From Hasllibacter sp. MH4015 (GTDB lineage Bacteria; Pseudomonadota; Alphaproteobacteria; Rhodobacterales; Rhodobacteraceae): 64,000 nt of DNA. Under the pieces are notes generated by a model, which ran no database searches, was not told the DNA's origin, and saw only the letters and a list, made by a program, of their open reading frames with translations. The translations under genes and the position numbers were made by a program. This document shows, one piece after another, positions 1 through 64,000 of the stretch (its first letter is position 1; each line of letters begins with the position of its first letter). The stretch is from positions 2,415,875 through 2,479,874 of the forward strand of contig NZ_JAHTBK010000001.1 of assembly GCF_020177575.1 (NCBI RefSeq), read 5' to 3'.

Positions 1-192
1 GAGCAGATGATCGAGGCATTCAACGATCACGACCGCGAGGCGATGCTGAACATCGCGGAGGTCCATGTCCCCGGTATCGCCCCCCACGAGAACGAAGCCT
101 ACGTGGCGCGGGTCCGGGAGATGCGAAACGATTGGGAGACGGCGCTGCAGGCACGGATCGCGGAGATCCGGTCAAAGGCACGCGGCGCATAG
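1..192 (+). CDS. C-terminal fragment of an unidentified protein
   Basis: The reading frame is open from the first base and ends at the TAG at 190-192, so the window cuts this gene. An ATG at 7 is available, but no ribosome-binding site can be assessed and an upstream start is more likely. The visible 63 or so residues are charged and mostly helical, ending in a basic tail (RSKARGA). I do not recognise the family. About 90 bases without a gene separate it from the convergent DUF1150 gene. Confidence 0.45.
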   Translation, partial: EQMIEAFNDHDREAMLNIAEVHVPGIAPHENEAYVARVREMRNDWETALQARIAEIRSKARGA

Positions 193-279
193 GGGCCGGG
201 CACGCGCGGACCTTTCGAGACGCGCGGCCAGCGCCCCCCAAAGCGCTGCCGCCGCGGGCGTCCCGCAGCCGCCCGCGTC

Positions 280-504
280 CTAGTGCACGCTGACCGGCTG
301 GAAATCGTTCTGGCGTGCGACGATGAACGCCGTCTTGCGGTCCTGAACGAGGGCCAGGGGCTGGCCGGTCTCGCTCCCGATGGCGTAGAGCGTCTCTAGC
401 CCCTCGGCGCGGTCCTGGACGTCCTTGGGCAGGTCGGCGACGGCGACCTTGCGGATATAGACCAGGCGCTGGTCGCCGGAATTCATGTCATGTGCGTCGG
501 TCAT
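280..504 (-). CDS. DUF1150 family protein
   Basis: A 74-residue cytosolic protein matching the small DUF1150 family of Rhodobacterales and Rhizobiales. Recognisable features are the VADLP segment, a central ETLYAI motif, LALVQDR and the C-terminal ARQNDFQPVSVH. The function is unknown. Its start codon overlaps the stop of the upstream hsp20 gene as ATGA (501-504), so the two are translationally coupled. That pairing is common in the group and suggests a role linked to heat or protein stress, which is inference. Confidence 0.8.
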   Translation of the reverse strand: MTDAHDMNSGDQRLVYIRKVAVADLPKDVQDRAEGLETLYAIGSETGQPLALVQDRKTAFIVARQNDFQPVSVH

Positions 505-926
505 TGGCCTTTCCCTCCGGTCTGGATCTTGATGGTCTGCACCACGCTGTCGGGCAATGCGCGGGTCAGATCGACATGGAGCAAGCCGTGCTCCATCTCC
601 GCGCCCGCGACGTCGACACCATCGGCCAGCACGAAGCTGCGCTGGAACTGGCGGGTGGCGATGCCCCGGTGCAGGAAAACGCGGCCATCGTCCGCATCGC
701 GGTTCTTGCCGCGGATCACCAGTTGGCGATCCTCCACCGTGATCGACAGATCGCCCTCGGCGAAGCCAGCCACGGCAAGCGTGATGCGATAGGCGTTATC
801 GCCCCGCTGTTCGATATTGTAGGGCGGATAGCCCTCGTTTCCAGATTTTGCGGTGCGCTCCACCAGCCGTTCCAGCTGATCGAACCCCAGAAGATAGGGG
901 TGGGAGCCCAAGGTCAGTTTCGTCAT
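501..926 (-). CDS. Hsp20/alpha-crystallin family small heat-shock protein
   Basis: ATP-independent holdase chaperone of 141 residues. The N-terminal MTKLTLGSHPYLLGFDQLERL and the alpha-crystallin core (YRITLAVAGF, LVIRGKNR, FLHRGIATRQFQRSF) are typical of the IbpA class. An upstream in-frame ATG at 989 exists, but the start at 926 follows GAAGGATG and matches the family N-terminus. It lies first in a two-gene unit with the DUF1150 gene. RpoH control would be expected from the family, and rpoH is in this window, but I could not define a clear sigma-32 promoter by eye. Confidence 0.9.
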   Translation of the reverse strand: MTKLTLGSHPYLLGFDQLERLVERTAKSGNEGYPPYNIEQRGDNAYRITLAVAGFAEGDLSITVEDRQLVIRGKNRDADDGRVFLHRGIATRQFQRSFVLADGVDVAGAEMEHGLLHVDLTRALPDSVVQTIKIQTGGKGQ

Positions 927-1091
927 CGACGCACATCCTTCGTTGAAAGCGATCTGCAAGGCGCGCCCCCCGCATTCGGCAAGGCGCATAACGGGAATAT
1001 GGGGGCGCGCCCGCCCGCTCGCAAGGCTTGGAGGACGCGGTAATTGGCGCTATCTTGATCGACGGGGCCACAGGAAACGGACAGCACAGCG

Positions 1092-1310
1092 ATGAATGCG
1101 CCATCTGAGATGAGCCATGAGGAGGTGCTTCGCGTCCGCCTCGAAGTCCTGCGCCGGGAACACCGCGACCTCGACGCGGCGATCGAAGCGCTCCATGAAC
1201 GGGTGAACCCCGACATGCTGACGCTGAAGCGGTTCAAGACCCAGAAGCTGAAGCTGAAGGATCAGATCGCCCGGATCGAGGACGAGTTGACCCCCGATAT
1301 CATCGCTTGA
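1092..1310 (+). CDS. YdcH family (DUF465) small protein
   Basis: A 72-residue all-helical protein of the YdcH/DUF465 family. The pattern RREHRDLDAAI followed by LKRFKTQKLKLKDQIARIEDEL is diagnostic. The role is unknown in the family. It precedes purEK in the same direction, but purE has its own promoter overlapping this gene's stop codon, so they are probably separate units. A second YdcH protein is encoded at 30659-30898. Confidence 0.85.
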   Translation: MNAPSEMSHEEVLRVRLEVLRREHRDLDAAIEALHERVNPDMLTLKRFKTQKLKLKDQIARIEDELTPDIIA

Positions 1311-1334
1311 GGCCAAGCGCCCGCTGGCTATAGT
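1307..1334 (+). promoter_or_regulatory. sigma-70-type promoter for purEK
   Basis: TTGAGG (1307-1312), a 16-base spacer, then TATAGT (1329-1334). The -35 box overlaps the TGA stop of the ydcH gene. Transcription would begin about 20 bases before purE. The purE ribosome-binding site GGAGGG lies at 1351-1356. Confidence 0.6.
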
Positions 1335-1360
1335 GCGCGCTCCATTCACCGGAGGGACGC

Positions 1361-1843
1361 ATGGTTCACGTCGCCATCATCATGGGCTCGCAATCCGACT
1401 GGCCCACCATGCGCGAGGCGGCCGAGATGCTAGATGCGCTGGGCGTGCCCTACGAGGCGCGCATCGTGTCGGCCCACCGCACGCCGGACCGGCTGTGGGA
1501 CTTCGGGAAGGGCGCCGTGGAGGCGGGCCTGAAGGTCATCATCGCGGGTGCGGGCGGTGCGGCGCATCTTCCGGGCATGGTCGCCTCCAAGACCCGCGTG
1601 CCGGTGATCGGGGTACCGGTTCAGACCAAGGCGCTGAGCGGGGTCGACAGTCTTTATTCCATTGTCCAGATGCCGCGCGGCTACCCGGTGGCGACCATGG
1701 CGATCGGCGCCGCGGGCGCGGCCAATGCGGGGCTGATGGCCGCTGCGATCCTTGCGAATGACGACGCCGATCTGGCCGCGCGCCTTGATCAGTGGCGCGC
1801 CGATCTGAGCGCGTCGATCCCCGAGGTGCCGAGCGATGACTGA
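1361..1843 (+). CDS. purE: N5-carboxyaminoimidazole ribonucleotide mutase PurE
   Basis: Class I PurE, 160 residues. It converts N5-CAIR to CAIR in de novo purine synthesis. The substrate-binding GSQSDWPTM near residue 9 and the catalytic SAHRTP loop near residue 42 are intact, as is [13 protein letters not shown] good Shine-Dalgarno (GGAGGG) precedes the ATG. The 3' end overlaps purK by 8 bases, so PurE and PurK, which act consecutively, are co-translated. Confidence 0.97.
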
Positions 1844-2897
1844 GCCCCTTGTCGCAGGGTCCACCATCGGCATCTTGGGCGGCGGGCAACTGGGGCGGAT
1901 GCTGGCCATGGCCGCCGCGCGCCTTGGCTACAAGACCCATATCTTCGAGCCCGGCGCGGCCCCCGCCGCCGACGTGGCAAGCGCCTGGACGCAGGTGGGG
2001 TACGATGACCTCGACGCGCTGCGCGCCTTTGCAGAGGCCTGCGATGTCATCACGTTCGAATTCGAGAACATCCCCGCCGACGCGCTGGACGTGATCGCAG
2101 AGACGACACCGCTCTATCCCGACCGCCGCGCGCTGGAGATCAGTCAGGATCGCCTGATTGAGAAGAGCTTCCTGCGCGATCAGGATCTGGAAACGGCGCC
2201 GTTTGCCGTAATCACCGACATCGCGGAGGCCTTGAAGACGACGGGCCTGCCCGCGATCCTGAAGACCCGGCGTTTCGGTTATGACGGCAAGGGGCAGGTG
2301 CGCGTGATGGCGATGGAGGATGGTGCGGCGGCGCTGGCGACACTGAACGACGCGCCCGCCATCGCCGAGGGGTTCGTCACCTTCTCCAAGGAAATCAGCG
2401 TGATCGCCGCAAGGGGGCAGGACGGATCGGTCGCGGTCTTCGATCCGGGCGAGAACGTGCATGACGATGGCATCCTGTCGACAACCCATGTGCCGGCGCA
2501 GATCCCCGCCGCATTGCGCACCGATGCGGTCCTGATCGCGTCGCGCATCCTGAATGCGCTTGATTACGTGGGCGTGCTGGGGGTGGAATTGTTCGTCACG
2601 CCGGGCAGCCTGGTCGTGAACGAGATCGCGCCGCGTGTGCATAATTCCGGCCATTGGACACAGGCCGGTTGTGCCGTGGACCAGTTCGAGCAGCATATCC
2701 GCGCCATCACTGGCTGGCCGCTTGGCGACGGGTCGCGCCATGCGGATGTGGTGATGGAGAACCTGATCGGTGAGGACGTGGCGCGCGCCGCGCCCCTTGC
2801 GGCGGAGCCGGGCGTTCAGATCCACCTCTACGGCAAGGGGGAGGTGCGCCCGGGTCGCAAGATGGGCCATGTCAACCGCGTCATCGGCCCGGCCTGA
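1836..2897 (+). CDS. purK: N5-carboxyaminoimidazole ribonucleotide synthase PurK
   Basis: ATP-grasp enzyme of 353 residues that carboxylates AIR with bicarbonate and ATP to give N5-CAIR, the PurE substrate. Visible features are the N-terminal [12 protein letters not shown], the ATP-grasp segments [12 protein letters not shown] and [11 protein letters not shown], and [15 protein letters not shown] near residue 260. Length is normal for the family. The start overlaps the end of purE. Confidence 0.97.
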
Positions 2898-3002
2898 GCG
2901 CGCGACGCCCGTTTGCCGTAATGTGCGGGGGTCCGGGGGATGCAGTGGTCCGGCCGGTCGCGGAGCAATAGGCGGGGACATCCCGGAGCCGCGCGGCCCG
3001 CC

Positions 3003-3734
3003 CTATTCGATGAGGTCGCCAATCGCCTCCAGCACGCCCAGATCATGATCGAAGGCACCCGTCGCGAGGTAGGTTTCCACCTGAGCGATCACCAGCGGAT
3101 TGTTCATCATGAACGTATGGGTCACGGGCAGTACGATATGGTCGTTCATCCCGACCACGCGGGTGTTGTCGACGCCGACCTTGCCGTCATCCTCGCCGGG
3201 GATGAGGGCGGAATAGATCGGGTTGAGCGTGCGGTTGCCCGCGATCACGCCAAGGTCGAACTCCACCGGACCGAGCCGGTTCACGAGATCGTCGGGGTCG
3301 GTGCCCAATTGCTGACCCGCCGGGCCGTTGAGCCATTCGAACGGCTCCAACGGGCCAAAGACGTCCACCAGTTCCGAGCCGCCATTGGGCGGGGCCAGCA
3401 TCACCACGCGGCCCAGTTGCACGGGCGGAAACCGCTCCACCCAGTAGCGCACCAGGATGCCGCCCATGGAATGGGTGACGAAATGCACCTGCGTCAGGCC
3501 ACAGCGCGCCAATGCGGGTGGGATCGTATCCTCAGCCAATTGCGCGATCGTGCCGCCGGTGGAGGGGTAGCCACGGTTCACGACCGTATAGCCCGACGCC
3601 TGCAAGCGTTCCTCCAGCACCAGGAGCGACGTCTCGGACCGGGCGAGACCGTGCAGAAGGACCACGCAATCGGCGCGCGCGGGCAAGGCCGCCAGAAGGG
3701 CGAGCGCCGCGGGGAGGAGGAAACGGGCCATCAT
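3003..3734 (-). CDS. secreted alpha/beta-hydrolase (lipase/esterase-like)
   Basis: A 243-residue protein with an N-terminal signal peptide (hydrophobic stretch to about residue 20, then ARADC). The following VVLLHGL supplies the oxyanion-hole segment, and THSMGG carries the nucleophile elbow with Ser about 89. The fold resembles triacylglycerol lipase/EstA-like hydrolases. The catalytic His may be in [10 protein letters not shown] and an acid in the preceding loops. The substrate is not predictable. It is a single gene, divergent from the Nudix gene with about 75 bases between. Confidence 0.8.
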
Positions 3735-3810
3735 CCCTTGAAGATAGGCGATCGCCGTCCATCCGACGAGGGGGGTTGTCCCGACCTCGCCGTAACGTCA
3801 TCGTCGGCCC

Positions 3811-4263
3811 ATGGCTGCGTCCCCCCGTCCGATCCGCCTTGCCGTGCGCGGCCTCTTGCTGATCGAAAACCGTCTGTTGCTGGTCAATGCCTGGCCCGGC
3901 GGCACCTCCGACCTGCTTTGCGCGCCGGGTGGCGGGGTGGAGCCGCACACCTCGCTCCATGACAACGTGATCCGCGAATTCCACGAGGAGACAGGGCTGG
4001 AGATCGCGGTGGGCGCGCCGTGCCTTGTCAACGAATTCCACGACAAGGGCCGGGATTTTCACCAGGTGGACGTCTATTTCCGGGTTTTCCACGTGGCCGG
4101 TGATCCCATGCAGGACTGGACCGATCCCGAAGGCGTGGTGACGGAACGCCATCTGCTGAGCCGGGCAGAGATGGCGCGAAGGCGCGTGAAACCCGACAGC
4201 CTGGCCGATGTCGCCTGGGGCGATGAGGTCTTCTACGATTCGCTGGAACCGCTGGTGCGCTGA
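3811..4263 (+). CDS. Nudix hydrolase-domain protein
   Basis: A 150-residue Nudix protein predicted to hydrolyse a nucleoside diphosphate-linked substrate. The Nudix helix is recognisable as GGGVEPH followed by REFHEETGL. The catalytic REXXEE part is intact, but the conserved Glu after the glycine-rich loop is Thr (GVEPHTSL), a change outside the metal-binding core. The last 31 bases overlap the end of the convergent DMT gene. Confidence 0.85.
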   Translation: MAASPRPIRLAVRGLLLIENRLLLVNAWPGGTSDLLCAPGGGVEPHTSLHDNVIREFHEETGLEIAVGAPCLVNEFHDKGRDFHQVDVYFRVFHVAGDPMQDWTDPEGVVTERHLLSRAEMARRRVKPDSLADVAWGDEVFYDSLEPLVR

Positions 4264-5114
4264 AACAGCCGGTGGAACGCGCCCAGGCCATAGGCGATGC
4301 CCCCCAATGTCAGCGCTCCGGCCCCCACCATGCGCCATGTCACGCCTTCCCCCAGCAGCAGCACACCCGCGACCATGGCGATGATCGGAACCGTCAGTTG
4401 CAACAGGGCGGAGACGGAGGCGCTGAGCTGTGGCAGGACATTGTACCACAGCGCGTAGCCCAGTCCCGACGTGATGGCGCCCGCGACGATTGCCAGCATC
4501 CAGCCGCTTGCGGTGATCGCCGTGGGCTCCATCTGTGGGGGCAGGAGCAGTGTTAGAAGGATCAGCGGCGGCACGGACCAGACGAAGTTCGCGCCCGTCG
4601 TTGCGATGGGGTCGCGGGCCGTCCGGCCAGCGAGGCTGTAGACGCCCCAGGCGATCCCGGCCACGGCCATCGCCCCCACGGCCAGGGGCGGCAGGGCGGC
4701 GGGGCCCGACGGCCAGCTGAGCCAGGCAAGACCCGCCAGCGCCGCCCCTGCTCCGATCCAGCGACGCGGCGGCGGACGGTCGCCCGCGACCAGGCCGCCC
4801 GCGAACATCGTGACCTGCACGCAGCCGAATAGGATCAGCGCGCCGATGCCCGCGTCGATCTGGATATAGGCCACCGAGAACCCGATGAGGTAGATCGTCA
4901 GACTGCCCGCGCCCACGACCCGCGCCCGCGCCAGAAGCGGCAGGGCGCGGCGGCGGGCCAGCACGAGGATCGCCAGCATCACCGCCCCGGAAATTGCGCG
5001 GATCACGGCGAAGGGAATAGCGTCGATCTGCCCACCGCCGACCGCCATGCGGTTCAGGATGGAGTTGGAGGCAAAGGCCAGAAGCACCATGCAGACGAGA
5101 AGGACAAATCGCAT
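4233..5114 (-). CDS. EamA/DMT-family inner-membrane transporter
   Basis: A 293-residue protein with about ten hydrophobic segments in two EamA repeats, typical of drug/metabolite transporters. The substrate is unknown. Its ATG overlaps the stop codon of phnM by one base (TGATG), so the two form a coupled pair. The transporter might therefore handle a phosphonate-related or nucleoside-type compound, which is inference from context only. It converges with the Nudix gene. Confidence 0.85.
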   Translation of the reverse strand: MRFVLLVCMVLLAFASNSILNRMAVGGGQIDAIPFAVIRAISGAVMLAILVLARRRALPLLARARVVGAGSLTIYLIGFSVAYIQIDAGIGALILFGCVQVTMFAGGLVAGDRPPPRRWIGAGAALAGLAWLSWPSGPAALPPLAVGAMAVAGIAWGVYSLAGRTARDPIATTGANFVWSVPPLILLTLLLPPQMEPTAITASGWMLAIVAGAITSGLGYALWYNVLPQLSASVSALLQLTVPIIAMVAGVLLLGEGVTWRMVGAGALTLGGIAYGLGAFHRLFQRTSGSSES

Positions 5115-6256
5115 CAGCCCGCCACCATCCGCGCGGCCAGTTCACCCGTCAGATGGGTGATGCGTCCCGCGCAGATCGTGCCCTCGATCCGGTGCGTCTC
5201 GGCATGGATCAGCACCAGATCGGCTCGGTGTCCCGGCGCGATCACGCCGCGATCCGTCCAACCCATGACGCGGGCCGGACCGGAGGATACCAGCGCCCAG
5301 GCGTCGCCGAGGGCAAGCCCCTCCCCGTGGAGGCGGAAGGCCGCGCGGTGCAGTGAGAGGTAGTGATAGTCGGAAACGAGTGCATCGACGAGGCCATCGG
5401 CCACCAGGTCCGCCGCCGCGATCTTGCCATCATGGGAGCCGCCGCGCACCACGTTTGGCGCACCCATGATGACCGGGTCCCCCGCCGCAACCGCAGCCTG
5501 TGCCGCCGCCCGGGTTTCGGGAAACTCGGCGATATCCGCGCCGATGGAACGGAACGCCGCGCGATCTTCGGCCGTTCGGTCATCGTGGCTGCCGACGCGG
5601 ACGCCCCGCGCCTTCAGGCGCGCGACAAGGCCGGGAAGGGCCGCGCGGGCTTTGGGCATTTCGGAGTGGAGGCGTTGGAGAAGCGCCAGATGATCGTCGG
5701 GCGAGCGCCCGGATTTCAGCGCCTGCCCGGTCAGCCGCTTGGGGCGTTTGCCCTGGGCGAGGGCGTCGTGTGCGATGTGGTCGTTCAGGACGACGTAACG
5801 GGCGCCTGCCTCCTCCACCAAGGCCTCCACATCCGCAAAAGCCTCGTGCAGGCTCAATTCCAGCCGCACTTGCAGATGCAGATCGGTGAGGCAGGGCGTC
5901 CCCGCGATGGCGCGCGCCACGCGCCACGCGAAGTCCGGGCCGCGCATCCCGCCCTCCCACGAATAGAATTGCGCGATCATCGCGGTTGTTATGCCGTTGG
6001 CGGCAAGCTCCGCCTCCGTCGCGCGCAGGGCGGCGCACGGGTCATCCTGCGCGCCGCGGCGGGGGGCGAAGTGACGCTCATGCCCATCCCCGTGGAGGTC
6101 GATGAGGCCGGGCAGGACCAGGTAGCCGGTGACGTCAACCGTTCGGGCGGCGTTCTGGGCGATGCGCCCTTCGTCGATGCAGATGTCGGCATCCAACATG
6201 GCACTGTCGATCAGGGCCAGGCCACCGGCCAGGCGCAGGGACAATGGATTCGACAT
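5114..6256 (-). CDS. phnM: alpha-D-ribose 1-methylphosphonate 5-triphosphate diphosphatase PhnM
   Basis: Amidohydrolase of 380 residues (E. coli PhnM is about 378). In the C-P lyase pathway it removes pyrophosphate from ribose-1-methylphosphonate 5-triphosphate. Family signatures are LPGLIDLHGDGHERHF near residue 45, GSHDDRT and GAPNVVRGGSH, and DALVSDYHY. The start at 6256 follows GAGGGG at a normal distance; longer in-frame ATGs upstream run into duplicated non-coding sequence. No other phn genes are in the window, so PhnM is here with only a DMT permease. Confidence 0.88.
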   Translation of the reverse strand: MSNPLSLRLAGGLALIDSAMLDADICIDEGRIAQNAARTVDVTGYLVLPGLIDLHGDGHERHFAPRRGAQDDPCAALRATEAELAANGITTAMIAQFYSWEGGMRGPDFAWRVARAIAGTPCLTDLHLQVRLELSLHEAFADVEALVEEAGARYVVLNDHIAHDALAQGKRPKRLTGQALKSGRSPDDHLALLQRLHSEMPKARAALPGLVARLKARGVRVGSHDDRTAEDRAAFRSIGADIAEFPETRAAAQAAVAAGDPVIMGAPNVVRGGSHDGKIAAADLVADGLVDALVSDYHYLSLHRAAFRLHGEGLALGDAWALVSSGPARVMGWTDRGVIAPGHRADLVLIHAETHRIEGTICAGRITHLTGELAARMVAG

Positions 6257-6462
6257 CTGCTCGGCCCCTCGGCTGTGGTCGCGCATCGAAGCGTTGAGGT
6301 CGTCCCTTGATCCCGGTGGGTAAGGGGCTTTGTCGGACGCTTCGGCGGCAAAGCCATGCCCTATCCCGGCGGGAAAGAGAAGGCCGTGCGGGGATTGGAC
6401 CCGTCGCGGGCGATGGAGATCGGAGGGTCGGGGCGGAGCATGTTGAGGCGTTCGGACATGAC

Positions 6463-6484
6463 AAAGGGGCCCGTGGGCCCCTTT
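6463..6484 (-). terminator. second terminator hairpin after groEL
   Basis: A perfect 10-bp stem AAAGGGGCCC / GGGCCCCTTT with a 2-base loop, exactly 145 bases from the first hairpin. The stem sequence differs from that of the first hairpin, but pairing is retained on both arms. Confidence 0.65.
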
Positions 6485-6607
6485 GAATTGCCGTGTTTGG
6501 CAGACTTTGTAGACGCTTCCCCCTCTCGGGACCGTTTTCGATGAAAACGACCCTGTCGGGGTTTCGCGCAAATTCGCAAAGCGAATTTACGCTTACACTC
6601 TCGTGAC

Positions 6608-6629
6608 AAAGGCCCCCGAGGGGGCCTTT
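6608..6629 (-). terminator. first terminator hairpin after groEL
   Basis: A perfect 10-bp stem AAAGGCCCCC / GGGGGCCTTT with a 2-base loop. Read on the minus strand it is followed by TTTGTC. It lies about 110 bases after the groEL stop, in the first duplicated unit. Confidence 0.7.
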
Positions 6630-6737
6630 GCACTGACGTGTTCGACACATGTTTTGGATGCTTCCCCCTCTCGGGACCGTTTTCGGTGAAAACGACCCTG
6701 TCGGGGTTTCGCGCAAATTCGCAAAGCGAATTTACGC

Positions 6738-8712
<1,975 letters not shown>

Positions 8713-8756
8713 TTTCGGCCTCTCCTCTATCCGATTACGGAGTATCTGTATGTCTG

Positions 8757-8783
8757 TTGGCACTCATCGTGGGCGAGTGCCAA
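8757..8783 (-). promoter_or_regulatory. CIRCE element (HrcA operator) of groESL
   Basis: TTGGCACTC-N9-GAGTGCCAA, a perfect inverted repeat matching the CIRCE consensus TTAGCACTC-N9-GAGTGCTAA at all but two symmetric positions. It lies 45 bases upstream of groES and just downstream of the -10 box. HrcA binding there would block transcription at normal temperature. Confidence 0.95.
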
Positions 8784-8790
8784 CGTCGGT

Positions 8791-8819
8791 GAGGTAAGGA
8801 GTGAAAGCCGGGCTGTCAA
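8791..8819 (-). promoter_or_regulatory. groESL promoter
   Basis: On the minus strand, TTGACA (8819-8814), a 17-base spacer, then TACCTC (8796-8791). The -35 box is consensus and the -10 box is weak. The CIRCE element begins 8 bases downstream, as in other HrcA-controlled groESL promoters. Confidence 0.6.
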
Positions 8820-8880
8820 GCGCCCGACGCGCACGATTTTATCTCAGCGCGAGGTCGGGTCGCGGGCGGGAGAACGTCTG

Positions 8881-9261
8881 TCAGGTTTCGTCCAAAACCT
8901 TGCGGGCCGCGCGGAAGCATTCCAGCGCCTGGGGCACGCCGCAATAGATGCCGATCACGTGGATGATGGCCCGGATCTCCTCGGGCGAGACACCGTTGTT
9001 GAGCGCGCCGCGGCAATGCAATTCCCATTCCTGCATCTTCCCCAGAGCGCCGATCATCGACAGGTTCATCATCGAGCGGGTCTTGGCGTCGATCACGTCA
9101 TCGCCCCAGCCGAAGCCCCAGCACCACGCTGTCATCGCCTCCTGAAACGGTCTGGTGAAATCGTCGGCGGTGGCGAGCGTGTTTTCGACATATTCCGCGC
9201 CAAGGGTGGCTTTGCGTTGCGCAAGCCCCTTGAGAAACAGGTCCTCGTCAAATGCGCTCAT
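8881..9261 (-). CDS. carboxymuconolactone decarboxylase (CMD) family protein
   Basis: A 126-residue all-helical protein of the CMD/AhpD-like superfamily. The segments DAKTRSMMNLSMIGAL and PEEIRAIIHVIGIYCGVPQALE are those of the 4-carboxymuconolactone decarboxylase domain. There is no AhpD-type CXXC, so a peroxidase role is unlikely. The start at 9261 follows AAAGGACAGGAC. No protocatechuate genes are nearby, so the substrate is uncertain. It is a single gene, divergent from ppaC. Confidence 0.8.
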   Translation of the reverse strand: MSAFDEDLFLKGLAQRKATLGAEYVENTLATADDFTRPFQEAMTAWCWGFGWGDDVIDAKTRSMMNLSMIGALGKMQEWELHCRGALNNGVSPEEIRAIIHVIGIYCGVPQALECFRAARKVLDET

Positions 9262-9446
9262 GTCCTGTCCTTTCGGTTTCATCGCGCTGCGGTCCGGCGG
9301 CATGGCCGAGCAATGCACGTACTCTGCGGCCATAGCCGAAATCGGCGGCGTCGCCAAAGGGCAACTGCGTCCGCGCCCCCCCGTGACATCCGCAGATGCC
9401 GCCGCTAGAAGGGCCGCAAACTCCGCACATGACATGGACGCACCAC

Positions 9447-10370
9447 ATGACCACCCTTGTTTTCGGCCACAAATCGCCCGACACCGACTCCACCGGATCG
9501 CCCATCATCTGGTCCTGGTACCTCAACCAGATCAAGGGAGAGACGGCAGAGCCGGTCCTGCTGGGGGAGCCGAATACGGAAGCCGCGTTCATGTTGGACC
9601 GCTGGTCGCTCGACAAACCGCGGATCATCGAGGGTGTGGAGCCCGAGACGCCCGTAGTGATCGTGGACACCAACAATCCCGGGGAGCTTCCCGCCGACAT
9701 CAACGCCGCCGATATCCGCGCCATTATCGACCATCACAAGCTGGTGGGCGGCCTTGAAACCAAGGGCCCCATCGACATCCGGATCGAGCCCTTGGCCTGC
9801 ACCGCCACGATCATGTGGAAGATGATCGGCAAGCATATGAGCCAGGCGCCCGAAGGCGTGAAGGGCGCGATGTTGAGCTGTATCCTGTCCGATACGCTGG
9901 AGTTCCGTTCCCCCACGACAACGCAGGAGGATCGCGCGGTGGCCGAGGATCTGGCCAAGGATCTGGGCGTCAATATCTCCGAATATGCGGCCGATATGTT
10001 CGCGGCGAAATCCGATGTCTCCGCGTTTTCGGACGCCGAATTGCTGCGCATGGATTCCAAGACCTACGAGGTCGGCGGCAAGACCTTCCGCGTATCCGTG
10101 CTGGAAACCACGTCACCTGACACCGTCCTGTCGCGCAAGGACGCGCTGATGGGCGCGATGCCGGGCGTGGCGGAAGAAGACGGGGCCGACCAGGTGCTTT
10201 TGTTTGTCGTGGACATTCTGAACGAAGAGGCGACGCTGCTGGTCCCCAACGATCTGGTGCGGGGCGTGGCGGAGAAGAGTTTTGCCACCGTGGCCGGTAA
10301 CGGCGATACGCTTGTCCTGCCCGGTGTGGTCAGCCGAAAGAAGCAGATCATCCCGAACCTCGCCGTTTGA
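9447..10370 (+). CDS. ppaC: manganese-dependent inorganic pyrophosphatase (family II)
   Basis: A 307-residue DHH-family pyrophosphatase hydrolysing PPi to drive biosynthesis. The metal-binding motifs are clear: VFGHKSPDTDS at the N-terminus, IVDTNNPGE, the DHH motif in IIDHHKLVGG, and the C-terminal SRKKQIIPNLA substrate-binding segment. Length and N-terminus support the start at 9447, although the ribosome-binding site is weak. A strong terminator follows. Confidence 0.93.
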   Translation: MTTLVFGHKSPDTDSTGSPIIWSWYLNQIKGETAEPVLLGEPNTEAAFMLDRWSLDKPRIIEGVEPETPVVIVDTNNPGELPADINAADIRAIIDHHKLVGGLETKGPIDIRIEPLACTATIMWKMIGKHMSQAPEGVKGAMLSCILSDTLEFRSPTTTQEDRAVAEDLAKDLGVNISEYAADMFAAKSDVSAFSDAELLRMDSKTYEVGGKTFRVSVLETTSPDTVLSRKDALMGAMPGVAEEDGADQVLLFVVDILNEEATLLVPNDLVRGVAEKSFATVAGNGDTLVLPGVVSRKKQIIPNLAV

Positions 10371-10423
10371 GCCGCGCCGTCTGACGCGCGCGTCTGGCCA
10401 GATCGGCCAAATTCTGCGCATGG

Positions 10424-10455
10424 AAAGGCGGTCCGGTGGGCCGCCTTTTTCTTTC
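10424..10455 (+). terminator. Rho-independent terminator after ppaC
   Basis: An 11-bp stem (AAAGGCGGTCC pairing with GGGCCGCCTTT, one G-T pair) with a GGT loop, followed by TTTTTCTTT. It is a strong terminator for ppaC. Confidence 0.85.
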
Positions 10456-10584
10456 ATGACAAGAGCTTGGCCAGCCCTGGGGCGTTCGGGTTCGGCGCGG
10501 CACCCGGGCGCGAGAGAATTGCCGCCGTCGTGTCACATGACGGTGCTAGGCTGATCCCATCGGACATTCAGGGGGATCCAGACC

Positions 10585-12540
10585 ATGCCGTTTCACGTAA
10601 ATCGCCGCACCTTCCTTGGCACGACCGCCAGCTTCATCGCGCTGCACCCGTTTTCCGTGCGGGCGCAGGCGGGGCAGGCGCATTTGCGGATCATGGAGAC
10701 GACGGACCTGCACGTGCATGTCTATCCCTACGATTATTACGGCGACCGGCCCGTTGATACAGTTGGCCTCGCCCGAACCGCCGCACTGATCCAGGATGTC
10801 CGCGCGGAATCGACCAATTCCCTGCTGCTCGACAACGGGGATTTCCTGCAAGGCAACCCGATGGGTGATTACATCGCCTATGAACGCGGCATGGCCGAGG
10901 GCGACAGCCACCCGGTGATAAACGCGATGAACGCGCTTGGCTTCGATGCCTCGACGCTGGGGAACCATGAATTCAACTATGGTCTGAATTTCCTGATGAA
11001 TTCGCTCAACGGGGCGGATTTCCCGGTGGTCTGCGCCAATGTCGTCACCGAGATGGGGGCAAGTCCGCGGGACGACACGACGCTGGTGCCGCCCTACGTG
11101 ATGATCGACCGTATGCTGACCGACGGCGCGGGCGAGGAACATCCGATCCGCATCGGGCTGATCGGCTTCGTCCCGCCGCAGATCATGACCTGGGACAGGC
11201 GACATCTGGAGGGCAACGTGCAGGCCCGCGACATCGTGGAGACCGCGCGCGCCTATATCCCCCAGATGCAGGAGGAGGGGGCGGAGATCATCATTGCCCT
11301 CAGCCATTCCGGGATCGGTGCGGCGGACCATGCGGACGGGATGGAGAATGCGGCGATCCCGCTGGCGGCCCTTGCCGGGATCGACGCGATCCTGACGGGC
11401 CACAGCCACCTTGTCTTCCCCGGCACGGATTACACCGATTTCGCGGGTGTCGACGTGGCGGCGGGTACGATCATGGGCAAGCCGGGCGTGATGGCGGGGT
11501 TCTGGGGCAGTCATATGGGACTGGTCGACCTGATGCTGGAACGCGACGGGAATACGTGGCGCATCGCCTCCCACACGTCCGAGGCGCGGCCGATTTCCCG
11601 GCGGGAGGAGGACCGCTCCGTCACCGCATTGGTGGAGAGCGTGCCCATGGTGCTGGCGGCGGTGGAGGCCGACCATGAGGCGACACTGGACTATGTGCGG
11701 GCCGAAGTGGGGCAGACCGATGCGTCGCTCCATTCCTACTTCGCGCTGGTGGCCGATGACCCTTCCGTCCAGATCGTGTCGAATGCGCAGACCTGGTATA
11801 TCGAGCAGATGATGGAAGGGACGGAGCATGAGGGGCTGCCGATCCTGTCCGCCGCAGCCCCCTTCAAGGCCGGGGGACGCGGGGGGCCGGAATATTACAC
11901 GGACGTCGCCGCGGGGCCGATCGCGATCAAGAACGTGGCCGACCTCTACCTCTATCCCAACACGGTGCGTGCGGTGCGGATCACCGGGGCGCAGGTGCGC
12001 GAATGGCTGGAACGCAGCGCGGGGATGTTCAACCAGATCAATCCGGGAGAGGCGGACCAGGTCCTGCTGAACCCCGATTTCCCGTCCTACAATTTCGACG
12101 TGATCGACGGGGTGGAGTACCAGATCGACCTGAGCCAGCCGTCGCGTTACGACAATGACGGCGTGGTCGTGTCCGATACCCATCGTATCATCAACCTGAC
12201 TTTCGATGGCACGCCCATCGACCCGGATCAGGAATTCATCGTGGCCACGAACAATTACCGCGCGGGCGGCGGCGGCAGCTTCCCCGGCGCCTCACCCGAG
12301 ACGACGGTTTTCGAGGGCCCGGACACGAACCGCGACGTGATCGTGCGCTATATCGTGGAGCAAGGCACGGTCAGCCCCTCGGCGGACGCCAACTGGACCT
12401 TCGCGCCGATGGAAGGCACCAGTGTCCTCTTCGATACCGGGCCTGCGGCGGCGCAGTTCATGGATGCGGTCGAAGGCGTGATGATCGAGGCGGCGGGCGA
12501 CGGCCCCGACGGGTTCGCGCGCTATCGCATCACGCTTTGA
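10585..12540 (+). CDS. cpdB: periplasmic 2',3'-cyclic-nucleotide 2'-phosphodiesterase/3'-nucleotidase
   Basis: A 651-residue two-domain 5'-nucleotidase-family enzyme that dephosphorylates 2',3'-cyclic nucleotides and 3'-nucleotides in the periplasm. The N-terminus [12 protein letters not shown] is a Tat-type signal ending near VRAQA. Metallophosphatase motifs follow: [37 protein letters not shown] and [11 protein letters not shown]. The C-terminal nucleotide-binding domain includes the FNQINPG and [11 protein letters not shown] segments. SD-like GGGGGAT precedes the ATG. It allows phosphate and nucleoside scavenging. Confidence 0.93.
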
Positions 12541-12558
12541 ACGCCAGCAAATCTGGCC

Positions 12559-12578
12559 AGGGCGGGGTTTCCCGCCTT
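12559..12578 (+). terminator. weak terminator hairpin after cpdB
   Basis: GGCGGG-GTTT-CCCGCC stem-loop (12561-12576) followed by only two T residues, 20 bases after the cpdB stop. Confidence 0.45.
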
Positions 12579-12639
12579 GCGCCGCCCCTGTGCCCGGGGC
12601 CACGCTGGACGCGACCCTGACCCGACCGGAGCCTTCCCC

Positions 12640-13161
12640 ATGCGCCTTGCCTTAATTGCCGCCATCGCCGCGTCTCTTGCCCTGCCCGCCGCTGCCAACG
12701 AGCATTGGCCGCAATTCGGCGACGTCATCACGCCCACCAGCACCGGCCTTCTGCGCACCACTGAAAGCGGCATCCCTCGCGACCCCCTGCCCTTCGGCAC
12801 CGGATTTCAGGACGTGATGCACACGATGGTTGGCGTGTATGGCCACGAGGTCGTTGTGGGCTTCCCGCAGGAATGCGGGGCAGGACCCATGGTCTCGGCC
12901 ACCCTTCCGCAAAGCATCACGCTGATGTTTCAGGACGACCGTTTCGTTGGCTGGTTCATGGGAACGGGCGATTTGCTGGCCACCGATACAGGACTCTGGC
13001 CGACGGCGCCGGTCAGCAACCTCACGGCCCATGGCGGGGTAGAGTTTTTCGACAGCGGGCTTGGCACCGAATTCGCCTTCAATGACACCTACGGCCTTCT
13101 GACCGAGGATGGCGCGCGGATCGACGCCGTTTGGGCGGGCACGAACTGCATCTTCCGGTAG
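12640..13161 (+). CDS. secreted hypothetical protein
   Basis: A 173-residue protein with a clear Sec signal peptide (MRLALIAAIAASLALPAAANE). The mature part has two cysteines (ECGAGP and the C-terminal TNCIFR) that could form a disulfide, and a conserved-looking GFQDVMHTMVGVYGHEVVVGF segment. I do not recognise the family. The start at 12640 is chosen because the signal peptide begins there and GGAG precedes it. It is probably periplasmic. Confidence 0.7.
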   Translation: MRLALIAAIAASLALPAAANEHWPQFGDVITPTSTGLLRTTESGIPRDPLPFGTGFQDVMHTMVGVYGHEVVVGFPQECGAGPMVSATLPQSITLMFQDDRFVGWFMGTGDLLATDTGLWPTAPVSNLTAHGGVEFFDSGLGTEFAFNDTYGLLTEDGARIDAVWAGTNCIFR

Positions 13162-13215
13162 AAGCCCGCCGCCCGATCCCGTAAGCCTGCCTCCAACGAA
13201 ATTCGGAGCGCAGAC

Positions 13216-14088
13216 ATGACCCGCATCATCGAAAACCTGGCCGAGGTGTCCGACCTCTACGACGCGGTTCTGTGCGACCTCTGGGGATGTGTCCACAATG
13301 GCCTGACCGCGTTTGACGCCGCGGTGGAGGCTTTGCGCGCGTTCAAGGCCAAGGGCGGCACCGTCTTGCTGCTTACCAACGCGCCACGCCCGCGCGACAG
13401 CGTGGCCAAGCAACTCGACCGCATCGGCGTGCCGCGCGATTGCTGGGACGTGATCGCCACCTCCGGCGACAGCGCGCGCGCCGCCATGTTGACGGGCGCA
13501 GTGGGTCGCAAGGTCTGGCATATCGGCGAGCCGCATGACGATCCCTTCTTCGCGCCGATGGAACTGATCGAGGACGCGGTGGAGATCGAGCGGGTGGAGT
13601 TGGATCAGGCCGAGGGCATCGTCTGCACCGGGCCGTTCGACCCCCACGCCGATCCGTCGGTGATGCGGCCCCACTTCCTGCTTGCCAAGACGCGCCGCCT
13701 GAAGCTGCTCTGCGCCAATCCCGACATCGTTGTCGACCGGGGCGACAGCCGGGAATGGTGCGCGGGCGCGCTGGCGAAGTTGTACACGGAGATGGGTGGT
13801 GAGAGCCTCTATTTCGGCAAACCCCATCCGCCGATCTACGACCTGGCCCGGCGGCGTCTGGCCCAGATCGGAAAGCCCGCCTCCGACGACCGGCTTCTGG
13901 CCATCGGCGACGGCATCGTGACCGACATTCCCGGCGGCATCGGGGAGAATATCGACACGCTCTTCATCACCGGCGGTCTTGCGCGGGAGGAGACGGGGAC
14001 GGATCACCAGCCCGACCCGTCGAAGCTCGCCCGGTTCCTGACCGATGCGCAGCTGGAGCCGACCTATTCCATCGGGATGCTCCGCTGA
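13216..14088 (+). CDS. TIGR01459-type HAD-IIA family hydrolase
   Basis: A 290-residue class IIA HAD phosphatase of the subfamily common in alphaproteobacteria. Motif I is LCDLWGCVHNG, with the nucleophile Asp present and Trp at the usual general-acid position, as is normal for this subfamily. Motif II is LLTNAPRP, and motif III/IV are FGKPHPPIYDLA and AIGDGIVTDIPGG. The NagD-like cap suggests a small phosphorylated metabolite. It is part of a forward series with MaoC and ribF. Confidence 0.85.
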   Translation: MTRIIENLAEVSDLYDAVLCDLWGCVHNGLTAFDAAVEALRAFKAKGGTVLLLTNAPRPRDSVAKQLDRIGVPRDCWDVIATSGDSARAAMLTGAVGRKVWHIGEPHDDPFFAPMELIEDAVEIERVELDQAEGIVCTGPFDPHADPSVMRPHFLLAKTRRLKLLCANPDIVVDRGDSREWCAGALAKLYTEMGGESLYFGKPHPPIYDLARRRLAQIGKPASDDRLLAIGDGIVTDIPGGIGENIDTLFITGGLAREETGTDHQPDPSKLARFLTDAQLEPTYSIGMLR

Positions 14089-14208
14089 TCCCGCAAATCC
14101 GCCACGCAACAAAGTTGCGACATTCGCGCCCATTTTCATCGTTTATTACTTTCTGCATTGCAGAATGGCCTCGATTCGCCCTATGAGGGGGCCATGGAGG
14201 ACGGCGAT

Positions 14209-14652
14209 ATGCTCGATAACATCTCAACCGGCACTATCGTGGTGGAAGACCTTGAGGTCGGAATGACCCGGTCATTGCAGAAAATCATCACCGATCAGGA
14301 TATCGAGATGTTCGCCGAGGTCTCCACCGACCGAAATCCCGTCCACCTCGATGACGGCTATGCCCAGGATACGATTTTCGAGGGTCGGATCGCCCACGGG
14401 ATGCTGACCGCTGGCCTGATCTCCGCCGTGATCGGCGAACAGCTTCCGGGCCACGGCACCGTCTATCTGGGCCAGACCCTGAAATTCATGGCCCCCGTGC
14501 GCCCCGGGGATTGCGTGGAGGCGATCGTCACCGTTCTCTCCATCGACTATGCCCGCCGCCGCGTCCAGTTGATGACGGAGGCGCGGGTGGGGGACACCGT
14601 CGTGCTGAAGGGCGAGGCGACGGTGCTGGCCCCCTCCGGCAAGTTCGACTAG
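14209..14652 (+). CDS. MaoC-family (R)-specific enoyl-CoA hydratase-like protein
   Basis: A 147-residue single hot-dog-fold protein. The active-site motif DRNPVHLDDGYA has the Asp and His of R-hydratases, followed by GRIAHGMLTAGL. It probably hydrates trans-2-enoyl-CoA. GGAGG at 14196-14200 sits 8 bases before ATG 14209, which decides this start over ATG 14194 and TTG 14158. Confidence 0.85.
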   Translation: MLDNISTGTIVVEDLEVGMTRSLQKIITDQDIEMFAEVSTDRNPVHLDDGYAQDTIFEGRIAHGMLTAGLISAVIGEQLPGHGTVYLGQTLKFMAPVRPGDCVEAIVTVLSIDYARRRVQLMTEARVGDTVVLKGEATVLAPSGKFD

Positions 14653-14709
14653 GCCGCCACCGGGCCTGCACGGCTTGCACTCGGCGGGTGGGGTATCCTA
14701 ACTGCGCCC

Positions 14710-15633
14710 ATGCGAGTCCTTCGAGATTACCAATTCGCGCAGCCCCGGGATCGCGGGGCCTCCGTCGCCATCGGGAATTTCGACGGTGTGCATCGCGGCC
14801 ACCAGCATGTCCTGGGCCTTGCCAAGCGCGTGGGCGTGCCCTTGGGCGTTGTCACGTTCGAGCCGCATCCCCGCGAATTCTTCGCCCCCGACGCCCCCGC
14901 CTTCCGCCTGATGAACGCGGAAGCGCGCGCCAGCCGTCTGGAGAAACTGGGCGTGGACCTGCTTGCCGAATTGTCGTTCGACACGCGTCTTTCGGGCCTG
15001 AGCGCGGAGGCCTTCGTGCGCGACGTGCTGGTCGGCGGCCTTGGCATCAGCCACGCGGTGGTGGGGGCAGATTTCTGCTTCGGCAAAGGGCGCAAGGGAA
15101 CGGCGGAGAGCCTGCGCGCAATGGGGGCCGATCTGGGCTTCGACGTGACCATCGCGGAGCTTCTGGAGGGCGACGCGGGCGCCGTCTCCTCCACCGCGAT
15201 CCGCGCCGCGCTGAGTGACGGGCGCCCCCGCGATGCGGCCGCGATGTTGGGCCATTGGCACCGGATCGCGGGCCCGGTCCTGCACGGAGAGAAGCGCGGG
15301 CGGGAACTTGGCTATCCTACCGCCAACATGGATCTTGAGGGGCTCCACGTCCCCAAGCCCGGCGTCTATGCGGTGACGGTCGAGGTGCGCGATGGCCCCC
15401 ATGCGGGGCAATATGGCGGCGTGGCGAACCTGGGCTATCGCCCGATGTTCGCGCGCGAGACCCCGAACCTGGAGACGTACCTGTTCGACTTCTCGGGCGA
15501 TCTCTACGGCACGCATCTGTCGGTCGGCCTGGTCGACTACCTGCGGGGGGAGGCGAAATTCGACAGCCTTGAGGCGCTGATCGTCCAGATGGACGCCGAC
15601 CAGGCCGCCGCCCGCGCGGCGCTGGCCCCATGA
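14710..15633 (+). CDS. ribF: bifunctional riboflavin kinase/FAD synthetase RibF
   Basis: A 307-residue enzyme converting riboflavin to FMN and FAD. The N-terminal adenylyltransferase has IGNFDGVHRGHQ and TFEPHPREFF, then VSSTAIR. The C-terminal kinase domain has LGYPTANMD, PGVYAV, GVANLGYRP and LETYLFDF. The 3' end overlaps ycgN as ATGA. The other riboflavin genes are at the far end of the window (61.9-63.6 kb). Confidence 0.96.
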   Translation: MRVLRDYQFAQPRDRGASVAIGNFDGVHRGHQHVLGLAKRVGVPLGVVTFEPHPREFFAPDAPAFRLMNAEARASRLEKLGVDLLAELSFDTRLSGLSAEAFVRDVLVGGLGISHAVVGADFCFGKGRKGTAESLRAMGADLGFDVTIAELLEGDAGAVSSTAIRAALSDGRPRDAAAMLGHWHRIAGPVLHGEKRGRELGYPTANMDLEGLHVPKPGVYAVTVEVRDGPHAGQYGGVANLGYRPMFARETPNLETYLFDFSGDLYGTHLSVGLVDYLRGEAKFDSLEALIVQMDADQAAARAALAP

Positions 15634-16076
15634 GGGAGCGGTTCTGGGAACGCATTCCGCCCGAAAAGATGACCGGCGAGGAATGGGAGGCGCTCTGCGA
15701 TGGCTGCGGGAAATGCTGCCTCAACAAGCTGGAGGACGAGGACACGCAGGAGGTTGCCCTGACCCGCGTCGCCTGCCGGTTGCTGGACGACCAGACCTGC
15801 CGCTGCGGACAATACGAGATCCGCAAGACGCTGGTACCCGAATGCATCCAATTAACGCCGGGCACGATGAAGGACGTCGCCTATTTCATGCCAGAGACCT
15901 GCGCCTACCGCCTGCTCCATGAAGGCAGGCCGTTGAAATACTGGCACCCCCTGGTGTCCGGCGATCCGGAAAGCGTACATGCCGCCGGCATCTCCGTCCG
16001 CGGCCTCACCGTGCCGGAATTCGAGGTGCCGGAAGAGGAGTGGGAAGACTACATCATCGAGGAACCCGGCACCTAG
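15630..16076 (+). CDS. YcgN family cysteine-cluster protein (UPF0260)
   Basis: A 148-residue cytosolic protein of the UPF0260/YkgJ-type family. Conserved cysteines occur in CDGCGKCC (near residue 25), in CRLLDDQTCRCGQY and in PECIQL and PETCAYR, together suitable for a metal or Fe-S site. Function is unknown. The ATGA overlap with ribF indicates coupling, and a palindromic intergenic repeat begins 17 bases after the stop. Confidence 0.88.
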   Translation: MRERFWERIPPEKMTGEEWEALCDGCGKCCLNKLEDEDTQEVALTRVACRLLDDQTCRCGQYEIRKTLVPECIQLTPGTMKDVAYFMPETCAYRLLHEGRPLKYWHPLVSGDPESVHAAGISVRGLTVPEFEVPEEEWEDYIIEEPGT

Positions 16077-16092
16077 ATCGCCCGCGCCCCCT

Positions 16093-16147
16093 CTTCCATG
16101 TGCCCAAAATATCCCGGGGAGCGCGAGGGGCTGGCCCCTCGCTCCCT
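16093..16147 (+). repeat. dispersed palindromic intergenic repeat, copy 1
   Basis: The core TTCCATGTGCCCAAAATAT with CCCGGGG is followed by a hairpin whose arms are GGGAGC..GAGGGGC and GCCCCTC..GCTCCC. It lies just after ycgN in the same orientation. Other copies are at 30514, 37871, 37992, 44857 and 55614. Confidence 0.9.
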
Positions 16148-16169
16148 CAATCAGCCAAACGCGCCGCCT

Positions 16170-18299
16170 CTAGCCGCGCGCCTCCCCGATCAGCCGCAGA
16201 ATGTCCCGCGCCGCAGACGGGATATGGGTGCCGGGACCGAAGATCGCCGCCACGCCCGCCCGTTTCAGGAAATCGTAATCCTGCTGCGGGATCACCCCGC
16301 CGCAGATCACCAGGATCTCGCCCGCGCCTTCGGCTTTCAACGCCTCGATCAGCTTCGGGGCCAGCGTCTTGTGCCCCGCTGCCTGGCTGGAAATCCCGAT
16401 CACATGGACATCATTGTCGATGGCGTCCTGCGCGGCCTCCTCCGGCGTCTGGAAGAGCGGACCCACGTCAACGTCAAAGCCGATGTCCGCAAACGCCGTC
16501 GCGATCACCTTCGCGCCCCGGTCATGGCCATCCTGGCCCATCTTCACGACCAGCATCCGGGGGCGGCGCCCTTCGGCTTCCGCGAATGCCTCCACCTCGC
16601 CCTGAATGGCTGCGAAATCCTCGTCACCTTCATAGGCAGAGCCGTAGACCCCCGCCAATGTCTTCACCTCGGCCCGGTGGCGGCCAAACACGTTTTCCAT
16701 CGCCATGCTGATTTCCCCCACTGTCGCGCGCGCGCGCGCCGCTTCGACCGCTGCGGCAAGCAGATTGCCGCCCTCCTTCGCGATCCGTTCCAGATCCTTG
16801 AGCGCCGCCGCGCAGGCCGCCGCATCGCGCTCCGCCCGGATCCGCTCCAGCCGCGCGATCTGGCTGTCGCGCACGGCGGCGTTGTCGATGTCACGGATGT
16901 CGATCGGATCCTCTCGGTCCTTGCGGTACTTGTTGACGCCGACGATCACCTCCTCGCCCCGGTCAATCATGGCCTGACGCCGTGCGGCACTTTCCTCGAT
17001 CCGCAGTTTCGGCAGGCCGGAGGCGACGGCCTTGGTCATGCCGCCCATCTCTTCCACCTCGTCCATCAGGGCGGTGGCCTTTTCGACCAGCTCGTTCGTC
17101 AGACTTTCGATGTAATATGAGCCTGCCAGGGGATCGACGACGTTGGTGACGCCGGTCTCCTCCTGCAAGATCAGCTGTGTGTTGCGCGCGATGCGGGAGG
17201 AGAAGTCGGTGGGCAGCGCGATGGCCTCATCGAAGCTGTTCGTATGCAGCGATTGCGTGCCGCCCAGAACCGCGCTCATCGCCTCGTAGGCCGTGCGCAC
17301 GACGTTGTTGTAGGGGTCCTGTTCCTGCAAGCTGACCCCGCTCGTCTGGCAATGGGTGCGCAGCATCTTGGAGCGTTCGGATGTCGCGCCGAAGTCGGTC
17401 ATCACGCGGTGCCAGAGCGTGCGGGCGGCGCGCAGCTTGGCGATTTCCATGAAGAAATTCATGCCAATGGCGAAGAAGAACGACAGGCGTCCGGCGAATT
17501 TGTCCACATCCATCCCCGCCTCGATCGCTGCGCGCACGTATTCGCGGCCATCGGCGATGGTATAGGCCAGCTCCTGCACCAGGTTCGCGCCCGCCTCCTG
17601 CATATGGTAGCCGGAGATCGAGATCGAATTGAATTTCGGCATGTTATCAGAGGTATAGCTGATGATGTCAGAGATGATCCGCATTGAGGGTTCGGGCGGG
17701 TAGATATAGGTGTTGCGGACCATGAACTCCTTGAGGATATCGTTCTGGATGGTGCCGGACAGGACCGCCTTGTCGTGGCCCTGCTCCTCCCCCGCGACGA
17801 TGAAATTGGCGAGGATCGGGATCACCGCGCCATTCATCGTCATCGACACGCTGACCTGATCCAGCGGAATACCGTCGAAGAGGATCTTCATGTCCTCCAC
17901 GCTGTCGATTGCCACACCGGCCTTGCCCACATCGCCCACGACACGGTCATGGTCGCTGTCATAGCCCCGGTGCGTGGCCAGATCGAAGGCCACAGACACG
18001 CCCTGTTGCCCGGCGGCCAGACCCTGCCGATAGAAGGCATTCGATTCCTCCGCCGTGGAGAAGCCCGCATATTGCCGGATCGTCCAGGGACGGCCCGCAT
18101 ACATCGTCGCTTTCACGCCACGGGTGAACGGGGCCTCCCCCGGAAGCGTGTCGACGTGGTCCAGCCCCTCAAGGTCGGCGGCGGTGTAGAGCGGTTTGAC
18201 GTCGATGCCTTCCAGCGTCTTCCACGTCAGGTCATCAAGCTTGCGCCCACGCAGTTCCTTTTCGGCCCGGTCACGCCAGGCGTCGGTCTTCTCCGTCAT
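16170..18299 (-). CDS. scpA: methylmalonyl-CoA mutase, large/single-chain
   Basis: A 709-residue adenosylcobalamin-dependent mutase that converts (R)-methylmalonyl-CoA to succinyl-CoA, the last step of propionyl-CoA assimilation. The TIM-barrel part has [22 protein letters not shown] and [11 protein letters not shown]. The C-terminal B12 domain has the base-off motif [13 protein letters not shown] and VICGGVIP. The start at 18299 matches the family N-terminus (MTEKTDAW). It overlaps the upstream sulfotransferase gene by 29 bases. Confidence 0.96.
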
Positions 18300-19185
18300 C
18301 TCTGGATCCTCTTCCATCCTCTGTCCGGGCTTCGATCTGCGTCGAAGGCGCGTCCAAGTCATCGGCAAACCCGCCCGCCCCGTTCCGGAGCCAGTGCAGG
18401 TCTTCGTCGTATTGGGCCTGAAGCGCCGCGCGTTCATCTTCTGTGAACGGTGCGAAGCGGCCATCGTCTGTCAGGTACGTGTCCGCATCGACATCGCAGG
18501 CCCGCAGGTAGTCGCGCAATGCGGGAACGTCGGGTCGGGCGTTGAGGGTGCGTGCATCGGGGGCGGGCGTCGCGATGTCGGTCAATTCAGACAACACGCG
18601 GTCGGGATGGGCGCCAAGCGCCTCATACGTCCACACGGCGATATGCGCGGAGGGCACGGCGCGCGCCACATCCTCCACCACATGCCGCCACCGGCGCGGC
18701 TGCGTGACGAGGTATTCGCGCAGACGATCCTTGGGCAGCGGCCCGGCCCGCAACAACCGGAAGGCAAGCGCGGAGGTCCACCAATCATCGTAGGCGCGCA
18801 GGCCAATCGCAATCGTCACCCGGTGCTTGCCGAACCCGCCCGCCAAGGTGGCAAGCCGCTGCCCCGCATCACGGTAAAGTGCCGTATCCTCAAGACAATT
18901 GCGCAGCGATCCCAACATGTTCTCATCACTCACGATCAGCCGGGTGATGCCGCGCTGGCGGGCCTGTTCGACGCGCATCGCCACGCGTTTGGCCATGCGC
19001 GGCATTTCCCCCGGGAAGGGCGTGTGGCGCGCGCCCATCGCCTGTCCGAACAATCCGCCGCGGGTGATTTTCGGCCCCCAATATCCACATTTCGCGTCGT
19101 GGAGCAGGGGGCGGTGATGGGCCAGGTGGGTCTGGAACGTCGTCGTCGCGGTGCGGTGGGCGCCCACATGCAAGATCACGTGCAT
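18271..19185 (-). CDS. sulfotransferase-like P-loop protein
   Basis: A 304-residue protein beginning [18 protein letters not shown], which resembles the PAPS-binding P-loop of sulfotransferase-fold proteins (HxGxHKTaTT). A downstream [12 protein letters not shown] and [12 protein letters not shown] fit the second phosphosulfate motif region. The C-terminal tail is charged and low-complexity. AAAGGACAG precedes the start. Its end overlaps scpA by 29 bases, so they may be co-transcribed. The acceptor substrate is unknown. Confidence 0.7.
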
Positions 19186-19330
19186 CTTCTGTCCTTTTCC
19201 GGCGGCGGAGGTCATCCGGTCACCAGAATGGGCAGGAATGGGTGAAGATCCGGTCAAGAAGGCGCTTTGTGATCTAAAAGGCTTCGCTTTGTCCGCGCCG
19301 CTTCCTATATCTGTCACAACTGGAGGAAAG

Positions 19331-19822
19331 ATGCGACCCAATCCCCTGATTTCATTGCTTTGCGCCGCGCTGCTTGCGCCCTTGCCCGCGCTTGCGCAGG
19401 ATGCCAGCGACGCGACCATCGCCATGGCCGATGACGCGCCCGACATAGTGGCCGAAGCGGTGGACCCGTTGACCCCGCGCAGTGCGGAGGGTCTGACGCT
19501 GGAGGAATTCCAGTGGATCGCCCGGCCCATCGTGGTTTTCGCCGACACGCCCGCCGATCCGAGGTTCGTGGAGCAGATGGAACTGCTGACCCAGCGCCCC
19601 GACGCCCTGTTGGAGCGCGACGTCGTGATCATCTTCGACACCGACCCCGCCGCACGGTCCGCAATTCGCCGCGCCCTGCGCCCGCGTGGGTTCTCGGTGG
19701 TGGTGGTGGCCAAGGACGGCGCCGTGGGGATGCGCCGCCCCGCCCCGCGCGACGTGCGCGAGATCATCCGCGCCATCGACAATTTCCAGCTGCGCCAGGA
19801 AGAGGTGCAGCGCGGCGGCTGA
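19331..19822 (+). CDS. DUF4174 domain secreted protein
   Basis: A 163-residue exported protein with signal peptide MRPNPLISLLCAALLAPLPALAQ. The mature part LEEFQWIARPIVVFADTPADPRF, then LLERDVVIIFDTDP and FSVVVVAKDGAV, matches DUF4174, a thioredoxin-like fold lacking the redox cysteines. Function is unknown. AGGAAAG precedes the ATG. It is divergent from the sulfotransferase gene. Confidence 0.82.
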   Translation: MRPNPLISLLCAALLAPLPALAQDASDATIAMADDAPDIVAEAVDPLTPRSAEGLTLEEFQWIARPIVVFADTPADPRFVEQMELLTQRPDALLERDVVIIFDTDPAARSAIRRALRPRGFSVVVVAKDGAVGMRRPAPRDVREIIRAIDNFQLRQEEVQRGG

Positions 19823-19831
19823 GCGATTTCC

Positions 19832-19860
19832 TTGCGTTTTGGGGTGATTTCCCCTATATT
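19832..19860 (+). promoter_or_regulatory. strong promoter upstream of a 24-codon ORF
   Basis: TTGCGT (19832-19837), a 17-base spacer, TATATT (19855-19860). Transcription would start near 19867 and reach the small ORF at 19901 after a leader of about 35 bases. Confidence 0.65.
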
Positions 19861-19900
19861 GAGGGTACCCAAAGGCGTCGCACACAAAGGAGGCGGAGAT

Positions 19901-19975
19901 ATGAAGAAAGAACCGACCATTCCGCTTACGCCGACCCCTGTTGGCGGTCGCGCCGGTCCGCGTCCCGGTTATTGA
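19901..19975 (+). CDS. candidate small protein, 24 aa
   Basis: ATG at 19901 is preceded by AAAGGAGGCGGAG, an almost ideal Shine-Dalgarno, and by a good promoter. The 24-residue product starts MKKEPTIPLTPTPVGG and ends with a Gly-Pro-Arg-rich tail and Tyr. It is too short for standard gene finders. Its last 50 bases overlap, antisense, the 3' end of the minus-strand gene at 19926. No family is recognised. Translation is inferred from the signals only. Confidence 0.5.
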   Translation: MKKEPTIPLTPTPVGGRAGPRPGY

Positions 19976-20594
19976 TCTCCAGCACGCGCTGCTCTGCCGC
20001 ATCCGGTCCGCCATCGGCGAAGGCGCGGATGACATCCAACGTATCCAACCCCTGCAGATAGGCCCGCTCGCGGGTGTGGAAGTAATCCAGATAGAGGCGA
20101 ATAAGCCGGGTCTGGTTCTGTCGCGTTGACGTTCTGCGTCGGCCCCTGCGGGGTGAAACCGGCACGTCTGCGCCGCGCAACGCCTCCGGGTTCCGAAGAT
20201 CCCGCGCCAATGCGGTCATCGAGGCGACCTGTCCGTAATAGGCGACCACCAGATCAATTGTCGACCGCGGCAACGTCTCGATCTCGCCCAGGATTGCCTC
20301 ATAGACCAGGTCGTGCCGCTCGTGAGCGATGAAGGGCCGGAACGACGGATCGGCCCGCATGCTTTTCACCAAGCCCGCCGCATGGCGTCTCGCCTTCCCG
20401 TCATCCCAGAACACGGCGATCGAATTGCGGATCTCGGCATAGATCGCCTTGTGATAATCCCGCATTTTCTCGGCCTTGAGCCGCCGTGCTTCAGCGCGGT
20501 TCTGGCGACCGTTCACGATCCAGCCGACCGCCAGAAACACGCCCGCGATCAGAGCCTGCCAGATGCGCGGATCAATGGCGGTGAGCCAGCTCAT
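19926..20594 (-). CDS. hypothetical membrane-anchored protein
   Basis: A 222-residue protein with one N-terminal membrane segment (IWQALIAGVFLAVGWIVNG) and a cytoplasmic helical domain rich in Arg and Glu. The segment AEARRLKAEKMRDYHKAIYAEIR is probably a coiled coil. I do not recognise the family. It lies 43 bases after pccA in the same direction and could be the last gene of that unit. The 3' end overlaps the candidate 24-aa gene on the other strand. Confidence 0.65.
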   Translation of the reverse strand: MSWLTAIDPRIWQALIAGVFLAVGWIVNGRQNRAEARRLKAEKMRDYHKAIYAEIRNSIAVFWDDGKARRHAAGLVKSMRADPSFRPFIAHERHDLVYEAILGEIETLPRSTIDLVVAYYGQVASMTALARDLRNPEALRGADVPVSPRRGRRRTSTRQNQTRLIRLYLDYFHTRERAYLQGLDTLDVIRAFADGGPDAAEQRVLEINNRDADRRDRQQGSA

Positions 20595-20637
20595 TCCGCC
20601 CCTCCCGCCCGATATCCGCGCAGATCCCGCATAAGGG

Positions 20638-22680
20638 TTACTCGAACTCCATGATCACATCGTCCACGGCCAGGCTGTCGCCCGCGCCTGCATTGATCTT
20701 GGCAACCACGCCCTTGCGTTCGGCGCGAAGGATATTCTCCATCTTCATCGCCTCCACGGTACAGAGCGCCTGCCCGTCCTGAACCTCCTGCCCCTCTTCC
20801 ACGTCGATTTTCACGACAAGGCCCGGCATCGGGCAAAGCAGCAGTTTCGAGGTATCGGGCGGCAGCTTCTCGGGCATCAGTTGCGCAAGCTCCGCCTGGC
20901 GGGGCGTGCGGACATGGACTTTCAGTTCCGCGCCACGGGTGCGCAGGCGAAACCCGCCGGGCAGCTTGCCGACCTTCAGAACCAGCTTTGTTCCATCGAC
21001 CGACAGCCGCGCCAGTTGATCGCCCGGAGTCCAGTCGCTGGCCACGCGCAGGGTCTTGCCGTCAATCGTGACGGTGGAGCCGTCGTGATCCGCCTCGATC
21101 ACCGCATTGAAGGATTGGCCCTGCAACGAGACGACCCAATCGGCGCCTACGCGACGTTCGTGGTTGTCCATCCGGCCCGAGACACGGGTGCGCCGGATCT
21201 CCGCAACGCGGTGCATGGCGGCGGCAGCGGCGGCCACGCGGACCAGATCGGCCTCTTGCAGCGTCACGCCTTCGAACCCGTCGGGATATTCCTCGGCGAT
21301 GAAGGCGGTCGTGATATCCCCGGACGCAAATTTCGGGTGGTCCATGACGGCGCTGAGGAAGGGCAGGTTGTGGCCGATCCCCTCCAACTCGAAACTATCG
21401 AGCGCCACGCGCATCGCCTCGATCGCGGCGGGCCGATCCGGGGCCCAGGTGCAGAGCTTGGCGATCATCGGGTCGTAATACATGGAAATCTCGCCGCCCT
21501 CGTAGACGCCGGTATCGTTGCGCACCGCCGTCTCGCCGCTGTCGGCATCGCCCTGCCATTTGCCGGTGTCCAGCAGCGGGCCTGCGGCGACTTCCGCCGG
21601 CGGGCGATAGCGGGTGAGCCGCCCAATGGACGGCAGGAAGTTGCGGTACGGATCCTCGGCGTAAAGGCGGGATTCCATCGCCCAACCGGTCAGTGTGACG
21701 TCGTCTTGTGCCATCTCCAGCGGCTGCCCCGCCGCCACGCGGATCATCTGTTCAACCAGATCGACGCCCGTGATCAGCTCAGTCACCGGATGTTCCACCT
21801 GGAGGCGGGTGTTCATCTCCAGGAAGTAGAAGTTCCGCTCACCGTCGACGATGAACTCCACGGTGCCCGCGCTGGTGTATCCCACGGCCTTGGCCAGCGC
21901 CACGGCCTCTTCACCCATGGCCTTGCGGGTCGCCTCATCCAGGAAGGGCGAGGGCGCTTCTTCGATGACCTTCTGGTTGCGGCGCTGGATGGAGCATTCC
22001 CGCTCCCCCAGATAGATCGCGTTGCCGTGCTTGTCGGCAAGGACCTGGATCTCGATATGGCGGGGCTGGGTCACGAACTTTTCGATGAACATGCGGTCGT
22101 CGCCAAAAGAACTGGCGGCCTCGTTCTTGGAGGCCTGGAAGCCCTCCGCCACCTCATCCTCGGACCACGCGATCCGCATCCCCTTGCCACCACCTCCTGC
22201 AGAGGCCTTGAGCATGACCGGATAGCCGATTTCGCCAGAGATCTTGATCGCCTCCGCCGCGTCCGCGATCAGGCCCATATGGCCGGGCACCGTGCTGACG
22301 CCGGCCTCCGCCGCGATCTTTTTCGACGTGATCTTGTCACCCATCTGTTCGATGGCCGATGCGGGCGGGCCGACGAAGGCCACGCCCTCGGCTTCCAACG
22401 CCTCCGCGAATGCCTTGTTCTCGGACAGGAAGCCGTAACCGGGATGGACCGCATCGGCACCGGTGTCGCGGATCGCGCCCATGATCTTGTCGATCACGAT
22501 ATAGCTTTCGGACGCCGCGGGCGGGCCGATATGCACCGCCTCATCCGCCATCTTCACATGCAGCGCGTTGCGGTCGGCGTCGGAATAGACGGCGACGGTG
22601 GGGATGCCCATGCGCTTGGCGGTCTTGATGACGCGGCAGGCGATTTCCCCCCGGTTTGCGATCAGCAGCTTGTTGAACAT
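20638..22680 (-). CDS. pccA: propionyl-CoA carboxylase alpha subunit (biotin carboxylase/BCCP)
   Basis: A 680-residue subunit that carboxylates its biotin with ATP and bicarbonate; PccB then transfers the carboxyl to propionyl-CoA. Domains in order are: biotin carboxylase (FNKLLIANRGEIACRV; ATP-grasp KASAGGGGKGMR; FLEMNTRLQVEHPVTE), a middle BT domain, and the C-terminal biotinyl domain with VEAMKMEN, where Lys is the biotin site. It is separated from pccB by six small genes on the same strand. Confidence 0.96.
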   Translation of the reverse strand: MFNKLLIANRGEIACRVIKTAKRMGIPTVAVYSDADRNALHVKMADEAVHIGPPAASESYIVIDKIMGAIRDTGADAVHPGYGFLSENKAFAEALEAEGVAFVGPPASAIEQMGDKITSKKIAAEAGVSTVPGHMGLIADAAEAIKISGEIGYPVMLKASAGGGGKGMRIAWSEDEVAEGFQASKNEAASSFGDDRMFIEKFVTQPRHIEIQVLADKHGNAIYLGERECSIQRRNQKVIEEAPSPFLDEATRKAMGEEAVALAKAVGYTSAGTVEFIVDGERNFYFLEMNTRLQVEHPVTELITGVDLVEQMIRVAAGQPLEMAQDDVTLTGWAMESRLYAEDPYRNFLPSIGRLTRYRPPAEVAAGPLLDTGKWQGDADSGETAVRNDTGVYEGGEISMYYDPMIAKLCTWAPDRPAAIEAMRVALDSFELEGIGHNLPFLSAVMDHPKFASGDITTAFIAEEYPDGFEGVTLQEADLVRVAAAAAAMHRVAEIRRTRVSGRMDNHERRVGADWVVSLQGQSFNAVIEADHDGSTVTIDGKTLRVASDWTPGDQLARLSVDGTKLVLKVGKLPGGFRLRTRGAELKVHVRTPRQAELAQLMPEKLPPDTSKLLLCPMPGLVVKIDVEEGQEVQDGQALCTVEAMKMENILRAERKGVVAKINAGAGDSLAVDDVIMEFE

Positions 22681-22807
22681 GGATTACGTCCCTTCGTCCT
22701 GGGCCGATGCGGCCCGCCCATGGCAAAAGAACCCGCCCGGGCCCATCGGCCCCGGCAGGTTCGAAATTCGATGTCTTCGACGGGAGCCTAGGGCCCCGGT
22801 GCGATCC

Positions 22808-23008
22808 TCAGCAGAGGTTAACGTCGTCGCAGAGCGCGCCCGCCGCCGCGCCGACGACCACGCCGGTCGCAACGCTGCCGCCCAGCACAGCCGTGCCGAC
22901 ACCGCCGGCCAGCGCGCCAACGCCTGCGCGTTCAAGGTCGGATGCGACGCATCCCGAAACGGCCAGCATGGCCGCGAAAAGTGCGGTGATGGAAAGTTTG
23001 GTGCGCAT
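22808..23008 (-). CDS. small lipoprotein with glycine-zipper character
   Basis: A 66-residue precursor with a lipobox (LAVSGC, Cys 20) and a mature region of alternating Gly/Ala/Val (GALAGGVGTAVLGGSVATGVV) resembling glycine-zipper membrane-associated lipoproteins, with two more cysteines at the end. The start at 23008 follows AGGAG at a slightly long distance. It lies upstream of pccA. An imperfect hairpin at 22727-22760 in the 127-base gap before pccA might terminate it. Confidence 0.75.
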   Translation of the reverse strand: MRTKLSITALFAAMLAVSGCVASDLERAGVGALAGGVGTAVLGGSVATGVVVGAAAGALCDDVNLC

Positions 23009-23065
23009 TTTGATGCGTCTCCTGTCGATTTGCCTCGTGTAACCGCTTGTACCGCATTTTCCCCC

Positions 23066-23074
23066 TGTGGATAA
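23066..23074 (-). promoter_or_regulatory. perfect DnaA-box 9-mer
   Basis: TTATCCACA on the minus strand, 58 bases upstream of the small lipoprotein gene. It is a single box with no cluster, so not an origin. DnaA could regulate the gene, or this may be chance. Confidence 0.4.
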
Positions 23075-23103
23075 GTCCGGATTTCCCGCAGCCGGATTTG
23101 GGC

Positions 23104-23139
23104 AAAAAAAGACGGTCGGTGGGATGACCCAGCCGACCG
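23104..23139 (-). terminator. strong Rho-independent terminator with T7 tract
   Basis: On the minus strand an 11-bp stem (CGGTCGG..TGGG with CCCA..CCGACCG, one bulged C, TCAT loop) is followed by TCTTTTTTT. It terminates transcripts coming from the 23310-23684 gene. The 170 bases between that gene and the terminator contain a second stem (GGTCGGCC/GGCCGAC) and form a structured 3' region. Confidence 0.85.
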
Positions 23140-23309
23140 CCATATAGGGGAAGGGTAACACGTCTTGTGGGTGTCGGCCGCATAAAAACAACTGGGGACA
23201 GTGGCCGACCTCTGCACCATGACAGGAATCGAATGGCCCGAAAGGGGCCCAATGGCAGGGGTGCGCATCTGCGCGCTCAACCGCTCATAAAGGTTACTGA
23301 CGGGCGAAT

Positions 23310-23684
23310 TCATGCCGATCGCCCCTCCCAGAACCCCGATCCGTCGAAGGCTTCGGGAAAAGACGCGCGGGCGCGGCTTTCATCGATCTGCAACAGCGCG
23401 TCATAGCTTTCGGCATCGAACGGATCTTCCGCCGCGATCACCTCGCGCCCGAACAGCCAGCTGAGCCGCCCGGCATCGAGATTGCCTCGCTCGAACGGTT
23501 CATCGCCGAAATAGAGCCACAGCGCCTCCATGAAGGCGGCGTCGGCGCGGCGGTCGGCGGGCCGTCTGTCGGCGTAGCGTTCCCGCGCGATCAGCTTCGT
23601 GGCGCCGCCCTTGTTGGCGCGCCTGATGGTGAAGGAATAGTCGCTGCTGGGAAGCCGCCCGGGAAATCCGCGATGCTTGATCAT
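23310..23684 (-). CDS. hypothetical protein
   Basis: A 124-residue basic-then-acidic cytosolic protein starting MIKHRGFPGRLPSSDYSF. It has no recognisable domain. RERYADRRPADRRADAAFMEALWLYFGDE is notable for charge. Start 23684 is preceded by GGGGGG, but that sits in the arm of a CCCCCG/CGGGGG hairpin, which could limit initiation. The frame is open far upstream without clear coding character. It could be part of the pcc region transcript, but has its own terminator. Confidence 0.55.
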   Translation of the reverse strand: MIKHRGFPGRLPSSDYSFTIRRANKGGATKLIARERYADRRPADRRADAAFMEALWLYFGDEPFERGNLDAGRLSWLFGREVIAAEDPFDAESYDALLQIDESRARASFPEAFDGSGFWEGRSA

Positions 23685-23710
23685 TGCGACGCCCCCCGAA
23701 CGCGGGGGAT

Positions 23711-23842
23711 ATACCGGACGAGACTGACGCCCCGTCCGGTTAGAGGGGATGTCCTGCTCGGGCACACTGGGGGATCGTGCCTCAGGACCTGCCGTATCGG
23801 CATGGGGGGTGTCTGCAAGTCCGCCCGTGCCGTTTTCTTCTT
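23711..23842 (+). ncRNA. candidate small RNA with orphan terminator
   Basis: Three consecutive stem-loops on the plus strand: ACCGGACG/CGTCCGGT (23713-23740), GTCCTG..GGCAC/GTGCC..CAGGAC (23751-23788), and a 12-bp stem with one mismatch at 23798-23832 followed by TTTTCTTCTT. No plus-strand gene lies upstream for 3.7 kb, so the terminator has no other user. A possible promoter is TTGCGA-N18-GATATA (23684-23713). It diverges from the 23310 gene. It matches no RNA family I know (not tmRNA, 4.5S or RNase P). The rest of the gap, 23843-24036, shows only a CAGCTGC/GCAGCTG stem. Confidence 0.5.
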
Positions 23843-24036
23843 GTTGTTGCCTCGTGGTGTGACCGAGCCTACTGGACGAATGCCAATGGACCCGGCCACG
23901 ATCCGAGGTACAGCTGCATTGGCGCAGCTGGGGCAAACGTTACACGGCTCGCGGAATTCTCCACAGGGGGTGCTGCAAAGATGGGCGGCGTGTGACTCGA
24001 ATGCATCACAAAGGTTGGATCGGGCCGTGTGGGACA

Positions 24037-24459
24037 TCACAGAAGCTCCCAGATGCAGGTGCCGTTGTCTTCGGTATAGGCCTCGATCGCCTGTCGAATG
24101 CCGGGGGCGGGCTCTCCGCGCACGAAGGGGGTCTGCATGACCTGCACGATGATGCGCGTCGGGCGCGGCTCCTTTTCCAGGGCCTCCAGCCCCCAGATCT
24201 CGCAAGCCCAATCGTGGTCCGAGACCTCGGCCACGTCCCGCCCCTCCGGCAGGGCGGGGTCGGTCACGCGCACCACGACCCAGGCATCGTTGTTGGGCTG
24301 GATCTCATAGACGACGTCGCAAAGCGTCAGGACCCGGCCCGATGGTGCAGTCAGCGCCTCGTCCGTCGTGCAGATCTCCGGCCCGCCGCGAGGCAACAGG
24401 AAGAAGACAGCAAGGCCCACGATGCAGAGCGCGAGGAGAAGGTAGACAAGGCGCATCAT
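24037..24459 (-). CDS. DUF6497-like membrane-anchored or exported protein
   Basis: A 140-residue protein with an N-terminal hydrophobic segment (LVYLLLALCIVGLAVFFLL) and a periplasmic domain containing APSGRVLTLCDVV, WVVVRVTDPAL and a C-terminal NGTCIWELL. The CIWE ending and the PSG-L-DVV pattern resemble DUF6497 proteins of Rhodobacteraceae, an attribution from memory. Function is unknown. Its ATG overlaps the cupin gene stop (24456-24459). Confidence 0.65.
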   Translation of the reverse strand: MMRLVYLLLALCIVGLAVFFLLPRGGPEICTTDEALTAPSGRVLTLCDVVYEIQPNNDAWVVVRVTDPALPEGRDVAEVSDHDWACEIWGLEALEKEPRPTRIIVQVMQTPFVRGEPAPGIRQAIEAYTEDNGTCIWELL

Positions 24460-24842
24460 GTCGGCGCGTCCTCCGGCGTGGTGGGGAAGTCGCCCGGCGC
24501 GGTGATCTCAATCAGCTCCATGTCGTCGGAATGGCGGACCTCGCGGTGGCGGATCCCCGGCGGCTGCAAGACGCAAGACCCTTCGCGCAGGATATGCTCG
24601 CCCGCGCCCTCGTACTCGAAGACCACCCAACCCTTCGTGACATAGACCAACTGGAAGTCGAGGTCATGGGAATGCCACGCGCCGGGGCTTTCCTCCCCCG
24701 GCACGGCGCGGATCACGTGGGCCCCGAACGCGCCCCCGGTGGCCGCGCCGATCTTGAGGTCGGCATATTCGAAAAACGCCCGCAGCCCTTCGCCCTGGAA
24801 CGGGCGGTCGTCGGCGTGGGTGATGGTGAGGGCGTGGGTCAT
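24456..24842 (-). CDS. cupin-domain protein
   Basis: A 128-residue single-domain cupin. Motif 1 is HSHDLDFQLVYVTKGWVVFEYEG, with HxH and a Gln/Glu-like ligand; motif 2 is GSCVLQPPGIRHREVRHSD. The metal ligands appear present. It could be a small-molecule enzyme or sensor, and the substrate is not predictable. It is translationally coupled to the downstream membrane protein by an ATGA overlap. Confidence 0.82.
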   Translation of the reverse strand: MTHALTITHADDRPFQGEGLRAFFEYADLKIGAATGGAFGAHVIRAVPGEESPGAWHSHDLDFQLVYVTKGWVVFEYEGAGEHILREGSCVLQPPGIRHREVRHSDDMELIEITAPGDFPTTPEDAPT

Positions 24843-24861
24843 GCCGCACCCCCGACCCGGG

Positions 24862-25125
24862 TCAGGATTTGCGCAGCGCCTCGATCAACTCGTCCTTGCT
24901 CATGTCCGAGCGGCCGTCGATCTCCAGTTCCTGCGCGCGATCGTAAAGCGCGTCCTTTGTCCATTCCTCGTAGGGCGGTGCCTTGCCGCCTTTCTTCGAC
25001 GGGTTCTGATCGTCGGAGGCCTGCGCATTGGCGATCCGCGCGGCCTTCTGTTTCGACGCCCCGTCCTTGCGCAGGGCTTCGTAGGTTTCGTCGTCCTTGA
25101 TGGACGGTCCGTGATCCTTGGTCAT
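24862..25125 (-). CDS. small Rho N-terminal-domain (SAP-like) protein
   Basis: An 87-residue protein. The N-terminal half (IKDDETYEALRKDGASKQKAARIANA) is that of small plasmid-stabilisation/DUF7218-type proteins. The C-terminal WTKDALYDRAQELEIDGRSDMSKDELIEALRKS is a Rho_N/LEM-like helix-extended-helix. It may bind nucleic acid. GGAAAGGAAAG precedes the ATG at 25125. Position between pccB and pccA suggests co-transcription, not necessarily shared function. Confidence 0.75.
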   Translation of the reverse strand: MTKDHGPSIKDDETYEALRKDGASKQKAARIANAQASDDQNPSKKGGKAPPYEEWTKDALYDRAQELEIDGRSDMSKDELIEALRKS

Positions 25126-25203
25126 GGCACTTTCCTTTCCATTCGAACGCACGGGCGCGCGCGGCGGTTCCGGAAGGGGCGGCGGCGGGGGCGGCGATCC
25201 GGC

Positions 25204-25551
25204 TCATGGCCGCCTCCGCGCATGTTTGATCCAGCGCGCGCGAAGATCGGGATCGTCAAGCATGTCGGCGATTGTCTCCGCCGCGCGTCGCGTCACCGGG
25301 CCATGGACCGCGCCACCGGCCAGCACGGCCATGCCGCCGTCCTGCGCGGTCACGCGAACGGCCGGGCAGAAGCCCCGCAACCGCTGCAACCGGCGCCACA
25401 TGTCCTGCCGGATCTGGTGGGCGAGGCGCGACCGGCTCAAATCCTCGCCTGGAATGAAGCTCAACTGCGCAAGATCGAACCGCACGTCGCGGGTGCGCGA
25501 CAGGGTCAGGGTCCGCTCATCGCGGGTGATATGCCATGCGTCGCGGGCCAT
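25204..25551 (-). CDS. hypothetical protein coupled to pccB
   Basis: A 115-residue arginine-rich cytosolic protein with HITRDERTLTLSRTRDVRFDLAQLSFIP and IRQDMWRRLQRLRGFCPAVRV. Its ATG overlaps the pccB stop as TGATG, so it is translated with pccB. I recognise no domain. In related genomes a small gene of this kind sits directly after pccB (recollection), which would suggest a carboxylase-related role. Confidence 0.7.
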   Translation of the reverse strand: MARDAWHITRDERTLTLSRTRDVRFDLAQLSFIPGEDLSRSRLAHQIRQDMWRRLQRLRGFCPAVRVTAQDGGMAVLAGGAVHGPVTRRAAETIADMLDDPDLRARWIKHARRRP

Positions 25552-27083
25552 CAGAGCGGGATGTTGTCGTGCTTCTTCCACGGGCGCGTCTGGCTTTTCC
25601 GCCGGAGCGCAGCAAAGGCCCGGCAGACGCGGCGCCGGGTGGAATGGGGCTGGATCACCTCGTCAATGAAGCCGCGTTCGGCCGCCACGAAGGGGTTGGC
25701 GAAGCGATCCTCGTATTCCTTGGTATGGGCCGCTATCCTGTCCGCGTCACCCAGATCGGCGCGGTGCAGAATCTCCACCGCCCCTTTCGCGCCCATCACC
25801 GCGATCTCCGCCGTGGGCCAGGCGTAATTCACATCCGCCCGCATGTGCTTGGAGGCCATCACCACGTAGGCCCCGCCATAGGCCTTGCGGGTAATCACCG
25901 TCACTTTCGGCACCGTCGCCTCGCCATAGGCGAAGAGGAGCTTCGCGCCGTGCTTGATGACGCCATCGTATTCCTGCGCCGTGCCGGGCAGGAAGCCCGG
26001 GACATCCACGAGGCTGAGGATCGGGATCTCGAAACAATCGCAGAACCGCACGAAACGGGCCCCCTTGCGCGCGCTGTCGATATCCAGAACCCCGGCAAGC
26101 ACCATTGGCTGATTGGCCACGACGCCGACCGTCTGTCCCTCCAACCGGATAAATCCGGTGATGATATTGCCCGCGAAATCCTCCTGAATCTCGTAGAAAT
26201 CGCCTTCGTCGGCGATCTTCTGGATCAGTTCCTTCATGTCGTAGGGCTGGTTCGGATTATCAGGGATCAGGGTATCGAGGCTTTCCTCGATCCGGTCGGG
26301 GCTGTCGAAGAAGGGCCGCACCGGCGGTTTTTCGCGGTTGCTGAGCGGCAGGAAGTCGATCAGGCGGCGCACCTCGTTCAGCGCCTCGACATCATTCTCA
26401 AATGCGCCATCGGCGACGGAGCTTTTCCGCGTGTGGGTCGATGCACCGCCCAGTTCCTCCGCGGTCACGACCTCGTTGGTCACGGTCTTCACCACGTCGG
26501 GGCCGGTCACGAACATGTAGGAGGAATCCTTCACCATGAAGATGAAGTCCGTCATCGCCGGGGAATAGACGGCGCCACCGGCGCAGGGCCCCATGATCAT
26601 GGAGATCTGGGGAACCACGCCCGACGCCTCGATATTGCGCTGGAAAACCTCGCCGTAGGCGGCCAGCGAGTCGACGCCTTCCTGGATGCGCGCGCCGCCG
26701 GAATCGTTGATCCCGACCACGGGCGCACCGTTCTGCATCGCCATGTCCATGATCTTGCAGATTTTCTGGCCATGGGTTTCCGAAACCGACCCGCCAAGCA
26801 CGGTGAAATCCTGGGAAAAGACGTAGACCTGCCGCCCGTTCACCGTTCCCCAGCCGGTCACGACCCCGTCGCCGGGCGGGCGGTTTGCCTCCATCCCGAA
26901 TTCCGTGGTGCGGTGCGCGACGAACATGTCGTATTCCTCGAAACTGTCCTCATCCAGAAGCAGCTCGATCCGCTCGCGCGCCGTCAGCTTGCCCTTGGAA
27001 TGCTGTGCCGCGACGCGTTTCTCGCCGCCGCCCATCCGCGCGTCTTCGCGGCGTGCATCCAGTTCCGCCAGAATATCATTCAT
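25551..27083 (-). CDS. pccB: propionyl-CoA carboxylase beta subunit (carboxyltransferase)
   Basis: A 510-residue carboxyltransferase moving the carboxyl from PccA-biotin to propionyl-CoA to form (S)-methylmalonyl-CoA. Landmarks are the N-terminal [19 protein letters not shown], the crotonase-fold oxyanion segments [16 protein letters not shown] and [12 protein letters not shown], and the C-terminal [14 protein letters not shown] and [14 protein letters not shown]. It is first in a minus-strand series, 76 bases from a TTTGCAAA operator, with an MFS gene divergent. Confidence 0.97.
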
Positions 27084-27158
27084 GTCCCACGTGCTCCCCT
27101 CGTCGCGTTGCGCGAACCTACACGGGCGCGCGGAGGCGGACCAGCTTTGTGTGGCATA

Positions 27159-27206
27159 TTTGCAAATCCATTACCGCAACCGTTCACAATTTTGCAAATC
27201 CGCAAA
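27159..27206. promoter_or_regulatory. PccR-type operators between pccB and the MFS gene
   Basis: TTTGCAAATCC at 27159-27169 and TTTGCAAATCCGCAAA at 27191-27206, 32 bases (about three helical turns) apart, in an A+T-richer part of the 192-base divergent intergenic region. The same motif occurs in front of pccR. R. sphaeroides PccR is known to bind TTTGCAAA-type repeats. Confidence 0.8.
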
Positions 27207-27275
27207 TCACGCTCGCACACAGGCCTGTTCGCCCGCGCACTGGACGACCCCGACCAAGAGGAATACGTCTGGGAC

Positions 27276-28493
27276 ATGAGCACGCACGTCCCGGTTCGGT
27301 TTCTCGACCGTTCCACACCTCCACACATCTTCACACTGATCGTGTTGACGGGCCTTGGCGCGCTGTCGATGAACATCTTCCTGCCGTCGCTGCCCGCGAT
27401 GACGACTTTCTTCGATACCGAATATCGCATCATGCAATTGTCCGTGTCGCTTTACCTTGGCGTGAACGCGGTGTTGCAGCTTCTGATCGGCCCGATCTCC
27501 GACCGGTTCGGGCGCCGCCCGGTGCTTCTTGGCGGGATCGTCATCTTTCTTCTGGCGACCGTCGGTTGCCTTGTGGCCGGCACGATCGAGGTCTTCCTGT
27601 TCTTCCGCATGATCCAGGCCGTGATCGTCGTGGGCCTTGTCCTTGGCCGCGCGGTGGTGCGCGACATGAATGACGAGGTCGAGGCCGCCTCCCAGATCGG
27701 CTATGTCACAATGGGGATGGCCATTGTTCCGATGATTGGTCCGGCCATTGGCGGCGCGCTGGACGAGACGTTGGGCTGGCAGGCGAATTTCTGGCTTCTG
27801 CTGATCCTCGGGGTGCTGGTGCTGGCGCTGATCTTCCGCGATCTGGGGGAGACGGCGCAGACCACGTCGGCCAGCTTTGCCGCGCAATTCCGCGAATATC
27901 CCGAACTCTTCGCATCACGCCGGTTCTGGGGCTATTGCGCCTGCGCGGCCTTTGCCTCGGCCTCGTTCTTCTCCTATCTCGGCGGCGCGCCTTACGTGGG
28001 ATCGGAGGTGTTCGACCTGTCCGCCGCGCGTGTGGGCCTCTATTTCGGCGCGCCTGCCTTGGGATATTTCTTCGGAAACGGCATCTCGGGGCGCTATTCC
28101 ACGCGGCTCGGCATCAACACGATGATCCTTTGGGGTGCGGTGCTGACCTCGGCGGGCCTGCTGATCTCCACCGTCATCTTCTTGCTCGGCCACGGCTCGG
28201 CCCTCGTGTTCTTCGGCTTCACCACCTTCGTGGGCCTCGGCAACGGAATGGTCCTGCCCAACGCGACATCGGGCATGTTGTCGGTGCGCCCGCACCTGGC
28301 CGGAACCGCATCCGGTCTGGGCGGCGCGATCATGCTGGCCGGCGGTGCAAGCCTGTCCGCACTGGCCGGTGTGGTGCTGACCGATGGGGCGGGCGCGATG
28401 CCGCTTCTGCTGATGATGCTGAGCGCCTCGGCCCTGGGCGTTCTGGCGATCCTCTACACGATCCGGCGCGAGGCGCGGGTGTCCGGACCCTAG
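27276..28493 (+). CDS. Bcr/CflA-type multidrug MFS transporter
   Basis: A 405-residue protein with 12 predicted membrane segments. Motif A is intact as GPISDRFGRRPVLLGG in loop 2-3, and MSTHVPVRFLDRSTPP forms the cytoplasmic N-terminus. This is the DHA1 drug-efflux subgroup. It is divergent from pccB, sharing the PccR-operator intergenic region, and immediately precedes pccR. It may export an organic acid or drug; the substrate is unknown. AGAGGA precedes the ATG at a slightly long spacing. Confidence 0.87.
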   Translation: MSTHVPVRFLDRSTPPHIFTLIVLTGLGALSMNIFLPSLPAMTTFFDTEYRIMQLSVSLYLGVNAVLQLLIGPISDRFGRRPVLLGGIVIFLLATVGCLVAGTIEVFLFFRMIQAVIVVGLVLGRAVVRDMNDEVEAASQIGYVTMGMAIVPMIGPAIGGALDETLGWQANFWLLLILGVLVLALIFRDLGETAQTTSASFAAQFREYPELFASRRFWGYCACAAFASASFFSYLGGAPYVGSEVFDLSAARVGLYFGAPALGYFFGNGISGRYSTRLGINTMILWGAVLTSAGLLISTVIFLLGHGSALVFFGFTTFVGLGNGMVLPNATSGMLSVRPHLAGTASGLGGAIMLAGGASLSALAGVVLTDGAGAMPLLLMMLSASALGVLAILYTIRREARVSGP

Positions 28494-28521
28494 GCGCGTT
28501 CGGGCTCCCCTTGCCAATCCA

Positions 28522-28556
28522 TCTGCAAATCCGCAAACCTTGTTCTGCAAACTCGC
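28522..28556 (+). promoter_or_regulatory. PccR-type operators in the pccR leader
   Basis: TCTGCAAATCCGCAAA (28522-28537) and TTCTGCAAACTCGC (28543-28556), whose TCTGCAAA cores are 22 bases (about two turns) apart. They share TYTGCAAAYYCGC with the pccB promoter sites. This suggests that PccR controls its own gene. Confidence 0.7.
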
Positions 28557-28569
28557 GGGACACACACCC

Positions 28570-29964
28570 ATGGCCACCCAGAAACTCTATGTCGGCGCCA
28601 AGCTGCGGTCCGTGCGCACGCGCCTTGGCCTGACCCAGAAGGATTTCGCCGCGAAGCTCGGGATTTCCCTGCCCTATCTCAACCAGATGGAGAACAACAA
28701 CCGCCCCCTCTCCACCACCGTCCTGCTCGGGCTCGCCCAGGATTTCGGCGTCGACATCACGGAGCTTTCGGCCTCCGATACCGACCGCCTCGTCTCCGAC
28801 ATGCGCGAAGCGCTGGCCGACCCGCTTTTCGCAGACACCCAGCCCCATCTGGCGGACCTGCGCCTGGCTGCCGCCAATGCCCCGTCGCTTGCGCGCGCCT
28901 TCCTCGACCTGCACCGCGCCTACCGCCAGACCCACGAACGCCTCGCCTCACTGGACGAGGCCCTGGGCCAGCAGACCTCCGCCACCGCCTCCCCGTGGGA
29001 GGAAGTGCGCGATTTCTTCCACTATACCGACAATTACATCGACGCCGTGGACCGCGCCGCCGAACGCTTTGCCAAGCGCGCGACCGGGGATCTGGCGGCG
29101 CACACCTCGGCGGTTCTTGCGGACCGCGGCATCACGATCCGCCACGTCGCCGGGGACGGCGTACGCCACTATGATCCGGACACGAAAACTCTGACCCTCA
29201 GCCCCCGCGCCGCGCCCGAGACCCAGCGGTTCCAACTGCTCCACCAATACGCGCTTCTGGGCCAGCACGAATTGATCGAGGCCACGCTGGACCTCGCCCG
29301 GTTTCAATCCGAAACGGCGCGGGAAATTGCGCGGATCGGGATGGCGAACTATTTCGCGGGCGCCTGCCTGATGCCCTATGCCCGCTTCACGGAGGCGGCC
29401 CAGGACACCCGCCATGATCTGGAGCGTCTGTCCATCCAGTTCTCCGCCTCGATCGAGCAGATCGCCCACCGCCTCTCCACCCTGCAGCGGCCCGGGTCCA
29501 AGGGCGTGCCCTTCTTCTTCGCCCGGGTCGATCAGGCGGGGACCGTCACCAAGCGCCACTCCGCCACGCGGCTGCAATTCGCCCGTTTCGGCGGGGCATG
29601 CCCCCTGTGGAACGTGCACCAGGCGTTCGAGACGCCGGGCCGCTTCCTGCGCCAATTGGCCGAAACGCCCGACGGCGCGCGCTATGTCATCCTGGCCCGC
29701 GACGTCTCCAAATCCGGCGGCGCCTGGGGCCGCCCGACCCGGCGCTACGCGATCTCGCTCGGCTGCGAAGTCCGACACGCCGCCGATCTTGTCTATGCCG
29801 ACGATCTGGATCTCGACCAGGATGCCGCGTTCCGGCCGATCGGGATCTCGTGTCGGATCTGCGAGCGGACCAATTGCCACCAGCGCGCGGTCCCGCCACT
29901 GGAACGGCAACTCAGTGTCGATCCCAACCGCCGCGGCACCCTGCCCTACGAGGTCGCACCCTAG
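28570..29964 (+). CDS. pccR: short-chain fatty acyl-CoA regulator PccR (XRE family, ScfR class)
   Basis: A 464-residue regulator. An N-terminal XRE helix-turn-helix (LRSVRTRLGLTQKDFAAKLGISLPYLNQMENN, residues about 10-45) is followed by an IrrE-like central region and the C-terminal ligand domain with SCRICERTNCHQRAVPPL, the Cys signature of ScfR proteins. In R. sphaeroides PccR activates propionyl-CoA carboxylase genes. Start 28570 is supported by the family N-terminus. Matching operators lie before pccB and before this gene. Confidence 0.9.
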   Translation: MATQKLYVGAKLRSVRTRLGLTQKDFAAKLGISLPYLNQMENNNRPLSTTVLLGLAQDFGVDITELSASDTDRLVSDMREALADPLFADTQPHLADLRLAAANAPSLARAFLDLHRAYRQTHERLASLDEALGQQTSATASPWEEVRDFFHYTDNYIDAVDRAAERFAKRATGDLAAHTSAVLADRGITIRHVAGDGVRHYDPDTKTLTLSPRAAPETQRFQLLHQYALLGQHELIEATLDLARFQSETAREIARIGMANYFAGACLMPYARFTEAAQDTRHDLERLSIQFSASIEQIAHRLSTLQRPGSKGVPFFFARVDQAGTVTKRHSATRLQFARFGGACPLWNVHQAFETPGRFLRQLAETPDGARYVILARDVSKSGGAWGRPTRRYAISLGCEVRHAADLVYADDLDLDQDAAFRPIGISCRICERTNCHQRAVPPLERQLSVDPNRRGTLPYEVAP

Positions 29965-30038
29965 GCCATGCCGGATATTGCCCCCCGCCCCCCTGCCCGT
30001 TACCGTCTCAGCGATCAGACGACACAGGACCCCGCCCC

Positions 30039-30500
30039 ATGGAAATGCATGCAAGCCGCCACATCGCCGCCGACCGCGCCGCGGTCTGGGCCGCGCTCAA
30101 CGATGCCGAAACGCTCCAGGCCTGCATTCCCGGCTGCGAGGAATTGACCGGCTCCCCGGAGGCGGGGTTTTCGGCCGTGGTCAAGCAAAAGGTCGGACCG
30201 GTGAAAGCCACCTTCAAGGGCGACGTCACCCTCTACGATGTCGTGCCGGAAACCAGCTACACGATCTCGGGCGAGGGCAAGGGCGGCGTCGCCGGGTTTG
30301 CCAAGGGCGCGGCCAAGGTCCATCTGGCCGACCATCCCGATGGCGGGACGGAGTTGACCTACGACGTCGACGCGAAAGTGGGCGGCAAGCTCGCGCAACT
30401 GGGCTCCCGCCTGGTCGACAGTTTCGCCACCAAGATGGCCGACCAGTTTTTCGAGCGGCTTCAGACGCGGCTCGAAGGGGCGTCTGGCCCGGCCGCCTGA
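30039..30500 (+). CDS. coxG: CoxG-like SRPBCC family protein
   Basis: A 153-residue protein of the CO dehydrogenase subunit G/SRPBCC family, a lipid-binding-type START fold. Recognisable parts are the N-terminal SRHIAADRAAVWAALNDAETLQACIPGCEEL and the central GPVKATFKGDVTLYD, then the Ala/Gly-rich FATKMADQFFERL end. In CO oxidisers CoxG recruits the enzyme to the membrane. No cox structural genes are present here, so the partner is unknown. A palindromic repeat follows 14 bases after the stop. Confidence 0.83.
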   Translation: MEMHASRHIAADRAAVWAALNDAETLQACIPGCEELTGSPEAGFSAVVKQKVGPVKATFKGDVTLYDVVPETSYTISGEGKGGVAGFAKGAAKVHLADHPDGGTELTYDVDAKVGGKLAQLGSRLVDSFATKMADQFFERLQTRLEGASGPAA

Positions 30501-30513
30501 TCCGCGCGCCCCA

Positions 30514-30574
30514 CTTCCATGTGCCGAAAATATCCCGGGGGAGTCGCCCCCCGGGCGACGGGGGCAGCGCCCCC
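30514..30574 (+). repeat. dispersed palindromic intergenic repeat, copy 2
   Basis: TTCCATGTGCCGAAAATAT plus CCCGGGGG, then GTCGCCC-CCC-GGGCGAC (30543-30559) and GGGGGC-AGC-GCCCCC (30560-30574). The tail matches copy 3 at 37871 almost base for base. Confidence 0.9.
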
Positions 30575-30618
30575 TCACCTGAGCCCCGCTGCGCAAGCGG
30601 CGGGGTGAGGCAAAACCT

Positions 30619-30639
30619 TGCGGCTTCGCCGCACCTTTT
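30619..30639 (+). terminator. terminator hairpin after coxG
   Basis: TGCGGC-TTC-GCCGCA followed by CC and TTTT, at the end of the 158-base spacer that also carries repeat copy 2. Confidence 0.55.
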
Positions 30640-30658
30640 GTCAGTCTATCCCGGCCGC

Positions 30659-30898
30659 CTAGGCTTTCGCCAGCATCCCAGCAATCTCGTCCTTCAGCCG
30701 CATCCGCTCCTTGCGCAACTGGGTCTCGGCCATGTCGTCGAGGGGCTCCACACCCGTCTCGGCCCGGTGCACGGCGCGGTTCACCTCGTGATAGGCATCG
30801 GCGAGCTTCGCGAAATGTGCGTCCGACGTCTTGAGCGCGTGGATCGCATCGGCATCGTCGGGAAATTCTTCGGCCAGTTCATGGGGCGTGTGGGACAT
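30659..30898 (-). CDS. YdcH family (DUF465) small protein, second copy
   Basis: A 79-residue helical protein with the family pattern SDAHFAKLADAYHEVNRAVHRAE and ETQLRKERMRLKDEIAGML. Function is unknown. It resembles the longer-tailed subgroup; the other YdcH gene (1092-1310) belongs to the shorter one. It is a single gene, convergent with coxG. Confidence 0.85.
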   Translation of the reverse strand: MSHTPHELAEEFPDDADAIHALKTSDAHFAKLADAYHEVNRAVHRAETGVEPLDDMAETQLRKERMRLKDEIAGMLAKA

Positions 30899-30978
30899 CG
30901 GGTTCCTCCTCTTCCACTGATCGGCCTATCCAACGCCATCGCGCCCCGGTGCACCTTGCGCTGGATCAAATCCGCGCC

Positions 30979-31677
30979 CTATTGCGCCGCGGTGGGCACC
31001 GCCCCGCACCAAGAGCCGGTGATCGCTTCGGGGCTGAGCACGCTGACGCGCGGCAAGGCCCCGAAATCGCCGGGCGCGGGCGCGCTCAGGAGGCCCGGGA
31101 AGGCCAGCACCGACAGGCCCGCGCTTTGGGCGGCCGCCGCCGTGGCGGGCGTGTCGGCCACCACCGTGACCCGCGCCCGTCCGACGCCAAGCTGCGCCAC
31201 TGCGCGCTCCATCCCCTCGGGATCGGGGGCAAGGTGGGCCACGTCCCCGCGCAGGACGGCGACGTCGAATTCGATTCCGAACCGCAACCGTGCCGTGGCC
31301 TGCAGAAGGGCGCGGACCGGACCCATTTCGGCCCGCGTCACAAGCCCCAGCTTCAGACCCCCGCGCATCGACCATTGCAAAACCCGCGCGACGCCCGGGC
31401 GCAACGGGATCTCCCGCGTGAGGATCGAGGCGAAGATCTTCTGGTGCGTCGCGTCAAGCACCAGATCATCCACCAAGGCCGCCTCTCCGGTCCGCGCGCG
31501 ATAGCGGGCCGCCAATTGCCGGTCGCCGCCTGCGCGCATCAACTCGGCATAGGTCTCCGCCGACCAGGTCCAAGGCACGTCATGGGCGCGGAACGCGGCA
31601 TTCCACGCCGCACGATCAATGTCCGCACATTCGGCGATACTGCCGATCCCGCCGAAGATTACCGCTTCAAGGGTCAT
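30979..31677 (-). CDS. HAD-superfamily (CbbY-like) protein lacking the catalytic aspartates
   Basis: A 232-residue HAD-fold protein with C1 cap. Motif I reads VIFGGIGSI in place of the usual VIFDVDGTL, so both catalytic Asp are lost (Gly 9, Ile 11). The cap (RAAWNAAFRAHDVPWTWSAETYAEL), motif II (GLVTRAE) and APDPEGM region remain. It is probably a conserved pseudophosphatase, as I recall from many Rhodobacteraceae. The start at 31677 follows GGGAGGA. Confidence 0.78.
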   Translation of the reverse strand: MTLEAVIFGGIGSIAECADIDRAAWNAAFRAHDVPWTWSAETYAELMRAGGDRQLAARYRARTGEAALVDDLVLDATHQKIFASILTREIPLRPGVARVLQWSMRGGLKLGLVTRAEMGPVRALLQATARLRFGIEFDVAVLRGDVAHLAPDPEGMERAVAQLGVGRARVTVVADTPATAAAAQSAGLSVLAFPGLLSAPAPGDFGALPRVSVLSPEAITGSWCGAVPTAAQ

Positions 31678-31807
31678 GGATGTCCTCCCGTGTGAGAGAA
31701 GACCAAAAGAGAGCGTCGCCTCGCACAAGACGCACCGGCGATATTGCGGCGGCGCAGCAAGACAAATTGCATCCGCCCTGTGCGCAAACCCGCCCCGCTG
31801 CACAGTT

Positions 31808-32743
31808 TCAGGGCGTTTTCTCGACGGCTTCGGCGACCGGCCCCTTGCGGCCGCGCAGGGCCTCGCGCCAGGTGATGAAGCTGACCGCCGCGATGATCAT
31901 CGCCCCGCCCAGGATCACGAACGCGTCCACAGGCTCCCCGAAGACCAGAACGCCAAGGGCGGTCGCCCAGATGAGTTGCAGAAACGTCACCGGCTGTGTC
32001 ACGGCCAGGGGTGCGGCGCGGAATGCGAGTGTCATCGTGTAGTGCCCCGCCGTGGCGAGGGCCGCGCACAGGAACAGCCAGCCAAGGTCGACCCAGCTGA
32101 CCGGCACCCAGGTCGGCAGGACCACCGGCAAAAGCGCCAGCGGCACGATGATCGACAGGTAGAAGACCACGACCTCCGCAGGCACCCGCGCCGACAGGAG
32201 CTTGGCGAGGAAATAGCTCACCGACATCGCCACGGCGGTGCCAAGCATCACGACATGGCCCACGTCGATCTCCCGGAAACCAGGGCGAATGATGACGAAG
32301 GTGCCGACGAATGCGATGGCCACCGCCGCGATCCGCCACGGCCCCAACCGCTCGCCGAGGAAGATGACGGCCAGCAAGATCACGTAGACCGGGTTGAGGT
32401 AGTTGAGCGCCGTTACATCGGCGATGGGGATCCGCGTCATCGCGAAGAACCACATCGACACGGCCAGCGCGTGGGCCAGACCGCGGGCGAGGAACAGCGC
32501 GCCGAGCGATCCGTCGAGCTTTGTGCGGCGCACCGACGGCCACATCGGGATCAGGAAGACCAGCCCCAGCACGTAGCGCAGGAAACCCGCCTGGGTCGGG
32601 GGGACGCTGTCGCCCACCACTTTCACCGTTGCCGTGACCGCCACGAAACATACGCCCGTCAAAAGCATCCAGAAGATGCCCCAACCGGGGTTCGATCCCG
32701 GTATCGCGCGGGCGGCTTGGGCTGGGGGGGCTGGATGCTCCAT
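31808..32743 (-). CDS. EamA/DMT-family transporter
   Basis: A 311-residue membrane protein with ten hydrophobic segments in two EamA repeats (GIFWMLLTGVCFVAVTATVK; VTALNYLNPVYVILLAVIFLGERL). The N-terminal 20 residues are Pro/Ala-rich and cytoplasmic. The substrate is unknown. It lies after argO on the same strand, with 45 bases between. Confidence 0.85.
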   Translation of the reverse strand: MEHPAPPAQAARAIPGSNPGWGIFWMLLTGVCFVAVTATVKVVGDSVPPTQAGFLRYVLGLVFLIPMWPSVRRTKLDGSLGALFLARGLAHALAVSMWFFAMTRIPIADVTALNYLNPVYVILLAVIFLGERLGPWRIAAVAIAFVGTFVIIRPGFREIDVGHVVMLGTAVAMSVSYFLAKLLSARVPAEVVVFYLSIIVPLALLPVVLPTWVPVSWVDLGWLFLCAALATAGHYTMTLAFRAAPLAVTQPVTFLQLIWATALGVLVFGEPVDAFVILGGAMIIAAVSFITWREALRGRKGPVAEAVEKTP

Positions 32744-32788
32744 GTCCGGGCCAGCAGATCACTGCGCCCGCCCCGCCACAAGGTCCGT

Positions 32789-33394
32789 TCAGAGGTCGAG
32801 CGCCAATTTCGCCGCCAGCGCCAGCATCGTGACCCCCACGACCCCGTCGAGCCACGCCCAGGCCCTGGGACGCGCGAAGATCGGTGCCAGGGCCCGCGCG
32901 CCGTAGCCGAGGACCACGAAGAACACGCATGACGCGCCCAGCGCGCCGGCCCCGAAGATCCACCGCCCCTCCCCATAAGTGGCCGAAACCGCGCCGATCA
33001 GGCCGAGCGTGTCGAGATAGACATGGGGGTTGGCCCAGGTCAGCAGGAGCGTCGTCGCCAGAGCGGCACCCAGGCTCTGGGTCGCCTGCCCCTCGGCCCG
33101 CAACGCATCGACGCTGTGGAATGCGGACCAGAGCGAGCGCAGGCCATAGACCAGCAGGAACGCCGCCCCACCCCAGCGCATCACCTCCAACGCCCACGGC
33201 GCGCGGTCGGCCACGACGCCGAAACCCGCCACGCCCGCGAAGATCAAGATGGCCTCGGACAAGCAGCAGACGAGGACGACAGGCGCGACGTGGAGGCGGC
33301 GCAGGCCCTGCCGCAGCACGAAGGCATTCTGCGCGCCGATGGCGAGGATCAGCGAGAAGGAGAGCGCGAAGCCTGCGGTGAAGGTCGTGAGCAT
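32789..33394 (-). CDS. argO: LysE/ArgO-family amino-acid exporter
   Basis: A 201-residue six-helix exporter. The N-terminal GFALSFSLILAIGAQNAFVLRQGLRR and the central LLTWANPHVYLDTLGLIG are hallmarks of ArgO/LysE, which exports arginine or lysine. An operator-like palindrome lies about 80 bases upstream. Exporters of this family are usually controlled by an ArgP/LysG-type regulator, and none is adjacent. Confidence 0.88.
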   Translation of the reverse strand: MLTTFTAGFALSFSLILAIGAQNAFVLRQGLRRLHVAPVVLVCCLSEAILIFAGVAGFGVVADRAPWALEVMRWGGAAFLLVYGLRSLWSAFHSVDALRAEGQATQSLGAALATTLLLTWANPHVYLDTLGLIGAVSATYGEGRWIFGAGALGASCVFFVVLGYGARALAPIFARPRAWAWLDGVVGVTMLALAAKLALDL

Positions 33395-33473
33395 GAGGCC
33401 GCGCCTTGGGGTGGATCAAGAAGGGCCTGCCTAACGGGCGGCGGACGTGGTGTCGAGGGGGATTTGGGCCAGG

Positions 33474-33489
33474 TTATCACGCGTGATAA
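33474..33489. promoter_or_regulatory. 16-bp perfect palindrome upstream of argO
   Basis: TTATCACGCGTGATAA, about 80 bases before the argO start codon. It looks like an operator for a dimeric regulator; I cannot assign the regulator. Confidence 0.5.
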
Positions 33490-33531
33490 GGGGGGTTAAG
33501 GCGCTGTAAAGGTTGAGGAAAGGAATTTTCG

Positions 33532-33546
33532 TTAAGGGATCTTTAA
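33532..33546. promoter_or_regulatory. CtrA-type box between argO and yebC
   Basis: TTAA-N7-TTAA, the full CtrA consensus spacing. It lies in the 324-base gap between argO and yebC (33395-33718). The rest of that gap holds several TTAAGG motifs, a GGTGGGT/ACCCACC stem near 33583-33599, and CCGGGCC/GGCCCGG and GGCGGGAC/GTCCCGCC stems. I see no gene there. Confidence 0.5.
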
Positions 33547-33718
33547 GGGTTTGGGGAGGGTCGTTACGGTGGTGTGGCTGGTGGGTTTCACCCACCTTAA
33601 GGGCACGGGCCGATCCGGGCCGAGGCCCGGTCTACGAGATGCGCAAGCGACGGCCGGGCGGCGGGACAAGTCCCGCCCCACGGGGTGGCAAAGCAGTCCG
33701 GCACGCAAACAGCCCCCC

Positions 33719-34489
33719 CTACTCCGCGCCCAGCTCCGCCATGACTTCGTCGGAGATCTCCACGTTCGACGTCACGCTTTGGACGTCGTCGTCGTCTTCC
33801 AGCGCCTCGATCAGTTTCATCAGCTTTTGCGCGTCTTCCAGGCCCAGTTCGGTCGTTGTCGTCGGGCGCCAGACCAGCTTGGTGTGCTCGGATTCGCCCA
33901 GTTCCGCCTCCAGCGCGGTGGAGACCTCATTGAGGTCGGTATCGGCGCACCAGATGATGTGTTGACCGGGATCTTCGTCGCCGTCGCCCTCGTTCGTTTC
34001 CACATCCTCGGCGCCAGCCTCGATCGCGGCCATCATGATGGTGTCAGCGTCACCAGCACTGAGCGGGTATGTCACCTGCCCCTTGCGGTCGAACATGAAC
34101 CCGACAGAGCCAGTCTCGCCGAGGTTGCCGCCGTTCTTGGAGAAGGTGGAGCGCACGGTGGACGCGGTGCGATTACGATTGTCGGTCATCGCCTCCACGA
34201 TCACGGCGACACCGGCGGGGCCATAGCCTTCATACCGGATCTCATCGTAATTCTCCGCATCGCCACCCTGGGATTTCTTGATCGCGCGGTCGATCACATC
34301 CTTGGGCACGGATTGCGACTTGGCCTCCTTCACGGCGAGGCGCAGGCGGGGGTTCTTGTCGGGGTCGGGGTCGCCCATCTTGGCGGCGACGGTGATTTCC
34401 TTGGCGAGCTTGGAAAACAGCTTGGAGCGCAGCTTGTCCTGACGTCCCTTGCGATGCTGGATATTCGCCCATTTTGAATGGCCGGCCAT
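33719..34489 (-). CDS. YebC/PmpR family protein
   Basis: A 256-residue protein of the YebC/TACO1 family, transcriptional or ribosome-associated regulators. The N-terminal [19 protein letters not shown] is invariant in the family and fixes the start at 34489. [13 protein letters not shown] and [30 protein letters not shown] are also characteristic. It is a single gene, divergent from the nuclease-like gene. Confidence 0.93.
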
Positions 34490-34658
34490 GGGCTTTCCCC
34501 TTGCAGAAATCTCAATGATTGCGGGGTCTATACAACGTCGCCTCCGGTGCGGCAAGGCGGGCGATTTCACGCTTTTCCCCGCCCTTTTCACGCCGGGTTC
34601 ACGGGCAGGTCGTGGTAAGCTTCGGCCATTGAAAACCAAGCATTCGGGGGGCACCCAC

Positions 34659-35921
34659 ATGACGTTGAAACTCACAACCTGGAACATCAAATGGTTCGGC
34701 CAGTTGCTGCAAGGCATGACCCGCACCACGCCGCAACGCTCAAAGAAGGTCACGTCTTCGGCGGGCAAGGCGTTGCAGCGCCTGCAACGCGAGCGCATCG
34801 CGCTTGAGATCGAGACGATCAATCCGGACATCCTGTGCATTCAGGAAGGGCCATCGACCGGCAATATCGCGCGCCTGAAGACCTTCTGCGCGGAGGATCT
34901 GGCGGGCCGGTGGAGCGTGGTGGAGCGGGCGGGCTCAGACAAATATTACATCGGTGGCAGCCAAGGCATCTTCTTCCTGGTGAAGACCGCGCTGGTCCCC
35001 GCCCTCGACCCGACGCTTCTGCCGATTTCCCGCTGGCGCGAGGCGACGGAGATCGAAAGCCGCGTCGATCCGGAGGCGGGTGGAGAGCACCAGGACAAGT
35101 GGAACGTCAACCATCCGTGGTTCAAGATGGACCGCGGCCACCCGGATGTGGACGTGGCCTATGATTTCGGCGATGGCAGCGACGGGGCGGATGACGCGGT
35201 GCCCAACCCGACCCGGTCGTCGCGGGAACACTGGCACTATCGCCATCCCCAGACCCTGATCTGCACGATCGGCGGCAAGCGGGTGGATTTCATCGGGGCG
35301 CATCTGAAATCCAAGTTCGGCGGGGACGATTACAAGAAGGCCTCCGACCTGCGGAAGAAGCCCAAGCCCACCAAGGCGGAAGAGCGCCTGATCGAAGCCG
35401 TCGAGCAGGTCGCGGTGGAGGCGCGGGTGAAGCTGACCACCGAATGTGTGAACATCCGCCACTATATCGACAATCGATTCCGTAACGAGCCGTGGCCGGC
35501 GGTGTTCCTGCTGGGTGATCTGAATGACGGGATCGGCAAGGAATATTTCGAGCGCCGCTACCTGTTCCACGATCTGATCTCCAACCTCCAGGGGGATGTG
35601 TTCTTTGCCCAGAGGTTCCTGAACCACGCCCTGTTCGATTACGGGCTGGAAAGCGGTGGCGATCACCGGTGGTCGGCCCTGTTCCAGGATGCCTGGGATC
35701 CGGGGCGCGCGCCGGAAGTGCTGTTGGACCATATCATGTTCACTCAATCCGTGACCGGAGAGGCGGCGCTGGACCGGGCGGGCGTGCGCGTCCATTCCAA
35801 GGCCGGGCGGGTGGAGCATGACATCCACGAGGCGGTGAATGCCGTCTTCGATACCAGGTCCGACTTCACCTCCGATCACCGCCCGGTCTCCGTCGACATG
35901 ACGCATGTCGCACCGCTTTGA
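34659..35921 (+). CDS. endonuclease/exonuclease/phosphatase-fold protein
   Basis: A 420-residue EEP-superfamily protein. Motifs are TWNIKWFGQ at the N-terminus, DILCIQEG with the metal-binding Glu, [29 protein letters not shown] and the C-terminal SDHRPVS. The catalytic set is complete, so it is a metal-dependent nuclease or phosphodiesterase of unknown substrate. It has an unusually long insertion rich in Asp/Gly (residues about 140-190). A second, shorter EEP protein is at 44919. Confidence 0.85.
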
Positions 35922-35986
35922 GCGCGCCGTGCGCCGGGCCGAAGATTGCGGTTCCGGGTCGGGGCGGCCTTGACTAAGGTCGGCCC

Positions 35987-37756
35987 ATGACGACGGAGCA
36001 GATCATCCTCTTCACGCTGTTCGGCGCGGTGTTCGGCCTGCTCCTTTGGGGTCGGTTCCGGTACGACCTCGTGGCCTTCTCCGCCCTGATGGTCGGCACG
36101 GTTCTGGGCGTGGTGGAACCGTCGGAGGCCTTCGCGGGCTTCGGCCATCCGGCGGTGTTGGTCGTGGCGCTTGTGCTGGTCGTCTCGGCCGGGTTGGTGC
36201 GGTCGGGTGCGGTGTTCCTGATCACGCGCACGCTGGTGGATGCGGGCCGGTCGCTGGGGGCCCATATCGCGATCATGGGCGGGATCGGCGCGGTCCTGTC
36301 GGCGTTCATGAACAATGTCGCGGCGCTGGCCCTGCTTATGCCGGTGGACATCGCTACGGCGCGCAAGGCCGGGCGCAGCCCCGGCATTTCGCTGATGCCG
36401 CTGAGCTTCGCGACGATCCTGGGCGGCATGGCGACGCTGATCGGGACGCCCCCCAATATCATAATCGCCACGATCCGCGAGGATTCCCTGGGAGAGACGT
36501 TCCGGATGTTCGATTTTGCCCCTGTGGGCGGCGTGGCGGCTTTGGCGGGGCTCGCTTTCGTGGCGCTGATCGGCTGGCGTCTGATCCCCGGGCGGGATTC
36601 CGGAGTGGGCGATCAGCTGGCGCAGCTGGAGCCTTACATCTCGGAGCTGCGGGTGCCCGAAGGCTCCAAGCTCAACGACACGCGCCTGCGCGAGCTGGAA
36701 GCCGCGGCGGCGGAAGCGGACGTGGCGCTTCTGGGCATCCTGCGCGACGGCAAAAGGCGCTTCGGCACCGGGCGCAACCTGCGTCTGAGGGAGGGCGACG
36801 TGCTCGTCCTGGAAGCCTCCCCCGAGGCGTTGGACGAATTCCGGGTGGGCCAGTCGCTGGAAGTGGCATCGGGCGGCGGCACCGATGCGGTGACGGGCGA
36901 CGGGGTCAGCTTCATCGAGATGGTGGTGCAGGACGGCGCGCGCATATCCGGCAAGACCGCGGAGAGCGTGGGATTGTCGTGGCGACAATCGAGCACGCTG
37001 ATGGGGATCGCGCGCAAGGGAACCCGGATCACCAAGCGGTTGCGCAAGACCGTGGTGGAACCGGGCGATATCCTGCTGCTCCTGGTGCCGTCCGACCGCG
37101 CCGATGACGTGGTCAGCTGGCTGGGGGGCCTGACCCTGGCCGACCGGGGCCTGACTGTGACGAACGACACCAAGACATGGGCCGCGATTGGCCTCTTCGC
37201 CGCGGCGGTGATCGCGGCGTCACTGGGGCTCGTCTATCTGCCGATCGCGCTGGGGATCGTGGCGGTGGGTTACGTACTGCTCCGGATCCTGCCCCTATCG
37301 GAGATCTACGACCATATCGAATGGCCGGTCGTGGTCCTTCTGGGCTCCATGATCCCCCTCGGCGCGGCACTGGAAAGCTCCGGCGGGACCGAGCTGATCG
37401 CGGGCGCGCTCGTGGGCCTGACGGACGGATTGCCGCCTTGGGCAATCCTGACGGTGCTGATGGTGGTCACGATGACGATGTCGGACGTGCTCAACAACAC
37501 CGCCACTGCCATCGTCGCGGCACCCGTTGGCATCACCATGGCGCAGGCGCTCGGCGTGTCGCCGGACCCATTCCTGATGGCGGTGGCCGTGGCCGCGTCG
37601 GCCGCGTTCCTCACGCCGATCGGACACAAGAACAACACCCTGATCCTGGGGCCCGGCGGATACCGGTTCGGGGATTACTGGCGGATGGGATTGCCGCTGG
37701 AGGTGATTGTGATCGCCGTCTCGATCCCGACGATCCTGATCGTCTGGCCGCTCTAA
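35987..37756 (+). CDS. SLC13-family permease with TrkA-C domains
   Basis: A 589-residue DASS/SLC13-type sodium-coupled anion transporter. Two membrane halves (SAFMNNVAALALLMPV and LNNTATAIVAAPVGI carry the SNT-like Asn motifs) flank two cytoplasmic TrkA-C-like domains (about residues 210-390) with regulatory ligand potential. Substrates of this group include sulfate, dicarboxylates or related anions. A second member lies on the opposite strand at 38653-40434. Confidence 0.86.
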   Translation: MTTEQIILFTLFGAVFGLLLWGRFRYDLVAFSALMVGTVLGVVEPSEAFAGFGHPAVLVVALVLVVSAGLVRSGAVFLITRTLVDAGRSLGAHIAIMGGIGAVLSAFMNNVAALALLMPVDIATARKAGRSPGISLMPLSFATILGGMATLIGTPPNIIIATIREDSLGETFRMFDFAPVGGVAALAGLAFVALIGWRLIPGRDSGVGDQLAQLEPYISELRVPEGSKLNDTRLRELEAAAAEADVALLGILRDGKRRFGTGRNLRLREGDVLVLEASPEALDEFRVGQSLEVASGGGTDAVTGDGVSFIEMVVQDGARISGKTAESVGLSWRQSSTLMGIARKGTRITKRLRKTVVEPGDILLLLVPSDRADDVVSWLGGLTLADRGLTVTNDTKTWAAIGLFAAAVIAASLGLVYLPIALGIVAVGYVLLRILPLSEIYDHIEWPVVVLLGSMIPLGAALESSGGTELIAGALVGLTDGLPPWAILTVLMVVTMTMSDVLNNTATAIVAAPVGITMAQALGVSPDPFLMAVAVAASAAFLTPIGHKNNTLILGPGGYRFGDYWRMGLPLEVIVIAVSIPTILIVWPL

Positions 37757-37870
37757 TGCGTGGGAGCGATTGCGCTTTGCGTTGCCGCAAATCGCCGGGG
37801 GCGCGCTCGGGCTGACGCCCTCGCGCGCGGTGGCCCTTGCCGGGGCCACCCGACCTCCACCCTGCCCGTC

Positions 37871-37930
37871 TTCCATGTGCCAGAAATATCCCGGGGGGAG
37901 TCGCCCTTGGGCGACGGGGGCAGCGCCCCC
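37871..37930 (+). repeat. dispersed palindromic intergenic repeat, copy 3
   Basis: TTCCATGTGCCAGAAATAT plus CCCGGGGGG, then GTCGCCC-TT-GGGCGAC (37900-37915) and GGGGGC-AGC-GCCCCC (37916-37930). It faces copy 4, and with it could form a large stem of about 30 bp. Confidence 0.9.
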
Positions 37931-37991
37931 ACGTCTAGGCAAGAAATTTGACCGATGCCGCAATCGGTAGGAAGCGGATCAAGAGTATAAT

Positions 37992-38024
37992 GCCTCCGGC
38001 GGGGATATTTTCGGCACATGGAAG
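37992..38024 (-). repeat. dispersed palindromic intergenic repeat, copy 4 (inverted)
   Basis: Minus-strand reading TTCCATGTGCCGAAAATAT then CCCCGCCGGAGGC. It has the short tail (GCC-GGA-GGC) without the longer hairpins of copies 1-3 and 6. Confidence 0.88.
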
Positions 38025-38254
38025 ACAGGCGTTCACGCTTCGTTAAGCATCTCTCGCAATGATGGATCTGCGGTACAGGCGGGGACGCCGATGGCCGTGC
38101 ACGTGGAAGACCGCCCGGGAGGAATGGCTGCGGCTAGCCCGGGTGGCTTCTCATACGCGACGCGGGTGTAGTGCCGCGCCGTCGCGCAGCGGCGGCGCCC
38201 CCGGGCGATTTGCCGCAAGGCAAAGCGCAATCCCTCATTACCCCGTAGGTTGCT

Positions 38255-38635
38255 TCAATCGTCGTCCTCGACAGGGCGCGGGGAGGCGAAGGTCCAGGTA
38301 TTTCCCGCCGGGCCGTCAATCTCCACCCGCGCGATCGGCGCGATGTCCACGCCGATGCTCGCAAAGACCTGCTCCAATCCAAGCCGGATCGGATTGCCGC
38401 TGTCATCCAGTTGGACCCGATAGGGGTAGGGGCTGTCACAGCCCTGCAATGTGCCTTGCCAGCTGCTGCCCGTCGCAGGCGCGGGAGCGGGTCCGATGCA
38501 GGTCTGGCGGTTGGACATCGTGACCTCGATTGCGGTCCGGCTCACCTCCACCTGCGTCGGTTGGGCCGGCATGGATGCGCATGCCGCGAGGAGCGAGAGC
38601 GTCGGAAGGACAAGAAGGGGCTTTGCGATGCGCAT
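38255..38635 (-). CDS. small lipoprotein
   Basis: A 126-residue precursor with lipobox LAAC (MRIAKPLLVLPTLSLLAAC). The mature domain contains SNRQTCIGPAP and LQGCDSPYPYRVQL, giving a likely disulfide, and ends in acidic PVEDDD. Start 38635 follows AAAGGAT. An alternative ATG at 38656 would overlap the SLC13 stop as ATGA, so coupling with that gene is possible. The family is unknown. Confidence 0.7.
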   Translation of the reverse strand: MRIAKPLLVLPTLSLLAACASMPAQPTQVEVSRTAIEVTMSNRQTCIGPAPAPATGSSWQGTLQGCDSPYPYRVQLDDSGNPIRLGLEQVFASIGVDIAPIARVEIDGPAGNTWTFASPRPVEDDD

Positions 38636-38652
38636 CGAGAAATCCTTTTGGG

Positions 38653-40434
38653 TCAAAGCGGCCAGATCAGCGGTATCGTGAGGCAGACCACGATGCCAAG
38701 GCTCAGGTTAAGCGGGACGCCGACGCGCAGAAAGTCGCTGAAGGCATACCCGCCCGGCCCGTAGACCAGCATGTTGGTCTGGTAGCCGATGGGCGTGGCG
38801 AAACAGGCCGAGGCGGCGATCATCACCGCGATCACCATCGGGCGCGGGTCGATGCCCGTCGCCTGGGCCAGGGCAATCGCGATGGGCGCCATGATGACGG
38901 CGATGGCGTTGTTGGAGACCAGCTCGGTCAGGATCGAGGTCAGGAAATAGACCGCCCAGATCAGCACGACGGGCGGCATGTCCGAGAGCCAAGGCGCGAT
39001 GGCGCCCACGATCATTGCGATGGCGCCGGTATGTTCCAGCGCGGCCCCCACGGCGAGCATGGCGAAGATGAGCGCCAGGAGCCGGCCCTCGACAAAGGAA
39101 AACGCCTCTTCCGCGTCGATGCAGCCGGTGAGCAGCACGATGGCCACGGCGATCACGGCGAGCGCGAGGATCGGGGCGAGGTTCAGGCCCGCGCAGATCA
39201 CGATGCCAGCCATGGCCGCGATGGCGATGGGGCTTTTCGCCCGGCGATAGGCGCGTTCGGACGGTTGCGAGACATCGACAAGGTCCATGTCGGCGGCCAG
39301 TCGCTGAATGTCGGCCGGATCGCCTTCCAACAGCAGAGTGTCGCCCACGCGCACCACCAGATCGTCCAGTTGCGTGCCGATATTCTGGTTCCGGCGATGC
39401 ACGGCAAGCGGATAGACGCCGTACCGGCGGCGCAGGCGCAGGTTGCCGAGCGAGCGCCCGATCATCCGGCATCCGGGCGTAATCAGCACCTCCACCGTCG
39501 CGGTGGCCACCTGGCTGAGCTTGTCGACGGTCTTGAGGTCCTTGCTCTGCTGTAGGCTCAGAACCTCCGACATTTCCGTGCGCAGGACGACGCGGTCGCC
39601 TTCCTCAAGCACCACACCGGCCATGTCGCGGCGCAGCGAAGCATCGCCACGTAGCACGTCGATCAGGCGCATTCCGTCGCGTTTGAAGAGGTCCACCTCA
39701 TGGGCCGATTGGCCGACAAGCGCGGAGCCCTCGGGCACGGCCACTTCGGTGAAGAATTTCGGGCGCGCGCGGTTGCCGCCCAGAAGGGCGGCCATGGACG
39801 AGCGGTCGGGCAGCAATTTGCGCCCGAAGATCAGCAGGTAGAGCATGCCCCATCCGACCACGACAAGGCCGATGGGGGTGACTTCGAAGATGGTGAACGG
39901 CTCCAACCCCTGCGCGCGGGCGACGCCGTCGACGAGCAGGTTGGTGGAGGTGCCGATCAGCGTCAGCGTTCCGCCCATGATCGCGGCATAGCTGAGCGGG
40001 ATCAGGAATTTCGACGGCGACTGGCCGAGGATGCGGGCGATCTGGACGAAGACGGGGATCATGATGACCACGATCGGCGTGTTGTTCATGAAGGCCGACG
40101 CGATGGCCACGAAAGCCAGAAGCGACAGGACGGCCAAAGCGGGGCGCGCCTTGGCGTTGGCCTCCGCAAACTTGGTCAGCCGGTCAAGCGATCCCGTGCG
40201 CACCAACGCGCCCATGACGATGAACATCGCCGCGATTGTCCAGGGCGCGGGGTTCGACAGGACGGAAATCGCGTTCTCATAGGGCAGAAGGCCCAGGATC
40301 AGCAGGGTGGCGCAGCCGCCGATGGCGACGACCTCCGTCGGCCAGCGTTCCCAGAGGAACAGCCCGAACATGGCCAGCAGGATGGCGATGGCGAGGAAAC
40401 CTTCGCCGGTCTGGGAGAGGGATAGGTCGATCAT
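38653..40434 (-). CDS. SLC13-family permease with TrkA-C domains, second copy
   Basis: A 593-residue protein with the same architecture as the 35987 gene: N-terminal helices, an SAFMNNTPIVVIMIPV half-motif, two TrkA-C domains (about residues 210-380), then VSNNAIAVIMAPIAIALAQ and TPIGYQTNMLVYGPGGYAFSDF. The product is a divalent-anion/sodium symporter-type permease of unknown substrate. It is convergent with the first copy across the repeat-rich spacer. Confidence 0.87.
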   Translation of the reverse strand: MIDLSLSQTGEGFLAIAILLAMFGLFLWERWPTEVVAIGGCATLLILGLLPYENAISVLSNPAPWTIAAMFIVMGALVRTGSLDRLTKFAEANAKARPALAVLSLLAFVAIASAFMNNTPIVVIMIPVFVQIARILGQSPSKFLIPLSYAAIMGGTLTLIGTSTNLLVDGVARAQGLEPFTIFEVTPIGLVVVGWGMLYLLIFGRKLLPDRSSMAALLGGNRARPKFFTEVAVPEGSALVGQSAHEVDLFKRDGMRLIDVLRGDASLRRDMAGVVLEEGDRVVLRTEMSEVLSLQQSKDLKTVDKLSQVATATVEVLITPGCRMIGRSLGNLRLRRRYGVYPLAVHRRNQNIGTQLDDLVVRVGDTLLLEGDPADIQRLAADMDLVDVSQPSERAYRRAKSPIAIAAMAGIVICAGLNLAPILALAVIAVAIVLLTGCIDAEEAFSFVEGRLLALIFAMLAVGAALEHTGAIAMIVGAIAPWLSDMPPVVLIWAVYFLTSILTELVSNNAIAVIMAPIAIALAQATGIDPRPMVIAVMIAASACFATPIGYQTNMLVYGPGGYAFSDFLRVGVPLNLSLGIVVCLTIPLIWPL

Positions 40435-40493
40435 GGTGCGGCGATCATGGTGGAGTGTGCGGGGGGCGGCAAGCGCGGAGACTGCGCGGCGCG

Positions 40494-41393
40494 TCACGCC
40501 CCCTGATTTGCGCCCTTGCGCGGCTGCACCAGCGCGACGCCGATCAGCATCAGGGCCAGTGCGCCCCAGATCCAGCCGGAATAGGATTCCCCCAAGACCA
40601 GCTTGGCCCAGACCACCCCGAAACCGGTCACGAGGTAGCCAACCTGGGATACGAAGACCGCGCCGGTTTGTCCCACGAGCCAGACATAGGTGGCGTAGGC
40701 GCTGGTATGGGCCAGCGCGATACCGACGATGGCCCAATCCGCCGGCCCCCAGATCGCGGGCGGGGCGATGAATTCGCCGGTCACAAGCGCCAGCGGCAGG
40801 GCAAGGATCGCCCCCAGGATCGACGCGCCCAGAAGAACCTGCACCGCATCGAGGCCCGCGGTGCCCCACTTCGCCACCACGTTGCCCTCCACCGCGTAGA
40901 AGAACGGCGCGATCAGGGCGACGGGGAGCCAGATGGCAAGCGACGGGTCGGGCAGGCTGCTGTCCGGCGCGGCGATCATCACGATGGCCCCCAGACCGAG
41001 CAACAGACCCACGAAGCGCAGCGTCGAGAAGCGGTCCATCCCGAGCGCCATGGCAATGGGAAAGGCCATCATCGGCACCGTGGCCAGCACGATCGAAAGG
41101 ATGCCGGAGGGCAGGTGCACCGCCGCGGTGAAGCTGGCCCAGTTAGGCAGGATCGTTCCGATCAACGCGATCATCAGATAGAACCGCAATTGGGCGGGCC
41201 CGAGCGGGAGGCCCCTGCCCCGGACCAGGTTGAGCGCGCCCAGAAGCACGCTGCCGATGGCGAATTGCCAGAAGATGATGCCGATGTCGCGGTATCCGTC
41301 GGCCACGGCGATCTTCGACAGGGGCTGCGTGATGCCCCAAAGCGCGCCCATGCCGATCAGCAGGATCAGCGGCAGCCAGCGCGTGCGGGTCAT
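40494..41393 (-). CDS. EamA/DMT-family transporter, third in window
   Basis: A 299-residue protein with ten predicted membrane segments and two EamA repeats (PLILLIGMGALWGITQPLSKIA; GQTGAVFVSQVGYLVTGFGVVWAKLVLGE). The substrate is unknown. Its ATG overlaps the stop of the ymdB-like gene, forming a minus-strand unit of 5-FCL, ymdB and this gene. Confidence 0.85.
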   Translation of the reverse strand: MTRTRWLPLILLIGMGALWGITQPLSKIAVADGYRDIGIIFWQFAIGSVLLGALNLVRGRGLPLGPAQLRFYLMIALIGTILPNWASFTAAVHLPSGILSIVLATVPMMAFPIAMALGMDRFSTLRFVGLLLGLGAIVMIAAPDSSLPDPSLAIWLPVALIAPFFYAVEGNVVAKWGTAGLDAVQVLLGASILGAILALPLALVTGEFIAPPAIWGPADWAIVGIALAHTSAYATYVWLVGQTGAVFVSQVGYLVTGFGVVWAKLVLGESYSGWIWGALALMLIGVALVQPRKGANQGA

Positions 41394-42193
41394 GGGGTGC
41401 TGGTCTGCAAACGTCCGCCTTCGCGAATCGGCGTGATCCTGGTGGTCTTGCCCGTCTGGTCATCGGTTTCGATCAGGACGCCGGACAATGTCGCCTCCCC
41501 CGTTGCGGGGCTGAAGCGGTCCTTGGGCATGCCGGTCAGGAAGCGGCGCAGCGGCTCTGTCTTGTCCATGCCGATGACGGAATTGTAGTCGCCACACATG
41601 CCTGCATCCGTCAGGTAACCGGTGCCGCCCGGAAGGATCATCGCATCACCGGTGGGGACATGGGTATGGGTGCCGACAACCAGGCTTGCCCGGCCATCGC
41701 AGTAATGTCCCACGGCCATCTTCTCGGACGTCGCTTCCGCATGGATATCGACGATGCGCGCCGCCGCCTGCCCGCCGAGGGTCTTGAGCGCCCCGTCGAG
41801 CGCGGAGAACGGATCATCGAAGGGTCGTTTCATGAAGACCTGCCCCAGCGCCTGGGCGACCATAACCTTGCGGCCTTTGACGTCGAACAGCCGCGCGCCC
41901 TTGCCCGGCGCGGATTTCGAGAAGTTGAGCGGGCGCAGAACCCGCGGCTCTGCTTCGATGAATTGCAGCATGTCCTTCTGGTCGAAGGCATGATCGCCGA
42001 GGGTCAGGCAATCGGCGCCAGCCTCCAGCAACACCTTCGCATGTGCGCCGGAAAGCCCCGCGCCTGAGGTCGCATTTTCCCCGTTCACGATCGCGAAATC
42101 GACGCGCCATGCCTCCCGCAGGGGCTTGAGCCGTGTGGTGATCGCGGTCCGGCCCGCGCGGCCCATGACATCGCCGAGAAACAGAATACGCAT
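41390..42193 (-). CDS. ymdB: YmdB-type (TIGR00282) metallophosphoesterase
   Basis: A 267-residue calcineurin-like enzyme. Motifs are FLGDVMGRAGR at the N-terminus, VNGENATSGAGLS, LGDHAFDQKD, DIHAEATSEK and VVGTHTHVPTGD, giving the complete bimetal site. Members hydrolyse 2',3'-cAMP and related substrates in the cytosol. It is coupled to the following DMT gene and follows the 5-FCL gene by 9 bases. Confidence 0.92.
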   Translation of the reverse strand: MRILFLGDVMGRAGRTAITTRLKPLREAWRVDFAIVNGENATSGAGLSGAHAKVLLEAGADCLTLGDHAFDQKDMLQFIEAEPRVLRPLNFSKSAPGKGARLFDVKGRKVMVAQALGQVFMKRPFDDPFSALDGALKTLGGQAAARIVDIHAEATSEKMAVGHYCDGRASLVVGTHTHVPTGDAMILPGGTGYLTDAGMCGDYNSVIGMDKTEPLRRFLTGMPKDRFSPATGEATLSGVLIETDDQTGKTTRITPIREGGRLQTSTP

Positions 42194-42202
42194 GGCGTTG
42201 GC

Positions 42203-42787
42203 TTAGGTCGCCTTGGCGGGCGCGGCAAGGGGGCCGTTTTCCGTCACGATCTGATCGAGCGGCTGATCGGTCGGCTCCTGCGGAAGCTCCGCCATCTGCT
42301 GTGCGGCATAGGCGAACCCGATGGCGCGGACATGGCCCCTGTCGCGAAGATCGTGAAGCGTGCGGTCATAGAAGCCGCCGCCATATCCCAGCCGATTGAA
42401 ATGGGTATCAAAGGCCACCAATGGTGCGATCACGATATCGGGTTCCAGCCAAGCGCCATCGGCGGGCACTTCCGCTCCGAACGGGCCATCGACCAGCGCG
42501 CAATGGGGGGTCCATTCGCGGAAATCGAGCCGCTCGCCCGGTCCCCGGATCACCGGCACGCAAAGGCGCGCGCCCTGCGCGTGGAGCAGCGTCATGGCCG
42601 GGCGGGGATCAATCTCCGTTCGGATGGGAAGGTAGCCCGACACGGTCAGGCTGTCGGAGACCGGGCCGATGACGTCGAGCAGGTGGGACGTGGCCATGCC
42701 GATCTTGTCGATGGCGCAGGCATGGGCCGCCTTGCGCGCAGCGAAGGCCGACCTGCGGGCGATGGCTTTGGGATCGTCGTCTTTCAT
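42203..42787 (-). CDS. 5-formyltetrahydrofolate cyclo-ligase
   Basis: A 194-residue MTHFS-family enzyme, ATP-dependent conversion of 5-formyl-THF to 5,10-methenyl-THF. Features are the N-terminal basic helix KAIARRSAFAARK, PVIRGPGERLDFREW and the active-site LGYGGGFYDRTL. The start at 42787 is at the family N-terminus. In many bacteria the neighbour is 6S RNA, but only 75 bases separate this gene from the divergent VOC gene, so it is not here. Confidence 0.93.
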   Translation of the reverse strand: MKDDDPKAIARRSAFAARKAAHACAIDKIGMATSHLLDVIGPVSDSLTVSGYLPIRTEIDPRPAMTLLHAQGARLCVPVIRGPGERLDFREWTPHCALVDGPFGAEVPADGAWLEPDIVIAPLVAFDTHFNRLGYGGGFYDRTLHDLRDRGHVRAIGFAYAAQQMAELPQEPTDQPLDQIVTENGPLAAPAKAT

Positions 42788-42862
42788 GGCGCCATGTGGC
42801 GGAAGCGGGCGCGGTCGCGCAAGATGCTTTCCGCCCCGGCGCGCCTGCGCTAGGACAGACCC

Positions 42863-43477
42863 ATGCTGACCCTGGATCATATCGTGGTGACGAGTTCTGC
42901 CTTGGCCGAAGGCGTGGCCGAGACCGAAGCGCGCCTTGGCCAGAGCCTGCTTCCCGGTGGGGAACACGCGGCGATGGGCACCCATAATCGCCTGCTGTCG
43001 CTGGGGCCGGAGGAATATTTCGAGGTAATCGCGGTCGACCCCGAGGGGCGCGATCCGGGCCAGCCGCGCTGGTACAACCTGGACGCGCGCGGACCCGGCA
43101 CCGGGCTGACCCATTGGGCGGCGCGGTGCCCCGATATCGACGCGGCGCTGGCGCAGGCGCCGGAAGGGGCTGGCGTGCCATGGGACTTGGCCCGCGCCGA
43201 TTTGCGCTGGAAAATGGCGGTGCCGGAGAGCGGGCAGACGCCGTTCGACGGGCTGTTCCCGGCATTGATCGAATGGACGGGGCCGGTCCATCCCGCGCCG
43301 TTGCTGCAAGATACCGGCGTGCGGTTGCGAGAATTGCGCCTGCATTCCCCCGTGGCGGATGCGCTGCGCGCGGCCCTGGCGCCCCTGTTAGATGACCCGA
43401 GGATCGTCATGCAGGAAAGCGAGACCGTGCGGCTTGAGGCGGTGCTGGATACGCCCGACGGCCCGGTCACGCTATGA
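42863..43477 (+). CDS. glyoxalase-like (VOC family) protein
   Basis: A 204-residue protein of the Glyoxalase_3/VOC type. The start LDHIVVTSSALAEGVAETEARLGQSL with GGEHAAMGTHNRLLSLG and EYFEVIAVDPEG gives the first metal-binding His and Glu; THWAARCPDIDAAL begins the second module. The substrate is unknown. The stop overlaps the GNAT gene start (ATGA). Confidence 0.82.
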   Translation: MLTLDHIVVTSSALAEGVAETEARLGQSLLPGGEHAAMGTHNRLLSLGPEEYFEVIAVDPEGRDPGQPRWYNLDARGPGTGLTHWAARCPDIDAALAQAPEGAGVPWDLARADLRWKMAVPESGQTPFDGLFPALIEWTGPVHPAPLLQDTGVRLRELRLHSPVADALRAALAPLLDDPRIVMQESETVRLEAVLDTPDGPVTL

Positions 43478-43944
43478 TCCGGCGGGCGACATCTGAAGAT
43501 GTGCCGGCGATCCGCGACCTTTGGAACGAGGTGATCCGCGAGACGACGATCACCTTCACCTCCACGCCGAAATCGGAAGCGGAGATCGCGGCGATCGTGG
43601 AGGACCAGCCGATGTTCGTGGCACTCGTGGACGGGACGTGTCGCGGCTTTGCCACCTACGGGCCGTTTCGGGGCGGGGATGGCTATGCCCATACGAAAGA
43701 GCACGCGATCTATCTTGGTCCGGCAGCGCGGGGTCAGGGGTTCGGGCGGGCCTTGATGGATGTCCTGGAGGCCGACGCAAAGGCCGAGGGTGTGCATTCC
43801 CTGATCGGCGGCATTTCCGCGGAGAATGCGGGCGGTCTGGCGTTTCACGGGGCGCTGGGATTCGTGGAGGTCGGGCACGTGCCGGAGGCGGGGCGCAAAT
43901 TCGGACGCCTCATCGACCTGGTGTTGATGCAGAAGCATCTGTGA
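43474..43944 (+). CDS. GNAT-family N-acetyltransferase (PAT-like)
   Basis: A 156-residue acetyltransferase resembling phosphinothricin acetyltransferase-like proteins. The start MIRRATSEDVPAIRDLWNEVI, motif YGPFRGGDGYAHTKEHAIYL and the CoA-binding loop RGQGFGRALMDVL are present. Start and stop are coupled to the VOC gene by ATGA. Its stop codon sits in the loop of the first hairpin of a 30-bp tandem repeat array. Confidence 0.85.
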   Translation: MIRRATSEDVPAIRDLWNEVIRETTITFTSTPKSEAEIAAIVEDQPMFVALVDGTCRGFATYGPFRGGDGYAHTKEHAIYLGPAARGQGFGRALMDVLEADAKAEGVHSLIGGISAENAGGLAFHGALGFVEVGHVPEAGRKFGRLIDLVLMQKHL

Positions 43945-44048
43945 AGATGCTGGGGCTTGCAGAAGCGTCTGTGAAGACGCTGGGGCTTGCAGAAGCGTCT
44001 GTGAAGACGCTGGGGCCAGCAGACGCATCTGTGAATATGCTGCGGCTT
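43929..44048 (+). repeat. four tandem 30-bp hairpin units over the GNAT stop codon
   Basis: Units at 43929, 43959, 43989 and 44019. Each carries AGCGTCT-GTGA-AGACGCT, or in unit 1 AGCATCT-GTGA-AGATGCT (paired change). Unit 4 is degenerate (CGCATCT..ATATGC). The first unit contains the last codons and TGA of the GNAT gene. No other gene lies between 43945 and 44144. Confidence 0.92.
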
Positions 44049-44144
44049 GCCGAATTGTGTTTCAAAGTGCGGAGCGGGCTTTGACGCCGCAGGGCCGCGC
44101 TTTCCCCATGACGAAACCGGCCCCGGCGCGCTAAAGCTGTGGCC

Positions 44145-44846
44145 ATGTCGCTCTGGACCCGCATAAGTGAAGCCGTGGCCGCGCTCCGCCAGGGAGAAAG
44201 CCTGTCGATGGTGTTCGAGCGGCTGCGCACGCCGCCCGAACGCACGGTCGCCTTCACCATCGCGGTCATTGCGCTGTCCGCGAAGATGGCCAAGGCCGAC
44301 GGGCGTGTGACCCGTGACGAAGTGGCGGCCTTCCGCGACGTGTTCCATATACCCCCCGAGGACGAGCCGGCCGCCGCGCGGGTGTTCAACATGGCCCGCG
44401 AGGACGTGGCCGGGTTCGAGCAATATGCCGGCAGGATCGCCAAGATGTTTCGCATCGACGGCCAGCCCTGCGGCACGGATTCGGTCCTGTGCGACCTGAT
44501 GGAGGGGCTGTTTCACATCGCCACGGCGGATGGCGAATACCACCCCGCCGAGGATGCTTTCCTGTCGCGCGTGGCGGAGATCTTCGGGATGGAGGATATC
44601 GCTTTCCAGCGTTTGCGGATGCGCCACGTGCCGGAATACGCGCCCGATCCGTACAGCGTACTGGGCGTCTCGCCCGACGATGACTTGTCGGACATCCGTG
44701 CCGCGTGGCGGGCGGAGGTGTTGCAGACCCATCCCGACCGGATGATCGCCCGCGGTGTCCCGGAAGAGGCGGTGCGGCTGGCCGAGCGGCGGATGCAGGC
44801 GGTCAACCGGGCGTGGGAAGACATACAGGCCGCGCGCGCGGCGTGA
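44145..44846 (+). CDS. DjlA-like protein: TerB domain plus C-terminal J domain
   Basis: A 233-residue protein. Residues about 35-155 form a TerB-like helical domain (AFTIAVIALSAKMAKADGRVTRDE; LFHIATADGEYHPAED). The C-terminal J domain has YSVLGVSPDDDLSDIR and the DnaK-stimulating QTHPDR. It is probably a DnaK co-chaperone anchored or peripheral to the membrane. ATG 44145 is chosen over the GTG at 44139. A palindromic repeat starts 10 bases after the stop. Confidence 0.88.
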   Translation: MSLWTRISEAVAALRQGESLSMVFERLRTPPERTVAFTIAVIALSAKMAKADGRVTRDEVAAFRDVFHIPPEDEPAAARVFNMAREDVAGFEQYAGRIAKMFRIDGQPCGTDSVLCDLMEGLFHIATADGEYHPAEDAFLSRVAEIFGMEDIAFQRLRMRHVPEYAPDPYSVLGVSPDDDLSDIRAAWRAEVLQTHPDRMIARGVPEEAVRLAERRMQAVNRAWEDIQAARAA

Positions 44847-44856
44847 CTGTCCCGCA

Positions 44857-44891
44857 GCCTCCGGCGGGGATATTTTCGGCACATGGAAGAC
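44857..44891 (-). repeat. dispersed palindromic intergenic repeat, copy 5 (inverted)
   Basis: Minus-strand reading TTCCATGTGCCGAAAATAT then CCCCGCCGGAGGC, the short-tail form. An ATG inside it (44883) is in frame with the next gene but is not its start. Confidence 0.88.
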
Positions 44892-44918
44892 AGGGCGCGC
44901 GCGCGAAAGGATCTCGGG

Positions 44919-45917
44919 ATGCGGATTGCGACCTACAATGTGGAATGGTTTCACACGCTGTTCGATGATGCGGGCGGGCTGTTGCACGATGACGCATGGT
45001 CGGCGCGGCGCGATGTGTCGCGCGCGATGCAGATCGACGCGCTTGGGGTGGTGTTCCGGGCGCTCGACGCCGACGCGATCCTGGTTGTGGAGGCGCCCGA
45101 TTGTTCACGCGGGCGCGACGGGGTGGCGGCCTTGCGCAATTTTGCGCATGCGGCGGGCATTCGGGCGCGCGCGGTTTGCATGGGGTTCCAGAACGATACC
45201 CAGCAGGAATTGATGCTGCTCTACGACCCGGATGTGGTGCAGGCCGCCCACGCGCCAAGCGATTTGGGCGCGCCGGGTTTCGAGACGGAGTTTCGCATCG
45301 ACCTGGATATCGACGCGACCGAGGACGTGGTGCGCTTCTCCAAGCCGCCGCTGGAAGTGGCGCTGGAGACGCCGATCGGACCCCTGCACCTGATCGGGGT
45401 CCACGTGAAATCCAAGGCCCCCCACGGCGCGCGGGACGATGACCACGCGATGCGGCTGGCCATCGCCAACCGGCGCAAGCAATTGGCGCAATGCATCTGG
45501 TTGCGGGCCCGCGTGGAGGCGCATCTGGAGGCGGGCACGCCCCTGATCGTGGCGGGGGATCTGAATGACGGGCCGGGTCTGGATGAATACGAGGCGCTCT
45601 TCGGGCGCTCCGGTCTTGAGATCGTGATGGGAAGCGGGGCGGCGGCGGGGCGGCTGTTCGACCCTCACGGCGCCCGGGCGCTGCAATCGCGGCTGTCCGC
45701 CATGCCGACAACGGCGCGATTTTTTCTGCGCCACGAGGGGCGGTACCTTCAGGCCTTGCTGGATTACATCATGGTATCCCCCGATCTGAGGACAAAAGCG
45801 CGGCGCTGGCATATCTGGCACCCGTTCGATGACCCGGCCTGCTGGGGGGACGCGGCCTTGCGCGATGCGTTGCTGACGGCATCGGACCATTTTCCCGTTT
45901 CCCTTGATCTGGGATAG
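44919..45917 (+). CDS. endonuclease/exonuclease/phosphatase-fold protein, second
   Basis: A 332-residue EEP-superfamily protein. Motifs are RIATYNVEWFH, AILVVEAPD (Glu), LIGVHVKSK, IVAGDLNDGPG, LLDYIMVSPD and SDHFPVSLD. Start 44919 has AAAGGA 8 bases upstream; the ATG at 44883 lies in a palindromic repeat and is rejected. It is shorter and divergent from the EEP protein at 34659. The substrate is unknown. Confidence 0.85.
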   Translation: MRIATYNVEWFHTLFDDAGGLLHDDAWSARRDVSRAMQIDALGVVFRALDADAILVVEAPDCSRGRDGVAALRNFAHAAGIRARAVCMGFQNDTQQELMLLYDPDVVQAAHAPSDLGAPGFETEFRIDLDIDATEDVVRFSKPPLEVALETPIGPLHLIGVHVKSKAPHGARDDDHAMRLAIANRRKQLAQCIWLRARVEAHLEAGTPLIVAGDLNDGPGLDEYEALFGRSGLEIVMGSGAAAGRLFDPHGARALQSRLSAMPTTARFFLRHEGRYLQALLDYIMVSPDLRTKARRWHIWHPFDDPACWGDAALRDALLTASDHFPVSLDLG

Positions 45918-45939
45918 GGGCAGGCCCCATCTTTGGGCC

Positions 45940-46293
45940 ATGAAACATTTCATTTCGACGATGGCCGTGGCCGGGATGCTTGCGATTGCGGCACCCGCCG
46001 CGGCGCAGGACGATGGCGGAGATGTCAGCGAGGGCCTTGGCCTTCTGGGCGAGGGGACGCGCCTGATCCTCGAAGGGCTGATGGAGGAGATGCGTCCGAT
46101 GCTGGAGGAGGCGCGGCCCTATTTCGAGGAAGAGGTGCTGCCGTTCCTGGATCGGATGGGCGAATTGATGGACGATTTCACCTCCTACGAGTTGCCCGAG
46201 CGCCTGCCCAATGGCGACATCATCATCCGCCGCTCCCCCGATGCGCCGGAATTCCAGCCCGGTGTCACGGGTGAGGGCGACGTGGAGTTGTAG
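45940..46293 (+). CDS. small secreted acidic protein
   Basis: A 117-residue protein with signal peptide MKHFISTMAVAGMLAIAAPAAAQ. The mature part is very acidic with a long helix (EGLMEEMRPMLEEARPYFEEEVLPFLDRMGELMDD), then ELPERLPNGDIIIRRSPDAPEF. Homologues exist in Rhodobacteraceae as periplasmic proteins of unknown function (recollection). The ribosome-binding site is weak. Confidence 0.7.
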   Translation: MKHFISTMAVAGMLAIAAPAAAQDDGGDVSEGLGLLGEGTRLILEGLMEEMRPMLEEARPYFEEEVLPFLDRMGELMDDFTSYELPERLPNGDIIIRRSPDAPEFQPGVTGEGDVEL

Positions 46294-46302
46294 GCGCGAC
46301 GT

Positions 46303-46656
46303 TTAGCGGTAGTCATCCGCGTTCAATTCTTGCAGCGTCTGGCGGACCCGCCGCACGCAATCCTCGTCATTTTCGCATCGGACCGTCCGGTTTCTGACCT
46401 GGACCTCCAGAAAGCGGTTTGCGCGCTCCGAGCCGAAACCCGGTCCGGTCCGGCCGTCCTCGATCCAGAGGTGGGTCACGTTCGTGACGAGAAAATTCGT
46501 CCCGTCGACGGTAATGATACCGCCATCCTCGCGGATGGTCTGGTCGGGCCGCTGCGACAGGAGTGGCAAGCTCCCATCGGTCGGCGTGACAAAGCCTTCG
46601 CATCCGGCAAGCAAGAGGATTCCAGCCAAGGCCATGGCGCAAGTTGAATGTGACAT
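46303..46656 (-). CDS. small lipoprotein
   Basis: A 117-residue precursor with lipobox LLLAGC (Cys 19). The mature region TIREDGGIITVDGTNFLVTNVTHLWIEDGRTG, then a Cys pair in VRCENDEDCVRRVRQ, suggests a compact disulfide-bonded domain. The family is unknown. It is convergent with the acidic secreted protein, 9 bases apart, and divergent from pepF. Confidence 0.72.
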   Translation of the reverse strand: MSHSTCAMALAGILLLAGCEGFVTPTDGSLPLLSQRPDQTIREDGGIITVDGTNFLVTNVTHLWIEDGRTGPGFGSERANRFLEVQVRNRTVRCENDEDCVRRVRQTLQELNADDYR

Positions 46657-46805
46657 TGAAAATCACCCCTCTCCCAGTCTCGGTGCCTTTCGTGCGCACC
46701 GCACTGCCCCACCCCATACCATATCTTGCTGCGCTTTTCATTTTTCGAGGTGACGGATTGCGATCCCGGCTTCGGCCACCCTATGTAGATGCGGAAAGCT
46801 ACCCA

Positions 46806-48662
46806 ATGAGGATTTACATGTTGCATCGCTCGTTCCGTCCAATCGAAGCCCCGCGTGACGCCGCCGCCGAAGCCGGGGGGATGCCCTTGGGGGACTTGCC
46901 GGAATGGGACCTCAGTGACCTGTATGCCGGGGAAGACGCGGCGGAGTTGAAGCGCGATCTGGATTGGCTGGAAGAGGCCTGCCGGTCCTTTGCGGCGGAT
47001 TACGAGGGCAAATTGGCCGATCTGGATGCGGCGGGCCTTCTGGACTGTACGCTGCGCTATGAGAGGATCGACGTGATCGCCGGGCGCGTCATGTCCTTCG
47101 CGGGCCTGCGCTATTACCAGAAGACGACCGACGGTGCGCGGGCCAAGTTCATGTCCGACATGCAGGACAAGATCACGAATTTTACCACGCCGCTGGTGTT
47201 CTTCAGCCTGGAATTCAACCGGATCGAGGACGCGCATTATGATGCGATGATGGCAGAAAACGCCGACCTGGGCCGCTATAAGCCGGTCTTTGACCGGATG
47301 CGGGCGATGAAGCCGTACCAATTGTCGGACGAGTTGGAGAAGTTCCTGCACGACAAATCGGTCGTGGGGGCAAGCGCGTGGAACAAGCTGTTTGATGAGC
47401 AGATCGCGGGGCTGTCGTTCGAGGTCGATGGCGAGGCGATGGGGATCGAGGCGACGCTGAACCTGCTGACCGACAGCGATCGGGACCGGCGGGAAGCGGG
47501 CGCGCGGGCGCTGGCCGACAAGTTCGCGGAGACGGCGCCCTTATTCGCGCGGGTGCACAACACGCTTGCCAAGGAAAAGGAAATCCACGACCGCTGGCGC
47601 GGATTGCCGAGCCCGCAGATGGGCCGCCACCTGTCGAACCACGTGGAGCCGGAGGTGGTGGAGGCGCTGCGCAATGCGGTCGTCGCCGCCTATCCGCGCC
47701 TGAGCCACCGGTATTACAAGCTGAAGGCCAAGTGGATGGGCTTGGACACCCTGGAGGTCTGGGACCGCAACGCGCCCCTGCCGATGGAAGAGGATCGGCT
47801 GGTCGGCTGGGACGAGGCGCAGCGCGTCGTGTCAGAGGCCTATGCGGCTTTCGATCCCCGGATGGAGGAGCTGGCGCGGCCCTTCTTCACCGATGGCTGG
47901 ATTGATGCGGGCGTGAAGGAGGGCAAGGCGCCCGGTGCCTTCGCGCATCCCACGGTCAGCGAGGTGCACCCTTACGTGATGCTCAACTACCTCGGCAAAC
48001 CGCGTGACGTGATGACGCTGGCTCATGAGTTGGGGCATGGCGTGCATCAACGGCTGGCGGCAGGTCAGGGTGAGTTGCTGTCCTCCACCCCGCTGACGCT
48101 GGCCGAGACCGCGAGCGTGTTCGGGGAGATGTTGACCTTCCGCAAGATGCTGGCCGAGGCCAAGGATGACGCAGCGCGCAAGGTGATGCTGGCGGGCAAG
48201 GTGGAGGACATGATCAACACCGTCGTGCGCCAGATCGCGTTCTACGATTTCGAGTGCAAGCTGCATGACGCACGCCGTGCGGGGGAGTTGACGGTCGATG
48301 ACATCAACGCGCTGTGGATGTCTGTGCAGGGCGAAAGCCTTGGCCCCGTGTTCAATTTCATGGACGGGTACGAGACCTTCTGGGCCTATATCCCGCATTT
48401 CGTGCATTCGCCCTTTTACGTCTACGCCTATGCGTTCGGCGACGGCCTCGTGAATGCTTTGTATGCGGTCTATGCCGAGGGGGCGGCCAATGGGGAAACC
48501 GGCTTCGAGGAGAAGTATTTCGACATGCTGAAGGCGGGCGGGTCGAAGCATCACAAGGAGCTTCTGGAACCCTTCGGCCTGGATGCCAGCGACCCGGCGT
48601 TCTGGGACAAGGGCCTGAGCATGATCGAAGGCTTCATCGACGAATTGGAAGCGATGGATTGA
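46806..48662 (+). CDS. pepF: oligoendopeptidase F (M3 family)
   Basis: A zinc metallopeptidase of about 618 residues that degrades cytosolic peptides of 7-17 residues. The catalytic HELGHGVHQ is near residue 400, with Glu ligand in LAETASVFGEML. The start is either ATG 46806 (GGAAAG 7 bases upstream) or ATG 46818 (GAGGA 5 bases upstream). A TTGCGA-N18-TATGTA promoter precedes it. The TTGA at its end overlaps the next gene's TTG start. Confidence 0.93.
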   Translation: MRIYMLHRSFRPIEAPRDAAAEAGGMPLGDLPEWDLSDLYAGEDAAELKRDLDWLEEACRSFAADYEGKLADLDAAGLLDCTLRYERIDVIAGRVMSFAGLRYYQKTTDGARAKFMSDMQDKITNFTTPLVFFSLEFNRIEDAHYDAMMAENADLGRYKPVFDRMRAMKPYQLSDELEKFLHDKSVVGASAWNKLFDEQIAGLSFEVDGEAMGIEATLNLLTDSDRDRREAGARALADKFAETAPLFARVHNTLAKEKEIHDRWRGLPSPQMGRHLSNHVEPEVVEALRNAVVAAYPRLSHRYYKLKAKWMGLDTLEVWDRNAPLPMEEDRLVGWDEAQRVVSEAYAAFDPRMEELARPFFTDGWIDAGVKEGKAPGAFAHPTVSEVHPYVMLNYLGKPRDVMTLAHELGHGVHQRLAAGQGELLSSTPLTLAETASVFGEMLTFRKMLAEAKDDAARKVMLAGKVEDMINTVVRQIAFYDFECKLHDARRAGELTVDDINALWMSVQGESLGPVFNFMDGYETFWAYIPHFVHSPFYVYAYAFGDGLVNALYAVYAEGAANGETGFEEKYFDMLKAGGSKHHKELLEPFGLDASDPAFWDKGLSMIEGFIDELEAMD

Positions 48663-49138
48663 GCAGGGCCGTTTCCCTGGCCCGGATCTTGGCGGATGAT
48701 CGGGCGCGCTACGCCGACATCGCCGTCTTGCCGGAGCAGGAGGTGTATTGCGGCACCGTGGCGGAGGCGTTTGCGGAGAACCCGGCGCGTTTCGACCTGC
48801 ACGGGATTTTCGAGGGAGACGTCCCGGTGGGGCTGTTCAAGATCGACCGGGCGTATCACTACAACATCCCCATCTGCGCCAGGGATGCGCTGGGGCTGCG
48901 CGCCTTCATGATCGACCACGCGCATCAGGGCCGAGGGATTGCGACGGCGGCGGTCCGGGTGATGAAGGCCCATCTGGCGGCGGAATATCCTGACCGGCCT
49001 TGCGTGGACCTGACCGTCAACCACCGGAACATTGCGGCGCGGGCGTGCTATCTGAAAGGCGCGTTCGAGGATACGGGCGAAGATTGGCTGGAGGGACGCG
49101 CGGGGCCGCAGGATCTGCTGAGGATGCGCCTGAGATGA
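48659..49138 (+). CDS. GNAT-family acetyltransferase (TTG start)
   Basis: A 159-residue acetyltransferase. Motifs are FEGDVPVGLFKIDR, ALGLRAFMIDHAHQGRGIATAAVRVMK (CoA loop QGRGIA) and VNHRNIAARACYLKGAFEDTG. No ATG precedes the domain; TTG 48659 overlaps the pepF stop as TTGA and has GGAAG 8 bases upstream, so this start is likely. The 3' end overlaps the M28 gene (ATGA). Confidence 0.82.
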   Translation: MSRAVSLARILADDRARYADIAVLPEQEVYCGTVAEAFAENPARFDLHGIFEGDVPVGLFKIDRAYHYNIPICARDALGLRAFMIDHAHQGRGIATAAVRVMKAHLAAEYPDRPCVDLTVNHRNIAARACYLKGAFEDTGEDWLEGRAGPQDLLRMRLR

Positions 49139-50037
49139 TGGACCGGCGGATGGTTCTGGCGGGGGCAGCCGCGCTTGCCGCCCGACCGGTATGGGCGCAG
49201 GGCGATCCGATCGCGGCGCTGGTGGATCAGGTGCGGCCCGCCATGCTGGAATTCGTGATCCAGACCCTGACCGCTTTTCCGACCCGCTTCACGGACCATC
49301 CCGATTTTCCCGCCGTCGAGGCCGAGATGGCGCGGATCATGTCGACGGAGGCCGCCCCTGCGCGCCGACAGAGTTTTGACATGCCATCGGGCAAGACGCG
49401 CGCGAATATCGTGGCGGGCGATGTGATGGACCCGCGCGGGATCATCCTACTGGGCGCCCATTACGACAGCATCTCGGAAGCGCCGCTGAGGCGTGCGCCG
49501 GGGGCAAATGACAACGCGACCGGCGTGGCGGCGATGCTGATGGCCTATGACGTGCTGACGGGGGCGGGCCTGGACAAGGGCGTGGTGGCCGTGGCCTTCG
49601 CAGGAGAGGAGCAGGGCTTTGTCGGCTCAAGCGCCTGCGCGCGGATCGCGACGGCCGAGGGATGGCCGGTGGAGATGATGATCAACCTCGACATGTTGGG
49701 CTGGCGTCCGCCTGATCCGGCCACCCCGATGATCGTGGAATACGACATGGGCAACGCGGTACCGGGCAATGATGCGGCCGCCGCGCAATTCGGGCGATTG
49801 ATGGCCGAAGCCGCCGCCGACTACACGACATTGACCACCACCCATACCGATATCTGGGGCAGCGATTACATGCCGTTCGAGGCGGCGGGGTTTCCGGCGG
49901 TCGGGCTTTACGACGGCGGGGCCGAAAGCCCGCGCAACCATACCACCACCGACATCGCGCAGGCCCTGGACATGTGGCGCCTTCACCAAGCCACGCAGAT
50001 CGTCGTCGCGTCGGTCGCCCGCTACGCCGGGCTTTGA
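49135..50037 (+). CDS. secreted M28-family aminopeptidase-like protein
   Basis: A 300-residue metallopeptidase. The N-terminus MDRRMVLAGAAALAARPVWAQ is a Tat-like signal. Zinc ligands are visible in LGAHYDS, PGANDNATG, FAGEEQG, INLDMLG and PRNHTTTD. It probably removes amino acids from peptides in the periplasm. It is the third gene of the pepF-GNAT-M28 coupled unit. Confidence 0.88.
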   Translation: MMDRRMVLAGAAALAARPVWAQGDPIAALVDQVRPAMLEFVIQTLTAFPTRFTDHPDFPAVEAEMARIMSTEAAPARRQSFDMPSGKTRANIVAGDVMDPRGIILLGAHYDSISEAPLRRAPGANDNATGVAAMLMAYDVLTGAGLDKGVVAVAFAGEEQGFVGSSACARIATAEGWPVEMMINLDMLGWRPPDPATPMIVEYDMGNAVPGNDAAAAQFGRLMAEAAADYTTLTTTHTDIWGSDYMPFEAAGFPAVGLYDGGAESPRNHTTTDIAQALDMWRLHQATQIVVASVARYAGL

Positions 50038-50040
50038 CGC

Positions 50041-50310
50041 CTATTTCAGCTGTGAATCCTTGGAGCCGCGCCGGTTGATGCCGCCGCGCATCTCGGGCCG
50101 GGCATCGCGGTCGCTGGCGCAGTCGATGCAGAGCTTCACACCGGGGAGCGCCTTGCGCCGCGCCTCGGGGATCGGTTCGTCGCAATCGGCGCAATGGGTG
50201 AGGCTTTCGCCCGTCGGACCCTTGGTGGCGCGCATCCGGGCCAGTTCATCGTTGATGGAGGCTTCGATCTGCTCGCTTACCGCACCGTCTTTCGCCCATC
50301 CGCCGGCCAT
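50041..50310 (-). CDS. DksA/TraR-family zinc-finger protein
   Basis: An 89-residue short DksA/TraR protein. The C4 zinc finger is CADCDEPIPEARRKALPGVKLCIDC, preceded by a helix with ARMRATKGPTGES. The coiled-coil arm of full DksA is missing, so the role at RNA polymerase is uncertain. It converges with the M28 gene, 3 bases apart. Confidence 0.88.
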   Translation of the reverse strand: MAGGWAKDGAVSEQIEASINDELARMRATKGPTGESLTHCADCDEPIPEARRKALPGVKLCIDCASDRDARPEMRGGINRRGSKDSQLK

Positions 50311-50389
50311 GGCCCTTCTCCCGTCACGTCGCCCTTGCGCAGGTGTTACACCTGTTTAACCTGAGCCCGAACGACGGGAGGTTCAAGAC

Positions 50390-51577
50390 ATGCGCAGCTT
50401 CGGAAAATGGTTAGGACGTTTTTTGCTGGTCTGCATCGCGGCACTTGTCGCGTTCCTGATCTTCGCGCCGGGTTACGTCGAAGCGGAGCGGAATGCCGTG
50501 AACTGGCAAGGCCCCTATTCCGTGTCCGACGAGGCCGCCGCCCTGCATGAGACACTGGTCATCGGGGATTGGCACGCCGACAGCCTGCTGTGGAACCGCG
50601 ACCTGACGGAGCGGGGCAATCGCGGCCATGTGGATGTGCCGCGCCTGTTGGAAGGCAACGTGGCCGTGCAGGTTTTCACCGCCGTCACGAAAAGCCCGGC
50701 GGGGCAGAATTACCACGAGAACTCGGCGGATGCGGCGGACAACATCACCCTTCTGGCCATCGGACAGCTTTGGCCACCGCGGACCTGGGACAGTCTGGTG
50801 GAGCGGGCGCTTTACCAGGCGGAGCGGTTGCACGGCTTTGCCGACGCCTCGGATGGGGCATTGAGGGTGATTACGGATGCGGCCGGGTTGGAGGCCCTGC
50901 TGGCGGACCGCGCGAGCGGCGCAGCGGTGGTCGGCGGGATCCTCGGGATCGAAGGGGCCCACGCGCTGGAGGGGCATATGGCGAACCTCGACCGGTTGGA
51001 GGACGCGGGCTATCGCCTGGTCGGGCTGCACCATTTCTTCGACAATGAACTGGGCGGGTCGCTTCACGGGGTGGGCGACCGGGGCCTGACCGATTTCGGA
51101 CGCGCGGTCGTGGAGGAGGTCGTGGCGCGCGGCATGATCCTGGACCTTGCCCATTCCTCCGAACAGGTGGCGCGCGAGGTGGTGGAGATGACGGATATCC
51201 CCCTGATCGTCAGCCATACCGGCCTGCGGTCGGCCTGCGATGCCCACCGGAATTTCCCCGATGACCTGATGCGGTTGATCGTGGAGAACGGGGCCGATCA
51301 AGGCGGCGGCGTGATCGGGATCGGCTATTGGGCGGATGTGACCTGCGATGACAGCCCCGACGGGGTGGCGCGGGTGATCATGGCCGCGATTGACGTGCTT
51401 GGCGTCGAACACGTCTCTCTCGGGTCGGATTATGACGGGTCGGTCACGGTGGGGTTCGACACGTCCGAACTTGCCGCACTGACCGATGCCCTGTTGCGCG
51501 CGGGCGCAACGGAGGACGAGGTGCGGGCCGTAATGGGCGGAAACATGATGCGGGTCTTGCGAGCGCGGCTGGACTAG
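50390..51577 (+). CDS. membrane dipeptidase, M19 family
   Basis: A 395-residue dipeptidase with an N-terminal membrane anchor (FLLVCIAALVAFLIFAPGY). Metal-binding residues are in VIGDWHADSL, ILGIEGAHALEG, VSHTGLRSACDAHRN and LGSDYDGSV. It cleaves dipeptides outside the cytoplasm. It follows other peptidases (M3, M28) on the same strand, a peptide-scavenging neighbourhood. Confidence 0.9.
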   Translation: MRSFGKWLGRFLLVCIAALVAFLIFAPGYVEAERNAVNWQGPYSVSDEAAALHETLVIGDWHADSLLWNRDLTERGNRGHVDVPRLLEGNVAVQVFTAVTKSPAGQNYHENSADAADNITLLAIGQLWPPRTWDSLVERALYQAERLHGFADASDGALRVITDAAGLEALLADRASGAAVVGGILGIEGAHALEGHMANLDRLEDAGYRLVGLHHFFDNELGGSLHGVGDRGLTDFGRAVVEEVVARGMILDLAHSSEQVAREVVEMTDIPLIVSHTGLRSACDAHRNFPDDLMRLIVENGADQGGGVIGIGYWADVTCDDSPDGVARVIMAAIDVLGVEHVSLGSDYDGSVTVGFDTSELAALTDALLRAGATEDEVRAVMGGNMMRVLRARLD

Positions 51578-51676
51578 CGCGACCCCGACAGGGCGACCGT
51601 GTGCAAGGTTGCACAGACGGCTGATTCATTGAAAACGCAGGCAATTCTGCGAGGCTAACGGACCACACCCAGATGC

Positions 51677-51919
51677 CTAGAGCGTGCTGTGAGACCCATC
51701 ACAAAGCGGCGCGTTAGACGTCGCTTTGCAGCCGCAGAAGAACGCAGTGCCGTCCTCCTCGGCGGTGTATTTCAGGGGCGCGAACGCTGATCCCTGGTGG
51801 GACCCGTCGCAAAAGGGCTGCGCGCCGGATTGGCCGCAGGTACACCAGAAATAGGTTTTTCCGGCCTCCACCTTCACGGGATAGGGGGCTTTCTGGGCGA
51901 TCTTGGGGGCGTCGGACAT
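51677..51919 (-). CDS. tandem CDGSH iron-sulfur domain protein
   Basis: An 80-residue protein with two mini-CDGSH domains: CTCGQSGAQPFCDGSH and CGCKATSNAPLCDGSH, each a three-Cys/one-His [2Fe-2S] site. These small proteins are redox- or Fe-S-linked with no settled role. The start at 51919 follows AAGGAG. Confidence 0.9.
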   Translation of the reverse strand: MSDAPKIAQKAPYPVKVEAGKTYFWCTCGQSGAQPFCDGSHQGSAFAPLKYTAEEDGTAFFCGCKATSNAPLCDGSHSTL

Positions 51920-52027
51920 CCGCTGGCTCCTTGCTGGCGCGATTGCGTGCGAGGATGGGCGGCGCGGGGCCGTTCGGTCAATCACAGACCGCGCAGGCCG
52001 CCCGTGCGGACATGCACGGCGCGGCCG

Positions 52028-52333
52028 TCAGTCGAGGTCGGTCCACGGCCAGGGCTTCACCTCCGACGCCGCGGTCTGGTAGCGCGTGGCCTTGGCGATC
52101 CAGATGCCGAGATCGGTGCCGAAATCGGCCAGCCTCTCGTTCGGTTCCCCCTTGGAGGCGGCCATGACGATGAACTGGATCACGGTCACGGCGGTCAGGA
52201 TTGTGTTGGCAAGGCTGAGCATCACGGCGATCAGAACGATGTAGAGCAACCGTTGCAGCAGCGGATCGCGGTCACTTGCGGGCTGTTCGCCGTTCAATCG
52301 GCCGTCCAGATTGGCGTCATCGTTGCGGGCCAT
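52028..52333 (-). CDS. DUF4389 membrane protein
   Basis: A 101-residue protein with a hydrophilic N-terminus and two close membrane segments (LLYIVLIAVMLSLANTILTAVTVIQFIVMA), then ADFGTDLGIWIAKATRYQTAASEVKPWPW, the signature of DUF4389. Function is unknown. GAGAGGA precedes the start at 52333. Confidence 0.85.
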   Translation of the reverse strand: MARNDDANLDGRLNGEQPASDRDPLLQRLLYIVLIAVMLSLANTILTAVTVIQFIVMAASKGEPNERLADFGTDLGIWIAKATRYQTAASEVKPWPWTDLD

Positions 52334-52427
52334 GGCATCCTCTCCCACGCATCTACGGGGGACAGCCTACTGGGTTCGCGGTGCATGGGCCAGACGTTGA
52401 CCGAGCCCATATGCGGGGAATTTTGCC

Positions 52428-52805
52428 TCAGGCCGCCTCAGCCTGGGGGGCGGGTTGAAGGCCATGGGCCGCGCGCATCATCGTGGTCAGCGCCTGGTCG
52501 AGCCCCGATTGCAGGCCCGCGCGCATATCCGGCACCTCGGCGGTGACATCGTTCAACATTTCGTCCAGCACCCCGTGGAGCGCGAAATACGTGCGGGGCG
52601 AGGCACCGGCCCCGCGCAAGGCCCGGGCCATCTCCTCCAACGCTGCGCGCGTGGCGGCATCGGAGGGGTGCAGCGCCGCATCGAAGACCACGCCCGCAAG
52701 ATCCGCCCAAATCGCGGCGACGGGCGCACCGCATTCCATCACCACGCGGGCGTGGTAACGGTTGGAACCGATCGCGGGACGAAAAGCGTGGATCATCTTG
52801 GTCAT
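52428..52805 (-). CDS. hypothetical helical protein
   Basis: A 125-residue protein that is mostly helical, starting MTKMIHAFRPAIGSNRYHARVV and containing WADLAGVVFDAALHPSDAATRAALEEMARAL. I do not recognise the family. ATG 52805 is preceded by a weak site; an alternative ATG pair at 52844/52847 is possible. It lies downstream of the 30-aa ORF and could be transcribed from its promoter. Confidence 0.55.
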   Translation of the reverse strand: MTKMIHAFRPAIGSNRYHARVVMECGAPVAAIWADLAGVVFDAALHPSDAATRAALEEMARALRGAGASPRTYFALHGVLDEMLNDVTAEVPDMRAGLQSGLDQALTTMMRAAHGLQPAPQAEAA

Positions 52806-52915
52806 GGTTAAGGCACTTTCGGACGGGGCGTTTGTCGGGATCATCATGGCCTGCGGGGCGCGGGGCAGAAAGGCACGGGAAACCTTACCTGCGTGCCGGG
52901 CCCTATCCGGCACCA

Positions 52916-53008
52916 TTACGACAGGGGCTTGAAGAGGCGAAATCCGCCCGCGCGATGCTTTGCACGGGTATGCGTCACGAAGGTCCAATAGGAGGATTGC
53001 AGTTTCAT
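52916..53008 (-). CDS. candidate small protein, 30 aa
   Basis: The ORF begins MKLQSSYWTFVTHTRAKHRA and ends with a basic, Phe-containing tail and TAA. A TATAAT-containing promoter lies about 48 bases upstream and AAAGGGA about 10 bases before the ATG. The product is strongly basic with aromatic residues and no membrane segment. It is below usual gene-finder length. A CtrA-type box stands upstream of the promoter. Translation is inferred. Confidence 0.5.
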   Translation of the reverse strand: MKLQSSYWTFVTHTRAKHRAGGFRLFKPLS

Positions 53009-53055
53009 GGCGGTCGGTCCCTTTTGAAATGTCGGTTGGGCAAATGAAGGGGACG

Positions 53056-53083
53056 ATTATAAGGCCCCCACCCTATGGTCCAA
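53056..53083 (-). promoter_or_regulatory. strong promoter for the 30-aa ORF
   Basis: On the minus strand TTGGAC (53083-53078), a 16-base spacer, TATAAT (53061-53056). This is the best -10 box in the window. The transcription start would be near 53049. Confidence 0.7.
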
Positions 53084-53110
53084 GTCGGGAGAACCTTACC
53101 AGATTGATCG

Positions 53111-53125
53111 TTAAGCCGCGGTTAA
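53111..53125. promoter_or_regulatory. CtrA-type box upstream of the 30-aa ORF promoter
   Basis: TTAA-N7-TTAA, centred about 35 bases upstream of the -35 box of the promoter at 53056-53083. This is an activator-type position. It also lies just before the rpoH terminator. Confidence 0.5.
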
Positions 53126-53144
53126 GCACGATGCGGAAAATGCG

Positions 53145-53180
53145 AAACGGCCCGCACCGGGGGGACCGGGCGGGCCGTTT
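53145..53180 (-). terminator. terminator hairpin after rpoH
   Basis: An 11-bp stem (AAACGGCCCGC with GCGGGCCGTTT) with an inner CCGG/CCGG pairing, 24 bases after the rpoH stop. The T tract on the minus strand is interrupted (TTTCGCATTTT). Confidence 0.65.
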
Positions 53181-53203
53181 GCTTGTCGTCGGTCGGGCGG
53201 GCG

Positions 53204-54100
53204 TCAGGCGGTGGCGAGCATGCCCTGCTGCCGCGCCATTTCGCGCATCCGTTTCTGCAACTTCTCGAACGCGCGCACCTCGATCTGGCGGATGCGTTCG
53301 CGGCTGACATTGTAGACGCTCGACAGATCCTCAAGCGTCACCGGGCTTTCCTGCAGACGGCGCTGGGTCAGGATGTCCCGCTCCCGTTCGTTCAGGACCT
53401 CCATCGCCTCTTCCATCAGGGACATGCGGGCCTGAAACTCATCGCGCTCCGCGTAATCCGTCGCCTGGTCGGCATCCTCGTCCTCCAGCCAATCCTGCCA
53501 TTGGGCAGAGCCGTCATCCTCGGACCCGATCTGAGCGTTGAGAGAGGCATCGCCGCCCGACAGACGCCGGTTCATGGAGATCACCTCCGTCTCCGTCACG
53601 CCCAGATCGTTGGCGATCCGCTCGACGTTTTCGGGGCGCAGGTCACCCTCCTCCAACGCGCCGATGCGGGCCTTGGCCTTGCGCAGGTTGAAGAACAGCT
53701 TCTTCTGGGCAGAGGTTGTGCCAAGCTTCACCAGCGACCACGAACGCAGGACATATTCCTGGATCGCGGCGCGGATCCACCACATCGCGTAGGTCGCAAG
53801 GCGGAAGCCCTTCTCGGGGTCGAATTTCTTCACCGCCTGCATCAGGCCCACATTCGCCTCGGCAATCACTTCGGCCTGGGGCAGGCCGTAGCCGCGATAC
53901 CCCATGGCGATTTTCGCCGCGAGACGCAGGTGTGACGTGACCATTTTGTGGGCGGCTTCGGTGTCGCCCTGTTCGACCCAGGCCTTACCCAGCATGTATT
54001 CCTCGCCCTGTTCGAGCATCGGGAACTTGCGGATTTCCTGGAGATAGCGGTTCAGGCCGCCTTCCGGGGTCGGTGCGGGAAGATTTGCGTAGTTGGCCAT
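53204..54100 (-). CDS. rpoH: heat-shock sigma factor RpoH
   Basis: A 298-residue sigma-32-type factor directing heat-shock genes. Region 2 includes MVTSHLRLAAKIAMGYRGYGLP and the promoter-melting FRLATYAMWWIRAAIQEYVL; the RpoH box region follows with VKLGTTSAQKKLFFNLRK. Region 4 has LEDLSSVYNVSRERIRQIEVRAFEKL. It is a single gene preceded by an A+T-richer region (54101-54200) with a CGGTT/AACCG stem. Plausible targets here are hsp20 and groESL. Confidence 0.96.
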   Translation of the reverse strand: MANYANLPAPTPEGGLNRYLQEIRKFPMLEQGEEYMLGKAWVEQGDTEAAHKMVTSHLRLAAKIAMGYRGYGLPQAEVIAEANVGLMQAVKKFDPEKGFRLATYAMWWIRAAIQEYVLRSWSLVKLGTTSAQKKLFFNLRKAKARIGALEEGDLRPENVERIANDLGVTETEVISMNRRLSGGDASLNAQIGSEDDGSAQWQDWLEDEDADQATDYAERDEFQARMSLMEEAMEVLNERERDILTQRRLQESPVTLEDLSSVYNVSRERIRQIEVRAFEKLQKRMREMARQQGMLATA

Positions 54101-54269
54101 GATCGGTCCCCCTTTGATCGGGCGGGCGCTCCGGCCCGGTTGCAGGACATGTAAATACGATTAACTTCAAATCAAGTGGTTCGGTTCCGAAAACCGGAGC
54201 CTGTTATGCACTATGCGAATGCGAACCGCAAGGCGCTACAGCGCGCAGCACCGTGCAATTCTGCACAAT

Positions 54270-55289
54270 TTACCGTGTATTCCGCGTGATCTCGGTCAGG
54301 AGCGCGCGCAGGTCCTCCGGCAATGGGGCCTCGAACCGAAGGACATCGCCAGAGACAGGGTGTTTGAAGCCCAGAACCGCCGCGTGGAGGGCCTGGCGCG
54401 GGAACGTGTTGAGCGCCGCCGCGCCGGGGGTCTTGTCGGAGACGCGCCGCCGTCCGCCATAGGTCTGATCGCCCACCAAAGCGTGGCCCACATGGGCCAT
54501 ATGAACCCGGATCTGATGGGTGCGCCCGGTCTCCAACCGGCACGACACCAGGGCGACGGTCCCGATCACCTCCTGCACCCGTACCCGCGTGACGGCGTGG
54601 CGACCGCCGGAAAACAGCACCGCCTGGCGTTGCCGGTCGGTCTTGTGGCGGGCCAGCTGCGTCGTGATCTTCAGGACCGGCCCCTCGAAGCTGACCCCCT
54701 TGGTGCCGCGCAGGCGCGGATCGGACGGCGTCGGCGCACCGTGGCAGATGGCGAGGTATTCCCGCTCCATCGAATGATCGGCGAATTGCGCGGCGAGCCC
54801 GTGATGGGCGCGGTCGGATTTGGCGACGACCAGGATGCCGGACGTGTCCTTGTCGATCCGATGCACGATCCCGGGCCGCTTTTCGCCCCCCACACCCGAC
54901 AATTCCCCACCGAAATGGTGCAGCAGCGCGTTGACGAGCGTGCCGGTGGGGGAGCCGGGGGCCGGATGCACCACCATATCCGCCGGTTTGTTCACCACGA
55001 TCAGGTCGGCATCCTCGAACAGGATATCGAGGGGAATATCCTCGGCCCGTGTCTCCACCTCGACCGCTTCCTCCACGCGGATCTCCACCGTGTCGCCCTC
55101 GGCCACTTTCGCCTTCGGATCGGTGACGGGGGCGCCGTTCACCCACACCGCGCCCGCCGGGATCAGCTTGGCAAGGCGAGACCGGCTGATCGCCTCGCCC
55201 TCTGGCACGGCGCGGGCGACTGCCTTATCAAGGCGCGACTCCGGGTCGGGGCCGATGGTAAGTGAAACGATACGTGTGGAGCCCGACAT
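54270..55289 (-). CDS. rluD: RluA/RluD-family 23S rRNA pseudouridine synthase
   Basis: A 339-residue enzyme with N-terminal S4 domain (SRSRLAKLIPAGAVWVNGAP) and the catalytic HRIDKDTSGILVVAKSD, Asp being the nucleophile. GRTHQIRVHMAHVGHALVGDQTYGG is also typical. It probably makes pseudouridines in helix 69 of 23S rRNA. AGGA lies 8 bases upstream of ATG 55289. This start codon overlaps that of the divergent gene as CATG. Confidence 0.93.
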   Translation of the reverse strand: MSGSTRIVSLTIGPDPESRLDKAVARAVPEGEAISRSRLAKLIPAGAVWVNGAPVTDPKAKVAEGDTVEIRVEEAVEVETRAEDIPLDILFEDADLIVVNKPADMVVHPAPGSPTGTLVNALLHHFGGELSGVGGEKRPGIVHRIDKDTSGILVVAKSDRAHHGLAAQFADHSMEREYLAICHGAPTPSDPRLRGTKGVSFEGPVLKITTQLARHKTDRQRQAVLFSGGRHAVTRVRVQEVIGTVALVSCRLETGRTHQIRVHMAHVGHALVGDQTYGGRRRVSDKTPGAAALNTFPRQALHAAVLGFKHPVSGDVLRFEAPLPEDLRALLTEITRNTR

Positions 55290-55605
55290 GGCCGATCCTG
55301 CCCAGGAAGAAGACCTCCCCCTACCCGCCTCGCTGCGGTTCCTCAAGAACCTCGTGACGGTGCTGACCGGTGTGATGATCCTCGGGATGGTGGCGGTGAT
55401 CGTACTTCTGGTCGTGTTCCTCAACCAGGATCGCCGCCCGGTTCTGGTCCATCCGGACGTCTTCGACATTCCCGCCGGTGTCGAAACCGTGGGCTACAGC
55501 GTCGTCAACGGCTACACGATCGTGATCGGCGATGACGGCATCATCCGCGTCTTCGCCTCCGACACCCGCAACCTGGTCGACGAGATGGACCTCAACACGC
55601 GCTGA
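55288..55605 (+). CDS. DUF6476-like single-pass membrane protein
   Basis: A 105-residue protein: acidic N-terminus (MADPAQEEDLPLPASLRFLKN), one membrane segment (LVTVLTGVMILGMVAVIVLLVVFL) and a small periplasmic beta domain (TVGYSVVNGYTIVIGDDGIIRVFAS). Matches DUF6476 proteins of Rhodobacteraceae as I recall them. GGAG lies 7 bases before the ATG; a second in-frame ATG is at 55255. The start overlaps that of rluD on the other strand. Confidence 0.78.
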   Translation: MADPAQEEDLPLPASLRFLKNLVTVLTGVMILGMVAVIVLLVVFLNQDRRPVLVHPDVFDIPAGVETVGYSVVNGYTIVIGDDGIIRVFASDTRNLVDEMDLNTR

Positions 55606-55613
55606 CCCCCCCC

Positions 55614-55662
55614 TTCCATGTGCCCGAAATATCCCGGGGGGTCCGGGGGGCTGGCCCCCCGG
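55614..55662 (+). repeat. dispersed palindromic intergenic repeat, copy 6
   Basis: TTCCATGTGCCCGAAATAT plus CCCGGGGGG, then CCGGGGGG-CTGG-CCCCCCGG (55643-55662), 9 bases after the DUF6476 stop. The tail type matches copy 1. Confidence 0.9.
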
Positions 55663-55741
55663 TCGGTCGACGTGCACACGCACGGCGAAACGGTCGCGCG
55701 CGCACCGTCACCGCACATCGTCACATCATCGGGAGGGGGCT

Positions 55742-55818
55742 TGGTACCAGCGCCCCGGCTCGAACGGGGGACCTCCTGATCCACAATCAGGCGCTCTAAC
55801 CAACTGAGCTACGCCGGC
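55742..55818 (-). tRNA. tRNA-His (GUG), with encoded CCA
   Basis: A 77-base cloverleaf. The anticodon stem-loop CCTGA-TTGTGGA-TCAGG gives anticodon GTG. The acceptor stem pairs GCCGGCG with CGCTGGT, giving a G1-U72 pair and A73 before the encoded CCA. The base at -1 is T, so there is no G-1. This matches the unusual tRNA-His class described for alphaproteobacteria. The flanking spacer 55606-55741 carries only repeat copy 6. Confidence 0.96.
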
Positions 55819-55871
55819 ATATCCAATGCACTGGCGCGGAATAGCGCCGAGACCTTCCGATTGCAAGGCCC

Positions 55872-56360
55872 TCAACGCGACAAGTCGAGCGTCCATTCCT
55901 GCTCCACCAGATCCACCCCAAAAGAGTGGACGGGCCGCGACGCGACGCAGACAAACCCGGCCTTTCGGTAGAGCGCGCAGGCCGCCGCGTGGCTCTCGTG
56001 GGTCCAGAGCGTGAGCGCCGCGAACCCCTGCGCACGGGCGTGCTCGATGCACAGATCCAGCATCCGGCGCCCCAATCCCTTGCCGCGCGCGGCAGGCAGA
56101 AGCAGGAACAGGCGCAGCTTGGCCACACCCGGCAGAGCGCCCTTCACGCAGAAGATGGACCCAAGACGCCTGTCGCCGTCGCACGCGATCCAGGCGCGCT
56201 CCACGGGCCGCTCCCGATGGGCCATGAAATCCTCTAGGATGCCCGCCACAAGCGGCCCAAACGTGTCGTCAAACCCGTCATCCTCGGCGTAGCGCTCCGC
56301 GTGGGCGCGGATCAGCCATTCCACGTCCCCAACCTCGATATCGCGGAAGGTGATCTCCAA
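55872..56360 (-). CDS. GNAT-family acetyltransferase
   Basis: A 162-residue acetyltransferase with ITFRDIEVGDVEWLIRAHAERYA, CVKGALPGVAKLRLFLLLPAARGKGLGRRML (CoA loop RGKGLG) and LTLWTHESHAAACALYRKAGF. The substrate is unknown. It is downstream of tRNA-His in genome position, on the same strand. SD-like GAGAT is weak. Confidence 0.84.
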   Translation of the reverse strand: MEITFRDIEVGDVEWLIRAHAERYAEDDGFDDTFGPLVAGILEDFMAHRERPVERAWIACDGDRRLGSIFCVKGALPGVAKLRLFLLLPAARGKGLGRRMLDLCIEHARAQGFAALTLWTHESHAAACALYRKAGFVCVASRPVHSFGVDLVEQEWTLDLSR

Positions 56361-56432
56361 CCACGCGCCCTCCCTTGCCTTGCCCCTCTGCCGTGCGATA
56401 GGCCGTTCGGGTCAATGTCACCGGAGGCGTCC

Positions 56433-56627
56433 ATGGGGATCAACAGCGAAAACGACATCTCGGCGGATATGCAAATCGGTCCGACGACGCTTGGCATGGT
56501 CCGCATCTACATCGCGGGTGACGGGATCGACCTGCCGATGGATTTCGAGCCGGAAGAGGCCGAGGATATCGCCGAGGAGCTCCGCGCCGCCGCCGCCGCC
56601 GCGCGCAAGGCCGGCAAGAAACGCTAG
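56433..56627 (+). CDS. DUF6324-like small acidic protein
   Basis: A 64-residue protein starting MGINSENDISADMQIGPT with MVRIYIAGDGIDLPMDFEPEEAEDIAEELR and an Ala/Lys-rich end. It resembles a conserved small Rhodobacteraceae family (DUF6324, from memory). GGAGG lies 6 bases before ATG 56433, which decides it over ATG 56415. It is followed directly by the next gene. Confidence 0.72.
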   Translation: MGINSENDISADMQIGPTTLGMVRIYIAGDGIDLPMDFEPEEAEDIAEELRAAAAAARKAGKKR

Positions 56628-56978
56628 ATGAACGATCAGACGCCTAAGCCCGGTGGCGTGCCCCCGTTGGGCGTGCGGCTGATCCTGTGGGGCCTTGCCG
56701 GACTGGGATACCTCGTGATGGGTCTGGCTCTGAGCAGCGCCCTTGCGGCGTTGGTTTTCCTGTGGAGTGGCGAGATGCAGACACGGTGGGCCGCCGACCG
56801 GGACTGGCAGGCGGTCGCGGGATATGCGGCGGGATATGGCGCGGTGGCGATGATCCTCGGCCTGCCGAGCTTCCTGGTTCTGGCGATCCTCCCGTTTCTG
56901 CGGTGGAGGCGCGCCTACTGGATCGCGGTGCTGGCCGCAACGGCCTTCGTGCTCTTCGCCTACGTGATGGATGCGTGA
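56628..56978 (+). CDS. hypothetical small membrane protein
   Basis: A 116-residue protein with about three to four membrane segments (GLAGLGYLVMGLALSSALAALVF; GYGAVAMILGLPSFLVLAILPFL; YWIAVLAATAFVLFAYV). It begins immediately after the previous stop, so it is translated from the same message. The family is unknown. Confidence 0.72.
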   Translation: MNDQTPKPGGVPPLGVRLILWGLAGLGYLVMGLALSSALAALVFLWSGEMQTRWAADRDWQAVAGYAAGYGAVAMILGLPSFLVLAILPFLRWRRAYWIAVLAATAFVLFAYVMDA

Positions 56979-57026
56979 TGGCGCGGGGCCAAGGGCGCAC
57001 CTGCCCAATGGCTCAAACCCGAGACC

Positions 57027-57485
57027 TCAAAACTCGAACACCGCCGCCGGATCGCGGAACCCGTGCAGGCGCATCGCCGCGTGGCGCGCGAATTTCTGCG
57101 TCACCGCCTTGCGCCGCGCCCCGGCCAGCTTCGTCTCCGGCCCCATGCGCAGGATTTCCGCGTCATAGGCATCCGCGATGATCAGGCCGGTCCCGTCGGG
57201 CAGCAGTTCCGTCGGGAAATCCGCATCCACCGCCCAAAAATAGCGGTCGCCCCATTCCAGATAGCCCTCCCATTTCGCATCGGAGGTGAAGTCCACGCGG
57301 GAGGATTTGCACTCCACCACCCACAATTCGCCTTTCGGCCCCATGGCCATCACGTCGAGCCGTTTGCCCCGTTCGGGCGTGAATTCTTCCAGCGTGACGA
57401 AATCATGGGCGCGCAGATGGCGGCACACGCCGCGCGCCAGCAACTGGCCGGGCATCAGGACGGGATCGGTGGCATCGTCACGCAT
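57027..57485 (-). CDS. mmcB: MmcB-family DNA-repair protein
   Basis: A 152-residue protein of the MmcB/DUF4326-like nuclease-fold family, induced by DNA damage in Caulobacter. Motifs include RKHLR-like RHLRAHDF, RLDVMAMGPKGELWVVECKSSRVDFTSDAKWEGYL (PD-(D/E)XK-like D..EXK) and YFWAVDADFPTELLP. It converges with the small membrane gene. LexA-type operator not identified. Confidence 0.88.
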   Translation of the reverse strand: MRDDATDPVLMPGQLLARGVCRHLRAHDFVTLEEFTPERGKRLDVMAMGPKGELWVVECKSSRVDFTSDAKWEGYLEWGDRYFWAVDADFPTELLPDGTGLIIADAYDAEILRMGPETKLAGARRKAVTQKFARHAAMRLHGFRDPAAVFEF

Positions 57486-57532
57486 CCCTAGAACATGAAC
57501 AATAGGTGAACAAAGCGCAAGAGATTTCGCGC

Positions 57533-57582
57533 TTGACGTGATACCTTTCGGTTACATATAAGTCGAGATACCAAACGGTATC
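57533..57582 (+). promoter_or_regulatory. promoter with two operators, ArsR autoregulation
   Basis: TTGACG (57533-57538), an 18-base spacer, TATAAG (57557-57562). The inverted repeat GATACCTTTCGGTTAC (57540-57555, imperfect) fills the space between -35 and -10; the perfect GATACCAAACGGTATC (57567-57582) covers the start region. Both share GATACC-N4-GGTWWC. A repressor bound here would block transcription, most likely the ArsR protein encoded downstream. Confidence 0.75.
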
Positions 57583-57596
57583 ATTTAGAGGTACAG

Positions 57597-57776
57597 ATGC
57601 GACATTCGCCGCCCCCGGCGCCACCCGCGTGCCCCCTGTCCGGCAACACGCCGTTCGGCAAGGCGCGATCGCGCGCCCCGCTGTCGATGGTGCGTGCCAC
57701 CTCGGCGCGCACCGCACCAATGCACGAGCGTACCGGCGACGCCGCAAACCCACATTCCCGCCCGGTGACACCATGA
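57597..57776 (+). CDS. 59-codon leader ORF overlapping arsR
   Basis: ATG 57597 follows AGAGGT at a short spacing and is about 30 bases from the predicted transcription start. The ORF ends in TGA overlapping the ArsR start codon as ATGA. The product is rich in Pro, Ala, Arg and Ser and has no recognisable domain. It may be a translational-coupling leader, given that the ArsR gene has a poor ribosome-binding site, not a functional protein. Confidence 0.4.
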   Translation: MRHSPPPAPPACPLSGNTPFGKARSRAPLSMVRATSARTAPMHERTGDAANPHSRPVTP

Positions 57777-58093
57777 GCGGCGCGCAGCCCGTTTTCCGCG
57801 CCCTGTCGGACCCGACCCGGCGCGACATCCTGATGATGTTACGCGGCAAGGACATGACCATCGCAGAGGTCGCGCAGCACTACGACATGACCCGCGCGGC
57901 GGTGAAAAAGCACCTCAATGTATTGAGCGATGGTGGCCTGATCCGGGTGGAGGCGCGGGGGCGGGAGCGCATCAACAGCCTCAACCCCGAGGCGATGGCA
58001 CCCATCCGCGACTGGCTGGGGATCTTCGATCAATTCTGGGACGAGAAGCTCTCCGCCCTCAAAACCGCCGTCGAAAAGGACTCCGCACCATGA
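57773..58093 (+). CDS. ArsR-family transcriptional regulator
   Basis: A 106-residue winged-helix repressor of the type paired with AHSA1/SRPBCC proteins. Domain: PVFRALSDPTRRDILMMLRGKDMTIAEVAQHYDMTRAAVKKHLNVLSDGGL, then the wing. There is no metal-binding CVC in helix 3, so it is unlikely to be an arsenite sensor. The operators at 57540 and 57567 suggest autoregulation. It is coupled to the next gene by ATGA. Confidence 0.9.
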   Translation: MSGAQPVFRALSDPTRRDILMMLRGKDMTIAEVAQHYDMTRAAVKKHLNVLSDGGLIRVEARGRERINSLNPEAMAPIRDWLGIFDQFWDEKLSALKTAVEKDSAP

Positions 58094-58503
58094 GCACCCA
58101 TGCCATCGAGAAGACCCTGATCCTTGCGGCCCCGCCCGCGGAGGTCTGGGCGCACCTGACCGATCCCGACAAGCTGGCCGTGTGGTTTCACCGGCCCGAA
58201 AGTAGCCTTGCCACGCCCGGTCCCTTCTCCATGGCCGGATCGGACGGCGCGCCGCTTGTCTGGGGCGAGGTGCGGCACGCCGAGGCCCCCAACCGCCTGT
58301 CGATGAGCTTCACCGCGCGTCCCATGGGCGGTTTGATGACGGAGGTGACGTGGACGCTGACGGCGGTGGAGGCCGGCACGCGCCTGCATCTTCGTCACGA
58401 CGGCATTCCGGACGGCGCGGAGGCCTTCGGTCTGCTTACCGCGTTCGATGCCGGATGGGACGATCACCTGGTCCGGATGCGCAAGGCGGTGGCAGACGAA
58501 TAA
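58090..58503 (+). CDS. SRPBCC (AHSA1) family protein
   Basis: A 137-residue START-like protein with IEKTLILAAPPAEVWAHLTDPDKLAVWFH, GEVRHAEAPNRLSMSF and a C-terminal GWDDHLVRMRKAV. Members bind hydrophobic ligands and are often controlled by the adjacent ArsR protein. Its start overlaps the ArsR stop. The 215-base gap up to 58718 holds only a 16-bp palindrome ACCTGTATATACAGGT (58664-58679). Confidence 0.87.
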   Translation: MSTHAIEKTLILAAPPAEVWAHLTDPDKLAVWFHRPESSLATPGPFSMAGSDGAPLVWGEVRHAEAPNRLSMSFTARPMGGLMTEVTWTLTAVEAGTRLHLRHDGIPDGAEAFGLLTAFDAGWDDHLVRMRKAVADE

Positions 58504-58718
58504 GTGGCACCACGGGCGCGCGCCCTTGTCCCGGCTCTCGGGCGGGCCTATGTCGCTTCCCGACGGGTCTGCCCAATTCGTGCCTGTGGCAACATTCCGG
58601 TGGCCTTAAGCAAATCCGAGGGAGCTGGCTCTGGCCGGGCCGTGGTTCGGTTATCCGGCGCCCACCTGTATATACAGGTCCTCGGGAATAAACGCCTCTA
58701 CGGTTGCGGCGGTCCCCG

Positions 58719-59027
58719 TCACCCTTCCTGCCGATCGGCGCGCACCCTGATGGGGACGGTTGAGGCCACGCGCTCTGGCGCGCGCGTTCCGCCGCCCTGA
58801 TCGTCGTCCTTCGCCAGGGCCATGATGCGGATGCCGATCTGGACCGACCCGAAGGTGATCCAGCACAGGATCGTCAGCACGATCACGGCGAGCATCCCTT
58901 CGGAGGTGTGCGTCACGAGGTGCCAGAGATTGCCGACATTCAGCACCAGAAGCCCGGCGACGAAGGCGATGGCGACCAGCCCGCCCCAGGCGGCGTGGCG
59001 CAAGATGAACCGGATGTGATCGGGCAT
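58719..59027 (-). CDS. hypothetical two-segment membrane protein
   Basis: A 102-residue protein with two hydrophobic segments (AAWGGLVAIAFVAGLLVLNV; MLAVIVLTILCWITFGSVQIG) and a hydrophilic C-terminal tail rich in Asp, Gly and Arg. The N-terminus MPDHIRFILRHA looks typical. The family is unknown. It is divergent from the 59198 gene, with 170 bases between and no clear motif in that spacer. Confidence 0.7.
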   Translation of the reverse strand: MPDHIRFILRHAAWGGLVAIAFVAGLLVLNVGNLWHLVTHTSEGMLAVIVLTILCWITFGSVQIGIRIMALAKDDDQGGGTRAPERVASTVPIRVRADRQEG

Positions 59028-59197
59028 GGCACAAGTCCCTTTGATGGTGTCGATGGCGTTATTACTATTCTACCACGGTCCCCGCACCGCGCCCAGTCTC
59101 GCCATTGGCATCAGCACCTTTCCGCGTGTCACGCTTGGGGTCCCGGCCCTCAGGCTCTATATGCACTGCCAGACCCCAGACCGGAGCCGCCTGCCCC

Positions 59198-60541
59198 ATG
59201 CCCGACACCAATCCCCCCGCCCGCGATCCTCAGGGCTTGGCCCATGCCCGCGAATTGCAAGGCCACCTGACATGGCTCGACAGTTTTTCGGGCGCGGCTC
59301 TGGCAGTGCTGGCCACCGCGTCGGGCATCTACACCTATCTCGGCGTCTCCTCGCTTCTCGATGATACCGGCGCGATGTCTTTTTTCGCGGCCTCGGCCTA
59401 TTCCATCGCGGTGTCGGTGGGGATTTTCGTTTTCTGGTCTTACCTGATGCGGCTTCTGCCCGCGATGCGCACGGCGGGCGCGAAACTCAAGCTGATGGGC
59501 GCGATGGCGCTGGGGTCGCTTGCGATCATCGCGATGTCGTCCTGGCTGAACGCCGCCGCCTTGGCGGGATCGGCGGCGGTGGAACAGCACCTTGCCCAGA
59601 CCGTGCAGGAATACCAGCAGGCGCTGGAACAGGCCCATGACACGGCGGTCAGCGCCCAGGCTCTTGAACGCGACGTGACCCGTGTGCGTCAAAGCTTCGA
59701 GGATTTGTCGGAGCAGGAAGCCGCGGGCGATCTCTCGGGCCTTGCGGGCCGCGGTGCCGTGTTCCGCGTCCTGCGCCAAAAGGCGGAGGAGCTGGCCGCG
59801 TTGGAGACCCAGATCCAAGCCCAGGCCCCACTGATCGAAGCCGCGTTTGACGAGGGCAACGCCATCCTCAGCCGGATGCGCGCCCTGATCGTGGAGCCCG
59901 GCGCGGTGGAAGCACGCTCCGTCGCGTTTTCCGAAGATGCCGTGCGCTTGGCCGGTCTGGTCAGCACGCTGCGCCAGCTCTCCGTCGCCCCACTGGTGGA
60001 CCGCGCGGCGGAGGATCTGTCGGCCTCCGTCGTCTTGCCGGAACTGGATGCATCCGGCGTGGCGGGGCAGAACGCGCAGCAATCCACCATCTCTTCCGTG
60101 CTTCAGGTCCTGGCACTTCGCGCCGCGTCGCTGGAGGAAGCGGCCGAACAGGTCCTCGCCCGTCCCGCGGCCCCCGAAGTGCTCTATACGCCGATCTCCT
60201 CGGCCGATGCGGTGATCCTTTACGCGGGCAATTTCGTGCCGTCTTGGGCCGGGGCGATCGCCATCGACCTTCTGCCGGCCGTCCTGGTCCTGATCCTGAT
60301 GGTCACGCAAAGCGCCATCCGCACCGGGCGGGGCGATATCCCGGCGGAAGATACGCTGACACTGGCCGAGTTACGCTCCGCGCTGCACGCGATGCGGGAG
60401 ATGGAAGCGCTTGACCGGCCCGCCGCCGCGCCCGCCCCCGCCGCGCCAATCGCCCCGGAACCGCCCGCCAGTCCGGAGGCGGAGCCCGAGAATATCCGCG
60501 CGCTGCCGCCCCATCCCTCCGTCAGGTCCACCGATGGCTGA
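59198..60541 (+). CDS. membrane protein with coiled coil and Pro-rich tail
   Basis: A 447-residue protein: three N-terminal hydrophobic segments (residues about 25-125), a long predicted coiled coil (about 130-330; EYQQALEQAHDTAVSAQALERDV; QKAEELAALETQIQAQ), a membrane segment (AIAIDLLPAVLVLILMV, about 380) and a Pro/Ala-rich cytoplasmic tail. I do not recognise the family. It overlaps the next gene by 8 bases, so the pair may act together at the envelope. Confidence 0.72.
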   Translation: MPDTNPPARDPQGLAHARELQGHLTWLDSFSGAALAVLATASGIYTYLGVSSLLDDTGAMSFFAASAYSIAVSVGIFVFWSYLMRLLPAMRTAGAKLKLMGAMALGSLAIIAMSSWLNAAALAGSAAVEQHLAQTVQEYQQALEQAHDTAVSAQALERDVTRVRQSFEDLSEQEAAGDLSGLAGRGAVFRVLRQKAEELAALETQIQAQAPLIEAAFDEGNAILSRMRALIVEPGAVEARSVAFSEDAVRLAGLVSTLRQLSVAPLVDRAAEDLSASVVLPELDASGVAGQNAQQSTISSVLQVLALRAASLEEAAEQVLARPAAPEVLYTPISSADAVILYAGNFVPSWAGAIAIDLLPAVLVLILMVTQSAIRTGRGDIPAEDTLTLAELRSALHAMREMEALDRPAAAPAPAAPIAPEPPASPEAEPENIRALPPHPSVRSTDG

Positions 60542-61346
60542 GGCGTCGCCGCCCCCCGACGCACCGCGCGGCTTCACGGTTCAACGGGCGATCTACGCGA
60601 TCCTCGCCTTCCAGATCGCCATGGCGGTGGTGCTGGCAGGCTCCGACCTGATCGGCGCGATCCCACGGCTGTTCACCGGCACCTCCGCGCCGCAACTCGA
60701 CGCGCCGGTCGCACCGGGGGACCAGGTGCGCCGTTTCCGCCCCGGCGACCTTCCGGGCCGGGACCGCAGCAACCCGGATCGCCAGACGCCGATCCCCGAT
60801 CCCGGCGACATGCCTTCCCGCCTGCGCTTCACGGTCGAAGGCACAAGCGCGCTTGTGACCGGCACGATTGCACCCGGCGACGCCACCCGCTTCTCCGAAT
60901 GGCTCGGCGCGGATGCGACGTTCGACACGATCCGCCTGCATTCCCCCGGCGGCTCCGTTCAGGATGCGCTGGCCATCGGGCAGGCGATCCGCGATGCCGA
61001 TCTCGACACGATGATGGAGGGCGGCGACATCTGCCTTTCCGCCTGTCCCTACATCTTGGCCGGCGGCGTGGCGCGCACGATCGCAGACGACGCGATGGTC
61101 GGCGTCCACCAGCATTATTTCGGCGAAAACACCGTCCTGCCCGCCTTCCTCGCCGTCGAGGATGTTCAGCATGGGCAGGCGGATGTGATGGCGCATCTCG
61201 ATGACATGGGCGTGGATGTCCGCATCATGCAACACGCGCTCAGCACCCCGCCCGAGGCGATCTACGTGCTGCTGCCCGAGGAACTCGTGGACTACGACCT
61301 TGCCTTCACGCCCGAGCGCGAGGACGAGGGGGAAGTGGAGGGGTGA
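60534..61346 (+). CDS. ClpP-like periplasmic protease-fold protein
   Basis: A 270-residue protein with one N-terminal membrane anchor (IYAILAFQIAMAVVLAGSDL) followed by a ClpP/crotonase-fold domain. IRLHSPGGSVQDALAIGQAIRDADLDT and GGDICLSACPYILAGGVAR give the usual glycine-rich loop and Ser in SAC. MVGVHQHYFGEN contains a candidate His. It could be a serine protease or pseudoprotease. The start overlaps the preceding gene. Confidence 0.78.
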   Translation: MAEASPPPDAPRGFTVQRAIYAILAFQIAMAVVLAGSDLIGAIPRLFTGTSAPQLDAPVAPGDQVRRFRPGDLPGRDRSNPDRQTPIPDPGDMPSRLRFTVEGTSALVTGTIAPGDATRFSEWLGADATFDTIRLHSPGGSVQDALAIGQAIRDADLDTMMEGGDICLSACPYILAGGVARTIADDAMVGVHQHYFGENTVLPAFLAVEDVQHGQADVMAHLDDMGVDVRIMQHALSTPPEAIYVLLPEELVDYDLAFTPEREDEGEVEG

Positions 61347-61477
61347 TCCCCCGGAATCCGGCCCGAACAGGCGAAACCGACAGGACCATCGCCCGAATGG
61401 ACATGATCCGCCCCCCCGCGTGCCCGAGCCTCATTTCAGGAGATTTGCCCCGCGTCCGCGCCTGCGGGCGCAAGCCC

Positions 61478-61969
61478 TCAGGCCTCGAACGCCTCGGGCC
61501 GGGCCTCGCGCGCCATGTGATCCAGAACCGCGTTCACGAATTTCGGCTCCTTCCCATCGGGAAAGAACGCACGCGCCACGTCGACGAATTCCACGATCAC
61601 GACCTTGGGCGGCGTTTTGCCCGCCGTCAGCTCCGCCCCCGCGGCCCGGAACAGGGCGCGCAGCGTTGGGTCGATCCGGTCGATGGGCCACTTCGCCACC
61701 AGCGCGCGGTCCGTCATCTGGTCGATCACACCCTGCCGCTCCACCGCCCCTTCCAGAAGCGCGCGGAAGACATTCACGTCGCCCTCGGCCATTTCGTCGC
61801 CGTCATAGATCGCGCCGAAGCGATGGGTCTCGAACTCCGCGCGCACGGCATCGAGCGTCTGGCTGGAATGCTCCATCTGGAACAGGGCCTGCACCGCGTA
61901 AAGCCGAGCCGCGGATTTCATCTGACGCTTTTCCTCGCGCGACGGGCCCTTGGGCTTGGTCTCACTCAT
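61478..61969 (-). CDS. nusB: transcription antitermination factor NusB
   Basis: A 163-residue NusB that binds boxA of rRNA leaders with NusE. SAARLYAVQALFQMEHS, LLEGAVERQGVIDQMTDRAL and the conserved PKVVIVEFVDVARAFFPDGKEPKFVNAVLDHMA are the family signatures. ATG 61969 overlaps the ribH stop. The 131 bases between its stop and the ClpP-like gene contain no identifiable motif. Confidence 0.95.
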   Translation of the reverse strand: MSETKPKGPSREEKRQMKSAARLYAVQALFQMEHSSQTLDAVRAEFETHRFGAIYDGDEMAEGDVNVFRALLEGAVERQGVIDQMTDRALVAKWPIDRIDPTLRALFRAAGAELTAGKTPPKVVIVEFVDVARAFFPDGKEPKFVNAVLDHMAREARPEAFEA

Positions 61970-62517
61970 GCCTGGTCCGATCCGTCTTGACCGGAACCGT
62001 CTGCGATCTCGATCGTGCCCTTTGGCCGGAAGCCGAGATTGCCCTTGGGTCGCCCGTATTTCCGGGTCAGCGCGATCAGGTGCAGCGCCGCCTCCGCCGC
62101 GCCGCCTGCGGTGTTGAGCCGCGCGCCATCGGCCCGCTCCTCGGCCTGGTCGCGGTTTTCCACGGTGATGATCCCGTTGCCGATGCACAGCCCCTGCAAA
62201 CCCAGCATCGTCAGCGCGCGGGAGCTTTCATTGACCACCACGTCGTAATGGCTCGTCGCGCCCCGGATCACGCAGCCGAGTGCCACGTAGCCGTCGAAAT
62301 TGCTCAGGCGATGGGCGATCACTATTGCGGTCGGCACCTCCAGCGATCCCGGCACCTCGATGGTTTCGTGGCTGACCCCGGCGCGGTCCAGAACGTCGCG
62401 CGCGGCGGCCAGCTGCGCCTCGGAAATCGAGGTGTAGTAGGGCGCGATCACGATCGCCACTTTCACCGGCCGGTCAAACTCCGGCAGCCCCAAATCGTTG
62501 TCGGAATGTCCGGCCAT
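61966..62517 (-). CDS. ribH: 6,7-dimethyl-8-ribityllumazine synthase RibH
   Basis: A 183-residue enzyme that condenses the ribBX product DHBP with ArP to make lumazine. Motifs are VAIVIAPYYTSISEAQLAAARD, PGSLEVPTAIV, ALGCVIRGATSHYD and ITVENRDQAEERAD. It is coupled to ribBX (stop/start 62517) and nusB (ATGA), the usual ribBX-ribH-nusB order. Confidence 0.96.
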   Translation of the reverse strand: MAGHSDNDLGLPEFDRPVKVAIVIAPYYTSISEAQLAAARDVLDRAGVSHETIEVPGSLEVPTAIVIAHRLSNFDGYVALGCVIRGATSHYDVVVNESSRALTMLGLQGLCIGNGIITVENRDQAEERADGARLNTAGGAAEAALHLIALTRKYGRPKGNLGFRPKGTIEIADGSGQDGSDQA

Positions 62518-63647
62518 TATCCAAGCTCCGAAATTTTGCGGGTGCCCACGATGGACAATCCGTAGGCATCCAGCCCCACGACCTTGGGCCGCGGCGAATT
62601 GGTCAAAAGCACCATGTCACTGATCCCAAGCGAGGACAGGATCTGCGCGCCCAGCCCGTATTGGCGCAGGGTCTGGGGGCTGACCTCATCCTCTACGACC
62701 AGCTTCATCGTCAGGTCGCGCAGCAACACCAGCACCCCGCGCCCCTCCTCCGCGATCAGCTTCATCGCGTCGCCGAATTCATCCGCCCGCCCGCGCGGGC
62801 CTGTTCCCACTACGTCGAGGAGCGGGTCCATCGCATGCATCCGCACCAGCACCGGCGCCTCGCCCGAGATGTCGCCCTTGATCAGCACGATATGCTCCGC
62901 GCCCTGCGTCTCATCAGTGTAGATCCGCATGGTCCACTGGCCGCCAAACTCGCTTTCGATGACCTCTTCCTGTTTCACCTTCACCAAATTGTCGTGGCGG
63001 CGGCGATAGGCGATCAGGTCGCTGATCGTGCCGATCTTGAGGTTGTGGCGCTGGGAAAACGCGATCAGGTCCGGCAGGCGCGCCATGGACCCGTCCTCGT
63101 TCATGATCTCGCAGATCACGCCCGCCGGCGTCAGGCCCGCAAGGCGGCTGATATCCACCGCGGCCTCCGTATGGCCGGCACGCACCAGAACGCCGCCATC
63201 GCGCGCGCGCAGGGGAAAGACGTGGCCCGGCGTCGCGATGTCCTGCGCGCCCTTGGACGCATCAATCGCCACCTGCACCGTCCGGGCGCGGTCGGCGGCG
63301 GAGATGCCCGTCGTCACCCCTTCGCGCGCTTCGATGGAGATGGTGAAGGCGGTTTCGTGGCGCGAAGAATTGTTGGTCGACATCAGCTGCAATCCCAGCT
63401 GATCCGCGCGGTCGGAGGTCATGGACAAGCAGATCAAGCCACGCCCGTGTGTCGCCATGAAGTTGATGACATCCGGCGTCGCCCATTGCGCGGGTATCAC
63501 CAGGTCGCCCTCATTCTCCCGGTCCTCGTGATCGACGAGGATGAACATCTTGCCGTTGCGCGCATCCTCCAGGATCTCCTCCACGGACGAGATCGCGTCG
63601 GACCACCCCTTCTCGACGGGGCCGGGCTCCTCAAACGGTTGATTCAT
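62517..63647 (-). CDS. ribB: RibBX: DHBP synthase with degenerate GTP cyclohydrolase II domain
   Basis: A 376-residue protein. The N-terminal 3,4-dihydroxy-2-butanone-4-phosphate synthase is complete ([74 protein letters not shown]). The C-terminal RibA-like domain lacks the Cys zinc site; the place where the CX10CXC motif belongs reads [16 protein letters not shown] with no Cys, so it cannot be a GTP cyclohydrolase II. A separate ribA must exist elsewhere. No FMN riboswitch fits in the 75-base upstream gap. Confidence 0.93.
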
Positions 63648-63722
63648 GGCGGGCATCCCTTTCGCGCGGCGCACAGGGGGGCAGATAATCCAACCTCGCG
63701 CGATTGGCCAGAGATGGTGGCG

Positions 63723-64000
63723 TCAAGACGCAGGCGCGCCCGGGAACATCACGTCACGCGCCACCGTGCCACCGAAGCCCGCATTGGCGGACCAGTCGCG
63801 TTCCAGCGTGGTGGCGGCCACAACGATCAACCCGTCGAACGGCACGTCGCCTCGCCGGGCTAGGTCGCGCAAACCTTCGCGCGCCTCCCGCCACGGGGTG
63901 AAGAGGCCCGGCGCGCGCCCCGTGGCCTCGAATCCGCCGCCCGCAAGTACCCGCTCCGGGTCCAGCGGTGGATGCAGGGCCGCGAGGCGTCGGGCCGCGC
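63723..64000 (-). CDS. C-terminal fragment of an unidentified protein
   Basis: The reading frame is open to the end of the window and ends at the TGA at 63723-63725, giving 91 or so residues. The sequence includes GGGFEATGRAPGLFTPWREAR, LIVVAATTLERDW and the C-terminal SANAGFGGTVARDVMFPG. The start lies beyond the window. I do not recognise the family. It lies upstream of ribBX with 75 bases between. Confidence 0.6.
   Translation of the reverse strand, partial: AARRLAALHPPLDPERVLAGGGFEATGRAPGLFTPWREAREGLRDLARRGDVPFDGLIVVAATTLERDWSANAGFGGTVARDVMFPGAPAS

Follow-up and report, generated by a model that had tools for sequence, protein, structure and literature searches.

What lies between the DUF6497 and DUFX genes of Hasllibacter sp. 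MH4015, and on which strand is it read? The question was raised by an earlier note on a 64,000-nucleotide stretch of this genome (hereafter the window), which had placed a probable new small RNA with a possible promoter and a Rho-independent terminator of its own on the plus strand. The surrounding run of genes is on the minus strand and forms the propionyl-CoA carboxylase (pcc) operon, with pccB upstream and pccA downstream of the feature. We asked which strand the conserved signals fit, how far they extend in the family, and what the reading frame that crosses them contributes.

A conserved locus within the pcc operon

Two minus-strand genes flank the feature:

24037..24459, minus strand: DUF6497 gene, the upstream neighbour (Pfam PF20107)
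23310..23684, minus strand: DUFX gene, the downstream neighbour

DUFX is our own name for a gene that gave no match in searches of Pfam and NCBIfam and that is present in 276 of 295 family genomes. When 61 genomes were searched at the DNA level, the region proved to be kept in all 13 genomes of the source genus, and 7 of the 48 genomes outside the genus matched only the DUFX end of the query. We refer to the 13 genomes as the Roseicyclus group, as six of the seven records with the exact core pattern carry the label Roseicyclus. Their alignment contains 303 gap-free columns in one run, made up of invariant blocks and variable loops.

No covariance model of Rfam release 15 matched positions 23200-24300 with E ≤ 5, and a known RNA family was rejected on this ground. 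No report of the element or of the arrangement around it was found among open-licence papers on pcc and Rhodobacter sRNAs, UpsM, DUF6497, nested units, coupling, short ORFs that act against Rho termination, or the Roseicyclus transcriptome. Elsewhere in the window, a 6S RNA match is seen at 58563-58719 on the plus strand (50.3 bits compared to a gathering score of 46.4).

Structure and strand of the element

Read on the minus strand, the conserved region comprises the following parts, from upstream to downstream:

23992..24009, minus strand: conserved block GTGATGCA-NNN-GAGTCAC upstream of the RNA, with 15 of 18 columns invariant in the 13 genomes and partly kept in a second genus
23959..23978, minus strand: direct repeat TTGTGGAAA / CTGTGGA in the -35 region, its first copy degenerate in the window
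23937..23944, minus strand: -10-like box TGTAACGT, assigned by conservation, TATCNT in the second genus
23911..23930, minus strand: hairpin H1, AGCTGC-N6-GCAGCT, seven pairs, 100% of cells paired in 17 sequences
23850..23908, minus strand: hairpin H2, CCTCG..GTG.CCGGG / CCCGG.CAC..CGAGG
23833..23849, minus strand: purine-rich stretch, the complement of the U-tract claimed for the plus strand
23798..23832, minus strand: hairpin H3, the stem claimed as plus-strand terminator, with the invariant loop TTGCAGAC
23751..23788, minus strand: hairpin H4, two stems, with two-sided changes in two pairs
23713..23740, minus strand: terminal hairpin H5, 12 bp, resembling the 3' hairpin of a lipoprotein unit found elsewhere
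23707..23932, minus strand: candidate non-coding transcript of ~220 nt, with putative ends

Folding favours this strand over its complement. The mean fold z-score over the 13 genomes was -4.56 for the minus strand and -2.67 for the plus strand, and RNAalifold gave -95.8 kcal/mol compared to -78.8 kcal/mol. In a minus-strand model with five hairpins, 95.4% of 754 cells are paired in the 13 genomes, and two-sided changes occupy 26 cells, against 8.5 after shuffling and 1-7 when the model was slid along the alignment. Conserved minus-strand structure with compensatory changes is thus present, and the variation of the core pairs described below is one-sided, via G-U. Cells that read as G-U or A.C on the minus strand distinguish the two strands further: G-U and A.C cells number 10 and 0 in H1, 22 and 2 in H2, and 23 and 0 in H5 (13 genomes), whereas H4 (0 G-U, 5 A.C) and H3 (11, 17) do not favour the minus strand. 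H3 alone does not single out this strand and leaves a little room for a plus-strand terminator at its position. Based on fold z-scores, covariation, and the asymmetry between G-U and A.C cells, the minus (operon) strand is favoured, and the feature is better read as a structured RNA element of this strand than as a plus-strand sRNA.

The hairpin H5 itself is found in 13 of 13 genomes; its end, counting the last stem base, reads TATAT in the window and TTTTT in five of the 13. Upstream of the RNA, roughly one helical turn separates the TGTGGA copies of the direct repeat in the -35 region. The joint repeat pattern occurs once per genome in 11 of the 13 genomes and is absent from the other two, including the window's own genome. 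A TGTGGA-repeat regulon was rejected, since the pattern is confined to this locus within the 13 genomes. We also dropped readings of the upstream blocks as a DnaA box and a CcrM site, because GANTC is not kept throughout the second genus.

Conservation of the core beyond the Roseicyclus group

A covariance model built from 13 sequences (R1) was used to search 394 genomes of the family, roughly one for each genus. Five genomes matched at E ≤ 0.01, namely two in the group, one in another genus with a full-length match, and two with fragments of H5 only. In this second genus, five of five genomes match at the same locus with at least the RNA core (E 1.6e-22 to 2.1e-4, two of the matches being weak with E ~2e-4). 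The gene order DUF6497-RNA-DUFX-lipoprotein-pccA holds there as far as the contigs reach; one contig begins inside the element, and DUF6497 falls outside it. In the second genus, H3 and the purine run are either absent or replaced, and the outer CCTCG/CGAGG pairs of H2 are not kept throughout. H5 is kept in three of the five genomes, and H3-H5 are all missing in two.

The core common to both genera consists of a promoter-like block (TTGTGGAAA..CTGTGGA, ~17 nt, TATCNT or TAACGT), H1, and H2. On the minus strand, 238 of 238 cells of this core are paired in 17 sequences, including the window. Five variable core pairs change only via G-U when read on the minus strand, and the same changes would be A.C on the plus strand. 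A model of the core (R2) matched 21 of the 394 genomes at E ≤ 0.05. Among these are three new genera with E ≤ 3e-8, in which the match is located inside the DUF6497-DUFX spacer. Fifteen of the 21 are weaker (E 7e-4 to 0.044) and were treated as chance matches; six were inspected and had no DUFX within their 1.5 kb flanks.

A small lipoprotein gene at the same place in other genera

We compared the spacer in 98 loci, about one per genus, which were taken from the earlier hits and the best DUFX matches and are not a random sample. DUF6497 was recognised in 75 of them; ten with spacers shorter than 60 nt were left out, and 65 were counted. The median DUF6497-DUFX spacer among these is 433 nt long. 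A loose pattern search (one locus per genus) revealed a small lipobox ORF in the frame of DUFX in 59 of the 65 spacers, mostly of 40-50 aa (MSKxxK...AAC...EPVYTGKYK) and often preceded by an AGGAG-like site. A GC-rich hairpin follows the lipoprotein in 50 of the 59 loci. These 3' hairpins lie on average 2.0 sd (terminator score) and 2.8 sd (fold) beyond shuffles, and tails with at least four T are present in only 5 of 59. Termination at the 3' hairpins may be weak, since few of them have a U-run (5 of 59 loci and 5 of 13 group genomes).

The 5' ends can be compared in the 53 genera with a coupled start, i.e., an ATG overlapping the DUF6497 stop. At offset 126 from this ATG, which is H1's place, 71% of the hairpin cells are paired where the background is 38% (sd 5.6), and this offset ranks first among 200. 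The hairpin is fully paired in only 21 of the 53 genera; each of its positions is filled by several types of pair, and its G-U cells outnumber the A.C cells 45 to 18. By alignment, H1 of the group is also found at offset 126, with the exception of the window, where an 18-nt deletion brings H1 nearer to the start. By eye, a TATNNT-like box begins ~13 nt before this hairpin in many loci, and the TGTAACGT box appears to line up with these boxes. The purine stretch appears to correspond roughly in position to the ribosome site and start codon of the lipoprotein in other genera, and the offsets suggest that the two are homologous.

A further sequence, CAANATNTTGCG, is shared by 30 of the 65 loci (locus L016 and 29 others), always at the same distance behind the DUF6497 stop (offset 9, counted from the coupled ATG). 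It is near-palindromic in some genera (CAACATGTTG) and might be the site of a regulator. The window spacer is without that part and lacks CAANATNTTGCG.

A lipoprotein query gave no match below E = 0.1 in the 13 group genomes, and no relic of the gene was found. Given the hairpin at H1's place and the 3' hairpin, the nested unit of the other genera shares similar 5' and 3' ends with the Roseicyclus RNA. Its position and end hairpins suggest that the group lost the coding sequence of the lipoprotein and kept and elaborated the transcript. The window element is accordingly best read as a nested lipoprotein unit without its coding sequence, i.e., as a candidate minus-strand RNA of ~220 nt.

These comparisons also bear on whether the element is a separate RNA at all, or instead a leader acting in cis, of the attenuator or riboswitch-like type, for DUFX and the pccA genes further downstream. 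The element lies directly upstream of DUFX on the same strand, its terminal hairpin stands just before the DUFX start codon, and synteny is fixed, as would be expected of a leader. In other genera, however, the 5' part precedes the lipoprotein ORF and the 3' hairpin comes after it, and H5 has been lost in two of the five second-genus genomes. We regard a leader as unlikely, if a serious contender; it is also compatible with a nested unit, as the two are not exclusive.

An open reading frame bridges the spacer

The whole element is crossed by an unannotated reading frame on the same strand:

23681..24037, minus strand: bridge ORF 1, 118 aa, whose ATG overlaps the DUF6497 stop (TGATG) and whose stop overlaps the DUFX ATG (ATGA)

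All 17 sequences from two genera, the window among them, have this frame open, and indels within it are in frame. The ORF is 78-126 codons long where the coupled start is kept; genome L010 is without that start. Across the 65 genera the bridge frame is free of stops in 62, compared to 1 and 1 for the other sense frames and 14, 3, and 2 for the antisense frames, and each of the remaining three loci has a single in-frame stop. In the part of the spacer that precedes the lipoprotein (59 loci, mean 231 nt), there is one stop in total in the bridge frame compared to 125 and 185 in the others. The DUF6497 stop reads TGATG or TAATG in 53 of the 65 genera, and among the ten short-spacer loci DUFX itself starts on the DUF6497 stop in four. 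Overall, the bridge ORFs have a median length of 146 aa (range 25-366).

Such a frame suggests an ordinary, fast-evolving small protein gene, with a Cys-rich N-terminus in the group (LCGKxCG..C), that fills the spacer and to which the RNA structure is secondary. In line with this, the frame is open, with in-frame indels, in all 17 sequences, it is open in 62 of the 65 genera, and its pN of 0.20 is close to the 0.26 of DUF6497. The codon statistics of the 13 genomes weaken this reading. The pN/pS ratio of the bridge frame is 0.71, compared to 0.39 for DUF6497 and 0.13 for DUFX (an automatically chosen upstream-ORF control had given 0.38 before the comparison was redone with DUF6497 itself). Substitutions are spread nearly evenly over the codon positions, the mean BLOSUM62 score of changes is -0.98 compared to -0.11 for DUF6497 and +0.87 for DUFX, and GC content is flat over the codon positions (0.60/0.60/0.60, whereas DUF6497 has 0.68/0.47/0.73). 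At 0.69-0.71, the ratio of the bridge frame is the lowest of the six frames (0.81-1.12 for the others), and a weak constraint on the peptide is possible.

Codon usage in the N-terminal motif also speaks against a protein. The best-kept N-terminal stretch, CAA NAT NTT GCG, keeps the same offset in 30 of 65 loci; in 32 loci chosen by amino-acid pattern it varies in first and almost never in third codon positions, so that DNA rather than peptide seems to be kept. Moreover, the frame overlaps the lipobox ORF in 59 of 65 loci, and the peptide has no NCBIfam match. A sequence search for relatives of the peptide outside the genus gave matches in 3 of 294 other family genomes (E ~5e-4, 29-33% identity). 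In the 13 genomes, bridge ORF 1 shows no clear pattern of protein-like evolution, and we consider an ordinary protein gene here quite improbable.

Within the 13 genomes, 14% of within-column shuffles equal the observed avoidance of stops, i.e., there is no extra avoidance in the bridge frame. Evidence that openness may be under selection comes from the cross-genus comparison.

Signals on the plus strand

The letters on which the plus-strand proposal was built are as described. Three hairpins are seen at ~23713-23740, 23751-23788, and 23798-23832, followed by GTTTTCTTCTTG, and the statement that no plus-strand gene lies within 3.7 kb upstream agrees with our inspection by eye of ORFs of at least 80 aa, in which none was convincing after an ORF ending at 19822. 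The region is not plainly intergenic as had been assumed, since a coupled reading frame spans it. The letters of the promoter pair are present as well (TTGCGA at 23684-23689, 18 nt, and GATATA at 23708-23713) but are not conserved: TTGCGA, which overlaps the DUFX start codon, occurs in 1 of the 13 Roseicyclus-group genomes, and GATATA in five, with AATATA in two more. A consensus promoter scan of 18000-30000 reported no promoter-like site, with 1.9 expected. The proposed terminator is absent from the list of a terminator scan of the same region (12 listed, 8.5 expected); its 11-nt loop exceeds what the scan allows.

The plus strand of 23690-23860 folds no better than its dinucleotide shuffles (z = -0.27; 79 of 200 shuffles as stable or more), and for the 238-nt element in the window z is -0.61 on the plus strand compared to -4.4 on the minus strand. 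Loss of the stems in close relatives had been named beforehand as refuting the sRNA; the stems are kept, with a better fit to a minus-strand RNA. In the third hairpin 87.7% of helix cells pair in the 13 genomes, and TTTCTTCTT is found in 13 of 13 and TTTTCTTCTT in 12 of 13 genomes. The U-tract claimed after this hairpin (TTTTCTTCTT) is the complement of the conserved purine run, and in the second genus this segment is absent or replaced.

An intrinsically terminated plus-strand sRNA of ~130 nt (23711-23842), or else a terminator on this strand that keeps antisense transcripts from entering the promoter region, has three points in its favour. All 13 genomes keep the third hairpin and TTTCTTCTT, H3 read on the minus strand has 17 A.C compared to 11 G-U cells (the A.C cells are wobble pairs when read as plus-strand RNA), and the mean plus-strand z over the 13 genomes is -2.67. 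This reading is nevertheless very unlikely, as the window's own plus strand folds like shuffles, the -35 box is found in 1 of 13 genomes, the wobble pairs of H5, H2, and H1 fit the minus strand, the second genus has H3 and the pyrimidine run either absent or replaced, and TTTCTTCTT is invariant including its C positions, unlike a free U-tract. The plus-strand sRNA is not supported by the fold z-scores, the promoter scan, the asymmetry of G-U and A.C cells, and the conservation of the promoter boxes. On present evidence its strand, boundaries, promoter, and terminator were wrong, and what holds of the interpretation in the earlier note is a conserved structured RNA element between these genes. 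The sRNA finding was ordinary in kind and most likely made on the wrong strand.

Gene overlaps from pccB to pccA

Two further ORFs of the bridging type are found in the window:

24839..25207, minus strand: bridge ORF 0, 122 aa, with 4-nt overlaps at both ends
22684..23313, minus strand: bridge ORF 2, 209 aa, with an ATGA overlap with the DUFX stop, ending 3 nt before pccA

Starting from pccB, the junctions in the window read TGATG, ATGA three times, TGATG (bridge ORF 1), ATGA, and ATGA (bridge ORF 2), with the last 3 nt before pccA; the TGATG at pccB assumes that the next gene starts at that ATG. Stop-start overlaps of the -4/-1 type are thus present at the junctions of the window, the last being +3.

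Bridge ORF 2 spans the whole DUFX-pccA spacer and has a small lipoprotein-like gene inside it in another frame. This spacer had been intended as a negative control and behaved as a second case. In 33 loci, its +1 frame is open in 15, compared to 7 and 1 for the other sense frames, and contains 60 stops compared to 141 and 144. Among 16 sequences of the spacer, ten are open in the +1 frame. In four more, including the window, an ORF runs in frame 0 and has one stop, a TAA located six bases upstream of pccA, and of the remaining two one has another frame open and one a single stop. Bridge ORF 0 contains the DUF7218 gene (24862-25152) in another frame. Its frame is open in three of three genomes in which both flanking genes were found; as at least one of the two was not found in 10 of the 13 genomes, bridge ORF 0 may not be general.

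A proposed model for ribosome passage across a nested unit

We think it probable that a nested minus-strand unit is overlaid here by a bridge ORF that lets ribosomes pass between DUF6497 and DUFX. This explanation takes in the conservation, the strand bias of the structure, the synteny, the openness of the frame, and the non-protein-like change in the 13 genomes, and we infer from these how transcription, termination, and re-initiation would proceed and for what reason the arrangement would be selected.

The nested unit between DUF6497 and DUFX would consist of the promoter-like block, the 5' hairpin H1, a structured body, and the 3' hairpin H5. In most of the sampled Rhodobacteraceae loci, the unit at the same place also encodes the lipoprotein, mostly of 40-50 aa. 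At the locus in the Roseicyclus group and the second genus the coding sequence of the lipoprotein was not found, and the unit without it would leave a candidate non-coding RNA of ~220 nt, in the window from ~23932 to 23707. A short nested mRNA would start near H1; in most sampled genera it would make the lipoprotein and end at the 3' hairpin, and in the Roseicyclus group the short transcript would fold as an RNA that does not code.

Ribosomes that finish DUF6497 on the long operon mRNA would re-initiate at TGATG and translate through the nested promoter, hairpins, and terminator. While the unit is being translated, its hairpins and Rho sites would be unable to halt RNA polymerase, which would prevent termination or polarity, and the ribosomes delivered by the bridge ORF to DUFX would re-initiate there. 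An inserted gene unit of 430 nt would break the coupling and the bridge ORF would restore it, so that its selected property appears to be the passage of ribosomes.

A broader form of this model would apply to the bridge ORFs of the pcc operon in general. With little or no constraint on their peptides, they would be selected for translatability and laid over separately transcribed small genes (the lipoprotein, DUF7218, and the Roseicyclus non-coding RNA), and a gap-free flow of ribosomes from pccB to pccA would override nested terminators and couple the subunits. For this general form we see the case as evenly balanced.

Relation to known systems and implications

In leader-peptide attenuators such as trpL, translation of a peptide decides whether a hairpin terminates transcription. 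Translation of the bridge peptide would decide hairpin termination here too; in contrast to trpL-type leaders, the bridge ORFs are mostly longer, coupled at both ends, and located inside an operon. PccA and PccB are the subunits of a heteromeric complex.

According to excerpts from two papers, overlaps are enriched among subunits of heteromeric complexes, and coupling by re-initiation needs overlaps or very short distances and is nearly abolished at ~20 nt (PMC10666635, PMC6728339). The junctions from pccB to pccA in the window resemble this termination-reinitiation, being of the -4/-1 type with the last at +3, but what these excerpts describe are gene pairs, whereas the partner here is a spacer-filling, little-constrained ORF over a nested unit (PMC6728339, PMC10666635).

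UpsM is an sRNA from the 5' leader (268 nt) of the dcw cluster of Rhodobacter sphaeroides, as its abstract describes (PMC5089854). Like the element, it is a structured operon-strand RNA of the Rhodobacteraceae with a terminator-like hairpin before the next gene; it belongs to another locus and precedes the first gene, whereas the element is located inside the operon (PMC5089854). For UpsM, both termination and cleavage by RNase E have been reported, whereas the element here is a candidate predicted from sequence, and the abstract mentions no bridging ORF, whereas the spacer here has one (PMC5089854).

The conserved RNA element lies inside an unusual arrangement that is widespread in the family. 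If our explanation is true, frames that gene finders would discard as unprotein-like keep translation and transcription coupled across inserted genes. The locus would then make it possible to test directly whether selection can act on coupling apart from the peptide, and would suggest a rule for finding other bridge frames. It would also point to a possible route from a small protein gene to a non-coding RNA without breaking the surrounding operon.
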